A stretch of DNA of 45,648 nucleotides from Rhizobacter sp. Root1238 (GTDB lineage Bacteria; Pseudomonadota; Gammaproteobacteria; Burkholderiales; Burkholderiaceae_C). The stretch is from positions 1-45,648 of the forward strand of contig NZ_LMDM01000010.1 in assembly GCF_001425825.1 (NCBI RefSeq), read 5' to 3'. Within the stretch, counting starts at the first letter, position 1. Each line of letters begins with the position of its first letter. Position numbers and translations under genes: made by a program. The notes below the pieces were generated by a model. It worked only from the letters and a program-made list of their open reading frames with translations. It was not told where the DNA came from and searched no databases. Positions 1-45,648 of the stretch are shown piece by piece.

Positions 1-1
1 C

Positions 2-148
2 AATCGTTCAAAACCCGCGGAAACTCGCGCTCGCCGCGGTGCACCGGTGTTCGCAGAGAAGCTGTCGGCTCCAGAAATTGAATTGATCAGCACATCCCTA
101 GTCTGGAGTGCAACACCCGCCCCGCATCAATGCGTGGTTGAGAGTTGA
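2..148 (+). other. Possible 3' end of an upstream gene (open frame)
   Basis: Frame 2 is open from the window edge to a TGA at 146-148, about 48 codons. I recognise no domain in it, so it may be the tail of a truncated gene or a chance open frame. The rest of 1-205 shows no other gene or clear promoter. Confidence 0.2.
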
Positions 149-205
149 CGTTGAGAGTCGGCGGCGAGTATGGCTGCCGATGGGCCAAGGCGGAAAGGGA
201 CGTTG

Positions 206-754
206 ATGACGATTGATATCGGAGTAACTGGTTCGTCTACGCTGCGGCTGCTGGTGTATCAGGCCCTGAAGCACTACACCGAAGAGGCATTGCTACCCAT
301 GCTCGAAGATGGCAGCAGCATCGTGAGGACCGCGGTGGCTCGCGAGTTGCAATTGCGCGGAGGTGAGTCCACGTTTGCACGCGCGAGCATGCTGCTGCAA
401 TCGCCAAAGGTCGCGGATCGAGAGATCGCCGTATTTCTTCTCGGCCAACTGGGCTCGCCGCACTTTCCTTTCCGACAGCAGTCCCTTCCGCTCGTGGAAG
501 CTCGCTTGGTTGAAGACCAAGAGGAAGCCGTTCGCGAAGCTGCTGCCGCTGCGCTTGGACATCAAGCCAGTGCTGCTTCCGTTCCCATATTGTTGCGGGC
601 GGCGACAGACCCGAGCGCGGCGGTTCGTGCCGCGGTCGCCGCGAGTCTTGGGCAGTTCCGTGCGGAAACTCGGGTCGCCAGGATGTTGGATGGGCTTGCC
701 CAAGACTCCGATGAGGCAGTTCGTGACTGGGCGCTCCACAGTTTGTCCGAATAG
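206..754 (+). CDS. HEAT-repeat protein, possible orphan Rhs-type immunity protein
   Basis: 182 residues from ATG 206, chosen because AAGGGA lies about 6 bases upstream; an in-frame ATG at 170 is the alternative. The protein is a series of helical repeats of about 30 residues with HEAT/PBS-lyase-like signatures, such as [48 protein letters not shown] and [14 protein letters not shown]. There is no signal peptide or membrane segment. HEAT solenoids are protein-binding scaffolds, and some act as immunity proteins next to polymorphic toxins. A decayed YD repeat lies directly downstream, which makes an orphan immunity role plausible but unproven. Its composition is less GC-rich than its neighbours, consistent with recent acquisition. 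Confidence 0.7.
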
Positions 755-788
755 GGGCTACCGATCGATTCGAAACGTCTGCGACGCG

Positions 789-902
789 AGGCAGTGCCTG
801 CCAAGCAGCACCGCGAATGGCCTGGCCACCACAACCTACACCTGGGACGCTGTCGAACAGCTCACGCAGGTGAGCGAGCAAGACGGCTCCTGGGTCGGCT
901 TC
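789..902 (+). pseudogene. Rhs/YD-repeat remnant
   Basis: One reading frame encodes [16 protein letters not shown] followed by [14 protein letters not shown]. This matches the TYxYDxxGRLxxVxxxDG pattern of Rhs/YD repeats, although W replaces the usual Y. There is no start, no further repeat and no core domain. The match stops at about 900, just before the ohrR promoter region. It looks like a leftover from a larger Rhs gene or a displaced Rhs tip. Confidence 0.6.
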
Positions 903-925
903 GCGATCTCCCTGCTGGCGGCTCG

Positions 926-952
926 GAATTTATATTGCTCACAATCTAATTG
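926..952. promoter_or_regulatory. AT-rich ohrR promoter and candidate OhrR operator
   Basis: This is a sharp AT-rich island in GC-rich DNA, 26-52 bases before the ohrR start. It contains TATATT at 931-936 and the imperfect inverted repeat ATTG (934-937) / CAAT (942-945), followed by CTAATTG. OhrR-family repressors bind AT-rich palindromes of this kind. The assignment rests on position and symmetry. Confidence 0.45.
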
Positions 953-977
953 CCTGATCGACGATACAGTCTCGCCC

Positions 978-1496
978 ATGGTCACCACCCACCGCCCTCG
1001 TCGAACCGGTTCCGCCAAGGCGCCGGCACCGGCCCTGCCGGCCCACGTCGACTGGCTGCAGCTCGACAACCAGGTCTGCTTCGCGCTGTATTCCACCTCG
1101 CTCGCGATGACCAAGCTGTACAAGCCGCTGCTGGCGCCGCTCGGCCTCACCTACCCGCAGTACCTGGCGTTCCTGGTGCTGTGGGAGCGCGACGGTCTGA
1201 CGGTGGGCGAGCTCGGCGAGCGGCTGTTCCTCGACTCCGGCACGTTGACGCCGCTGCTCAAGCGCATGGAAGCCGCCGGCTGGCTGCAGCGCCAGCGCGC
1301 CGCCGACGACGAGCGCCGCGTGATCGTCAGCCTGACGCCAGAAGGCCGCGCGCTGCGCCAGAAGGCGCGCAGCGTGCCGTCGCAGCTGGCCCAGGCCAGC
1401 GGCTGCAGCGTCGGCGAACTGACCGACCTGACCCAACGCCTGCAGCAGCTGCGCCAGCAGCTGCTCGATGACGCGCCCGATGCGGCGCATGCGTGA
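978..1496 (+). CDS. ohrR: MarR-family organic hydroperoxide sensor OhrR
   Basis: 172 residues, cytoplasmic dimeric repressor that releases DNA when organic hydroperoxide oxidises a reactive cysteine. Cys34 sits in [11 protein letters not shown], the conserved OhrR sensing position. The winged helix-turn-helix follows ([18 protein letters not shown], then [18 protein letters not shown] and the wing [14 protein letters not shown]). ATG 978 removes an upstream in-frame extension that is the Rhs remnant. The first 20 residues are low-complexity basic/proline. ohr follows 56 bases downstream on the same strand, so OhrR most likely represses both its own gene and ohr. Confidence 0.9.
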
Positions 1497-1552
1497 ACGC
1501 TGTATCCCGATCCACTTTCCCCCCCCCACCCAACCCTGAAGAGGAAGACACC

Positions 1553-1978
1553 ATGAAGCTCGAAAAGACCCTGTACACCGCCCATGCCACCTCCACCGGC
1601 GGCCGCGAAGGCACGTCGAAGTCGTCCGACGGCGTGCTCGACCTGCGCCTGACCACGCCGAAGGAACTGGGCGGCAACGGCGCCGTCGGCACCAACCCGG
1701 AACAGCTGTTCGCAGCCGGCTACTCGGCCTGCTTCATCGGCGCGATGAAGGTCGCCGCCGGCCAGCACAAGGTGGCGCTGCCGGCCGACACGTCGATCGC
1801 CGCGAGCGTCGGCATTGGCCCGATCCCGCAAGGCTTCGGCATCGAGGTCGCGATGACCATCACGGTGCCGGGCGTCGAGCGCGCGGTCGCGCAGAAGATC
1901 GTCGACACGGCGCACCAGATCTGCCCGTATTCGAACGCGACGCGCGGCAACGTGGAAGTGACGCTGACGCTGGCCTGA
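1553..1978 (+). CDS. ohr: Organic hydroperoxide resistance protein Ohr
   Basis: 141 residues, the usual Ohr length. It is a thiol peroxidase that reduces organic and fatty-acid hydroperoxides through two cysteines: Cys60 ([10 protein letters not shown]) and Cys124 ([13 protein letters not shown]), both present in the OsmC/Ohr fold. The start is ATG 1553, preceded by GAAGAGGAAGA. A run of nine C (1519-1527) separates it from ohrR. It belongs to the ohrR-ohr operon and is followed by a strong terminator. It also carries the typical [15 protein letters not shown] signature, so the assignment is secure. Confidence 0.95.
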
Positions 1979-2016
1979 GCCTCGTCGCCACAGCGCGCCC
2001 CACGCCTTCGTAAAGA

Positions 2017-2041
2017 ACGGCCCCTCGCGGGCCGTTTTTTT
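2017..2041 (+). terminator. Rho-independent terminator after ohr
   Basis: A stem ACGGCCC / GGGCCGT with a short CTCGC loop is followed directly by a T-run (2035-2041), 38 bases after the ohr stop. It closes the ohrR-ohr unit. It also faces the convergent TetR gene, whose stop is at 2052. Confidence 0.85.
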
Positions 2042-2051
2042 ATTGGGCGCT

Positions 2052-2690
2052 TCAGGCGTAGGGCGTGCCGGCCATCGCGGCGTTCAGGCCGAGGGTTCCC
2101 TTGTCGACGAGGGCGAGGAAGAGCGCCGTTGCCTGCGCCGCATCCCGTGTCTCGCGGAAGCTCCGGTGCGCCTGCACCAGCGCCGCGGTCCAGACTGCCA
2201 GCAGCAGGCCGCCGGCCAGGTGCGCGGCGGGGTCGGCGGCGTCCCGCCCCGCGGAGTCGGCCAGCGCTTCGGTGACGACCTGCGCGATCTCGTCGCGGAT
2301 CGCCCGTGCCCGGGCCTTCAGCGTGTCGCTGCCCTCGATGGTCGCGACGAAGCCCCGGCTGTCCACCGAAAACTCGACGTACGGGCTGCGCGCGTCGACC
2401 AGCCGATGCGCCAGCCGGCGCAGCGCCTCGACCGGCGTGACGCCCGGATCGCGCTGCCGCAACGCATCGCGCAGCGCCTCGCGGACCTCTTCGTCGCGGT
2501 CGAAGAACATGTCTTCCTTGCGCGGGAAGTGGTTGAACACCGTCATCCGCCCGACGTCGGCGGCGGCGGCAATCTCGTCCACCGTCACCCGGTCGAAGCC
2601 GCGCTCCAGGAACAGGCGCGTCGCGGCGTTGGAGATGAGCTGCCGCGTGGCCAGGCGCTTGCGGGATCGCAGGTCGGTCGGGATTGACAT
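2052..2690 (-). CDS. TetR-family transcriptional repressor
   Basis: 212 residues. The N-terminal TetR helix-turn-helix spans roughly residues 15-60 ([20 protein letters not shown], then [20 protein letters not shown]). The C-terminal ligand domain resembles the TetR_C subfamilies, with helices rich in Arg/Ala. Start ATG 2690 gives a standard length. The gene diverges from the flavin monooxygenase at 2737. A perfect operator-like palindrome lies between the two starts, so it most likely represses both genes and is released by a hydrophobic substrate of the monooxygenase. The ligand cannot be read from the sequence. Confidence 0.88.
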
Positions 2691-2698
2691 GGCTTCAT

Positions 2699-2729
2699 TG
2701 TACTGAGTACATTTACTGTACTCAGTACA
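2699..2729. promoter_or_regulatory. Perfect 13-bp inverted-repeat operator for the TetR gene
   Basis: TGTACTGAGTACA (2699-2711) and TGTACTCAGTACA (2717-2729) are exact reverse complements separated by five bases. Each arm is itself nearly palindromic, so the site could hold two repressor dimers 18 bases apart. It fills almost all of the 46-bp gap between the divergent TetR (2690) and monooxygenase (2737) starts. Confidence 0.85.
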
Positions 2730-2736
2730 TTTTTGG

Positions 2737-4239
2737 ATGAAGTACATGGACAAGTCGGTGGATGTGGTGGTGGTCGGCGCCGGGCCCGTCGGGCTGCTGA
2801 CGGCGATTGAGCTGCGCCTGGGTGGCGCGCGCGTGCTGGTGCTGGAGCGGCTGGCCGCCCCGAGCTCGGCGATCAAGGCGATGACGGTCGGGCCGCTCGG
2901 CAGCGAGGCGCTGGCGCGTCGCGGCATGGCCGTGGCCCTCGACGCGGCCGAGGCGCGCAGCGTTGCGGCGATGCAGGCATTCGCCGCACTGCCCGGCGTG
3001 GCGGCGCGCGGGCCGGGGTCGAAGTTCAGCGGTCATTTCGCCGGCCTGGCGCTGATCCGCAAGGACGCGCAAAAGGAGCCGCAACGCCGTGCCCGGCCGG
3101 TCGACCAGCAGCGTGTCGAGGCGATGCTCGCCGACCGTGCCGATGCGCTCGGCATCGACGTGCGCCGCGGCTGCGAGGTCATCGGCGTCGAGCAGCAACC
3201 CGACGGCGTCGACGTGCGCTGGGTTTGTGCAACCGGCACAGGCGCGCTGCGCTGCGGCTGGCTCGTCGGTTGCGATGGCGGGCGCAGCCGCATCCGCAAG
3301 ATGGCCGGCTTCGCATTCCCCGGCACGGCGCCGACCTCGACGCTCTACCAGGCGGTCGTCGAGATCGACCACCCCGACCGCCTGCTGCCCGTCGGCTGGC
3401 ATCGCACCCCGGGCGGCGTGTTCTCGTACGGGCCGGCGCCAGGCCGCCTGTTCATGCTCGACTTCAGCGGCCCGCCCGAAGACCGCGAGGCCCCCGTCAC
3501 GCGCGACGAAATCGAAGCGGTGTTGCGCCGCATCAGCGGCCAGGACGTGCGCGTCAACGCGCTCGGCAGCGGCAGCCGCTGGGCCGACAACACGCGGCTT
3601 GCCGACTCCTACCGCCGCGGCCGGGTGCTGCTGGCCGGCGATGCGGCGCACGTCCATTCGCCGTTCGGCGGTCAGGGGCTGAGCCTCGGGCTCGTCGATG
3701 CGGCGAACCTCGGCTGGAAGCTCGCGGCCGTGGTTCGCGGCGAGATGCCCGACAGCCTGCTCGACACCTACACCGCCGAGCGCCGGCCCGCGGCCGAAGC
3801 GGTGCTGGCGAACACGCTGGCGCAGGTCGCGATCCTGCGGCCCGATCCGCAGGCGGGTGCGATGCGGGACCTGGTCGCGAAGCTGATGGACTTCGACAAC
3901 GTCAACCGCGTCATCGGCGAGATGATGAGCGGCCTGTCGACCCGCTACGAGCTCGGATCCGCGCGCGACGAGGTCGGCCGCTTGATCGGCGATGCGTCGC
4001 TGGTCGCACCGATGCAGGAGGGCCACGGCGTGCTGCTCGACGCGTCGCCCGAGCGCGAGGCGTCTCGACTCGTCGAGGCGCTGACGCAGCGGGTGCGCTG
4101 CGTTGCGGTCGACACCGGACCGTCGATGCTGGTCCGCCCCGATGCCTGCGTGGCCTGGGCCGGCGACGGGCGCGGCACCGACGGCCTGGACGACGCGCTG
4201 CATCGCTGGTTCAGCCTGTCGCCAGAACGCGCGCTCTAG
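2737..4239 (+). CDS. FAD-dependent aromatic monooxygenase (PHBH / rifampicin-monooxygenase-like)
   Basis: 500 residues, a group A flavoprotein hydroxylase using NAD(P)H and O2. It has the N-terminal dinucleotide motif VVVGAGPVGL (GxGxxG at residues 14-19), the DG-type motif WLVGCDGGRSRIRK, and the second FAD motif GRVLLAGDAAHVHSPFGGQG near residue 296. A C-terminal thioredoxin-like tail of about 120 residues is typical of the PheA/TfdB/Rox branch. Start is ATG 2737, with ATG 2746 as an alternative. It is under divergent TetR control. The substrate is unknown; aromatic compounds or xenobiotics such as antibiotics are plausible. Its stop shares CTAG with the convergent asparaginase. Confidence 0.87.
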   Translation: MKYMDKSVDVVVVGAGPVGLLTAIELRLGGARVLVLERLAAPSSAIKAMTVGPLGSEALARRGMAVALDAAEARSVAAMQAFAALPGVAARGPGSKFSGHFAGLALIRKDAQKEPQRRARPVDQQRVEAMLADRADALGIDVRRGCEVIGVEQQPDGVDVRWVCATGTGALRCGWLVGCDGGRSRIRKMAGFAFPGTAPTSTLYQAVVEIDHPDRLLPVGWHRTPGGVFSYGPAPGRLFMLDFSGPPEDREAPVTRDEIEAVLRRISGQDVRVNALGSGSRWADNTRLADSYRRGRVLLAGDAAHVHSPFGGQGLSLGLVDAANLGWKLAAVVRGEMPDSLLDTYTAERRPAAEAVLANTLAQVAILRPDPQAGAMRDLVAKLMDFDNVNRVIGEMMSGLSTRYELGSARDEVGRLIGDASLVAPMQEGHGVLLDASPEREASRLVEALTQRVRCVAVDTGPSMLVRPDACVAWAGDGRGTDGLDDALHRWFSLSPERAL

Positions 4240-5180
4240 TCGGCGAGCAGCTGCAGCAGCAGCTCGATGCGCGCCTGGTACGGCGAGCGCTCGCCGCCAG
4301 CCGGCAGCACATCGTCCGGCTGCGCGAACACCGGGCCGCCGGCCACGCGGCTGCAACGCAGCACCCGCACGCCGGCCGACCGGGCGCGCAGCAGCGCCGC
4401 TTCCAGCACATGGTGCACGGTGCCGTGGCCGGTGCCGGCGACCACGATGCCGCGCGTGCCCCGCTCGACCAAGGCATCGACCAGCGTGCCGTCGACACCC
4501 GCATGGCTCAGCACGATGTCGACGCGCGGCCACGCCGGCCCGTCGACCAGCCGGCCCACCAACGCGGCGGCCAGCGGCTCGCCGGCCGGCCACGGGCGGA
4601 ACAGCCGCAGCCGCCCTTCCTCGATGCGGCCGACCGGGCCGGCATCGCCCGAATCGAAGGCTTCGACCCGGTAGGTGTGGACCTTGCGCACATCGGCCGC
4701 GCCGTGCACCACGCCGCCGAGCACCGCGAGCACGCCGCGCGCGCCGGGATGCTGCGCGACCGTCACCGCATCGAGCAGGTTCTGCGGCCCGTCGGGCTGC
4801 AGCGAGGTGGCCGGCCGCATCGCCGCGGTCAGCACCACCGGCTTGCCCGGCGCGAGCACGCGCTGCAGCAGCCACGCGGTCTCCTCCAGCGTGTCGGTGC
4901 CGTGCGTGATGACGACGCCAGCCACCTCCGGCCGCGCCAAGTGGTGGGCGAGCCGTCGCAGCAGTGAGCGCCACACGTCGGCGTCCATGTCCTTGCTGTC
5001 GACCTGGGCCACCTGCTCGGGCTCGAGCGGCACCGCGGCCAGCGCCGGCACCGCCTTCACCAGCTGCACGACGCCGAGCTGCGCCGCGGTGTAGCCGATG
5101 TTGTCGCCGGGCGCGGCCGAGGTGCCGGCGATGGTGCCGCCGGTGCCAAGCACGACGATGGTCTGGTCAGTTCTTTGCAT
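4236..5180 (-). CDS. L-asparaginase
   Basis: 314 residues, hydrolyses L-asparagine to aspartate and ammonia. The first catalytic threonine is in LGTGGTIAG (Thr16). The second active-site element is THGTDTLEET (HGTDT at 93-97), with QVDSKDM between them. No signal peptide is visible, so it is probably cytoplasmic, although it resembles bacterial type I/II asparaginases overall. It diverges from lexA, with the SOS box only 12 bases upstream of its start. Its stop overlaps that of the convergent monooxygenase by four bases (CTAG). Confidence 0.92.
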   Translation of the reverse strand: MQRTDQTIVVLGTGGTIAGTSAAPGDNIGYTAAQLGVVQLVKAVPALAAVPLEPEQVAQVDSKDMDADVWRSLLRRLAHHLARPEVAGVVITHGTDTLEETAWLLQRVLAPGKPVVLTAAMRPATSLQPDGPQNLLDAVTVAQHPGARGVLAVLGGVVHGAADVRKVHTYRVEAFDSGDAGPVGRIEEGRLRLFRPWPAGEPLAAALVGRLVDGPAWPRVDIVLSHAGVDGTLVDALVERGTRGIVVAGTGHGTVHHVLEAALLRARSAGVRVLRCSRVAGGPVFAQPDDVLPAGGERSPYQARIELLLQLLAD

Positions 5181-5191
5181 TTTTCACGAAG

Positions 5192-5207
5192 CTGGATAAA
5201 AATACAG
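5192..5207 (+). promoter_or_regulatory. SOS box (LexA operator)
   Basis: CTG-GATAAAAATA-CAG fits the proteobacterial LexA consensus CTG-N10-CAG with an AT-rich core. It lies 65 bases before the lexA ATG and 12 bases before the divergent asparaginase start. It therefore gives lexA autorepression and may also affect the asparaginase gene. Confidence 0.85.
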
Positions 5208-5271
5208 TCACTGGATGGATGTTCAGTCCGCGGCCGCCGTGCCGCGCGAATCCGCAACCCGAGGCCCCGCG

Positions 5272-5949
5272 ATGAACGAAACCCCGAAGCTCACCGACCG
5301 CCAGCAGCAGATCCTCGACCTGGTGCAGAGCGCGATCGAGCGCACCGGCGCACCGCCGACCCGCGCCGAGATCGCGAACGAGCTGGGCTTCAAGTCGGCC
5401 AACGCCGCCGAGGAACACCTGCAGGCGCTGGCCCGCAAGGGCGTCATCGAGCTGGTGGGGGGCACCTCGCGAGGCATCCGTCTGCAGTCTGACACATTGC
5501 GTGCGCTGAACCAGAGCCGCGGCAAGCAGTTCAGCCTGCCGCTGCCCAGCCTGTCGCAGCTCACGCTGCCGCTGGTCGGGCGCGTCGCGGCCGGCAGCCC
5601 GATCCTCGCGCAGGAGCACATCGACCAGACCTACCTGATGGAAGCCAGCCTGTTCGCCCGCCGGCCCGACTTCCTGCTGAAGGTGCGCGGCATGAGCATG
5701 CGCGACGCCGGCATCATGGACGGCGACCTGCTCGCGGTGCAGAAGGCCAAGGACGCGAAGAACGGCCAGATCGTCGTCGCGCGGCTCGGCGACGAGGTCA
5801 CCGTGAAGCGCTTCAAGCGCACCCGCACCAGCATCGAGCTGCTGCCGGAGAACCCCGATTTCGAGCCGATCGTCGTGCCGTTCGGCGACGTCGATTTCGA
5901 ACTCGAAGGGCTGGCGGTCGGGTTGATCCGCAACAACATGCTGGTGTGA
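5272..5949 (+). CDS. lexA: SOS repressor LexA
   Basis: 225 residues. It represses SOS genes and cleaves itself when stimulated by RecA filaments. The N-terminal winged helix (residues 1-70) contains [12 protein letters not shown] and [20 protein letters not shown]. The cleavage site is Ala107-Gly108 in VGRVAAGSP, and the catalytic dyad is Ser142 (GMSM) with Lys179 (VTVKRF). ATG 5272 is preferred over ATG 5215, which would add 19 non-conserved residues. The SOS box lies upstream. The next gene overlaps its stop (TGATG), so the two are translationally coupled. Confidence 0.97.
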
Positions 5950-6260
5950 TGGAGGCTGCCGTGGTGATCAAGGCTCCCAAGGCGGCCAGTGCCGCCGAAT
6001 GCAAGTCGCTCGAACAACTGCCCAACATCGGCCCGGCGCTGGCCGCCGATTTGCGGCTGATCGGCATCGAGGCGCCGCAAGACCTGCGCGGCAAGGATGC
6101 CTTCGTGCTGTACCAGCGGCTGTGCGCGATCACCGGCGAGCGCCACGACCCCTGCGTGCTCGACACCTTCATGGCCGCCACCGATTTCATGGGCGGCGCA
6201 CCGGCCGCGCCGTGGTGGGCCTACACGGCACAACGCAAGGCCCTGTTCGGCCAGGTGTGA
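5949..6260 (+). CDS. Helix-hairpin-helix protein, Cdd1 / 'pathogenicity locus' family
   Basis: 103 residues from ATG 5949; a GTG at 5946 is the alternative. The core LEQLPNIGPALAADLRLIGI is a helix-hairpin-helix with the GIG-like hairpin typical of non-specific DNA binding. The C-terminal part (DPCVLDTFMAATDFMGG, then APWWAY) matches the Cdd1/PF11731-like family. The start overlaps the lexA stop, so it should be co-expressed during SOS induction. A role in DNA repair or damage response is inferred from this coupling and the fold; the family itself has no settled function. Confidence 0.8.
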   Translation: MEAAVVIKAPKAASAAECKSLEQLPNIGPALAADLRLIGIEAPQDLRGKDAFVLYQRLCAITGERHDPCVLDTFMAATDFMGGAPAAPWWAYTAQRKALFGQV

Positions 6261-6284
6261 CCTGACGCCGTGGGAGAAGACCTG

Positions 6285-6845
6285 ATGGACGTCCACAAGG
6301 CACAAGCCAACCCACAAGCACTGCTGGTGATCGACCTGCAGGCCGGCGCGTTCGACGGCGTAAAGTGCGACCCGATCGACTCCGGCGATCGCCTGCTCGG
6401 CCGCGCCGCCGAGTTGCTGGACGCGGCACGCGCGGCCGGCCTGCCGGTGCTGCATGTGCAGCACGGTGAACCGCAGGGCGTGCTGGTGAAGGGCACGCCG
6501 CAATGGCAGCTGCATCCCGCCGTCGCACCGCTGCCCGGTGAGGCTTGCGTCGAGAAGCAGGCCTGGAGCGCGTTCGAGAACACCGCGCTCGATGCGCTGC
6601 TGCGCGGATCCGGCGTCCGCCACCTGCTGGTGTGCGGGCTGCAGAGCGAGGTCTGCGTCACGCACACCTCGCAGGCCGCGCTCGCGCTCGGCTACGAGGT
6701 CACGCTGGCCAGCGACGCCCACGGTACCTGGCCCGACGCCACATCGAGCGCCGACGAGATCATCGCGCGCCAGAACGCCGCACTGGCAGCGCAGGGCGCG
6801 CAGTTGCAGGGCACGCGCGAGATCGTGGCGCTGCTGTCGCGCTGA
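6285..6845 (+). CDS. Isochorismatase-family cysteine hydrolase
   Basis: 186 residues. The catalytic triad of the family is visible: Asp17 (LLVIDLQAGAF), Lys91 (VEKQAWSAF) and Cys124 (QSEVCVTHT). The family contains nicotinamidase, ureidoacrylate amidase and related amidases; this sequence lacks features that fix the substrate. ATG 6285 is chosen because GGGAGA (6272-6277) is well placed; a GTG at 6270 would add five residues. It sits 24 bases after the Cdd1-like gene and may be the last gene of the lexA operon. Confidence 0.85.
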   Translation: MDVHKAQANPQALLVIDLQAGAFDGVKCDPIDSGDRLLGRAAELLDAARAAGLPVLHVQHGEPQGVLVKGTPQWQLHPAVAPLPGEACVEKQAWSAFENTALDALLRGSGVRHLLVCGLQSEVCVTHTSQAALALGYEVTLASDAHGTWPDATSSADEIIARQNAALAAQGAQLQGTREIVALLSR

Positions 6846-6900
6846 TCCTTGCGACGCTCCGGCCGGCCCACCCGGCCCACCCGACTCGGCGCCCCGGACC

Positions 6901-9315
6901 TCAGGGCTGCGGCTGCAGCACCAGCGTGTGCTCCGCCACGCCGCCCCACACCGGCACATCCTCGACGCGGGCCCAGCGGTCGACCCAGTTCCGGTACAGC
7001 GGCGAGAACACGATGCCCGATTGCCCGCTCGACTGCATGAAGCGCGAGCGGCCCTTGTCGCCGAGGTCGTACAGCGCACGCAGCGACGGGCCGTGATCGT
7101 CCAGGTACAGCTCGCCGGTCGTCGCATCGGGCCGCAACCCGACCCGCGAGACGTTGACCGTGTAGGTGTCGCCGCCGACCGGCGCACGCAGCTCGAACCA
7201 GCGGGCGAGCGCCTTCACCTTGCTGAACGGCCGGTGCTCGGCCCGCGCCTGGTGCGCCCGGCCCCATTGCCAGGCCGAGACCTCGGCGCCTTGCGACTGC
7301 TGCAACTCGTCGAGCGTCCGCGTGAACGCCGCGTCCACCTGCTGCGCGCAGGTCTCGACCGCCGGCGTCGTCTTGTCGTCGCACCACCAGCCGTCCTGGC
7401 GCTCCAGCACGCCCTCCAGCGCCTCGCGGAAGCTGCGGCTGCCGAGCTGCCGCTCGTACAGCGCGGCGCCGAGTTCGTCGCTGAACACCGCCTGCGTCAG
7501 CTGCCGGATCCAGGCCGACAGGATCAGCGGCGCGGCACGGTCGGCCGCCATCGTGCCGTCGAACGACGCCAGCTCGCGCTGCGCGGCCGTCGCCAGCGGG
7601 TGGGTCGACACCGCGCGTTTCAGCACCGGCAGCAGCTTCAGCGCCGCCAGCGACAGCTGGTCGCGCTGGATCGTCCGCAGGCTGGCGATCGAATGCTTCG
7701 GCGTCGCGGCCAGCAGCTGTTCGATGCGCTGGTGGCGGTACGGCACCGCCCATTCGCTGGTCAGGAAATGCGGGTAGTCCGGCCCGACGATGCGCTGGTT
7801 CGCCGTCGCGATCCAGCCGCGGGCCGGATCGACCTCGCGCGGCGTTTCGCCGGCCGGCACGCTGCCGATCCAGTCGTAGCGCGCATCCCAGCCCGGCGCC
7901 GGCACCAGGCCCTTCAGGTCATGGGCCGGTCCGCGCACCGGCACGCGCCCGGCGGCCACCATCGCGATGCGGCCCTGCACGTCGGCCACCACCATGCTCT
8001 GCATCGGCGCGACGTACCCAGCCGATGCCGCGATGAACTCGTCGACCGAGCGGGCTGCATTGAAACCGATGCCCGCATCGACCGAATCGGCATCCGGGTC
8101 GAGCGCCGTCCAGCGCATCGCGAGTGCATAGGTGGGCGCGTTCGGTGCGCCGGTGAGGCCCTCGGTCGGGCCGCCGGCATCGGAGATCACCGGCCCGTGG
8201 CGGGTGCTGCGCACCGTCATCGTCACGTCGGCGTGCCCCTTGACCTTGATCACCTCGGTGCTGCGCTCGAACGCCGCCCAGCCGTCGGGCGTCTGGTACT
8301 GGGTGTCGTCGTCGGGGCGGATGCGTTCCAGGTAGAGGTCCTGCACATCGGGCGCGGTGTTGGTGAAGCCCCACGCGATGCGGTCGCTCTGGCCAAGCAC
8401 AACGATCGGCAGCCCCGGCATCGTCGCGCCGGCCACCTGGAAGCCGGGCGCGTCGAGCCGCGCCAGGTACCACAGCGACGGCGCGCTGAGCTTCAGGTGC
8501 GGATCGTTCGCGAGCAGCGGCAGCCCGCTGTCGGTGTGCGAGCCGGCAACCACCCAGTTGTTGGAGCCGACGCCTTCGACGCCGGACTCGGGCGCCGTCA
8601 GCAGTGCCTGGCGGCCGAGCGTGCCGTCCACCTTCAGCCCGCGGAACAGCGCCGCATAGTCGGCCGTCGACAGCGGCTTCTCGCCGGGGTACGGCGGCAG
8701 CAGCTCATTGATGCGCTCGACCGGCATCTTCAGCGACAAGCGCATCCGCAGCAGCTCGGTCGACCAGTTGCCGCCGAGGTCCCAGGCCATCATCGTCGCC
8801 CAGGCCAGGCTGTCGACCGGCGTCCAGCGCTGCGGCTGCAGCCCGAGCAGCACGAACTCCGGCGGCCGCGCCTTCAGCGAACCGGCCAGGTAGGCATTGA
8901 TGCCGGCGCTGTAGGCCTCCAGCGCATACCGCGTGGCCGGGCTGGCCCGCTGCCACTGCGCCTGCGCGGCCCGGCGCACGCCGAGCGCGCGCAGGAAGCG
9001 GTCCGTGTCGAGGGCCGGCTCGCCGAAGGCCTCGGCCAGCTGGCCGGCCCCGATGCGGCGGTGCGTCTCGATCTGCCACAGCCGGTCCTGCGCATGGGCG
9101 AAGCCGAGACCGAACATCGCATCCTCGCGCGACGCCGCGTGGATGGTCGGCACGCCTTGCGCGTCGCGCTCGATGCGCACCTCCGCCCGCAGGCCTTCGA
9201 CGCGCTGCTCCCCGTCGACCTGCGGCAGCGTGCTGCGGGCATAGGCCCACAACAGCGCCGCCGCCAGACCCAGGGCGATCGCCAGGCCCAGGGCGCCACG
9301 TTTCAGCCATGTCAT
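6901..9315 (-). CDS. Penicillin acylase family protein (Ntn hydrolase)
   Basis: 804 residues, with an N-terminal signal/anchor helix (residues 6-26). The order of segments is that of a self-processed Ntn hydrolase: an alpha chain (VPTIHAASREDAMFGLGFAH, QDRLWQIE), a spacer, then the nucleophile Ser251 in GVGSNNWVVAGS that becomes the N terminus of the beta chain. The beta chain keeps LLANDPHL, GLPIVVLGQSDRIAWGFTN and NQRIVGP. Such enzymes are periplasmic amidases acting on beta-lactam side chains, acyl-homoserine lactones or other amides; the substrate is not evident here. It faces the isochorismatase-family gene tail to tail with a 55-bp gap. Confidence 0.92.
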   Translation of the reverse strand: MTWLKRGALGLAIALGLAAALLWAYARSTLPQVDGEQRVEGLRAEVRIERDAQGVPTIHAASREDAMFGLGFAHAQDRLWQIETHRRIGAGQLAEAFGEPALDTDRFLRALGVRRAAQAQWQRASPATRYALEAYSAGINAYLAGSLKARPPEFVLLGLQPQRWTPVDSLAWATMMAWDLGGNWSTELLRMRLSLKMPVERINELLPPYPGEKPLSTADYAALFRGLKVDGTLGRQALLTAPESGVEGVGSNNWVVAGSHTDSGLPLLANDPHLKLSAPSLWYLARLDAPGFQVAGATMPGLPIVVLGQSDRIAWGFTNTAPDVQDLYLERIRPDDDTQYQTPDGWAAFERSTEVIKVKGHADVTMTVRSTRHGPVISDAGGPTEGLTGAPNAPTYALAMRWTALDPDADSVDAGIGFNAARSVDEFIAASAGYVAPMQSMVVADVQGRIAMVAAGRVPVRGPAHDLKGLVPAPGWDARYDWIGSVPAGETPREVDPARGWIATANQRIVGPDYPHFLTSEWAVPYRHQRIEQLLAATPKHSIASLRTIQRDQLSLAALKLLPVLKRAVSTHPLATAAQRELASFDGTMAADRAAPLILSAWIRQLTQAVFSDELGAALYERQLGSRSFREALEGVLERQDGWWCDDKTTPAVETCAQQVDAAFTRTLDELQQSQGAEVSAWQWGRAHQARAEHRPFSKVKALARWFELRAPVGGDTYTVNVSRVGLRPDATTGELYLDDHGPSLRALYDLGDKGRSRFMQSSGQSGIVFSPLYRNWVDRWARVEDVPVWGGVAEHTLVLQPQP

Positions 9316-9488
9316 CGCTCGTTCCCCTCGTCAGTTCCCGCTCAGCGTAGCCCGGCCCGATGAACGGCGGGCAGAAGCACCTCATTTCGTGCGATCTGCG
9401 TCAGCCGCCGCTGTACAGAATGCCCGTGCACCTACACCTGCGCGTGCGCCGGCCGAAAGCCATGCACGTGAAGCCCCAGGCCATCGAC

Positions 9489-9818
9489 ATGAAAACCGCA
9501 CGCTCCTCGTTCGACCTCGACATCGCCACCCTCCAGAGCATCCCCGGGATGCCGCAGGAGCGCCTGGCCCGCGTTGCGGCGCGGCGTGTCTTCGTCGAGA
9601 TGAAGCAGTGCTTCATGCAATCGGCCGCCGGATTGCAAGGGGCGTCGGCGGCACTGCTGAAGCGCCAGCTGCGCATCGCCGGCGACATCGGCGAGCTGCT
9701 CGAACTGAGCGAGACGCTGCTCGCCGTGCTGCCGCCCGAGGACCGCAAGGCGGTGCGCCGCCAGCTCGACGCCGCGTTCCCGATGGCCGGCCGCGACACC
9801 GAATTCGTCCCGCTGTAG
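9489..9818 (+). CDS. Hypothetical protein, helical
   Basis: 109 residues from ATG 9489 (MKTARSSFDLDI). In-frame ATGs at 9360, 9420 and 9462 would extend it by 43, 23 or 9 residues. I chose the last because upstream codons are arginine/histidine-rich and unlike the rest. The sequence is predicted to be all helix (LARVAARRVFVEMKQCFMQS, LLKRQLRIAGDIGELLELSE), with no signal peptide or known motif. It is divergent from the acylase and convergent with the DUF1993 gene. No function can be proposed. Confidence 0.55.
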   Translation: MKTARSSFDLDIATLQSIPGMPQERLARVAARRVFVEMKQCFMQSAAGLQGASAALLKRQLRIAGDIGELLELSETLLAVLPPEDRKAVRRQLDAAFPMAGRDTEFVPL

Positions 9819-9888
9819 CCGAAGCGCGGGGCCGAGCGCGGGCTGCCTCAACGCGGCCCGCATTCCCTTGGAAGATCGGAGGGTGTAT

Positions 9889-10401
9889 TCACCCGCCGAG
9901 GGGTCCCAGATAGTCGCTCTTGCCCAGCTCGACCCCGTTGTGGCGCAGCAGCGCGTAGATCATGTTGGTGTGGAAGTAGAAGTTGGGCAGCACGAAGGTG
10001 CGCAGATAGACCTCGCCCTTCAGCGTCAGCGGACCGTCGCGGCGCGGAACCGTCACATCCCTGTCGTCGCTGCCGACGATCTTCTCGGCGGGGATCGACT
10101 CGAGGAAGGCCACCGTCTTCGCGATGCGTTCGCGCAGCTCGGGCAGCGTCGTCTCCACGTCGTCGAACTTCGGTGACTCGATGCCGGCCAGCCGGGCCGC
10201 GCCGAACTTCGCCGCGTCGCTGGTCATCTGCACCTGCCGCGTGAACGGCAGCATGTCGGGCGACAGGCGCGTGCCGAGCAGCACGCCGATGTCGAACTTC
10301 TTCGCCTGCGCATGGGCTTCCGCCTTGTCCAGCCACTTGCCGATGTGGCCGAGGGTGCGCAGGAAGATCGGCACGCTGGCCGAGTACATGGTGAGGGGCA
10401 T
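9889..10401 (-). CDS. DUF1993 family protein
   Basis: 170 residues from ATG 10401 (MPLTMYSASVPIFLRTLGHI). It matches the DUF1993 pattern: VPIFLRTLGHIGKWLDKAEAH, LLGTRLSPDMLPFTRQVQM, AARLAGIESPKFDDVETTLPEL and the ending FYFHTNMIYALLRHNGVELG. The fold is predicted to be a four-helix DinB-like bundle with conserved histidines. The function is not established. It is cytoplasmic and divergent from the 2-hydroxyacid dehydrogenase gene, with 116 bases between the starts. Confidence 0.85.
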   Translation of the reverse strand: MPLTMYSASVPIFLRTLGHIGKWLDKAEAHAQAKKFDIGVLLGTRLSPDMLPFTRQVQMTSDAAKFGAARLAGIESPKFDDVETTLPELRERIAKTVAFLESIPAEKIVGSDDRDVTVPRRDGPLTLKGEVYLRTFVLPNFYFHTNMIYALLRHNGVELGKSDYLGPLGG

Positions 10402-10517
10402 GGCGGTCTCCGGATCGTCGGGTAGGGAAAGGGGTGTGGGGGCGGATGCTAGCCTTCCTGGCCACATCCTGCCGGCGTGGGGTGGCGACTTCCCGCCGAG
10501 CATGCACAATCAAAGCC

Positions 10518-11525
10518 GTGAACATCATCATCCTCGACGACTACCAAGATGCGGTCCGCAAGCTCAAGTGCGCCCAGCGCCTGGAGCAACTGAATGCCAA
10601 GGTGTTCACCAACACCGTCAAGGGCATCGGCCAGCTGGCGGTGCGCCTGCGCGACGCCGAAGTGCTGGTGCTGATCCGCGAACGCACCCAGTTCCCGCGC
10701 CAGCTGCTCGAAAAGCTGCCGAAGCTGAAGCTGATCTCGCAGACCGGCCGCGTCGGCTCGCACATCGACCTCGAGACCTGCACGCGGCTGGGCATCGCGG
10801 TGGCCGAAGGCGTCGGCTCGCCGGTCGCGCCGGCCGAGCTGACCTGGGCGCTGATCATGGCGGCGATGCGCCGGCTGCCGCAGTACATCGGCAACCTGAA
10901 GCACGGCGCGTGGCAGCAGTCGGGCCTCAAATCGGCGTCGATGCCGCCGAACTTCGGGCTCGGCATGGTGCTGAAAGGCAAGACGCTCGGCCTGTGGGGC
11001 TACGGCAAGATCGGGCAGATGGTGGCCGGCTACGGCCGGGCCTTCGGCATGAACGTCGTCGTCTGGGGCAGCGAAGGCTCGCGCGAGCGGGCGCGGGCCG
11101 ACGGGCACCAGGCCGCCGATTCGCGCGAGGCCTTCTTCGAGAGCTGCGACGTGCTGTCGCTGCACCTGCGGCTGGTCGACGAGACCCGCGGCATCGTCAG
11201 CACCGACGACCTGGCCCGCATGAAGCCGACCGCGCTGCTGGTCAACACCTCGCGCGCCGAGCTGGTCGAGGAAGGCGCGCTGGTGTCGGCGCTGAACCGC
11301 GGCCGCCCCGGCATGGCGGCGGTCGACGTGTTCGAGAGCGAGCCGATCCTGCAGGGCCACCCGCTGCTGCGGCTCGAGAACGCGGTCTGCACGCCGCACA
11401 TCGGCTACGTGGAGCAGGACAGCTACGAGCTCTACTTCAGCGCGGCCTTCGACAACGTCGTGAACTTCATCAACGGCACGCCGACGAAACTGGTGAACCC
11501 CGAAGCGATGCGGGTCATCCGTTGA
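10518..11525 (+). CDS. D-2-hydroxyacid dehydrogenase family protein
   Basis: 335 residues, starting with GTG 10518 (MNIIILDDYQDAVRKL). It has the NAD-binding motif LGLWGYGKIGQMVAGYGRAF (GxGxxG at about 161-166) and the catalytic set Arg in LLVNTSRAELVEEGAL, Glu in VDVFESEPI and His in TPHIGYVEQDSYELYF. The family includes phosphoglycerate and hydroxypyruvate dehydrogenases; the ending after the catalytic His points to the short 'D-2-hydroxyacid dehydrogenase' branch of unclear substrate. Its stop overlaps the start of the chromate transporter subunit (TTGA). Confidence 0.9.
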   Translation: MNIIILDDYQDAVRKLKCAQRLEQLNAKVFTNTVKGIGQLAVRLRDAEVLVLIRERTQFPRQLLEKLPKLKLISQTGRVGSHIDLETCTRLGIAVAEGVGSPVAPAELTWALIMAAMRRLPQYIGNLKHGAWQQSGLKSASMPPNFGLGMVLKGKTLGLWGYGKIGQMVAGYGRAFGMNVVVWGSEGSRERARADGHQAADSREAFFESCDVLSLHLRLVDETRGIVSTDDLARMKPTALLVNTSRAELVEEGALVSALNRGRPGMAAVDVFESEPILQGHPLLRLENAVCTPHIGYVEQDSYELYFSAAFDNVVNFINGTPTKLVNPEAMRVIR

Positions 11526-12094
11526 GCGAAGCGTCGCCCACGCTGCGCCAGCCGGGCTCGCTCGGCGAGCTGTTCCGCGTCTTCAATCGCCTCGCGCTGC
11601 AAGGTTTCGGCGGCGTGCTGGCGGTTGCGCAGCACGAACTGGTGGAGCGCGAGCGCTGGCTCGGCCGCGACGAGTTCGTCGAGATCCTGTCGGTCGCCCA
11701 GGTGCTGCCCGGGCCCAACATCGTGAACCTGTCGCTGATGATCGGCGACCGCTTCTTCGGGCTGCGCGGCGCGTTCACCGCGCTGGCCGGCATGTTGCTC
11801 GCGCCGCTCGTCATCGTGCTGCTGCTGGCCGCGCTGTATGCAAGGGCCGCGCAGCACCCGATGGTCAGCGGCGCGTTGCGCGGCATGGGCGCGGTGTCGG
11901 CCGGGCTGATCATCGCGACCGGGCTGAAGCTCGCGACCAGCCTGAAGCGCAACGAGATGGGCCTGCCGCTCAGCCTGGCGATCGGTGCCTGCACCTTCGT
12001 GATGGTCGCGCTGATGCGCTGGCCGCTGCTCTGGGTGCTGGCGGGGCTGGGCTCGCTGGGGATCGCGGCCGCCTGGTGGAGGCTGCGCCGATGA
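11522..12094 (+). CDS. Chromate transporter family, first half (short-chain CHR)
   Basis: 190 residues, probable TTG start at 11522 overlapping the dehydrogenase stop. It is an integral membrane protein with the CHR signature GFGGVLAVAQHELVERERWL and QVLPGPNIVNLSLMIGDRFF, then four or more hydrophobic helices. Full-length ChrA has two such halves in one chain. Here the halves are separate genes, the known short-chain CHR pair arrangement. Substrate is presumed to be chromate or sulfate-like oxyanion efflux, inferred from family. Confidence 0.85.
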   Translation: MSEASPTLRQPGSLGELFRVFNRLALQGFGGVLAVAQHELVERERWLGRDEFVEILSVAQVLPGPNIVNLSLMIGDRFFGLRGAFTALAGMLLAPLVIVLLLAALYARAAQHPMVSGALRGMGAVSAGLIIATGLKLATSLKRNEMGLPLSLAIGACTFVMVALMRWPLLWVLAGLGSLGIAAAWWRLRR

Positions 12095-12109
12095 GCACCG
12101 CACGGCCGT

Positions 12110-12166
12110 TCCGAAGGTGCTCGCTCCCCCTCGGGGGGACTGCCCGCAGGGCAAAGGGGGCGAGTT
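12110..12166. repeat. GC-rich palindromic element between the chromate transporter genes
   Basis: CTCGCTCCCCC (12120-12130) and GGGGGCGAG (12156-12164) form an imperfect inverted repeat enclosing TCGGGGGGA and GCCCGCAGGGC, the latter a smaller hairpin. It resembles the dispersed REP-like palindromes of Burkholderiales. It fills the gap between the two genes, and its end supplies the codons just before the TTG start at 12165. Confidence 0.6.
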
Positions 12167-12716
12167 GAACGAGCTCGGGCTGCACGGGCTGGGCGCCGGC
12201 GATCTGTTCGCGTTGTTCGGCCATTTCCTGATGCTGAGCCTGCTGGCCGTCGGCGGCGCGATCACGACCGCGCCCGACATGCACCGTTACGTGGTCGGCG
12301 AGCGGCACTGGCTGAGCGACGACCTGTTCACCGCGTCGGTCGCGCTGGCGCAGGCGGCGCCGGGACCGAACGTGCTGTTCGTCGCGGTGCTCGGCTTCAA
12401 CGCGGCCGGCCTCGCGGGCGCTGCGGCCACGCTGCTGGGCATCATGCTGCCGTCGACCACGCTCGCGCTGTGGGCCACGCGCTGGAGCCATTCGCGTCGC
12501 GACACGCTGGGCGTGCGGGCGTTCAAGACCGGCCTCGCGCCGCTGACGCTCGGCCTGCTGCTGGCCACCGGCTGGATCCTGGCCGATCCGGTGCGCGACC
12601 GGCCGGCGGCGATCGTGCTGATCGGCGTGACGGTCGCGGTGATGCTGAAGACGCGCCTGAGCCCGCTGTGGCTGGTGGCACTCGGCGCCATCGTCGGCGC
12701 CCTCGGCTGGGTCTGA
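12165..12716 (+). CDS. Chromate transporter family, second half (short-chain CHR)
   Basis: 183 residues with a TTG start at 12165. No ATG is available in frame near the N terminus, and a GTG at 12117 would read through the palindromic element. The CHR motifs are LLAVGGAITTAPDMHRYVV and AQAAPGPNVLFVAVLGFNAAG, followed by hydrophobic helices. It pairs with the preceding subunit to make the antiparallel two-half transporter. An ATG at 12091 overlapping the upstream stop is out of frame and stops after 25 codons; it may be the original start before the palindrome arrived. It converges on the DUF302 gene. Confidence 0.85.
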   Translation: MNELGLHGLGAGDLFALFGHFLMLSLLAVGGAITTAPDMHRYVVGERHWLSDDLFTASVALAQAAPGPNVLFVAVLGFNAAGLAGAAATLLGIMLPSTTLALWATRWSHSRRDTLGVRAFKTGLAPLTLGLLLATGWILADPVRDRPAAIVLIGVTVAVMLKTRLSPLWLVALGAIVGALGWV

Positions 12717-12729
12717 GGCTCCGGCGGGA

Positions 12730-13185
12730 TCAGGTCAGCGCTTCGGCCACCAGGGCCGGCAGGTCGGCCAGGTCGTGCAGCAGTTCCGGCGACAGCCCGT
12801 CGGGCAGTTCGTCGAGCGCCGCGCCGCGCCACATCACCTCGGTGCTGCCGTTCGCGCCGCGCTGCACCACCACCCGCAACAGCAGGTCGGGCGACGCGTC
12901 GGAGCTGGTCATCAGCACCGGCGTGCCGCCTTGCGTCGACTCGAACACGATCACCAGGCGCTGGCGCTCGTTGTCTTCGCCGACGCTCTGCTGCAGCCGC
13001 ACCAGCACCGGCATGCCATGCCGCTCGGCGCAGGCTTCGATGCGCTGCACCGTCTCGGTCACGCCGAACCGGCTGACGCTCGCACGCGTGAGACGCTCTT
13101 CGGCACCGAAGGCGCGGGTACCACCCAGGGCCGCGACGATCATCGCAATGCCACCGGTCATCCAGAAACGAAATGGGCTCTTCAT
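12730..13185 (-). CDS. Exported DUF302 domain protein
   Basis: 151 residues from ATG 13185 with a probable signal peptide (MKSPFRFWMTGGIAMIVAAL to about residue 26, ending TRAFGA). The body resembles DUF302 (FGVTETVQRIEACAERHGMP, VIVFESTQGGTPVLMTSS, DLLLRVVVQ), a small alpha/beta fold found alone in the periplasm or fused to other domains. Function is not known. A further upstream start at 13260 would remove the signal-peptide logic, so it is rejected. Confidence 0.75.
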   Translation of the reverse strand: MKSPFRFWMTGGIAMIVAALGGTRAFGAEERLTRASVSRFGVTETVQRIEACAERHGMPVLVRLQQSVGEDNERQRLVIVFESTQGGTPVLMTSSDASPDLLLRVVVQRGANGSTEVMWRGAALDELPDGLSPELLHDLADLPALVAEALT

Positions 13186-13390
13186 CGGGGGTCTCCCTCG
13201 GGTCACCGACAGACGATAGGGTTCGAACAGCGGTCCTTCAAGGGTCTGAATGTCACTCAACGTCGCTCCACAGTTAACGACGGTGTCGCGACCGTCACAC
13301 CGTGCTCAGCACGAACGCAGAGTGTGATCCGAAGCGGTGACGCTTTGGTGAACGGCCCGGGGCCAATAGGGGTATCCAACGAACATTCAT

Positions 13391-13417
13391 GCGGCACTGC
13401 AGCACGCTGCAGGCCGC
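13391..13417 (-). terminator. Hairpin after upp, possible terminator
   Basis: CTGCAG-CACG-CTGCAG (13397-13412) is extended by GCGGC / GCCGC on the outside, with one bulged base. It starts five bases after the upp stop. There is no clear T-run on the minus strand, so termination may need Rho or be weak. Confidence 0.4.
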
Positions 13418-13421
13418 GAAT

Positions 13422-14048
13422 TCACTTGGTTCCGAAGATCTTGTCGCCGGCGTCGCCGAGGCCGGGAATGATGTAGCCCAGCTCGTTCAGGTGGCTGTCG
13501 ATCGACGCTGTCCAGCAGCGCACGTCGGGGTGGGCTTGCTGCAGTGCGGCAACGCCTTCCGGCGCGGCCACCAGCACCAGCGCGCGGATGTCGGTGCAGC
13601 CGCGGCGCTTCAGCAGGTCGATGGTCGCGATCATCGAGCCGGCGGTGGCGAGCATCGGGTCGACGATCAGCGCGGTGCGCTCGTCGAGGTGGCCGACGAA
13701 CTTCTCGAAGTAGTGCTCCGGCTGCAGCGTCTCGTGGTTGCGCGACAGCCCGACCACGCTGACCTTCGCGCTCGGGATCATGTCGAGCACGCCATCGAGC
13801 ATGCCGAGGCCGGCCCGCAGGATCGGCACCACCGTGACCTTGCGGCCGCTGATCTGGTCGATCTCGACCGGGCCGCTCCAGCATTCGATGGTCGTCCGGG
13901 TCAAAGGCCAGTCGGCCGTGGCCTCGTAGGCGAGCAGCCGCGCGAGCTCGTGGGTCAGCTCGCGGAACTTCTTGGTCGAGATGTCGGCCTCGCGCAGCAG
14001 CCCGATCTTGTGGCGGACGAGCGGGTGGTTGACGGCAATGGTCGGCAT
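13422..14048 (-). CDS. upp: Uracil phosphoribosyltransferase
   Basis: 208 residues, the standard length. It makes UMP from uracil and PRPP in pyrimidine salvage. The PRPP-binding loop [14 protein letters not shown] lies at 126-139, and the uracil site [17 protein letters not shown] forms the C terminus. [10 protein letters not shown] and [15 protein letters not shown] are also conserved. It is the last gene of the minus-strand run rlmB-upp, with 21 bases between them, and is followed by a hairpin. Confidence 0.97.
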
Positions 14049-14069
14049 GGCGTGCTCCGGTGGGCGATG

Positions 14070-14813
14070 TCAGTCGGGCTGCTTCATCCGCTGGCGCAGC
14101 GCCTCGTACAGGCAGATGCCGCTGGCCACCGAGACGTTCAGGCTCTCGACCGCGCCGCGCATCGGCAGCCGCACCAGCACGTCGCAGGTCTTGCCGGTCA
14201 GCTGGCGCATGCCGCTGCCTTCGGCGCCGAGCACCAGCGCAACCGGCCGGGCCAGGTCGATGTCGTACAGCGACTGCTGCGCGTCGTCCGAGGTGCCGAC
14301 GATCAGGATGTCGCGCTCCTTCAGTTCATTCAAGGTCCGCGCCAGGTTGGTGACCATGAAGTACGGCACCGTGTCGGCCGCGCCGCTGGCCACCTTGGAC
14401 ACGGTGGCGTTGATGCCCACCGCATGGTCCTTCGGCGCGATCACCGCATGCGCACCGGCGCCGTCGGCCACGCGCAGGCAGGCACCGAGGTTGTGCGGGT
14501 CGGTGATGCCGTCGAGCACCAGCAGCAGCGGCTGCTCTTCGACGGCGTCGAGCGTGTCGTCCAGCGAATGGCTCATCGCCATCGCCTCGACCCGCGCGAC
14601 CACGCCCTGGTGGCGGTGCGTGCCGCACATCTTCTGCAGGCGGTCGTCGTCGCTGTCGACCAGCTTGGCGCCGGCCTCGTTCGCCCGCTCGACGAACTGC
14701 CGCATGCGCTGGTCGCGGCGGCTCGCGTCGACGTGGATCTCGAGGATGGATTTCGGCGCGGTCTTCAGCCGCACGGTGACGGCATGGAAGCCGAACAGGA
14801 TCTTGTTGCTCAT
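14070..14813 (-). CDS. rlmB: 23S rRNA (guanosine-2'-O-)-methyltransferase RlmB
   Basis: 247 residues, SpoU family. An N-terminal L30e-like RNA-binding domain ([20 protein letters not shown]) is followed by the SPOUT knot domain with motif 1 [20 protein letters not shown], motif 2 around [16 protein letters not shown] and motif 3 [20 protein letters not shown]. It methylates the ribose of a conserved guanosine in 23S rRNA using S-adenosylmethionine. It lies 40 bases downstream of the response regulator and 21 bases before upp. Confidence 0.95.
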
Positions 14814-14846
14814 AGCCGGCGATGGTACGTCGTCGCCGGCCGGCCG

Positions 14847-14857
14847 ATCCGGGCTAC
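14847..14857 (-). repeat. GTAGCCCGGAT half-element supplying a stop codon
   Basis: On the minus strand GTAGCCCGGAT contains the TAG stop of the response regulator (14854-14856). The same 11-mer begins the palindrome after selD at 30190. It is probably half of the same dispersed extragenic element. Confidence 0.5.
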
Positions 14858-15216
14858 GTCAGGTGGCGCTGCACCAGGCCGACCAGTTCGGCGTAGTCGA
14901 AAGGCTTGGCCAGGTAGGCGTCGAAACCGGACTGCAGGATGCGCTCCTCGTCGCCCTTCATCGCCAACGCCGTCAGCGCGATGATCTTCAGCCCCGCCGT
15001 CGCCGGGCTGGCGCGCAGCAGCCGCGTCGCCTCGATGCCGTCCATCCCGGGCATCTGGATGTCCATCAGCACCAGCTCGGGCAGGTGTTCACGGGCCAGC
15101 CGCACGCCCTCCTCGCCGCCTTCGGCGCAGATCACCTCGTGCCCGCCCTTCTGCAGCACCAGCTGCGCGAGCTTGCGGTTCTGTGCGTTGTCTTCGACGA
15201 CCAGGATGCGTGCCAT
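14854..15216 (-). CDS. Single-domain response regulator (CheY/DivK-like)
   Basis: 120 residues forming only a receiver domain. Phospho-acceptor Asp52 ([14 protein letters not shown]), acidic pair in VVEDN, Thr82 (LTALAM) and Lys104 (AKPF) are all present. There is no output domain, so it signals by protein contact or acts as a phosphate relay. It lies 33 bases downstream of the hybrid histidine kinase on the same strand, which is its likely partner. Its stop codon falls in a GTAGCCCGGAT element. Confidence 0.92.
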
Positions 15217-15249
15217 GGAGTGTCCTCGCCTTGTTCGTTGCCAGGCCGT

Positions 15250-18066
15250 TCATGCCTGTCGCGGCCGGCCCTTGGCCAGCGCCCGCCTCACCTCGGCCAG
15301 CAGGCTGGCCGGCTGGAAATCGGATTTTTCCATCACCTGCTGCACGCGCCCGCTCAGCAGCGCCCGGTCCTGCACCGTCAGCAGCTTGGCAGTCAGCACG
15401 ATGATCGGGATGTCGGCGGTGTCGCTGCGCCCGCGCAGCGCCTCGATCACGTCGAAGCCCGACAGCTGCGGCATCATCAGGTCGAGCACGATCAGCGCCG
15501 GCCGCTGCTGGTGCACCACCTCCAGCGCCTCGCGGCCGCTGTAGGCCAGCATCGGCACGAGGCCGGCCGACTGCAGGTGCTTGCCGACCAGCGTGACGGC
15601 CTTCGGGTCGTCGTCGACCACCAGCACCCGCGCCGCCGGCAACTTCCCGTCCAGCCCGACCGCCGCCAGCGCGGCCAGCAGGTCGTCCTTCGACACCGGC
15701 TTGGTCAGCACCTGCGACGCGCCGAGCGCGAAGCCGCGCCGCGCCTCGGCGGTGATCGACACGATGACGACCGGGATGTGCCCGGTCTGCGGCTGCTCCT
15801 TCAGCTGGGACAGCAGGTCCCAGCCGTCGCGGCCGGGCAGGATGATGTCGAGCACCAGCGCGGCCGGCATCAGCGCCGCGGCCCGCGTCAGTCCTTCTTC
15901 GGCGCTGCGCGCGACCTCGACGCGGTAGCCGTCGGATTCGAGCTGCGCGCGCATCAGGGTCGCGGTGCGCGGGTCGTCCTCGACCACCAGGATCAGCGGC
16001 GCATCGGGACCGGCCTCGCGCAGCCTGCCGTGCGCCGCCGGCAGCCCCACCGGCTCGGGCAGCGGCGGCTCGCGCTGCGTCTCGTCGCCGGCCGGCCGCC
16101 ACGGCAGCCAGACCACGAAGGTGGTGCCGACATGCGGCGTGCTGCGCAGCATCAGGCCGCCGCCGTGCAGCTCGACCAGCCGCTTGACCATCGTCAGCCC
16201 GAGGCCGGTGCCCTCGTACTCGCGCGACAGCGACGAGTCAATCTGCACGAACGGCTGGAACAGCCGCCCGATGCCGTCGGGCGCGATGCCGATGCCGGAA
16301 TCCTCGACGCGGATCTCAAGGAACGACGGCAGCGTGCGCTCGGATGGCCGGAAGACCCGCGTGTCCTGCGCCTCGAGCACGCCGTCGACGTCGGCGCGCG
16401 CCACCCGCTTCATCGCGAGCGTGACCACGCCGCCTTCGGGCGTGAACTTGATCGCGTTGGACAGCAGGTTGAAGACGATCTGCTTGGACTTGCGCAGGTC
16501 CAGCTGCAGGCTGCCGAGGTCCGGCGCGCACACCGCATTCAGCCGCAGGCGACGCGTGGCCGCCTTCTCGCGCATCAGCGAGGCCGCGCTGGTCATGATG
16601 TGCGACGGCTCGGCCGCGCCCAGCTCCAGCGGCATGTGCCCCGACTCGACCTTCGACAGGTCGAGGATGTCGTTGATCAGGCTCAGCAGGTGCTTGCCGC
16701 TGACGTGGATGTCGTTCGCGTACTCCCGCTGTTCGGCGTTCAGGTCGCCGGCGAGGCCATCCTTCATCAGGCCCGAGAAGCCGATCACCGCGTTCAGCGG
16801 CGTGCGCAACTCGTGCGACATGTTGGCGAGGAACTCGCTCTTCATGCGGTCGGCCTTCTCGAGCTCGGCGTTCTTGACCTGGATGTCTTCGCCGCGCACG
16901 CGCAGCTGCTCGGCCAGCAGGTTCAGTTCCTGCAGCTGGCCGAGGTTGTGCAACGCGACCGCGAACTGCGCGCACAGCCGCTCGATGAAGCCGCGGTCGC
17001 GGGTCGACAGCGGCGCCGCGGCCGCCAGCGCAAGCACGCCGATCAGCCGGCCCTGGTAGCTGACCGGGCAGATCAGCAGCGCCGCCGGGCGCAGCGATGC
17101 GAGGCCGGTCTCGATGCGCAGCCCGCTGGCCGCATCGAAGTGCTCCAGGTAGGCCGGCTTGCCGCTGCGCGCCACCGCGCCGACCAGGCCGTCGTCGATG
17201 CGCAGCACGCCTTTCAGGTCGGCCGGCGCGTTGTGCCGCGCCACCGTGCGCAGCACGCCGCCCCATTCCTCGTGCTCGTAGAACACCGCCACCGGGAACA
17301 GCGGGTTCTCGCCGATCAGCGCCAGCGTCTCGGCCAGCACCACCTCGCGCGTGGCCTGCGCGTTGTAGAGCGTCAGCGCGCGGGCGTGCAGCGCGTCGTA
17401 GCGGCGCTCTTCGCCGACCGCCTGCTCGGCGCGCTGGCGTGCGGCCCAGTCGAGCCGCAGCCGCCATGCGATCGCGCCCAGCAGCAGCACCAGCGCGACC
17501 AGGAACACGATGAAGGTGGTGACGGTGGATTGCGAGCGCTGGTCTTCGACGCGCTCGCGCTCGGCGAGCAGCCGGCGCTCCTCGGTGTTGATCTGGTCGA
17601 GCAGCGCGCGCACGCGCTCGAGGCGCCGCACGCCGCGCGAGAGGCGCTCGTCGAGTGCCTGCGGCGTCTCGTTCGGCTGCAGCGATTCGTTCTCGTGGAA
17701 GACCTGCACGCGCGCCGCGATCTCGCCGCGCAGCTCCGCGGCCCTCGCCTGCTGCTGCGGGTTGTCGGCGGTCAGCCACGAGAACTGGCGCAATCCGGTG
17801 TCGATGACGGCCAGCGTGGCGTCGCGCTCGTCGAGGTACACCGGGTTGCGGCTCGCGATGTACGCGCGCTGGGCCGCCTCGCTGCGGTAGATGTCCGACT
17901 GGATGTCGGAGGTCACGCTGATCACCTGGTGGGTGCGGCTCACGAAGCCCGAGGCCTCGAGCGTCTGGCGCGCGAAGTTCCATCCGATGCCGGCGAGGCT
18001 GAGGATGGCGGCCACTGCCACCAGGAAGCCCGCGGTCGCGAGCTGCTGAACCGACAAACGCGTCAT
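15250..18066 (-). CDS. Hybrid sensor histidine kinase: CHASE3-GAF-HisKA-HATPase-REC-REC
   Basis: 938 residues from ATG 18066, chosen because GGAG is six bases upstream. Domains: membrane helix 11-29; periplasmic CHASE3-like region about 35-180 (SDIYRSEAAQRAYIASRNPV); membrane helix 182-201; GAF about 225-375; HisKA with His418 (SHELRTPLNAVIGF); HATPase with N-box NLLSNAIKF, DSGIGI and GTGLGL up to about 655; a receiver with Asp740 and Lys789; a second receiver with Asp862 and Lys914. It autophosphorylates and relays internally to its receivers, and probably to the single-domain regulator downstream. No HPt domain is present in the window. The signal is unknown. Confidence 0.93.
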   Translation of the reverse strand: MTRLSVQQLATAGFLVAVAAILSLAGIGWNFARQTLEASGFVSRTHQVISVTSDIQSDIYRSEAAQRAYIASRNPVYLDERDATLAVIDTGLRQFSWLTADNPQQQARAAELRGEIAARVQVFHENESLQPNETPQALDERLSRGVRRLERVRALLDQINTEERRLLAERERVEDQRSQSTVTTFIVFLVALVLLLGAIAWRLRLDWAARQRAEQAVGEERRYDALHARALTLYNAQATREVVLAETLALIGENPLFPVAVFYEHEEWGGVLRTVARHNAPADLKGVLRIDDGLVGAVARSGKPAYLEHFDAASGLRIETGLASLRPAALLICPVSYQGRLIGVLALAAAAPLSTRDRGFIERLCAQFAVALHNLGQLQELNLLAEQLRVRGEDIQVKNAELEKADRMKSEFLANMSHELRTPLNAVIGFSGLMKDGLAGDLNAEQREYANDIHVSGKHLLSLINDILDLSKVESGHMPLELGAAEPSHIMTSAASLMREKAATRRLRLNAVCAPDLGSLQLDLRKSKQIVFNLLSNAIKFTPEGGVVTLAMKRVARADVDGVLEAQDTRVFRPSERTLPSFLEIRVEDSGIGIAPDGIGRLFQPFVQIDSSLSREYEGTGLGLTMVKRLVELHGGGLMLRSTPHVGTTFVVWLPWRPAGDETQREPPLPEPVGLPAAHGRLREAGPDAPLILVVEDDPRTATLMRAQLESDGYRVEVARSAEEGLTRAAALMPAALVLDIILPGRDGWDLLSQLKEQPQTGHIPVVIVSITAEARRGFALGASQVLTKPVSKDDLLAALAAVGLDGKLPAARVLVVDDDPKAVTLVGKHLQSAGLVPMLAYSGREALEVVHQQRPALIVLDLMMPQLSGFDVIEALRGRSDTADIPIIVLTAKLLTVQDRALLSGRVQQVMEKSDFQPASLLAEVRRALAKGRPRQA

Positions 18067-18112
18067 CCGTTCTCCGTGTGCGCGCCGACGGAGGCGGCGA
18101 AGAGCGAGCGCC

Positions 18113-18125
18113 CTGTGTATCACAG
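18113..18125. promoter_or_regulatory. Short palindrome upstream of the histidine kinase
   Basis: CTGTG-TAT-CACAG is a perfect 5-bp inverted repeat, 46 bases upstream of the kinase start and downstream of the acyltransferase-like gene. It could be a regulator site or part of the read-through region; the symmetry is short. Confidence 0.25.
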
Positions 18126-18169
18126 GTCATGCGCTTTCGCCTCCGGGCGCGTCCGGGGCGGCGTGTAGG

Positions 18170-18904
18170 TTAGCGGCGCAAAGTCGTCACGAGCAGCAGC
18201 AGGCCGATCAGCACCGGCTGGTGGACCATGTAGAAGCTCAGCGACCAGCGCCCGAGCACCGCGAACGGATGCAAGGCCTTCGGCAGCGCGCCGGTGACCC
18301 ACTCGCGCCGGTTCGCGAGCACCCATTGGCCGGCGGCCAGGCCCCACCACATCACGCCGATCCACGGCAGCACCGGCACGTAGTCCTCGGTCACCGGCTT
18401 GTGCGTGATCAGGCCGACCCAGTTGGTCAGGCGGGTGTCGAAGAACGGCAGCTGCACCAGCCGGGGCAAGGCGATGGCGACGGCACCCATCAACCACAGC
18501 CAGCGCCGGGCGTTCGCGGTCAGGCGCGTGACGATCAGCATCAGCGCGATGCCGTGCAGCACGCCGAAGTAGATGAAGCTGCGCGGGAACATCAGGTAGG
18601 AGCCGGCGCTGACCAGCAGCGCGCAACCCGCCACCTGCGCCCAGCGGCGCCAGAAACGCGGCCAGCGCTGGCCCTGCTCCCAGGCGACCGCCTGGCCGAA
18701 GCCGGCGCAGAACAGGAACAGCGTGACGATGCAGGTGCGCTGCACCAGCCAGAACGGGTCCGACGTGAAGCTCTGCCGGATGAAGTGGTAGTAGTTCAGG
18801 TCGAAGCAGAAGTGGAACGCCGCCATCCACAGGATGGCGACCGCGCGCAGCGCATCGAGCCGATCGAAACGGGAGGGTGGGGAAGACGGGGAAAGCGGGC
18901 TCAT
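18170..18904 (-). CDS. DUF1624 / heparan-alpha-glucosaminide N-acetyltransferase-like membrane protein
   Basis: 244 residues from ATG 18904. It has about seven hydrophobic helices and the DUF1624 start RFDRLDALRAVAILWMAAFH, with FCFDLNYYHF, and FGVLHGIALMLIV near the middle. The end LGRWSLSFYMVHQPVLIG is also typical. Family members transfer acyl groups across the membrane or are of unknown function. It is divergent from the sugar ABC operon and upstream of the kinase gene on the same strand, with a 103-bp gap. The exact substrate cannot be inferred. Confidence 0.82.
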   Translation of the reverse strand: MSPLSPSSPPSRFDRLDALRAVAILWMAAFHFCFDLNYYHFIRQSFTSDPFWLVQRTCIVTLFLFCAGFGQAVAWEQGQRWPRFWRRWAQVAGCALLVSAGSYLMFPRSFIYFGVLHGIALMLIVTRLTANARRWLWLMGAVAIALPRLVQLPFFDTRLTNWVGLITHKPVTEDYVPVLPWIGVMWWGLAAGQWVLANRREWVTGALPKALHPFAVLGRWSLSFYMVHQPVLIGLLLLVTTLRR

Positions 18905-18972
18905 AGGGCTCGGGATTGTGCAAGAGCCGGGTGCACGCCCGGATGTCCGACCCCGGGAAAGTCCCAGGTTCA

Positions 18973-19008
18973 TGTTCTATTGTTAGAACATTAATGAAAC
19001 ATTAACAT
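18973..19008 (+). promoter_or_regulatory. Sugar-operon promoter with overlapping operator
   Basis: TGTTCTA (18973-18979) and TAGAACA (18984-18990) form a perfect 7-bp inverted repeat with a 4-base spacer. It overlaps a candidate -35 TTGTTA (18980-18985), which is 17 bases from a candidate -10 TAACAT (19003-19008). The arrangement suits a repressor of the sugar ABC operon; no regulator gene for it lies in the window. Confidence 0.5.
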
Positions 19009-19073
19009 CGCGCTCGCTTGCCGATCGGCTTGATTCGTCAGGCTTCATAAATCTGATCCCCCAGGAGACATGC

Positions 19074-20339
19074 ATGTCGATTTCCCAACGTACCGTGCGC
19101 GGCTTGAGCCTCGCGATGATGGCCGCCGGCCTGATGACTGCCACGCTGGCGCAAGCCGGTGAGGTCGAAGTCCTGCACTGGTGGACCTCGGGCGGCGAAG
19201 CCAAGGCGGCTGCCGAACTGAAGGCCACGATGCAGGCCAAGGGCCACACCTGGAAGGACTTCGCGGTTGCCGGCGGTGGTGGCGATTCGGCGATGACGGT
19301 GCTGAAGTCGCGTGTCGTGTCGGGCAATGCCCCGGCCGCGGCCCAGATCAAGGGCCCGTCGATCCAGGAGTGGGCCAAGGAAGGCGTGCTCGCCAACATG
19401 GACGACGTCGCCAAGGCCAACAAGTGGGACGACCTGCTGCCCAAGGCCATCGCCGACGGCCTCAAGTACCAGGGCCACTACGTCGCCGCACCGGTCAACG
19501 TGCACCGCGTGAACTGGCTGTGGGTCAACCCGGAAGCCTTCAAGAAGGCCGGCGCCAAGGTGCCGACCACCTGGGACGAGTTCTTCGTCGCCGCTGAAGC
19601 GCTGAAGAAGGCCAACATCGTCCCGATCGCCCACGGCGGCCAGAACTGGCAGGACTTCACCACCTTCGAAGCCGTCGCGCTGGGCGTCGGCGGCACCGAG
19701 TTCTACAAGAAGGCCCTGGTGCAGCTCGACGCCGGCTCGCTGAAGAGCGCGACGATGGACAAGGTGCTGACGACCTTCCGCAAGGTCAAGGGCTATACCG
19801 ACAAGAACGCCCCGGGCCGCGACTGGAACCTGGCGACCGCCATGGTCATCAAGGGCGAAGCCGGCATGCAGATCATGGGCGACTGGGCCAAGGGCGAATT
19901 CCTGGCCGCCGGCAAGGTCCCGGGCAAGGACTTCACCTGCGTCGCCGCCCCCGGCACGTCGAAGGCCTACACCTACAACGTGGACAGCTTCGCGCTGTTC
20001 AAGCTGAAGGACCCGGCGAACCAGAAGGCCCAGCAGGACCTGGCCGCCGCGATCATGTCGCCGGAATTCCAGGAAGTGTTCAACCTGAACAAGGGTTCGA
20101 TCCCGGTTCGCCTGAACATGGACCTGAAGAAGTTCGACGACTGCGCGAAGACCTCGGCGGCCGACTTCGTGTCGACCTCGAAGTCGGGCTCGCTGGTGCC
20201 GTCGATCGCCCACGGCATGGCCGTTCCTTCGGCCGCCGAAGGCGCGATCAAGGACGTGGTGTCGCAGTTCTGGAACGACGACAAGATCACGTCGGCCCAG
20301 GCTCAGGACCGCCTGGTCGCTGCTGCGAAGACCAAGTAA
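19074..20339 (+). CDS. gtsA: Sugar ABC transporter, substrate-binding protein (glucose/mannose type)
   Basis: 421 residues with a signal peptide ending near ATLAQAGEVEVLHWWTSGGE. It belongs to extracellular solute-binding protein family 1; features such as GGGGDSAMTVLKSRVVSGNA, HRVNWLWVNPEAFKKAGAKV and GDWAKGEFLAAGK are like those of the Pseudomonas glucose/mannose binding protein. It acts in the periplasm and delivers sugar to the two permeases encoded next. ATG 19074 follows the purine-rich AGGAGACATGC-type leader. A UUCG hairpin after this gene may raise its expression relative to the permeases. Confidence 0.9.
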   Translation: MSISQRTVRGLSLAMMAAGLMTATLAQAGEVEVLHWWTSGGEAKAAAELKATMQAKGHTWKDFAVAGGGGDSAMTVLKSRVVSGNAPAAAQIKGPSIQEWAKEGVLANMDDVAKANKWDDLLPKAIADGLKYQGHYVAAPVNVHRVNWLWVNPEAFKKAGAKVPTTWDEFFVAAEALKKANIVPIAHGGQNWQDFTTFEAVALGVGGTEFYKKALVQLDAGSLKSATMDKVLTTFRKVKGYTDKNAPGRDWNLATAMVIKGEAGMQIMGDWAKGEFLAAGKVPGKDFTCVAAPGTSKAYTYNVDSFALFKLKDPANQKAQQDLAAAIMSPEFQEVFNLNKGSIPVRLNMDLKKFDDCAKTSAADFVSTSKSGSLVPSIAHGMAVPSAAEGAIKDVVSQFWNDDKITSAQAQDRLVAAAKTK

Positions 20340-20364
20340 TCCTGCGGTCATAGACCTGCCTTGG

Positions 20365-20388
20365 ACGGCGCCCTTCGGGGCGCCGTCT
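20365..20388 (+). terminator. Perfect UUCG hairpin between gtsA and gtsB (partial terminator)
   Basis: GACGGCGCCC-TTCG-GGGCGCCGTC is a perfect 10-bp stem with a stable UUCG tetraloop, 25 bases after the binding-protein stop. It is followed by only a weak T/C run. It fits a partial terminator or an mRNA 3'-end protector that lets binding protein exceed permease. Confidence 0.65.
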
Positions 20389-20441
20389 TCCTGTTGCACG
20401 GGGATGGCGCACCATTCGCGTCTCACCCGGTTTGCCTGCCC

Positions 20442-21323
20442 ATGAAATCCTCCGCCTCTGTCCGCCTCAGCCAGTGGATGCCCAAGCTGGTCGTCGCTCC
20501 GTCGTTCCTGCTGGCCTTCTTCTTCATCTACGGCCTGATCGCGTGGAACGGCTACCTGTCGGTGTCGGCCTCGCGCCTGCTGCCCAACTACGAATTCGTC
20601 GGGCTCGCGCAGTACGCCAACCTGTTCGAGAGCGAACGCTGGTGGGTCGCGCTGAAGAACCTCGGCATCTTCGGCAGCCTGTTCATCTTCTTCGGCATGG
20701 CCATCGGCCTGCTGCTGGCCATCCTGCTCGACCAGAAGATCCGCGTCGAAGGGGTGCTGCGCACCGTCTACCTCTACCCGATGGCGCTGAGCTTCATCGT
20801 CACCGGCACCGCCTGGAAGTGGATCCTGAACCCCGGCCTCGGCCTCGAGAAGGTCCTGCAGGGCTGGGGCTTCGAGAACTTCCATTTCAGCTGGCTGATC
20901 GACCCCGACATGGCGATCTACACCGTGGTGATCGCGGGCGTCTGGCAGAGCGCCGGCTTCGTGATGGCGCTGTTCCTCGCCGGGCTGCGCGGCATCGACG
21001 ACTCGATCCTGAAGGCCGCGCAGATCGACGGCGCGAGCCTGCCGCGCATCTACTGGCGCATCATCATCCCGAGCCTGCGGCCGGTCTTCTTCAGCACGCT
21101 GATGGTGCTGAGCCACCTGGCGATCAAGAGCTTCGACCTGGTGATGGCGCTGACCGCCGGCGGCCCCGGCTACGCGACCGACATGCCTGCCACCTTCATG
21201 TACACGATGGCGTTCTCGCGCGGCCAGATCGGCCTGGGCGCGGCATCGGCCACGGTCATGCTGGCCACCGTGGCGGCGCTGGTCGTGCCCTACCTGTATT
21301 CGGAACTGCGCGCCAAGCGCTGA
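20442..21323 (+). CDS. gtsB: Sugar ABC transporter permease, MalF-like
   Basis: 293 residues, about six membrane helices, starting at ATG 20442 (MKSSASVRLSQWMPKLVV). The EAA loop that contacts the ATPase is DDSILKAAQIDGASLPRIYW followed by RIIIPSLRP. It forms a heterodimeric channel with the next permease. An upstream in-frame start would overlap the hairpin and add residues unlike a permease. It is 22 bases from gtsC. Confidence 0.9.
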   Translation: MKSSASVRLSQWMPKLVVAPSFLLAFFFIYGLIAWNGYLSVSASRLLPNYEFVGLAQYANLFESERWWVALKNLGIFGSLFIFFGMAIGLLLAILLDQKIRVEGVLRTVYLYPMALSFIVTGTAWKWILNPGLGLEKVLQGWGFENFHFSWLIDPDMAIYTVVIAGVWQSAGFVMALFLAGLRGIDDSILKAAQIDGASLPRIYWRIIIPSLRPVFFSTLMVLSHLAIKSFDLVMALTAGGPGYATDMPATFMYTMAFSRGQIGLGAASATVMLATVAALVVPYLYSELRAKR

Positions 21324-21345
21324 GCGGTCGCTGAGAGAACAAGAC

Positions 21346-22203
21346 ATGGGAAACAAATTCAACTGGCACCGCGCGGCGCTGTGGTCCGTGCTGCTGCTGT
21401 TCGCGCTGGTCTTCCTGATGCCGATGTACGTGATGCTCACGACCTCGCTGAAGGACATGAACGAGGTGCGCGAGGGCAACCTGCTGTCGCTGCCCTCCGC
21501 GCCCAGCTTCGCGTCGTGGGCCAAGGCCTGGTCGAGCGCCTGCACCGGCATCGACTGCGGCGGCCTGAAGCCGTTCTTCTTCAACTCGGTGCTGATGGTG
21601 CTGCCGGCAGTGGCGGTGTCGACCTCGCTCGGCGCGATCAACGGCTACGTGCTGAGCAAGTGGCGCTTCCGCGGCAGCGAGTTCATGTTCGCGATGATGC
21701 TGTTCGGCATGTTCATGCCGCTGCAGGTGGTGCTGCTGCCGATGTCGCAGGTGCTGGGCTGGTTCGGCATCGCGAGCTCGATCTGGGGGCTGGTGGCGGT
21801 GCACATCATCGCCGGCCTGCCGTCGACCACCCTCTTCTTCCGCAACTACTACGTCGGCCTGCCCGACGAGCTGATCAAGGCGGCGATGCTGGACGGCGCG
21901 GGCTTCTGGCGCATCTTCTGGCGCATCGTGCTGCCGCTGTCGACGCCGATCGTGGTGGTCACGCTGATCTGGCAGTTCACGAACATCTGGAACGACTTCC
22001 TGTTCGGCGTGGTGTTCTCGGGCGGCGCGTCCAAGCCGATCACGGTCGGCCTGAACAACCTGGCCAACACCTCGAGCGCGGTGAAGGAATACAACGTCGA
22101 CATGGCGGCCGCGATGATCGCCGCGCTGCCGACGCTGTTCGTCTACATCGTCGCAGGCAAATACTTCGTGCGCGGCCTCACGGCCGGCGCCGTCAAGGGC
22201 TGA
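21346..22203 (+). CDS. gtsC: Sugar ABC transporter permease, MalG-like
   Basis: 285 residues with six predicted membrane helices. The EAA loop is LPDELIKAAMLDGAGFWRIF followed by RIVLPLSTP. The periplasmic loop after the first helix (SLKDMNEVREGNLLSLPSAP) is typical of family-1 sugar permeases. It is the partner of the preceding permease, and the ATPase gene follows after 28 bases. Confidence 0.9.
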   Translation: MGNKFNWHRAALWSVLLLFALVFLMPMYVMLTTSLKDMNEVREGNLLSLPSAPSFASWAKAWSSACTGIDCGGLKPFFFNSVLMVLPAVAVSTSLGAINGYVLSKWRFRGSEFMFAMMLFGMFMPLQVVLLPMSQVLGWFGIASSIWGLVAVHIIAGLPSTTLFFRNYYVGLPDELIKAAMLDGAGFWRIFWRIVLPLSTPIVVVTLIWQFTNIWNDFLFGVVFSGGASKPITVGLNNLANTSSAVKEYNVDMAAAMIAALPTLFVYIVAGKYFVRGLTAGAVKG

Positions 22204-22231
22204 ACGGCCCGGGCTTCACAGAGAAAACGTC

Positions 22232-23299
<1,068 letters not shown>

Positions 23300-23353
23300 A
23301 GCGCGTGGTGTGACAGCGTGACCGTCCGCAAGGGCGCGGCGAGGAGGCAGGAC

Positions 23354-24553
23354 ATGACACCGATCATCGACTTCCGCTCACCCGACTTCCTGCGGCGGCA
23401 CATCCTGCACACGATGTCGTTCTACGAGGGCCGCAGCCGCGACCCGAGCGGCGGCTTCTACCATTTCTTCAACGACGACGGCACGGTCTGCGACCGCGAG
23501 ACGCGCCACCTCGTCGGCAGCGCGCGCTTCGCGATCAACCATGCGATGGCGGCACGGCACTTCGGCCGGCCGGAATGGCGCGAGGCCACGCGCCACGGGC
23601 TGCGCTTCCTTCGCGATGCGCACCGCGACGCCGACACTGGCGGCTACGCCTGGCGGATTCGCTGGCACGGCGCCGGCGGCAACTACGGCGAGCGCGACGT
23701 GCTCGACGCGAGCAACCACTGCCACGGCCTGGCGCTCGTGCTGCTGGCGCATGCGCATGCGTTGATGGCCGGCATCGACGATGCGCGGCTCGGGCTGCAC
23801 GAGACCTTCGGGCTGATGGAGCAGCACTTCTGGGAGCCGGCGCATGGGCTGTATGCCGATGAAGCGAGCGCCGACTGGAAGCTCGCGCCGTACCGCGGGC
23901 AAAGCGCGAACCTGCACGCCTGCGAGGCGATGCTGGCGGCCTTCGAGGCAACCGGCGAGGCGCGCTTCCTCGACCGGGCGCAGACGCTGGCCCGCTCGGT
24001 GACGCAGCGGCTTGCCGGGCTGGCGCAGGGGCTGGTCTGGGAGCACTACCGGCTCGACTGGTCGATCGACCGGGACGATCATGGCGACGGTACGCGTCCG
24101 CGCTGCTTCCAGACCGGGCACCATGCGACGTGGGCGAAGCTGTTGCTGGTGCTGGACCGGCATCGGGCGAGCGACTGGCTGCTGCCGAGGGCGCGCGAGC
24201 TGTTCGCCGCCGCGACGCAGCACGGCTGGGACGCGAAGCACGGCGGCTTGTTCCGCGGCTTCGGACCGGACCCTGCGGTCGTCGACCACGACAAGCATGC
24301 CTCGGTGCAGGCGGAGGCACTGGGCGCCGCCGCCTGCCTGGCGGTGCGCACCGGCGAGGGCGGCTACTGGGATTGGTACGACCGCGTCTGGGAGCACAGC
24401 TGGACGCACTTCGTCGACCACGAGCATGGGGCGTGGTACCGGATCCTGTCGCACGACAACCGCCGGCCCGGCGACGAGAAGCGCGCGGCCGGGAAGACGG
24501 ATGCCGACACGATGGGGGCTTGCTACGAGGTGCTGCGCGCGTTGGAGGGCTGA
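23354..24553 (+). CDS. AGE-family sugar isomerase/epimerase (mannose isomerase-like)
   Basis: 399 residues from ATG 23354 with GAGGAG seven bases upstream. It is an (alpha/alpha)6-barrel enzyme of the N-acylglucosamine 2-epimerase family. Conserved segments include LVGSARFAINHAMAARHFG, DASNHCHGLALVLLAHAHAL, YRGQSANLHACEAMLAAFEA, FQTGHHATWAKLLLVLDRH and KTDADTMGACYEVLRAL; the active-site histidines are present. Members isomerise mannose/fructose or epimerise glucose-type sugars. Position at the end of a glucose/mannose-type ABC operon supports D-mannose isomerase or aldose 2-epimerase activity on the imported sugar. Confidence 0.87.
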   Translation: MTPIIDFRSPDFLRRHILHTMSFYEGRSRDPSGGFYHFFNDDGTVCDRETRHLVGSARFAINHAMAARHFGRPEWREATRHGLRFLRDAHRDADTGGYAWRIRWHGAGGNYGERDVLDASNHCHGLALVLLAHAHALMAGIDDARLGLHETFGLMEQHFWEPAHGLYADEASADWKLAPYRGQSANLHACEAMLAAFEATGEARFLDRAQTLARSVTQRLAGLAQGLVWEHYRLDWSIDRDDHGDGTRPRCFQTGHHATWAKLLLVLDRHRASDWLLPRARELFAAATQHGWDAKHGGLFRGFGPDPAVVDHDKHASVQAEALGAAACLAVRTGEGGYWDWYDRVWEHSWTHFVDHEHGAWYRILSHDNRRPGDEKRAAGKTDADTMGACYEVLRALEG

Positions 24554-24573
24554 TCCTGCTGTCAGCGGATCAG
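24550..24573 (+). terminator. Hairpin at the end of the sugar operon
   Basis: CTGATCC and GGATCAG form a perfect 7-bp stem with a 10-base loop, and the stem begins in the isomerase stop codon. There is no clear T-run. It lies in the 103-bp convergent gap before the transporter permease, and is a weak terminator candidate. Confidence 0.3.
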
Positions 24574-24656
24574 TTCGAAGAGGCGAACGAAGCCGAGCAG
24601 CACGGCACCCCGTGGGGGTCAACCGCTCCAGATGAACCGCTTGCAGGTGCCCGAAC

Positions 24657-25472
24657 TCAGCGATTCAACGCTCGCCGCGCGGCGAACGACAGCGCATCGA
24701 CGAGCGCCACCAGCGCGATCATCGCGAGCAGCACGGTGCAGGTCTCGTGCATCTGGAACAGGCCGAGGTGGAAGTACAGCATCTGCCCCAGGCCGCCGGC
24801 GCCGACCACGCCCAGCACGGCGGCGGCGCGGATGTTGTTCTCCCAGCGGTACAGGCTGTACGACAGCAGCTGCGGCAGCACCTGCGGCAAGGTCGCCCAC
24901 AGGAAGACGCGCAGGCGGTCGGTGCCGGGCACCCGCAACGCCAGGGCCGGGCCGGGCGCGGCGTTCTCGATGCTCTCGGCAAACAGGCGGCCCAGCACGC
25001 CGGTCGTGTGCAGGGCCAGCGCCAACGTGCCGGGGAACGGGCCCAGGCCGGCGGCGATCAGCAACAGCGAGGCCCACACCAGCTCGGGGATCGAACGCAG
25101 CGCGTTCAGCAGCAGGCGCGCGCTGCCATGCACCGCGCGCGCCGCGGCGCCGCCGCGCGCACTCGCCGGCAAGGCCAGGCACAGGCCGGCCCCCGCCGCG
25201 AGCACGGTGCCGAGCAAGGACATCGCCAGCGTCTCGCCCGCCGCGACCAGCGTGCGGCGCAGGAACGCAGGGGCGGTCTCCGGCGGGAAGAAGCTCGCGC
25301 CGAACGCCGCCAGCTTCGCCAGTTCGGCCGGCGCGAGGAACTCGCGCCAATGCAGGTCGAGCGTCGCGAAACTGGCCACCACCAGCGCCAGCACGCCGGC
25401 CAGCACCAGCAGCCCGCGGCGGCGCGATGCGCTCGGGGGTGGCAACACGCCGGGCTCGCGCATCGCCGTCAT
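24657..25472 (-). CDS. PhnE-type ABC permease, second subunit (selenium locus)
   Basis: 271 residues from ATG 25472, which overlaps the preceding permease stop (ATGA). Hydrophobic helices and the permease loop SIPELVWASLLLIAAGLGPF, with LYRWENNIRAAAVLGVVGAG, match PhnE-type transporters of phosphonate, phosphite and related oxyanions. It is the last gene of the mnmH-PhnD-PhnC-PhnE-PhnE run. The neighbourhood suggests selenium-oxyanion uptake, which is inference. Confidence 0.85.
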   Translation of the reverse strand: MTAMREPGVLPPPSASRRRGLLVLAGVLALVVASFATLDLHWREFLAPAELAKLAAFGASFFPPETAPAFLRRTLVAAGETLAMSLLGTVLAAGAGLCLALPASARGGAAARAVHGSARLLLNALRSIPELVWASLLLIAAGLGPFPGTLALALHTTGVLGRLFAESIENAAPGPALALRVPGTDRLRVFLWATLPQVLPQLLSYSLYRWENNIRAAAVLGVVGAGGLGQMLYFHLGLFQMHETCTVLLAMIALVALVDALSFAARRALNR

Positions 25473-26308
25473 CCCATCACCCGCCGCAGCACCGCGCTCA
25501 CGCGGTCGCTCAGCCACACCAGCGCGACGAACACCAGCAGGATGGCGCTCACTTCACTGCCGGCGAACACCTTCGTGGCGCTGTCGAGCAGCTGGCCCAG
25601 GCCGCCCGCACCGACGAACCCGAGCACGACCGACGAACGGATCGCGCACTCCCAGCGGTACACCGTGTAGCTGACCAGCTCGCCGGCGCATTCCGGCAGC
25701 GCGCCGAACAGCAAGGCCTGCAACCGCCCGCTGCCGTTGCGCAGCAGCGCCTGCGTGGCCGCCGGGTCGCTGCTTTCGAGGATGTCGGCATACACCTTGC
25801 CGAGCATGCCGCCGTAGGTGATCGCGATCGCCAGCACGCCCGAGGTCGGCCCCAGGCCCACGGCCCGCACGAACAACAGCGCCCACACCAGCTCGGGGAT
25901 CGAGCGCAGCACCACCAGCACCCAGCGCACCACCTGCCGCAACGCCGCGGGCAGCGGCCGCATCGGCGCGGCCAGGCCGCTGAGCGACAGGCGTGCCGTC
26001 GACAGCAGCGCCAGCGGCACCGCCAGCAGCCACGCGAGCGCCAGGCCGGCGGTCGCGATCGCGACGGTGCGCCAGGTCTCGCGCAACAGCTCGGCCAGGA
26101 AATCGGCATCGTGCTTCGGCGGCACGAAATCGGAGACGAACTTCCAGGTCGCGCCGAGGCTGCGGGCGTCCAGCAAGGTCGCCGGGTTGAACTCGGTCCA
26201 CACCAGCACCGGCCACGCCAGCACGGCCACCACCAGCAGCCACGACACCCTGCGCAGCAGCGCCGGGTCGTGCAGCGCGGCACCGGTCGGACGCACGGCC
26301 TGCTGCAT
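25469..26308 (-). CDS. PhnE-type ABC permease, first subunit (selenium locus)
   Basis: 279 residues from ATG 26308, overlapping the ATPase stop by one base (TGATG); a GTG at 26317 would add three residues. The core segments SIPELVWALLFVRAVGLGPT and YRWECAIRSSVVLGFVGAGG are almost repeated in the second permease, so the two are ancient paralogs that probably form a heterodimer. Six or so hydrophobic helices. Confidence 0.85.
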   Translation of the reverse strand: MQQAVRPTGAALHDPALLRRVSWLLVVAVLAWPVLVWTEFNPATLLDARSLGATWKFVSDFVPPKHDADFLAELLRETWRTVAIATAGLALAWLLAVPLALLSTARLSLSGLAAPMRPLPAALRQVVRWVLVVLRSIPELVWALLFVRAVGLGPTSGVLAIAITYGGMLGKVYADILESSDPAATQALLRNGSGRLQALLFGALPECAGELVSYTVYRWECAIRSSVVLGFVGAGGLGQLLDSATKVFAGSEVSAILLVFVALVWLSDRVSAVLRRVMG

Positions 26309-27135
26309 CACCGGCACATGCTCTCGGGCAACGCGTCGGCCGCCGGCAGCGGATCGGCCGGCGCGGCCCCCGGCAGCTCGCCGGCGTACAGCTCGCGCAA
26401 GCCCGCGTCGTCAAGCCCGGCGGCCGGGCCGTCGTACACGCAGACGCCGGCACGCAGCGCGACGATGCGCTCGAAGCGTTCGCGCGCCACGTCCACCTGG
26501 TGCAGGCTGCAGACCAGCGTGCGGCCGTCGCGCCGCGCGGCGCCGAGCAGCGCATCGATCACGCCGCGCGCGCGGGTCGGGTCCAGCGCCGACAGGGGCT
26601 CGTCGACCAGCCACAGGCCGGCCTGCGAGACGAGCGCGCGCGCCAGCCCGACGCGCTGCCGCTCGCCGCCCGACAGGCGATCGACGCGCAGCCACAGCTT
26701 GTCGGCCAGGCCGACCTCGGCGAGCGCCGCCTGCGCAAGCCCGGTGTCGCGCGGGCTCCACAGCGTGCGCAGGCTCTGCAGCAGCCCCATCGCCGGCAGC
26801 CGACCGGCCAGCACCGCGGTCACGACGCGCTGGCGCGGTGGCAGCGGCGGCACCTGCGGCGCGAGGAACAGGCGGCCGCGCAGGCGGCGCAGTTCACCGG
26901 TCGACATCGACCACGGATCGCGGCCGAACAGCGACACGCTGCCGCCCGCCGGCCGCACCGCGCAGGCGAGCGCCATCAGCAGGCTGGTCTTGCCCGCGCC
27001 CGATGCGCCGATCACCGCGACCTGCTCGCCTTGCGCGATGCGCAGGTCGAGCCCGCGCAACGCGAGCCCGGGCACGCCCGGCGCGGCCGGGGCCGACAGC
27101 GCGCGCAGCTCGACGGCCGCTGCAGCGTCGTTCAC
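26308..27135 (-). CDS. PhnC-type ABC ATPase (selenium locus)
   Basis: 275 residues with GTG start at 27135 overlapping the binding-protein stop (GTGA). Walker A GASGAGKTS, signature LSGGERQRVG, Walker B LWLVDEPLSALD and the switch His in SLHQVDVA are present. It resembles PhnC. Tight overlaps on both sides show one operon with the binding protein and the two permeases. Confidence 0.87.
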   Translation of the reverse strand: MNDAAAAVELRALSAPAAPGVPGLALRGLDLRIAQGEQVAVIGASGAGKTSLLMALACAVRPAGGSVSLFGRDPWSMSTGELRRLRGRLFLAPQVPPLPPRQRVVTAVLAGRLPAMGLLQSLRTLWSPRDTGLAQAALAEVGLADKLWLRVDRLSGGERQRVGLARALVSQAGLWLVDEPLSALDPTRARGVIDALLGAARRDGRTLVCSLHQVDVARERFERIVALRAGVCVYDGPAAGLDDAGLRELYAGELPGAAPADPLPAADALPESMCR

Positions 27136-28013
27136 TTCAGCAGGCCGGCGTTCTCTGCCGCGGCCTTGATGCCGACGTAGTTCTCGGGCTTGGTCGCGAC
27201 GAAGCGGGTTGCGCGCTGCAGGCCCAGGATCTCCTTGCCTTCCGGCGTGGCCGGGTCGAGCGCGAGGAAGGCCTGCTGGATCTTGTTGCGCAGGTCGGCC
27301 GGCATGTCGGCATGCACCGTCCAGTTGTAGTCGTAGTACGCCGGCGTCGTGAAGAACACCTTCACCTGGCTGGTGTCGACCTTCTTGTCGGCGACGAACT
27401 TCTCCCACACCGAGATGTTCAGCGCGCCGGCGTCGACCTTGCCGCTCACCACCGCGGCGATCGTCGCGTCGTGCGCGCCCGAGAAGCTGACCCGCTTCAG
27501 GTCGGCGTCGGGGTTGATCTTCGCGGCCAGCAGGAAGCTGCGCGGCATCAGGTGCCCCGAGGTGCTCGATGCCGAGCCGAAGCTCAGCGTCCTGCCCTTC
27601 AGGTCTTCCAGCTTCGCGATGCCGCTCTTCGCATCGGTGATGAAGACCGAGCGGAAGCGCTCGTCTTCCTCGCGCTGCACCAGCGGGATCACCTTGCCGT
27701 TCGAGCGCACGCTCGCCTGCACGAACGTGAAGCCGCCGAACCAGGCCAGGTCGATCTTGCGGTTGACCACCGTCTCGACGGCCGCCGCGTAGTCGGTCAC
27801 CGGCGTCCACTCGACCTTCATGCCGAGCTTCGCTTCGAGGTACTTGCCGAGCGGCGCGAACTTGCGCGCCAGCTCGGTCGGCGATTCGTCGGGAATGGCG
27901 GTGACGCGCAGCACGCCGGGCGTCGCGGTCTGTGCCATCGCGGTGCCGGCGGCCAGCGCCAGCGGCACGGTCAGCGAGAGGGCGGCGAGCAGGCGTTGGA
28001 TCGAAGAGGTCAT
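27132..28013 (-). CDS. PhnD-family ABC substrate-binding protein, putative selenium-oxyanion binding
   Basis: 293 residues with signal peptide (MTSSIQRLLAALSLTVPLAL ending GTAMAQ). PhnD family features are AIPDESPTELARKFAPLGKY, DLAWFGGFTFVQA and the ligand-contact segment SFGSASSTSGHLMPRSFLLA. Family members bind phosphonate, phosphite or phosphate analogues. A known clade of this family is associated with selenium genes and is described as a putative selenate transporter. This one lies 50 bases after mnmH on the same strand, with selD next door, which favours that clade. Phosphonate uptake remains the alternative, since no C-P lyase genes are nearby to support it. Confidence 0.8.
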   Translation of the reverse strand: MTSSIQRLLAALSLTVPLALAAGTAMAQTATPGVLRVTAIPDESPTELARKFAPLGKYLEAKLGMKVEWTPVTDYAAAVETVVNRKIDLAWFGGFTFVQASVRSNGKVIPLVQREEDERFRSVFITDAKSGIAKLEDLKGRTLSFGSASSTSGHLMPRSFLLAAKINPDADLKRVSFSGAHDATIAAVVSGKVDAGALNISVWEKFVADKKVDTSQVKVFFTTPAYYDYNWTVHADMPADLRNKIQQAFLALDPATPEGKEILGLQRATRFVATKPENYVGIKAAAENAGLLK

Positions 28014-28063
28014 GTCGGGTCCTGGAGGTTCGGAGACAGAGGAAAAAAATCGGGCTGGAGCGC

Positions 28064-29110
28064 TCAGGGCAGCGACGCGACTCGCCGTGCGAGCGCCGCG
28101 ATGCCGTCGGGCGAGAGGTCGTCGGTCTCGACGCGCTGCGCCTGGCCGAGGCGTTCGAGCTGGCGCCCCTGCGAGCGCGCATACAGCGGATCGTAATGCT
28201 GGGCCATCAGCGCTTCGAACAAGGGCGGCAGCTCGCGCTGCAGCGCCCAGGCCTGCCAGGTCGCCAGCGTCTCCTTCGGCAGCAGCTCGCGCAGGCCGCC
28301 GAGCTTGTCGGCCAGGCGCCGGGGGTCGTCGCCCAACCAGGCGTAGTCGCGCAGCAGGTAGGCGAGCCGTGCCTCGCGGGTGGCCGCGATCTCGACGATG
28401 GGACTGGCCCGCAGCCGCCGCAGCAGCGGCTCGGGCACGGTGAGCCGGCCGATGCGGCGGCTCTCGGCCTCGACCCAGATGCGGCGCGACGGATCGAGGC
28501 CGTCGAGCGCATGCAACAGCTGCGTCTCGAAGGCCTTCTGCGACGGCTGCTCGGTGCCGGGCAGGTCGCCGAGCACCGAGCCGCGGTGCGCGGCCAGCGC
28601 CTCGAGGTCGAGCACCTGTTCGCCCTGCTGCGCCAGCGCATGCAGCACGCGCGTCTTCGCGCTGCCGGTCGGGCCGCACAGCACGCGCAGCGGCAGCGCC
28701 GGAGCGCGGCTGGCCAGCTCGCTGATGACATGCGCGCGCCATGCCTTGTAGCCGCCCTTCAGCTGCTGCGCGTCCCAGCCGACCAGCCGCAGCCAGTTGA
28801 CGAAGCTGCCGCTGCGCATGCCGCCGCGCCAGCAGTACAGCAGCGGACGCCAGTCGCGCGGTTTGTCGCGCATCAGCTGGTCGAGGTGGTCGGCGATGTT
28901 GCGGGCCACCATCGCGCCGCCGATCTTGCGGGCCTCGAAGGCGGACACCTGCACGTAGGTCGTGCCGACGATGCGGCGCTCGTCGTCGCTGAGCACCGGG
29001 CAGTTGATCGCGCCGGGGATGTGGTCGAGCGCGTACTCGGCCGGCGTGCGCACGTCGATCAGCACGCTGAAGGCGGACAGGTCCTCGACCGTGGTGGGCT
29101 TGTGGCTCAA
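28064..29110 (-). CDS. mnmH: tRNA 2-selenouridine synthase
   Basis: 348 residues (SelU/YbbB). An N-terminal rhodanese domain carries the active Cys93 in LLYCWRGGMRSGSF. A P-loop domain follows (GPTGSAKT at 146-153) with EAESRRIGRL. It replaces sulfur by selenium in 2-thiouridine at the tRNA wobble position through a geranylated intermediate, using selenophosphate from SelD. It is divergent from selD with 39 bases between starts. The ABC transporter genes follow on the same strand. Confidence 0.95.
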   Translation of the reverse strand: MSHKPTTVEDLSAFSVLIDVRTPAEYALDHIPGAINCPVLSDDERRIVGTTYVQVSAFEARKIGGAMVARNIADHLDQLMRDKPRDWRPLLYCWRGGMRSGSFVNWLRLVGWDAQQLKGGYKAWRAHVISELASRAPALPLRVLCGPTGSAKTRVLHALAQQGEQVLDLEALAAHRGSVLGDLPGTEQPSQKAFETQLLHALDGLDPSRRIWVEAESRRIGRLTVPEPLLRRLRASPIVEIAATREARLAYLLRDYAWLGDDPRRLADKLGGLRELLPKETLATWQAWALQRELPPLFEALMAQHYDPLYARSQGRQLERLGQAQRVETDDLSPDGIAALARRVASLP

Positions 29111-29149
29111 GGGCGTGCCCCGGGGTGCTTTTTGATCGACACTTCAACG

Positions 29150-30193
29150 ATGACCGAACCCATTCGACTCACTTCCTTCTCGCATGGCGGTGGCTGCGGC
29201 TGCAAGATCGCACCCGGCGTGCTGGCCGACATCCTGGCGCGCGCGCCGCAAGGCCTGGTGCCGCCCGAACTGATGGTGGGCACCGAGACCGCGGACGACG
29301 CGGCCGTGTACCGGCTGAACGACCGGCAGGCGCTGGTGGCCACCACCGACTTCTTCACGCCGATTGTCGACGACCCGCGCGACTTCGGCCGCATCGCGGC
29401 GACGAATGCGATTTCCGACATCTACGCGATGGGCGGCACGCCGATCATGGCGCTCGCGCTGGTCGGCATGCCGCTCGACAAGCTGCCGCCGGCGGTCATC
29501 GGCGCGATCCTCGAAGGCGGCGCGAGCATCTGCCGCGAGGCGGGCATCCCGATCGCTGGCGGGCATTCGATCGACGTGCTGGAGCCGATCTACGGGCTGG
29601 TCGCGCTCGGGCTGGTGCACCCGGACCGGGTGCGCCGCAATGCCGATGCGCGCGACGGCGACGTGCTGGTGCTGGGCAAACCGCTCGGCGTCGGCATCCT
29701 GTCGGCCGCGCTGAAGAGGGGCCTGCTCGATGCCGACGGCTACGCCGAGATGCTGCGCCACACGACGCAGCTGAACCGCGTCGGCAGCGAGCTGGGCGCG
29801 CTCGACGGCGTGCACGCGATGACCGACGTGACCGGCTTCGGGCTGGCCGGCCACCTGCTGGAGGTGTGCCGCGGCTCGCGGCTCGCGGCCGAGCTGGACT
29901 TCTCCGCGCTGCCGTTGATCGAATCGGCCGCCATCCATGCCCGCAACGGCATCGCGACCGGCGCGTCGGCGCGCAACTGGGCCGGCTATGGCGCCGACGT
30001 GACGCTCGCGCCCGAGCTGCAGCCGTGGCAGCAGGCGCTGCTCACCGATCCGCAGACGAGTGGCGGGCTGCTGGTGAGCTGCGCGCCGGAGGCGGCGGCA
30101 ACGGTGCTGGAGCGCTTTCATGCCGCGGGGTTCGGGCAGGCGGCGGTGATCGGTCGCATGCGGGCGGGCGCATCGCACCTGGAAGTCATGTAG
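29150..30193 (+). CDS. selD: Selenide, water dikinase (selenophosphate synthase)
   Basis: 347 residues from ATG 29150. The catalytic cysteine is Cys16 in SHGGGCGCKIAP, equivalent to E. coli Cys17, with Lys19; there is no in-frame TGA, so it uses Cys and not selenocysteine. Other conserved parts are TTDFFTPIVDDPRDFGRIAA, AGGHSID, DVTGFGLAGHL and TDPQTSGGLL. It makes selenophosphate from selenide and ATP for MnmH. Its stop codon is inside the first arm of a 22-bp palindrome. Confidence 0.96.
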   Translation: MTEPIRLTSFSHGGGCGCKIAPGVLADILARAPQGLVPPELMVGTETADDAAVYRLNDRQALVATTDFFTPIVDDPRDFGRIAATNAISDIYAMGGTPIMALALVGMPLDKLPPAVIGAILEGGASICREAGIPIAGGHSIDVLEPIYGLVALGLVHPDRVRRNADARDGDVLVLGKPLGVGILSAALKRGLLDADGYAEMLRHTTQLNRVGSELGALDGVHAMTDVTGFGLAGHLLEVCRGSRLAAELDFSALPLIESAAIHARNGIATGASARNWAGYGADVTLAPELQPWQQALLTDPQTSGGLLVSCAPEAAATVLERFHAAGFGQAAVIGRMRAGASHLEVM

Positions 30194-30254
30194 CCCGGAT
30201 GCCAATCCGGGTTCTTTGCGTATCGCCGCATTCCCGGATCGGCATCCGCGCTAC
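30190..30254. repeat. Palindromic extragenic element between selD and the LysR gene
   Basis: Arm 1 (30190-30211, beginning GTAGCCCGGATGCC) and arm 2 (30233-30254, ending GGCATCCGCGCTAC) are inverted copies matching at 20 of 22 positions, with a 21-base spacer. The TAG of selD (30191-30193) lies in arm 1, and the complementary CTA that ends the convergent LysR gene (30251-30253) lies in arm 2. This resembles REP/BIME-type dispersed repeats, and it can fold as a bidirectional terminator. Confidence 0.7.
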
Positions 30255-31150
30255 GAGAGGGCCTCGAACTTCTTCGCCAGGAATTCCACCAGCGCCCTCA
30301 CCCGCCCCGGCACGAAGCGGCCGCTCGGCAGCAGCGCGTGCAGCGGATAGGGCTCGGTCTCCCACTCGGGCAACAGCGGCACCAGCGCACCGCTGAGCAA
30401 GTCGCCGCGGATGTCGATTTGCGACTTCAGCAGCACGCCCACGCCGGCCACCGCCCATTCGCGCGCCAGCGAGGCATCGTCGACGCTGCGGTCGCCCTTG
30501 ACCCGCACGTCGACCCACTGGCCGTCGCGACCGAAGCGCCATGCTCGGAAGTTGCGCCCGCCGCGGTCGAAGGTCAGGCAGTTGTGCTGCAGCAGATCCT
30601 GCGGCGTCTGCGGCGCGGGGTGCCGGCGCAGGTAGGCGGGCGACGCGCACAGCACCGGCCGCGCCGCCACCAGCAGCCGCGCGACCATCCCTGAATCGGC
30701 CGGCGTGCCGTAGCGCAGCGCGACATCCACGTCATCGCGCACCACGTCCTTCGGCCGGTCGCCGACGCTGAGCGCCAGTTGCAGCCCAGGGTGCAGGGCC
30801 ATGAATTCGCTGAACCACGGCAGCAGCGTCGTGCGCGTCAGGTCCGACGGCGCCGCGACGCGCAAGGTGCCGACGAGTGCACCGCGCTCTTCCGTCACCT
30901 GCGATTCGCCCTCGGCCAGAAGCTCGAAGGCCCGCGTCGCATAACCGAGCAACGTCTGCCCCTGTGCCGTCAGCCGCATCGCGCGCGTCGAGCGCTCGAA
31001 CAGCCGCGTGCCGAGCTGCGTTTCCAGCCGCTTCAGCATCGCGCTGGCGGCCGCCGGCGTGATACCGAGTGCCGCGGCGGCGGCCGTCAGCGAGCCGCCT
31101 CGCGCGGTCTGGATCAGCACGTCGAAGTCCGCGATATTGCCAACTTTCAT
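30251..31150 (-). CDS. LysR-family transcriptional regulator
   Basis: 299 residues. The N-terminal helix-turn-helix contains GSLTAAAAALGITPAAASAM and LKRLETQLGTRLFERSTR. The substrate domain (about 90-299) begins GTLRVAAPSDLTRTTLLPW, typical of the PecT/DsdC-like large group. It is divergent from the GlcG/HbpS-like gene, so it probably controls it. The shared region holds a candidate inverted repeat. Effector unknown. Confidence 0.92.
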   Translation of the reverse strand: MKVGNIADFDVLIQTARGGSLTAAAAALGITPAAASAMLKRLETQLGTRLFERSTRAMRLTAQGQTLLGYATRAFELLAEGESQVTEERGALVGTLRVAAPSDLTRTTLLPWFSEFMALHPGLQLALSVGDRPKDVVRDDVDVALRYGTPADSGMVARLLVAARPVLCASPAYLRRHPAPQTPQDLLQHNCLTFDRGGRNFRAWRFGRDGQWVDVRVKGDRSVDDASLAREWAVAGVGVLLKSQIDIRGDLLSGALVPLLPEWETEPYPLHALLPSGRFVPGRVRALVEFLAKKFEALS

Positions 31151-31155
31151 TTAAA

Positions 31156-31184
31156 ATTGATACTTTCACGGCAGGCTTATCAAT
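31156..31184. promoter_or_regulatory. Inverted repeat in the LysR-GlcG intergenic region
   Basis: ATTGATA (31156-31162) and TATCAAT (31178-31184) are exact reverse complements separated by 15 bases. They sit in the only AT-rich part between the divergent genes, where a LysR-type regulator would bind. Confidence 0.45.
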
Positions 31185-31231
31185 CGATGGTTGCGATTTT
31201 AGAGTTCAGGCCTCACCCACTGGAAGCCCCC

Positions 31232-31678
31232 ATGAACCGCTCGCAGACCCCCCTCACCATTGCGTTCACGTCGATCGCCCGCGACGCAGCGGCGCGCCTG
31301 ATCGACGCCGCCCGCGCCGCCTGCCGTGACATCGGCATCGAAGCCACCATTGCCATCACCGATGCCGGCGGTCACCTGAAGGCGCTCGACCGCACCGACG
31401 GCGCCCCGTTCCTGACCGTCGACGTCGCGGTCGACAAGGCCTGGACGGCCGCATCGTTCGGCCTCGGCACCCATGTGTGGAACGGCATCGTCAAGGACCC
31501 GGTCGTCGCGCCACTCGCGCACCGGCCGCGGCTCGTCGCGGTCGGCGGCGGCTGCCCGATCGTCCACGAAGGCCGCGTGGTCGGCGGCATCGGCATCTCG
31601 GGCGGCAACGCGCTGCAGGACCGGCAGGCCGCCGAGATCGCGTTGAAGACGCTGGGTTTCGAGATCGCGACCGCCTGA
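31232..31678 (+). CDS. GlcG/HbpS-family protein
   Basis: 148 residues from ATG 31232. The sequence SIARDAAARLIDAARAACRD, ITDAGGHLKALDRTDGAP, KAWTAASFG and GGCPIVHEGRVVGGIGISGG is characteristic of GlcG/HbpS (DUF336), a fold that can bind haem or small molecules and is linked to glycolate, propanediol or redox sensing in different hosts. No signal peptide is present, so it is cytoplasmic. It is divergent from the LysR gene and 13 bases before the next gene, so the pair may be one LysR-controlled unit. Confidence 0.85.
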   Translation: MNRSQTPLTIAFTSIARDAAARLIDAARAACRDIGIEATIAITDAGGHLKALDRTDGAPFLTVDVAVDKAWTAASFGLGTHVWNGIVKDPVVAPLAHRPRLVAVGGGCPIVHEGRVVGGIGISGGNALQDRQAAEIALKTLGFEIATA

Positions 31679-31691
31679 GCGCCGCCACCCG

Positions 31692-32144
31692 ATGAAGCCC
31701 GTCCACCCCCTCGCCTCCATCGCTCTTGCCATGACCTTGCTGAACGCCCCGCTCGCCGGCGCCGCGGCCGACGCGGCCACCGACCCGGTCGCCGCCACCG
31801 CCGACTTCTTCGCGAAGATCACCGCGAAGGACCTCGATGCCGTCGTGCATTACCTGCCCGCCGAGGGCTTCACCGAGACCGTGCCGGAGTCGAAGGAGCT
31901 GCTGCACCTCGACGCGAAGGCCTTCGACGGCCTGTTCAAGTCCGGCCGGCAGATCGACCTGCGTGTCGCCGACCTGGCGCTGCAGCGTTTCGGCGACACC
32001 GCGCTCGTGACCGGCACGCGGCTGGGCGGCATCGGTGCGCCGAATGCCGCACCGGCATCGGGCCGGCTCGCGTTCACGGCGCTGTGGACGCGTGGGCCGG
32101 CGGGCTGGCAGCTGCGCCACCTGCACCTGTCGGCGCAGCCCTGA
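31692..32144 (+). CDS. Exported NTF2-like (SnoaL/DUF4440-type) protein
   Basis: 150 residues with signal peptide (MKPVHPLASIALAMTLLNAP to about GAAADA). The mature part has the cone fold pattern: AATADFFAKITAKDLDAVVH, then FTETVPESKE and a C-terminal ALWTRGPAGWQLRHLHLS strand set. Such folds bind small ligands or act as minor subunits. It follows the GlcG-like gene closely, and converges with the endopeptidase gene six bases away. Confidence 0.6.
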   Translation: MKPVHPLASIALAMTLLNAPLAGAAADAATDPVAATADFFAKITAKDLDAVVHYLPAEGFTETVPESKELLHLDAKAFDGLFKSGRQIDLRVADLALQRFGDTALVTGTRLGGIGAPNAAPASGRLAFTALWTRGPAGWQLRHLHLSAQP

Positions 32145-32150
32145 AGCGGC

Positions 32151-32843
32151 TCATGCCAACGGCGCGCAAGCCACGCGGAAATCGACGTGGTAGTGCTCGT
32201 CGTGCCGCACCCACGCGCGGCCCTTCATGAAGTTGACGTGCTCGCGCAGCCAGTCACCACGCGGCGTGGCCAGCAGCATCGGCAGGTACGGCGGATCGAA
32301 GATCACCATCGCGAGGCCGGACCCGTGGCGCCGTGCCGACTCCGCGAGCTGGAACAGGTGCTCGGCGATCGCCGCGAAGTCGATGCGCAGGTCATCGAAG
32401 CGCGCTGCCGCATCGAACTCGATCGAGTAGCCGAGCTTGTTCGTGAGCCCCGTCGGCAGCGGCACCGACACGCCGGCCGCATTGCGCACCGGCACGAAGA
32501 AATCGACCGACAGGCCGTTCTGGTGGCTGCGGTGCGGGCGGATGCGGCCGCCACTCGCCCAGCCGGTCTCGCCGTAGACGAAGACCGTGCCCGGCAGCGC
32601 CGTCGCGAGCTGCGCATACGCATCGACGACGATGTCGCGCACCGTCGAGTGCACGTGGGTGCGGCCGGCCGTCACGCCGAGCCGGCTGTAGGCGGCGAAG
32701 TTGGCCCCGTCCGCCGGCAGCGCAACACCCTCCTCCAGCCGCCCCTGGGCCACCGTGCCGAAGCAGCGGCTCGCGCCCCAGGACGGCAGCGCGGCTGTCG
32801 CAGCACAGCCCGCGAGCAAGGCACGGCGATGGATGCGGCTCAC
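32151..32843 (-). CDS. Penicillin-insensitive murein endopeptidase-like (M74) protein
   Basis: 230 residues. The N terminus has a twin-arginine-like signal (MSRIHRRALLAGCAATAALP). Metal ligands of the LAS/M74 fold are visible: His and Asp in RPHRSHQNGLSVDFF, and His residues in RHDEHYHVDFRV. MepA cleaves the D-Ala-meso-DAP cross-links of peptidoglycan in the periplasm. Its start overlaps the ApbE stop (ATGA), so it is translated with the flavinylation operon. The family assignment rests on these metal motifs; the remainder is divergent. Confidence 0.8.
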   Translation of the reverse strand: MSRIHRRALLAGCAATAALPSWGASRCFGTVAQGRLEEGVALPADGANFAAYSRLGVTAGRTHVHSTVRDIVVDAYAQLATALPGTVFVYGETGWASGGRIRPHRSHQNGLSVDFFVPVRNAAGVSVPLPTGLTNKLGYSIEFDAAARFDDLRIDFAAIAEHLFQLAESARRHGSGLAMVIFDPPYLPMLLATPRGDWLREHVNFMKGRAWVRHDEHYHVDFRVACAPLA

Positions 32844-33823
32844 GCCGAAACGGCCGCGCTCTCGCCGCGCTGCCAGATCTCGTGCCGGTGGATGCCCCCC
32901 TGCGCATCGACGGCCAGGTAGCCGACGTTCTGCGACTGCAGGAACGCCAGCGCGTCGCCCTGCAACAGCATCGCGATCGTCGTCAGCGCGCCGGCGGCCA
33001 GGCAGGCGGGTGCGACCACGCTGACCGATTGCCAGTGCGACACCGGCATGCCGCTCCGCGGGTCGAGGACGTGGCAGTAGCGCACGCCTTCGTGCTCGAA
33101 GAATCGCTCGTAGTCGCCGCTGGTCGCGAGCGCGCCGTCAGCCAGATCGATGCGGGCGATCAGCGCGCGCTCGTGCCGCGGGTGCTGCACGCCGAGCACC
33201 CACGGCCGGCCGTCGGGGCGCGGGCCGATCAGGCGGATGTCGCCGCCCAGGTTGACCATGCCGTGGCGCACGCCGCGCGACTGCAGCAGCGTCGCGGCGC
33301 GGTCGGCCGCGTACTCCTTGCCGAAGCCGCCGAAGTCGAGCTCCATGCCGGCCATCGGCAGCTCGATGCGGCCCACCTGCCCCGGGCCGCGGCGCTGCCA
33401 GTGCAGCCTGGTCCAGCCGACCCGCGGCAGCAGCTGCGCAAGCTGCCCGTCGGCGGGCTGGCGGCCGGCCTTGAAATCCCAGGCCTGGCGGAGCATGCCC
33501 GAGGTGATGTCGAACAGCCCGCCGCTGCTCGCATGCAACTGCGCCGCGAAGTCGAGCAGGTCCGCCGTCTCGACATCGACCTCGACCGGCGTGCCGCTGC
33601 CGGCGGCCGCGTTGATGCGCGACACCACGCTCGCGTCGCGGTAGCGCGAGAACTTCGATTCGATGCGCCGCACCTCGTCGATCGCCTCGCGCGCCAGCGG
33701 CTCGGCCTTCTTGCGGCCGAGGCCGGCGATGCGAATCTCGCACTCGCAGGCCATCGCGCCGAAGCCGAAGCCGAGGTCGTCGGCCTGCGCCTCGGCGCGC
33801 GCCGACATCGGATGCATCGACAT
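32840..33823 (-). CDS. apbE: FAD:protein FMN transferase ApbE
   Basis: 327 residues from ATG 33823. It transfers FMN from FAD to a Thr/Ser of target proteins. Conserved parts: GAMACECEIRIAG near the start, SSGGLFDITSGML, LDFGGFGKEYAADRAATLL, GMVNLGGDIRLIG and the metal/FAD part RYCHVLDPRSGMPVSHWQSV. Unlike most ApbE proteins, no signal peptide or lipobox is visible; an in-frame upstream extension also lacks one. It lies two bases after the DUF3570 stop and overlaps the M74 peptidase start. The adjacent DUF3570 protein has a matching flavinylation motif. Confidence 0.93.
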   Translation of the reverse strand: MSMHPMSARAEAQADDLGFGFGAMACECEIRIAGLGRKKAEPLAREAIDEVRRIESKFSRYRDASVVSRINAAAGSGTPVEVDVETADLLDFAAQLHASSGGLFDITSGMLRQAWDFKAGRQPADGQLAQLLPRVGWTRLHWQRRGPGQVGRIELPMAGMELDFGGFGKEYAADRAATLLQSRGVRHGMVNLGGDIRLIGPRPDGRPWVLGVQHPRHERALIARIDLADGALATSGDYERFFEHEGVRYCHVLDPRSGMPVSHWQSVSVVAPACLAAGALTTIAMLLQGDALAFLQSQNVGYLAVDAQGGIHRHEIWQRGESAAVSA

Positions 33824-33825
33824 GG

Positions 33826-34956
33826 TCAGAACTTTCGGCTGATGCCGACCTGCAGCATGCGCGCCTTGAACGGCTCGAGCCCCTTCGAGCCTTCGCCGCC
33901 GGCGCGCCATTCGCCGCGCTGCTGGTAGGCCTCGCCCTTCAGGTCGACCGTCCACAGCGCGTCGACCGCCCATTGCAGCTTCAGCCCGAGCGTGAACGCA
34001 CCGAAGGCCGACAGCCGCTGGTCGAGCGAGTGGGTGGCGTTGGCATCCCACCCCACCGGGAAAGGCTCGCCGAGCGTCGTGTCGTACACCGGGTCGGCAT
34101 AGAACGATGCGGCGCTTTGGGTGTAGTAGCGCAGCAGCGGCGTCAGGCTGACGCCGCCGCCGACCGGCTTGACCCATTCCAGCTGCAGCGTGCTCGCCTT
34201 GACCTGCCAGCTGTCGTTGTAGGCGCGGTAGCTGCTGCGCAGCGTGGAGCCGTCGCCGGCGAAGTGGTGGTTCCAGCGCAGCAGCAGCGCGGTCTGGCGG
34301 CGCTCGCTGGGCCGCCGGTCGAGCGCCTTGTAGGGATCGTCCAGGTAGCCGGTGCTGCGGCTGTGCGTCAGGTTGGCCTGCACCAGGTCGTCGCCGGTGA
34401 CGGCCTGCGTGACGCCGACGATGAAGTCGTTGGTGCGCTTGCGCTCGTCGGCGACGTTGCCGTCGTAGCCGCCGTCGGTCGGGTCGATCTTGTCGCCGGC
34501 ATGGCCGAAGCCGGCGTTCCAGGTGGTGTTGTTGTCGTCGCTCGACCACGTACCGGCCAGCGAGAACGCACGCGACAGGTAGTCGTGCTCGGTCGAGTAC
34601 GCGCCGCCGAGCGACAGCGACGCGCGCTGGAAGTAGCGCGTCACCTTGACGTCGCCGGCCTTGCGTTCGTCGTCCATCGTCGACGCGCCCGACACGTTGC
34701 TGTGGTAGCGCGGCGTCGCGCCCGACACGTGGTCCACCGTGGCCGTCGCCTCCAGGCCCCAGCCGGTGCCGAGCGGCGTGACGAGCAGGAAGGACGGCGA
34801 GTTCACCGTGATGCGTTTCCAGCCGGGCTGCGAGTCCTGGTAGTTCAGGAAGCGCAGGCCGACCAGGCCTTGCTCTGGAGCGCTTTCGGCGTGCGCGACG
34901 CCGGGCAGGGCCAACGCGGCGAGCACGAGGCTGCCGAGGGGGGCGTTCAATTGCAT
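33826..34956 (-). CDS. DUF3570 outer-membrane beta-barrel protein with ApbE flavinylation motif
   Basis: 376 residues with a signal peptide (ending VAHAESAPEQG) and alternating strands ending KARMLQVGISRKF, a C-terminal phenylalanine as in barrel proteins. It matches DUF3570 in length and in parts such as LRFLNYQDSQPG and GWGLEATATVDHVSGAT. DHVSGAT (residues 75-81, 34714-34734) fits the ApbE target pattern D-x-x-[ST]-G-A-[TS] exactly, with Thr81 as the likely FMN acceptor. A second, degenerate copy (SNVSGAS, 86-92) follows. Start overlaps the DUF4266 stop by ten bases. The function is inferred to be redox-related. Confidence 0.85.
   Translation of the reverse strand: MQLNAPLGSLVLAALALPGVAHAESAPEQGLVGLRFLNYQDSQPGWKRITVNSPSFLLVTPLGTGWGLEATATVDHVSGATPRYHSNVSGASTMDDERKAGDVKVTRYFQRASLSLGGAYSTEHDYLSRAFSLAGTWSSDDNNTTWNAGFGHAGDKIDPTDGGYDGNVADERKRTNDFIVGVTQAVTGDDLVQANLTHSRSTGYLDDPYKALDRRPSERRQTALLLRWNHHFAGDGSTLRSSYRAYNDSWQVKASTLQLEWVKPVGGGVSLTPLLRYYTQSAASFYADPVYDTTLGEPFPVGWDANATHSLDQRLSAFGAFTLGLKLQWAVDALWTVDLKGEAYQQRGEWRAGGEGSKGLEPFKARMLQVGISRKF
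34714..34734 (-). other. Predicted FMN attachment site in the DUF3570 protein
   Basis: Codons for D-H-V-S-G-A-T; the last Thr is the expected site of the phosphoester to FMN made by ApbE. Confidence 0.6.
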
Positions 34957-35165
34957 CCGCAGCCTCCGCCACCGACGCCATAGCCGCCGGACGCGTTTTC
35001 CTTGCTGGTGTAGATGTGCTGCTCGAAGCGCTGCTCCAGCGCATCGCCACCCATCGTCATCTCGGGCTTGGCCAGGTTGCCCTTCTCCCAGGCCTTGGGC
35101 ACTTCGTAGTTGGCGCAGCCGGCCATGCAGCCCAGCACCAGCAGCCCGATCGCTGATTTCGTCAT
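34947..35165 (-). CDS. DUF4266 small lipoprotein with Gly/Cys C-terminal tail
   Basis: 72 residues. A lipoprotein signal precedes Cys13 or Cys17 (LLVLGCMAGCAN). The middle YEVPKAWEKGNLAKPEM and DALEQRFEQHIYTSKENASG are the conserved part of DUF4266. It ends GGYGVGGGGCGCN, with two cysteines (69, 71) among glycines. It is the first gene of the operon with DUF3570 and ApbE and overlaps the DUF3570 start by ten bases. The tail could bind metal, form disulfides or be modified; none is shown here. Confidence 0.85.
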   Translation of the reverse strand: MTKSAIGLLVLGCMAGCANYEVPKAWEKGNLAKPEMTMGGDALEQRFEQHIYTSKENASGGYGVGGGGCGCN

Positions 35166-35258
35166 GGTGTTCCCCTGTCGTCGCGCGAGACTTTAACTCC
35201 CGGCGTGGAACGCTTCATGCATGCCGCAGCCCACCGTTCTGAACGCTGGAGGTTCGCG

Positions 35259-35687
35259 ATGCTGGACAGCACCACCACGAAGTTCTCGCACGTGAAGCCG
35301 GGCGACACCGCCTGGCGCAGCGACGGGCTGCGGGATTTCTTCCTGTACCGCGACCTCGGCGTCGAGCAGGCCACCCACGGCCGGGTGCTCGCTCAGCTCG
35401 TCAAGGCCAACCTGGCACCCGAAAAGGGCACCGGCTGGCACCGTCATGAGGCGGAGTTCCACATCGTCATCATGACGAAGGGCTGGGCGAAGTTCATGTA
35501 CGAGGATCGCGAGACGCTGGTCTCGGCCGGCGACTGCGTGCACCAGCGCCCCGGCATCGTGCATTACCTGTTCGACTACTCGCCCGACATGGAATACATC
35601 GAGATCGTCGGGCCGTCGGACTTCACGTCGATCGACATGCCGGCACCATGCGAGGTGCCGCCGGTGACACCCTGGACTGGCCTCTAG
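35259..35687 (+). CDS. Cupin-domain protein
   Basis: 142 residues from ATG 35259, with GGAGG (35248-35252) well spaced; an in-frame ATG at 35205 lacks such a site. A cupin motif HRHEAEFHIVIMTKGWAKFM with GDCVHQRPGIVHYLFDY gives the metal-ligand histidines and glutamate. Small cupins may be dioxygenases, isomerases or sensors; the function is open. It is divergent from the DUF4266 operon, and its stop shares CTAG with the convergent GST gene. Confidence 0.85.
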   Translation: MLDSTTTKFSHVKPGDTAWRSDGLRDFFLYRDLGVEQATHGRVLAQLVKANLAPEKGTGWHRHEAEFHIVIMTKGWAKFMYEDRETLVSAGDCVHQRPGIVHYLFDYSPDMEYIEIVGPSDFTSIDMPAPCEVPPVTPWTGL

Positions 35688-36403
35688 AACTCCATGTCCA
35701 GCTCTTCGATGTCGTCGGGCTCGGCCTTCGCGGCGGCGATCCACTCCTGCATCTCCGGCATCGCCATGATGGTCTGGCAGTAGAGGATGCACGGCTTGTT
35801 CAGCTTGACGCCATAGGTCAGGAAGCGCGTTGCGACCGGCGCGTACATCGCGTCGGCCATCGTGCGCTGCGCACCGAACAGGTACGGCCCGCCGTACAGC
35901 GCCAGGCACTCGGTCCAGATCTCGGTGATGCGGTCGATGTCCGGCTGCGCGCCGGCCCAGATCTTGTGCCCCGGATGGTGCGCCTTCAGGTTCATCGGCA
36001 GCGAGCTGCGCAGGTTCGCGAAGCCCGAGTTCATCTCGCCGCTGACCGAGCGGCAATGCGCCCGCGCGATGCGGTCCTTCGGCATCAGGCCGGCACCGGG
36101 CTTGATCTCGTCGAGGTACTGCGCGATCGCGAGCGTGTTCCACACCTTCGCGCCCTCGTGCGTCAGGCAGGGCACGCGGATCGACGGCGCGAGCAGCAGC
36201 AGCTCCTTGCGCGCGTCGGCATCGTCCGGCGACACCATCACCTCGTCGAAGTCCAGCCCGGCGAAGCGCGCCAGCAGCCAGCCGCGCAGCGACCACGACG
36301 AGTAGTTGCGGCTGCTGAGCGTCAGCGTCGCCTTCGCGGCGGTCGGCTCCGCCTTCTTCGGTGCGGGCCTGGCGGCGGGCTTCTTCGCGGCGACGGTGGA
36401 CAT
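35684..36403 (-). CDS. Glutathione S-transferase family protein
   Basis: 239 residues from ATG 36403. A lysine/alanine-rich N-terminal leader (about 25 residues, MSTVAAKKPAARPAPKKAEP) precedes the thioredoxin-like domain (LTLSSRNYSSWSLRGWLLAR, with SIRVPCLTHEGAKVW and NTLAIAQYLDE). The helical C-terminal domain follows. The leader is unusual; it resembles histone-H1-like basic tails and could affect localisation. The substrate is unknown. It is divergent from phaZ with 120 bases between starts. Confidence 0.85.
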   Translation of the reverse strand: MSTVAAKKPAARPAPKKAEPTAAKATLTLSSRNYSSWSLRGWLLARFAGLDFDEVMVSPDDADARKELLLLAPSIRVPCLTHEGAKVWNTLAIAQYLDEIKPGAGLMPKDRIARAHCRSVSGEMNSGFANLRSSLPMNLKAHHPGHKIWAGAQPDIDRITEIWTECLALYGGPYLFGAQRTMADAMYAPVATRFLTYGVKLNKPCILYCQTIMAMPEMQEWIAAAKAEPDDIEELDMEF

Positions 36404-36523
36404 GCGGGGCCTCCGGACCACGCGGCGGGGCGGCGTGTCGCAGCAGCATTGCAAGCGCTGTGCCACGGGCTGGCGCGCAAGTTGCTGGCTCTGCGGTGCG
36501 CGCCACCGCGCGCAGGAGAACCC

Positions 36524-37756
36524 ATGATGTACCAGGCTTACCAGGCCCATGCCGACATGATGTGGCCGCTGCAGACGCTGGCGCGCACCGCGCTGCCGAT
36601 GCTGCAGGACCCGAGCTTCGGCTGGGCGGCCTGGGCCCCCAACCGCAAGCTCGCGGCCGCCTGCGAGCTGATGGGCCTGGCACAGGTGACGCACCACCGG
36701 CCGGCGTTCGGCATCGACAGCGTGCTCGTCGCCGGCGAGCCGGTGGCCGTCACCGAGGTGGCCGCGCAGGTCACGCCGTTCGCGACGCTGCTGCACTTCC
36801 GCAAGGACACCGCCGCAACACAGCCACGGGTGCTCATCGTCGCGCCGATGTCGGGCCATTTCGCGACGCTGCTGCGCGACACCGTGCGCACGATGCTCGC
36901 CGACCACGACGTCTACATCACCGACTGGCACAACGGCCGCGAGATGCCGCTGGCGGCCGGCCCGTTCGGGCTCGACGAGTACACGCAGCACCTGATCGAC
37001 TTCCTCGCGACCATCGGCGAGGGCGCGCACCTGATGGCGATCTGCCAGCCTTGCGTGAGCGCGCTGAGCGCCGTCGCGGTGATGTCGGAAGACCGTCACC
37101 CGGCCACGCCGCTGAGCCTGACGCTGATGGCCGGGCCGATCGACTGCCGCATCAGCCCGACCGAGGTCAACAAGCTCGCGACGACGCAGGACATCGCCTG
37201 GTTCGAGAAGAACCTGATCGGCACCGTGCCGTGGCGCTACCCCGGCGCCGGCCGCCGTGTCTACCCGGGCTTCGTGCAGCTGACCGCGTTCATGAGCATG
37301 AACAAGGAGCGGCACATCAACGCCTTCAAGACCTACTACGAGAACCTGGCGCACCCGGAGCCGGACGAAGACCAGCGCAAGCAGGCCGCCGCGACGCGCC
37401 ACTTCTACGAGGAGTACTTCGCGGTCGCCGACCTGCCGGCCGAGTTCTACCTCGAGACGGTGCGGCTGGTGTTCCAGGAGTACGCGCTGCCGCTCGGGCA
37501 GCTGACGTTCCGCGGGCGGCCGGTGAATCCGGCCGCGATCCGCCGCACCGCGCTGCTGACGGTCGAAGGCGAGCGCGACGACATCTGCGCGCCCGGCCAG
37601 ACGCTCGCCGCGCAGGACCTGTGCAGCGGGCTGCGACCGTACATGCGCACGCACTACGTGCAGGCCGGCGTCGGCCACTACGGCGTCTTCAGCGGCCGGC
37701 GCTGGCAGAACCACATCTACCCGATCGTGCGCGACGTGATCCAGGTCTCGCGCTAG
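36524..37756 (+). CDS. phaZ: Intracellular polyhydroxybutyrate depolymerase
   Basis: 410 residues, degrading native PHB granules to 3-hydroxybutyrate units. The start MMYQAYQAHADMMWPLQTLA is the recognisable N terminus of PhaZ1-type enzymes. The nucleophile is Cys174 in HLMAICQPCVSAL, matching the Cys of the Ralstonia-type enzyme. The Asp is in LLTVEGERDDICAP and the His in AGVGHYGVFSGRRW. Start ATG 36524 has AGGAGAA upstream. Its presence shows the host stores PHB. Confidence 0.95.
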   Translation: MMYQAYQAHADMMWPLQTLARTALPMLQDPSFGWAAWAPNRKLAAACELMGLAQVTHHRPAFGIDSVLVAGEPVAVTEVAAQVTPFATLLHFRKDTAATQPRVLIVAPMSGHFATLLRDTVRTMLADHDVYITDWHNGREMPLAAGPFGLDEYTQHLIDFLATIGEGAHLMAICQPCVSALSAVAVMSEDRHPATPLSLTLMAGPIDCRISPTEVNKLATTQDIAWFEKNLIGTVPWRYPGAGRRVYPGFVQLTAFMSMNKERHINAFKTYYENLAHPEPDEDQRKQAAATRHFYEEYFAVADLPAEFYLETVRLVFQEYALPLGQLTFRGRPVNPAAIRRTALLTVEGERDDICAPGQTLAAQDLCSGLRPYMRTHYVQAGVGHYGVFSGRRWQNHIYPIVRDVIQVSR

Positions 37757-37782
37757 CCGGCCTTCGAGAGAGTGGGCACGGC

Positions 37783-37788
37783 TAGAAT
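37783..37788 (+). promoter_or_regulatory. Candidate -10 box for the Mn riboswitch transcript
   Basis: TAGAAT lies 14 bases before the riboswitch P1 stem, so transcription would begin just before it. No good -35 is visible. Confidence 0.45.
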
Positions 37789-37801
37789 GCCGCCTTCACC
37801 C

Positions 37802-37917
37802 GTCATTGGGGAGTAGCCGCCCTGCAGCACCTGCAGGGGCTTGCGTCAACACACTTGGCCCACCGGCCATGGCGCAGGCAGCAGCGACCACGTCGCCCGC
37901 CTGGCAAGACCGATGAC
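37802..37917 (+). ncRNA. yybP-ykoY manganese riboswitch
   Basis: Closing stem P1 pairs 37802-37809 (GTCATTGG) with 37910-37917 (CCGATGAC), one G-U. Inside are the invariant GGGGAGTAGC element (37808-37817), a CCTGCAG-CAC-CTGCAGG hairpin (37821-37837) and GTCAACA (37844-37850), all typical of the aptamer. The motif senses Mn2+ and usually turns on exporter genes. It precedes a GDT1-type exporter, as expected. Confidence 0.92.
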
Positions 37918-37989
37918 CGTGCTGCCTCCGGAAGGGCCGGGGTCGCGGCGCGGTCATTGCGTCCACCGGCCCCGGAAAACTCTCCCCTC
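37918..37989 (+). promoter_or_regulatory. Riboswitch expression platform
   Basis: GGTCAT (37952-37957) can pair with ATGACC (37913-37918), the 3' strand of P1, giving an alternative helix. CCGGGG (37937-37942) can pair with CCCCGG (37970-37975) near the ribosome site. These suggest a switch between aptamer and alternative fold that controls translation or termination. Confidence 0.5.
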
Positions 37990-38559
37990 ATGGAAGCCTT
38001 CCTCGTCTCGACCGGTGCCGTCGCGCTCGGTGAAATCGGCGACAAGACCCAACTGCTCGCGCTGCTGCTGGCCGCGAAGTTCCGGCGCCCGGTGCCGATC
38101 ATCCTCGGCATCCTGGTCGCGACGCTGGTGAACCACGCGCTGGCCGGTGCGGTCGGCACCGCGATCGCGGGGTGGCTCGGGCCGGGCCCGCTGCGCTGGC
38201 TCATCGGCGGGTCGTTCATCGCGATGGCGGCGTGGATGCTGATCCCGGACAAGATCGATGACGACGAGGCCACGCCGCAGCGCTTCGGCGTGTTCGGCAC
38301 CACGGCGATCGCGTTCTTCATCGCCGAGATGGGCGACAAGACGCAGATCGCGACCGTGGCACTGGCCGCGCGCTATGCCGACCTGACCGCGGTGGTGGCC
38401 GGCACGACGCTCGGGATGATGCTGGCCAACGTGCCGGCCGTGTTGCTGGGGCACCAGGCCGCGACGAAGCTGCCGATCGGGCTGGTGCACGGCATCGCGG
38501 CGGCGATCTTCGCGGTGCTGGGGCTGCTGACCTTGTTCAACGTCGGTCGGCTGTTCTGA
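37990..38559 (+). CDS. TMEM165/GDT1-family manganese exporter
   Basis: 189 residues, six predicted membrane helices. Two signature copies of E-x-G-D-K-T/S, ALGEIGDKTQLLALLLAAKF and FIAEMGDKTQIATVALAARY, lie in the two inverted halves. Family members (for example MneA of Vibrio) export Mn2+. The Mn riboswitch directly upstream supports this strongly. ATG 37990 is the first suitable start after the platform. It converges on the RND pump gene. Confidence 0.93.
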   Translation: MEAFLVSTGAVALGEIGDKTQLLALLLAAKFRRPVPIILGILVATLVNHALAGAVGTAIAGWLGPGPLRWLIGGSFIAMAAWMLIPDKIDDDEATPQRFGVFGTTAIAFFIAEMGDKTQIATVALAARYADLTAVVAGTTLGMMLANVPAVLLGHQAATKLPIGLVHGIAAAIFAVLGLLTLFNVGRLF

Positions 38560-41500
38560 TCACTTCGCCACGAGATCGCCGAGCGCCACCTCGTCACGCA
38601 CCTCCGCCGGCTTGCGCTCGCGCACCAGGTACGAGTAGACGACCGGCACGACGATCAGCGTCAGCAGCGTCGACGTGATCACCCCGCCGATGATCGCCCG
38701 CCCCATCGAGGCCTGGATCTCGCCGCCCTCGTCGAGCGCAAGCGCCAGCGGCAGCATGCCGAACACCATCGCCGCCGTCGTCATGATGATCGGGCGCATC
38801 CGCACCAGCCCGGCCTGCAGCAGCGCGTCGGCCATGCCGAGCCCCGCCTTGCGGCCGTGGTTCGCGAAGTCGACCAGCAGGATCGCGTTCTTCGTCACCA
38901 GCCCCATCAGCATCACCAGCCCGATCATCGAGAACAGGTTCAGCGTCGAGCGGGTCACCCACAGCGCGATCATCACGCCCAGCAACGCCAGCGGCAGCGA
39001 CACCATGATCGCCACCGGCTGCAGGAAGCTGCCGAACTGCGAGGCCAGCACGATGTAGATGAAGATCACCGCGGCCACCAGCGCCATCAGGATGCCCGAC
39101 AGCGCCTCGGCCTGGTCCTTGGTCTGCCCGCCGACGTCGAAGCGGTAGCCCGGCGGCAGCTGCGTCTCCTTGACGATCTTCTGCACGTCGGCGCCCACGT
39201 CGCCGCTCGGGCGGCCCTGCGTGCCGGCGTAGATGGCCTGGCGGCGCTGCAGGTCCTGCCGCTTGATCACCAGCGGGTTCACCACCGGCACGATGTCGGC
39301 CACGCGCGACAGCGCGATCGGCGTGCCGTCCTTCGCATACGCCACCGGCAGGTTGTCGAGCTGCGCGATGTTCTCGCGCGAGGCCTGCGGCAGCCGCAGC
39401 TCCACGTCGACCTGCTCGCCGTCGGGCGAGGTCCACCAGGTCGCGACATCGCCGTTCACATAGCTGCGCAGGCTGGCCGCCAGCTGGCTGGTGGTCAGGC
39501 CCAGCTCGCGCACCGCATCGGGCTTCAGCCGCACCGCATAGGCCGGCAGGCCGGGCTTCACCGAGGTCGTCAGGTCGGCGATGCCCTTCACCTTGGCGAC
39601 CTTGTCGGCCAGGCGCTGCACCTCGGTCTCCAGCACCTGCGGATCGGGTCCGAGCAGCGCGACGTAGATCGGCTGCTGGCCAACCGTGATCTCGATGCCG
39701 GGGATCGGCTTCAGCGCCTCGCGCATCGCCGCCTCGACCTCGTTCTGCTTGCGCTTGCGCTCGTGCGGCTTCACCAGCTGGATGCTCAGCGTGGCCGAGT
39801 TGCGGCTGCCGTTGCCGGTGTCGCCGATCGTCGTCGACGTCAGGCGCACCTCGCTCATGCCGCCGATCACCTGCTCGACCTGCGCCAGCTTCGCGCTCGC
39901 GCGCTGCAGGCTGGTGCCCACCGGCAGCGTCACGTTCAGCTGGATGTAGCTGTTGTCTGCGTCGGGAATGAACTCGCTGCCGATCTGCGTCGACAGCGCG
40001 ATCGCCAGCACGAAGCTGCCGACCGCGCCCCAGCCGACCACGCCGCGCGGCGTCAGCGTCGCCAGGCGCAGGCGGCGCGGCTGCGATCGGTCGCGCCGGC
40101 CCGACGCATCGAACGGGCGCCCGTACGCCGGGATCGGCGGCACGAACACGCGGTAGCGCCGGCCCGAGAACACCCAGCGGATCGTGCGCTCGTAGACGAC
40201 GTGCAGCACGTCCATGCCGCGGTCGGTCCAGCGCATCAGGTGGCCGAGCACCGGCAGCTTCGCGAGGCGGTGGGTCGGCGGGTCGCGCCAGATGCTGGAC
40301 AGCATCGGGTCGAGCGTGAAGCTGACGAACAGCGACACCAGCACGGCGACCGCCACCGTGACGCCGAACGGGAAGAAGAACTTGCCGATGATCCCCTTCA
40401 TGAAGGCCACCGGCACGAACACCGCGCAGATCGCGAAGGTGGTGGCCATCACCGCCAGGCCGATCTCCTCGGTGCCGTCGCGCGCGGCCTGCACGTGGCT
40501 CTTGCCCATGTGCACGTGGCGCACGATGTTCTCGCGCACCACGATCGCATCGTCGATCAGCAGCCCGATGCACAGGCTCAACGCCATCATCGTCATGAAG
40601 TTCAGCGTGAAGCCGAACGCGTACACCGCGATGAACGACGAGATCACCGCGATCGGCAGCGTGAGCCCGGTGATCACCGTGCTGCGCCAGCTGTGCAGGA
40701 ACAGGAAGACGATCGCGATCGTCAGCAGCGCGCCTTCGACCAGCGTGTGCTTGACGCCGCTCAGGCTGCGCTCGACCCAGTCGCTGTCGGCATACACCAG
40801 CCGCAGCTCGACACCCGGCGGCAGGCTCTTGCGCAGCTCCTCGGCGGCCTCCTTGATGGAGGCGCCGGTCTCGACGATGTTGGCGTCCTGCTGCTTGTAG
40901 ACCTGGAACGAGATCGCCGGCACGCCGTCGACGCGCGACAGCGAATCGGGCTCGCGCTCGCGCTCGACCAGCTCGCCGAGGTCGGCCAGCCGCACCACCA
41001 TGTTGTTGCGCGACGCGATGACCACCTCGGCAAACGCCTTGGCGTCGCGCACCTTGCCTTCGACGCGCACGATCGCGTCCTCCTTCGAGCTGCTCAGCAG
41101 TCCGACCGGCATGTCGGCGTTGGCGCGCTGCAGCGCGGCCGACACATCGGCCGGCGTCAGCTGGTAGGCGCGCAGGCGCTGCGGGTCGAGGTCGATGCGC
41201 ACCTGGCGCACCGTCATGCCGCCGACGTCGACGCGCGCGACACCGGCCGAGCGCTCCAGCCGCTTGCGCACGACCTTGTCGGCCAGCAGCGAGAGTTCGC
41301 GCGCGCTGCGGTCAGGCGCCAGCAGCGACAGGTAGACGGTGGGCTGCGCGTTGTCGCCGTCGAAGCGCGAGACGAACGGCGTCTTCGCGTCGCGCGGAAA
41401 CGCCGGCTGCACCGCCGCGACCTTGTCGCGCACGTCCTGCACCGCGCGCGTCATGTCGGCGCTGAGCTGGAACTCGACGACCGTCTCGCTGCGGCCCTCG

Positions 41501-41754
41501 AAGCTGTTCGAGCGGATCATCTTCACGCCGGCGATGCCGTTCAGCGCCAGCTCGATCGGGCGCGTCAGCTCGGTCTCGATCGCATCGGGCGAGGCGCCCG
41601 GGTAGGCGACGCTGACGAACACGATCGGCGGCGAGATGTCGGGCAGGCGCTCGACGCGCAGCTGGCTGTACGAGAACAGGCCGAGCACGCACAGCGCGGC
41701 CATGATCATCGTCGCGAAGACGGGGTTGTTGATGGAGACGCGGGTGAACCACAT
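38560..41754 (-). CDS. RND efflux transporter inner-membrane subunit (HAE1/AcrB type)
   Basis: 1064 residues, near the usual length. It has TM1 near MWFTRVSINNPVFATMIMAA, the proton-relay pair Asp-Asp in CIGLLIDDAIVVRENIV, the first-half periplasmic domain (GASPDAIETELTRPIE, FDGDNAQPTVYLS), and the second-half helix signatures LPLALLGVMIALW and TKNAILLVDFANHGRK. It exports drugs, dyes or other amphiphiles with its adaptor and an outer-membrane channel, which is not encoded here. It sits 15 bases after the adaptor gene and converges with the Mn exporter. Confidence 0.94.
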   Translation of the reverse strand: MWFTRVSINNPVFATMIMAALCVLGLFSYSQLRVERLPDISPPIVFVSVAYPGASPDAIETELTRPIELALNGIAGVKMIRSNSFEGRSETVVEFQLSADMTRAVQDVRDKVAAVQPAFPRDAKTPFVSRFDGDNAQPTVYLSLLAPDRSARELSLLADKVVRKRLERSAGVARVDVGGMTVRQVRIDLDPQRLRAYQLTPADVSAALQRANADMPVGLLSSSKEDAIVRVEGKVRDAKAFAEVVIASRNNMVVRLADLGELVEREREPDSLSRVDGVPAISFQVYKQQDANIVETGASIKEAAEELRKSLPPGVELRLVYADSDWVERSLSGVKHTLVEGALLTIAIVFLFLHSWRSTVITGLTLPIAVISSFIAVYAFGFTLNFMTMMALSLCIGLLIDDAIVVRENIVRHVHMGKSHVQAARDGTEEIGLAVMATTFAICAVFVPVAFMKGIIGKFFFPFGVTVAVAVLVSLFVSFTLDPMLSSIWRDPPTHRLAKLPVLGHLMRWTDRGMDVLHVVYERTIRWVFSGRRYRVFVPPIPAYGRPFDASGRRDRSQPRRLRLATLTPRGVVGWGAVGSFVLAIALSTQIGSEFIPDADNSYIQLNVTLPVGTSLQRASAKLAQVEQVIGGMSEVRLTSTTIGDTGNGSRNSATLSIQLVKPHERKRKQNEVEAAMREALKPIPGIEITVGQQPIYVALLGPDPQVLETEVQRLADKVAKVKGIADLTTSVKPGLPAYAVRLKPDAVRELGLTTSQLAASLRSYVNGDVATWWTSPDGEQVDVELRLPQASRENIAQLDNLPVAYAKDGTPIALSRVADIVPVVNPLVIKRQDLQRRQAIYAGTQGRPSGDVGADVQKIVKETQLPPGYRFDVGGQTKDQAEALSGILMALVAAVIFIYIVLASQFGSFLQPVAIMVSLPLALLGVMIALWVTRSTLNLFSMIGLVMLMGLVTKNAILLVDFANHGRKAGLGMADALLQAGLVRMRPIIMTTAAMVFGMLPLALALDEGGEIQASMGRAIIGGVITSTLLTLIVVPVVYSYLVRERKPAEVRDEVALGDLVAK

Positions 41755-41769
41755 GGCGGTCTCCGGGGT

Positions 41770-43017
41770 TCAGGAACGGACGGCGGAGGCCGCGGCGCTG
41801 GCGGCCTTCGGCGCCGTGCGCTGCGTGACGATCTTCGCCGGCTGGCCTTCGCGCAGGTTGTCGAAGCGCGCGCCGAGCACCTGGGCATCGGCCGCGAGGC
41901 CCTTGCTGACCTCGATGCGGTCGCTCGCGGCGTCCTTGCGGCCGGTGATCACGATGCGGCGCACCAGCGCGTCCTTCTCGAGCGTCCAGACGAAATCCTG
42001 CCCCGAGGCCTGGCCGACCGCGCTGATGGGCAGCGTCAGGCGCGTCGTGTCGTCCGGCAGCACCACATGGGCCTGCGCATACTGGCCGGCGCGGAACAGC
42101 TCCTGGCGGTTGTCCATCACCACCACCACGCCGATCGCACGCGTGCCGGCCTCGGCGGCCGGGGCGATGCGATCGATGCGGCCCGGCACCGGCTTGCCCT
42201 GGCCTTCGACCTGCACCTGCACCGGCTGGCCGGGCTTCAGCAGCGACACCTCGTGCGTGCCGACGGTGCCGGCCAGCTCGAGCGTCGACAGGTCGACCAC
42301 CGTCAGCAGCTGCTGCTCGGCACTGACCTTCTCGCCGGGCACCACATGGCGCTTGCCGACGATGCCGGAGATCGGCGCGACCAGCGCGGCTTCCTTGACG
42401 CCGACGCGCGAGGTCGCGAGCTGCGCCTGCGCCGACTTGAGCTGCGCGCGTGCCGCGTCGAGCCGGGCCTGCGACGACTGCAGCGCGGTCGACGAGATGA
42501 AGTTCTGCGCCGACAGGCCGACGTTGGCGGCATGCGTGCGTTCGGCCTCGATCAGCGCGGCCTGTGCGGATTCGACCGCGGCGGAGCGGTCGGCGACGCG
42601 GCTCTGCAGGTCGGCCAGGTCGATGTCGCCGAGCAGCTGGCCGGCCTTCACGCGGCTGCCTTCGGCCACCTTCAGCTCCAGCAGCGTGCCGGTCGCCTTG
42701 GCACGGATCACCGCGGTGCGCGGCGCGACCAGCGGGCCGGAGAACTCCACCACCAGCGGCATCGCGAGCTGCTTCGGCTGCACGATCTCGGCGGCGACGA
42801 ACTCGAGCGCGACCGGCGCCGCGTCCTTCTTCGCGGCAGCCGCCTTCGAGCCGTTGCTGAGCCCGGGCACCACCGCGAGCGCGAGGCCGACGACGGCCAC
42901 CGCGCCGATCGCGCCGCCCACCCAGAGTCTGCGCCGGGAGGTCCGCGATGATGATCCTCCGTCCACCGGCTGCAGCCCGTGTGGGGCGGCGCCGTGATCG
43001 TTGTGTGCTGTGTTCAT
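41770..43017 (-). CDS. RND efflux periplasmic adaptor (membrane fusion protein)
   Basis: 415 residues from ATG 43017. An N-terminal anchor helix (about residues 32-52, LWVGGAIGAVAVVGLALAVV) is followed by lipoyl halves (AVIRAKATGTLLELKVAEGS, then APISGIVGKRHVVPGEKVSA), a coiled-coil hairpin (DRSAAVESAQAALIEAERTH to LKSAQAQLATSR) and a beta-barrel region. It bridges the RND pump to an outer-membrane channel. First gene of the two-gene efflux operon. Confidence 0.93.
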   Translation of the reverse strand: MNTAHNDHGAAPHGLQPVDGGSSSRTSRRRLWVGGAIGAVAVVGLALAVVPGLSNGSKAAAAKKDAAPVALEFVAAEIVQPKQLAMPLVVEFSGPLVAPRTAVIRAKATGTLLELKVAEGSRVKAGQLLGDIDLADLQSRVADRSAAVESAQAALIEAERTHAANVGLSAQNFISSTALQSSQARLDAARAQLKSAQAQLATSRVGVKEAALVAPISGIVGKRHVVPGEKVSAEQQLLTVVDLSTLELAGTVGTHEVSLLKPGQPVQVQVEGQGKPVPGRIDRIAPAAEAGTRAIGVVVVMDNRQELFRAGQYAQAHVVLPDDTTRLTLPISAVGQASGQDFVWTLEKDALVRRIVITGRKDAASDRIEVSKGLAADAQVLGARFDNLREGQPAKIVTQRTAPKAASAAASAVRS

Positions 43018-43140
43018 GGGCGGGAGTGTAGGTTCGGCCCCCACCCGTCTGACACGGCGTGCGACAGACTGCAGATTGAGGGGCCTGAGCAGTGAACCCG
43101 TACGACGAACCGGCGGAACTTCGTGGCCGCCGGCGACGCC

Positions 43141-44226
43141 TCAGATCTTCGGCGTGTCGACCCGCACGTCGCCGCACTGCGCGCGGTGCCGCAGCGCGTG
43201 GTCCATCAGCACCAGCGCCAGCATCGCCTCGGCGATCGGCGTGGCGCGGATGCCGACGCACGGGTCGTGGCGCCCATGGGTCTGCACGACGGTCGGCTGC
43301 CCCTGCAGGTCGATCGAATCGCGCGGGCTGTGGATCGAGCTGGTCGGCTTGATCGCGATGCTGACCGTGATGTCCTGGCCGGTGCTGATGCCGCCCAGCA
43401 CGCCGCCGGCGTTGTTGCTGCGGAAGCCCTGCGGCGTCAGTTCGTCGCCATGCTGCGTGCCGCGCTGCGCGACGCTGGCGAAGCCGGCGCCGATCTCGAC
43501 GCCCTTGACCGCGTTGATGCCCATCATCGCGTAGGCGATGTCGGCATCGAGCTTGTCGAACAGCGGCTCGCCGAGGCCGACCGGCACCTGCGTCGCTTCG
43601 ACGCGGATGCGTGCGCCGACCGAATCGCCGGACTTGCGCAGCGCGTCCATGTAGGCCTCGAGTTCGGCGATCTTCGACGCATTGGCCGCGAAGAACGGGT
43701 TGTCGGGAATGTGCTGGTGGCCTTCGAACGGAATCTCCAGCTCGCCGAGCTGCGTCATCCAGCCGCGGAACGTGGTGCCGTACTGCGCCTTCAGCCATTT
43801 GCGCGCCACCGCGCCGGCGCCGACCATCGGCGCGGTCAGGCGGGCCGACGAACGCCCGCCGCCGCGCGGGTCGCGGATGCCGTACTTGTGCCAGTAGGTG
43901 TAGTCGGCGTGGCCGGGGCGGAAGGTCTGCAGGATGTTGCCGTAGTCCTTGCTGCGCTGGTCGGTGTTGCGGATCAGCAGGCAGATCGGCGTGCCGGTGG
44001 TCTTGCCCTCGTAGACGCCGGAGAGGATCTCGACCGCGTCCGGCTCGTTGCGCTGCGTCACGTGGCGCGAGGTGCCCGGGCGGCGGCGGTCGAGCTCGGG
44101 CTGGATGTCGGCCTCGCTGAGCTCCATCCCCGGCGGGCAGCCGTCGATCACGCACCCGATGGCCGGGCCGTGCGACTCGCCGAAGTTGGTAACGCGGAAC
44201 AGGGTGCCGAGGGTGCTGCCGGACAT
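43141..44226 (-). CDS. aroC: Chorismate synthase
   Basis: 361 residues from ATG 44226 ([20 protein letters not shown]), the standard start; upstream in-frame residues do not fit the family. It converts EPSP to chorismate with reduced FMN in the shikimate pathway. Conserved motifs are [40 protein letters not shown] and [20 protein letters not shown]. It is complete. Confidence 0.97.
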
Positions 44227-44514
44227 GGAGGCCTTCTGGACGAGAAACGGGAGACGGGCCGCCGACACATCGTGATGCGAGGACGGCCTTGAAGTTTAAG
44301 GGTTCGTCCCCTTTGGAACGCACGGCGAGGCTTCAAGGGGAGAATCGTTGCTCATTCAGCAATGCCGACTTGCCGTATCGGAGGTTTTTCCCGATCAGGG
44401 ACAACCCTAGCATTCGACCCCAAGACGCAGCACCGGTCGGTGCCTGCCACGCGGTCGGTGTGTGACGTGTGCCTGTGGGACAAGGGGTCTGTCTACTGAT
44501 CGGAGAAGATTCGA
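44227..44514. other. aroC-porin intergenic region with porin promoter
   Basis: 288 bases without a gene. The region 44380-44420 includes GTTTTTCCCGATCAGGGACA and CCCTAGCATTCGACC, a block that resembles leaders before betaproteobacterial porin genes. GGAGAA lies nine bases before the porin ATG. No clear sigma-70 boxes can be named. Confidence 0.4.
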
Positions 44515-45498
44515 ATGAAGTTCACCACCTTTGCCGTCACCGCGGTCGCACTGGCCGCTTCGGCAGCCGCCAACGCGCAAGACGCACAACAATCCACCAC
44601 CAACGTGACGCTGTACGGCGTCGCCGACGCCTACGTGCAGATCGCCAACGGCGCGGCCAACCTGAGCCGCGTGCAGTCGGGCGGCCTGCAGGGCTCGCGC
44701 TTCGGCCTGCGTGTCACTGAAGACCTCGGCGGCGGGCTGCGCGCCCTCGCCGTGCTCGAAAGCGGCATCAACATCGACGACGGCACCAACGGGCAGAACG
44801 CCTTCTGGGGTCGCCAGTCGTACGTGGGCATCGGCTCCGCCTCGCTCGGCACGCTGACCCTGGGCCGTCAGTACGGCAGCATCTACAACCTGTCGAGCGA
44901 CTTCAGCGAGTTCTCGAACGTCTCCACCGGCGCGAGCACGGCGGTGATCGGTGGCTTCGGCGGCTATGAGCCGGTGCGCGGCGGCACCACCTACAGCGCC
45001 ACCGGCAACGGCGGCCCGGCCCGCGTCAACAACTCGGTCAAGTACGAGTCGCCGACCTTCGCCGGCTTCAAGGCCGGTGCCCTGTGGGGCTTCGGTGAGA
45101 CCACCGGCTCGACCAACGAGCAGCGCGTCGCCGACGTCTATGCCCGCTACAACGGCTACGGCTTCGATGCGATGGTCTCGTTCGTCGACGACAAGCAGGA
45201 CCTGACTTCGCAGGACGTGCGCACCACCTCGGGCGCGGTCGGCTACACCTACGGCGACTGGCACGGCACCGCCGGCGTGATCGCGGTCAACGACCGCAGC
45301 GCGGTCGATGCCGACGGCCAGGGCTTCTGGGTAGGCGGCGACTACCGCTTCGGCCAGAACCTGGTGCGCGCGCAGTACGTGCAGAACAAGGCCAAGAACG
45401 TCAACGAAGGCAAGACGCAAGCCTTCGGCGTCCTCGGTCAAGTACGAGTCGCCGACCTTCGCCGGCTTCAAGGCCGGTGCCCTGTGGGGCTTCGGTGA
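44515..45498 (+). CDS. Gram-negative porin, C terminus broken by a partial duplication
   Basis: The open frame gives 327 residues: a signal peptide (MKFTTFAVTAVALAASAAAN ending AQ) and alternating strands typical of betaproteobacterial general porins (NVTLYGVADAYVQ, GSRFGLRVTEDLGGGLRA, FWGRQSYVGIGSASLGTLTL). Intact relatives end in a strand with terminal Phe. Here, after residue about 306 (AFGVLG) the frame enters a second copy of an internal segment in a different frame and stops. The porin would not fold as written. The cause may be a tandem paralog or an assembly join. Confidence 0.85.
   Translation: MKFTTFAVTAVALAASAAANAQDAQQSTTNVTLYGVADAYVQIANGAANLSRVQSGGLQGSRFGLRVTEDLGGGLRALAVLESGINIDDGTNGQNAFWGRQSYVGIGSASLGTLTLGRQYGSIYNLSSDFSEFSNVSTGASTAVIGGFGGYEPVRGGTTYSATGNGGPARVNNSVKYESPTFAGFKAGALWGFGETTGSTNEQRVADVYARYNGYGFDAMVSFVDDKQDLTSQDVRTTSGAVGYTYGDWHGTAGVIAVNDRSAVDADGQGFWVGGDYRFGQNLVRAQYVQNKAKNVNEGKTQAFGVLGQVRVADLRRLQGRCPVGLR
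45033..45248 (+). repeat. First copy of the porin-internal duplicated segment
   Basis: 216 bases that recur at 45433-45648, exactly 400 bases downstream, with three differences. In this copy the segment is in the porin reading frame. Confidence 0.95.
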
Positions 45499-45648
45499 GA
45501 CCACCGGCTCGACCAACGAGCAGCGCGTCGCCGACGTCTACGCCCGCTACAGCGGCTACGGCTTCGACGCGATGGTCTCGTTCGTCGACGACAAGCAGGA
45601 CCTGACTTCGCAGGACGTGCGCACCACCTCGGGCGCGGTCGGCTACAC
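45433..45648 (+). repeat. Second copy of the porin-internal segment, running off the window
   Basis: Differs from the first copy at T45141/C45541, A45152/G45552 (Asn to Ser) and T45168/C45568. It joins the porin at a shared CTCGGTCAAG and is shifted by one base relative to the frame. Another open porin-like frame continues to the end. Confidence 0.95.

Follow-up and report, generated by a model that had tools for sequence, protein, structure and literature searches.

We propose that the DUF4266-DUF3570-apbE module of Rhizobacter sp. Root1238 produces an outer-membrane redox protein that receives its flavin before export and is fed by a thiol chain, a reading whose chances we put at about even. 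The core of it, flavinylation of DUF3570 by its ApbE, is already known, because a homologue with two flavinylated sites has been described in the text of PMC8238504. Relative to the literature searched, three points appear new: the predicted outward-facing position of the sites on a barrel-like DUF3570; the leaderless linked ApbE, hence probably pre-export attachment of FMN; and a clade of ApbEs, here called type A, with Gly in place of the active-site Asp.

In the literature searched, DUF3570, DUF4266 and PF12094 were named in PMC8238504 only, and no paper combined flavinylated, translocon and FMN. ApbE and “lacks a signal peptide” occurred together only in a JBC review (PMC12052999). The text of PMC8238504 does not contain “barrel” or “porin”, and has “outer membrane” once, for siderophore transporters. 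No remark on a linked ApbE without signal or without Asp was seen in that text; the figures could show ApbE as unsecreted.

Locus and flavinylation motifs

The window, i.e. the whole stretch of DNA analysed, has 45,648 nucleotides. On its minus strand the gene order is DUF4266-DUF3570-apbE-Peptidase_M74-like, and adjacent genes overlap or stand apart by only a few bases. The DUF4266 gene (34947..35165), for a small lipoprotein-like protein of 72 aa, overlaps by 10 bases the DUF3570 gene (33826..34956). The DUF3570 protein (376 aa; PF12094, E 3.9e-61) is a predicted beta-barrel with a signal peptide at about residues 1–23 and a C-terminal Phe. Its stop codon ends at 33826 and the ATG of apbE (MSMHP...) lies at 33823, which confirms the two-base distance given by the sequence-only reading. 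The apbE gene (32840..33823, minus strand) encodes 327 aa (PF02424, E 8.7e-79), by family a FAD:protein FMN transferase. Its stop overlaps by four bases the Peptidase_M74-like gene (32151..32843), which is on the same strand and perhaps shares a transcript with the module.

The nearest named relative found was Rhizobacter sp. SG703, with a DUF3570 protein 94% identical to that of the window. Related loci fell into two operon types. Type A carries thioredoxin-like, DUF4266, DUF3570 and ApbE genes, often with DsbD; type B is long, with HZS_alpha, SH3, OMP_b-brl, TPR and further genes. Neither TlpA/thioredoxin-like nor DsbD genes were found beside the window DUF3570 or beside its closest relative (L074). 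The source genome has four DUF3570 copies (the window, C1, C28 and C48). Copy C1 (L039) adjoins thioredoxin and DsbD genes, C28 follows a TlpA-like protein identified by eye, and both stand without apbE; C48 is a type-B copy. The window ApbE may serve three DUF3570 copies of its own genome.

The first motif, DHVSGAT (34714..34734, minus strand), covers residues 75–81, with Thr81 as putative acceptor. Both its position and its exact fit to D-x-x-[ST]-G-A-[TS] had been read correctly from the sequence. That reading overlooked a second [ST]GA[ST] motif 11 residues further on, SNVSGAS (34681..34701, minus strand), with Ser92 as putative acceptor and a first position other than Asp. D-x-x-[ST]-G-A-[ST] is the flavinylation motif as given by the 2025 JBC review, in whose text an Asp to Ala exchange in another target had a minor effect only (PMC12052999).

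A chance origin of the motif was ruled out: 0.007 strict motifs are expected by composition in the window DUF3570 protein, and none occurred among 290 further conserved genes of the neighbourhoods, together 104,563 aa. For conservation we used two sets, whose taxon range is almost all Pseudomonadota. In 398 Pseudomonadota genomes, with up to four candidates scored per genome, at least 35 DUF3570 genes were recognized by Pfam profile in 29 genomes, and all 35 were examined. The second set was the best 80 of 503 confirmed relatives. Motif enrichment as an artefact of selection was rejected, because the peptide patterns used to collect the second set left the motif out.

The strict motif proved common, with 26 of the 35 profile-derived proteins and 79 of the best 80 relatives (the exception, L151, has Glu for Asp). 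At exactly homologous columns the first count is 22/35, since the well-formed motif of some proteins lies further along. A second site, again 11 residues on, was found in 68/80 and 3/35 proteins, usually with Ser or Thr in place of Asp at its first position. Where motif 1 had decayed (L058, L070, L071), the Asp was found in motif 2. In the 35-protein set, the strict motif was present in 20 of 22 proteins with apbE within 1.1 kb, versus 6 of 13 without.

Two conserved [ST]GA[ST] motifs were reported for 228 flavinylation-associated DUF3570 proteins in the text of Meheust et al. 2021 (PMC8238504). According to the same text, the Chlorobium luteolum DUF3570 showed in-gel flavin with its cognate ApbE, abolished only when both motif serines were mutated, and DUF3570 genes are linked to DsbD, thioredoxin and the CxC-bearing DUF4266. 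By analogy with this homologue, both Thr81 and Ser92 of the window protein would carry FMN. The earlier proposal of a covalent FMN carrier is thus well supported, with two sites rather than one, and in its essence already published. The window module shares with the published DUF3570/DsbD systems the Pfam families (DUF3570, DUF4266, ApbE) and the two motifs, while the thioredoxin/DsbD linkage is seen in the relatives and the C1 paralogue, not beside the window copy (PMC8238504, as far as its text goes). That text does not place DUF3570 in the outer membrane or describe it as a barrel, and no mention was seen there of the leaderless ApbE or the missing Asp. The last two, like the outward orientation predicted for the sites, had also escaped the sequence-only reading.

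Predicted barrel and side of the flavin sites

DUF3570 is predicted to be an outer-membrane beta-barrel of roughly 14–18 strands. Topology was modelled with our own small barrel model, with hand-set parameters and even strand numbers only. Against strand numbers that we take to be the true ones, it was right for seven of nine E. coli barrels (OmpF, OmpC, OmpG, OmpX, Tsx, LamB, OmpA) and wrong for OmpT (12, true 10) and FadL (18, true 14); the score of MalE was negative. The 114 DUF3570 proteins scored (L047 left out) had a mean of +0.037 bits/aa and a minimum of −0.013. The 108 neighbour proteins averaged −0.084 (sd 0.053), and four of them reached 0.037. The window protein scored 0.051, weaker than the classical barrels (0.09–0.21).

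For the window protein the model preferred 18 strands (0.50) to 16 (0.38). Over the 114 proteins the best number was 16 in 54, 18 in 25, 14 in 22 and others in 13 (range 12–24), and three profile runs favoured 14. Of 115 DUF3570 proteins, 113 end in Phe, Trp or Tyr. Weak OMP_b-brl matches were found for 7 of 69 members (best E 0.0044), and a DUF3570 profile search against PDB sequences gave three matches only (best E 1.1). The earlier description as a barrel-like outer-membrane protein is supported here by prediction, from a modest topology score, the C-terminal aromatic residue and the signal peptide.

An outer loop was likelier than a periplasmic turn at residue 81 in 114/114 proteins and at residue 92 in 112/114, with an outer-loop probability above 0.5 in only 59 and 45, respectively. 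In the three profile runs this probability was 0.45–0.61 at 81 and 0.37–0.69 at 92, with the turn at 0.05 or less. In the 114-protein profile thirteen strands are predicted after the sites, which with a periplasmic C-terminus would make the sites face outside; this side assignment depends on strand parity with both termini periplasmic. Of the top 40 columns by conservation, 30 fall within predicted outer loops, with many charged ones among them. Larger indels at 86–93, 160–167, 211, 295–304 and 349–362 also fall within predicted outer loops; the indel at 43–48 precedes the first profile strand, and those at 109 and 336 are exceptions to outer-loop placement. Thr81 and Ser92 are thus predicted to share one extracellular loop.

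The linked ApbE: export signal and active site

We collected 96 ApbE ORFs from DUF3570 loci, 25 from the 35-protein set and 71 from the 80-protein set, among them three of type B, one 4.4 kb off and one on the other strand. Signal peptides were sought with a simple test of our own (cut-off 1.9, any start within 90 aa allowed). None of the 96 passed (best 1.70), including the window ApbE, in which neither signal nor lipobox was found. In 44 of the 96 the most upstream start is 20 aa or less from the domain.

Among control ApbEs 28/31 passed; the failures were L190, signal-like by eye, and the other ApbEs of the window genome, L008 (a gene that also counts among the 96, as the type-B row L041) and L010. 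Positive controls were DUF3570 (45/45 ORFs of 370–400 aa in the 80-protein set, 25/35 in the other), DUF4266 of up to 95 aa (55/55 and 26/27, respectively) and TlpA (32/44). The window DUF3570 (h10 2.36) and DUF4266 both passed. Signals did occur in L176 and L182, both type-B-linked and both counted in the 28 passing controls, and, by eye, in a Hymenobacter plasmid ApbE. The plasmid searches led to one locus from Bacteroidota and three records from Vibrio; the former and one of the Vibrio loci were examined. The Vibrio ApbE (L197) had no signal by eye and grouped in the type-A clade.

The ApbE of L010/L195 (own genome, C49), which fails the test, stands next to a protein that we take to be DUF2271-like. 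Pre-export flavinylation may hence reach beyond DUF3570.

The missing export signal suggests that FMN is most likely attached in the cytoplasm, before export. In the text of PMC8238504 the C. luteolum DUF3570 was tested as an apparently signal-truncated construct and recovered mainly in the cell pellet, so attachment to an unexported protein looks chemically possible. The cognate apbE of a DUF2271 test was signal-truncated there, and “a similar cloning strategy” is given for the DUF3570 pair, so that the C. luteolum ApbE may itself possess a signal. A cytosolic ApbE of Klebsiella pneumoniae also lacks a signal peptide; its target, as described in the review text, is a soluble cytoplasmic fumarate reductase, whereas that of the window ApbE is an exported predicted barrel (PMC12052999).

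The active site also departs from the usual ApbE. Conserved catalytic residues of the Vibrio cholerae enzyme are given as Ser241, His257 and Asp285 (PMC12052999, in its text), and the column spacing in chain 6nxi agrees with these. Metal contacts in the Treponema pallidum enzyme are described as Asp284, Ala162 and Thr288 (text of PMC5655446), and Asp280 and Thr284 are listed for E. coli (text of PMC4767422). The window ApbE has the conserved Ser and His, and Gly278 in place of the Asp; judged by its residues, its activity is therefore not certain.

Type-A ApbEs retained Ser and His in nearly all rows. Their Asp column held Gly in 91/91 readable rows (94 rows, 3 gaps), versus Asp in 29/31 controls (the others Glu and Asn) and Glu in 3/3 type-B rows. 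All 94 type-A rows have a Glu after a Lys, where controls mostly have Gly, and this Glu may substitute for the lost carboxylate.

A tree with 83 rows placed the type-A ApbEs, thinned to 49, together as one side of a single branch with SH-aLRT 99 (quick method). With clade membership set at a profile score of at least 244 bits, in a self-drawn gap of 239–244, the clade was present in 27 of 398 genomes: in 22/23 with a type-A DUF3570 and in 5/375 others (Fisher p 2e-30, relatedness uncorrected). The five ApbEs without type-A DUF3570 also had Gly and Lys-Glu, and their N-termini were signal-free by eye, pointing to a no-signal trait of the clade rather than of the DUF3570 partnership alone.

In two genomes without a DUF3570 match, clade ApbEs adjoin genes for small EF-hand proteins by Pfam (L211, 2484-2897; L218, 1068-1469), with MPQA[MW][ST]GAS near the N-terminus and no signal by eye. 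These are candidate new ApbE targets. At L213 (1495-2682), a further clade ApbE without DUF3570 precedes an ORF whose start looks like a signal and which has a CxxCH haem motif near the N-terminus, both recognised by eye; this ORF had no Pfam match.

Partner genes, possible mechanisms and implications

DUF4266 partners DUF3570 at 35/35 and 78/80 loci. Its C-terminus reads GCGC[NY] in 113/113 ORFs, including those where the flavin motif is degenerate; in the window this is the end of a Gly-rich CxC tail, GGGCGCN (34950..34970, minus strand). A lipobox-like stretch, by a loose pattern, was found in 74 of 82 DUF4266 ORFs of up to 95 aa. Among the loci of the best 80 of 503 relatives, 76 have a TlpA-like gene and 55 a DsbD-like one.

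The 35-protein set includes 10 type-B DUF3570 proteins: seven have D-x-x-S-[NS]-A-S at the motif columns, and three the strict motif. The proteins linked to L176 and L182 likewise have D-x-x-S-[NS]-A-S, without Gly. The type-B loci (L041, L044, L046, L048-L052, L072, L073) form a conserved long operon with a decayed motif in 7/10. Beside HZS_alpha, SH3 and OMP_b-brl they carry redoxin, DUF4266, DUF3570, TPR and, by eye, ExbB/ExbD-like genes (the Pfam run covered L072 only). That type-B ApbE acts on another protein of the operon was rejected: at 7/10 type-B loci no strict motif was found in ORFs of at least 60 aa.

On the Hymenobacter plasmid (L196, 4401-5497) the order is thioredoxin, ApbE (signal-like start, split over two frames), DUF4266-like and DUF3570, and this DUF3570 has no [ST]GA[ST] anywhere. 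L047 (8890-11628) encodes a protein of 912 aa in which DUF3570 is joined to a second half rich in Met and His; neither Pfam nor NCBIfam matched this half at E 0.1, and the fusion is perhaps a metal-linked barrel.

Under the reading that we put forward, the leaderless ApbE would attach FMN to Thr81 and Ser92 in the cytoplasm, on the unfolded precursor. The flavinylated DUF3570 would then leave via its Sec-type signal peptide and insert as a beta-barrel, so that a loop at its conserved outer mouth would hold both FMNs. As gene linkage suggests, electrons may pass from DsbD to the TlpA-like thioredoxin, to the CxC tail of the DUF4266 lipoprotein and on to FMN. The outer acceptor or donor might, as a guess, be a metal ion or a small oxidant.

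DUF3570 could instead be flavinylated outside the cytoplasm, with periplasm-facing FMNs that link DsbD/thioredoxin to electron acceptors in the periplasm, in line with the extracytosolic scheme already published. The text of PMC8238504 places DUF3570 with DsbD, thioredoxin and DUF4266 genes, and signal-like N-termini occur in the ApbEs L176 and L182 and in that of Hymenobacter. We regard this as unlikely, given that 0/96 ApbEs of DUF3570 loci passed the signal test, that the outer loop exceeded the periplasmic turn at 81 and at 92 in 114 and 112 of 114 proteins, and that the conserved columns lie on the outer side. Quite unlikely in our view is a role in maturation, in which the flavin and thiol components would not export electrons but refold DUF4266 or load it, for instance with a putative metal at its CxC tail. 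DUF4266 is indeed the strictest partner (35/35, 78/80 loci), and its tail is invariant (113/113) even beside a degenerate flavin motif; yet such a role would leave unexplained why a predicted outer loop holds two FMN sites.

It is very improbable that D-x-x-S-x-A-S is simply an element of a barrel loop and the window protein not truly flavinylated. The retention of D-x-x-S-[NS]-A-S without Gly in type-B proteins (7/10, and at L176 and L182) and the loss of the triad Asp in the linked ApbE would fit such an element, but a homologue was flavinylated experimentally (text of PMC8238504), the perfect motif tracks a nearby apbE (20/22 versus 6/13), and motif 2 can take the Asp where motif 1 decays (L058, L070, L071).

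Our preferred reading, pre-export flavinylation of an outer-membrane protein fed by a thiol chain, can be extended to a haem-free thiol-flavin conduit, which we consider unlikely as a whole. It would combine an ApbE clade that has no leader and whose metal site has been rebuilt (Asp to Gly, new invariant Glu nearby), cytoplasmic flavinylation, passage through Sec and BAM with FMN on, two FMNs at the outer mouth and a DUF4266 CxC tail reaching up the barrel; the threading of the barrel by this Gly-rich tail is speculation.

Porin-cytochrome conduits (Mtr, Pcc) hold haem cytochromes inside the barrel. They resemble the proposed system in joining an outer-membrane barrel to redox cofactors, as a works-like analogy only, and differ from it in that covalent FMN is here predicted on the barrel itself, instead of haem cytochromes within. 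If the proposal is true, a covalent flavin would already be in place before export and would travel with the protein through Sec and BAM, periplasmic FAD would no longer be needed for the DUF3570 target, and electrons would have a cytochrome-free route to the cell surface. With the Asp to Gly clade, the need of ApbE catalysis for metal could then be tested directly.
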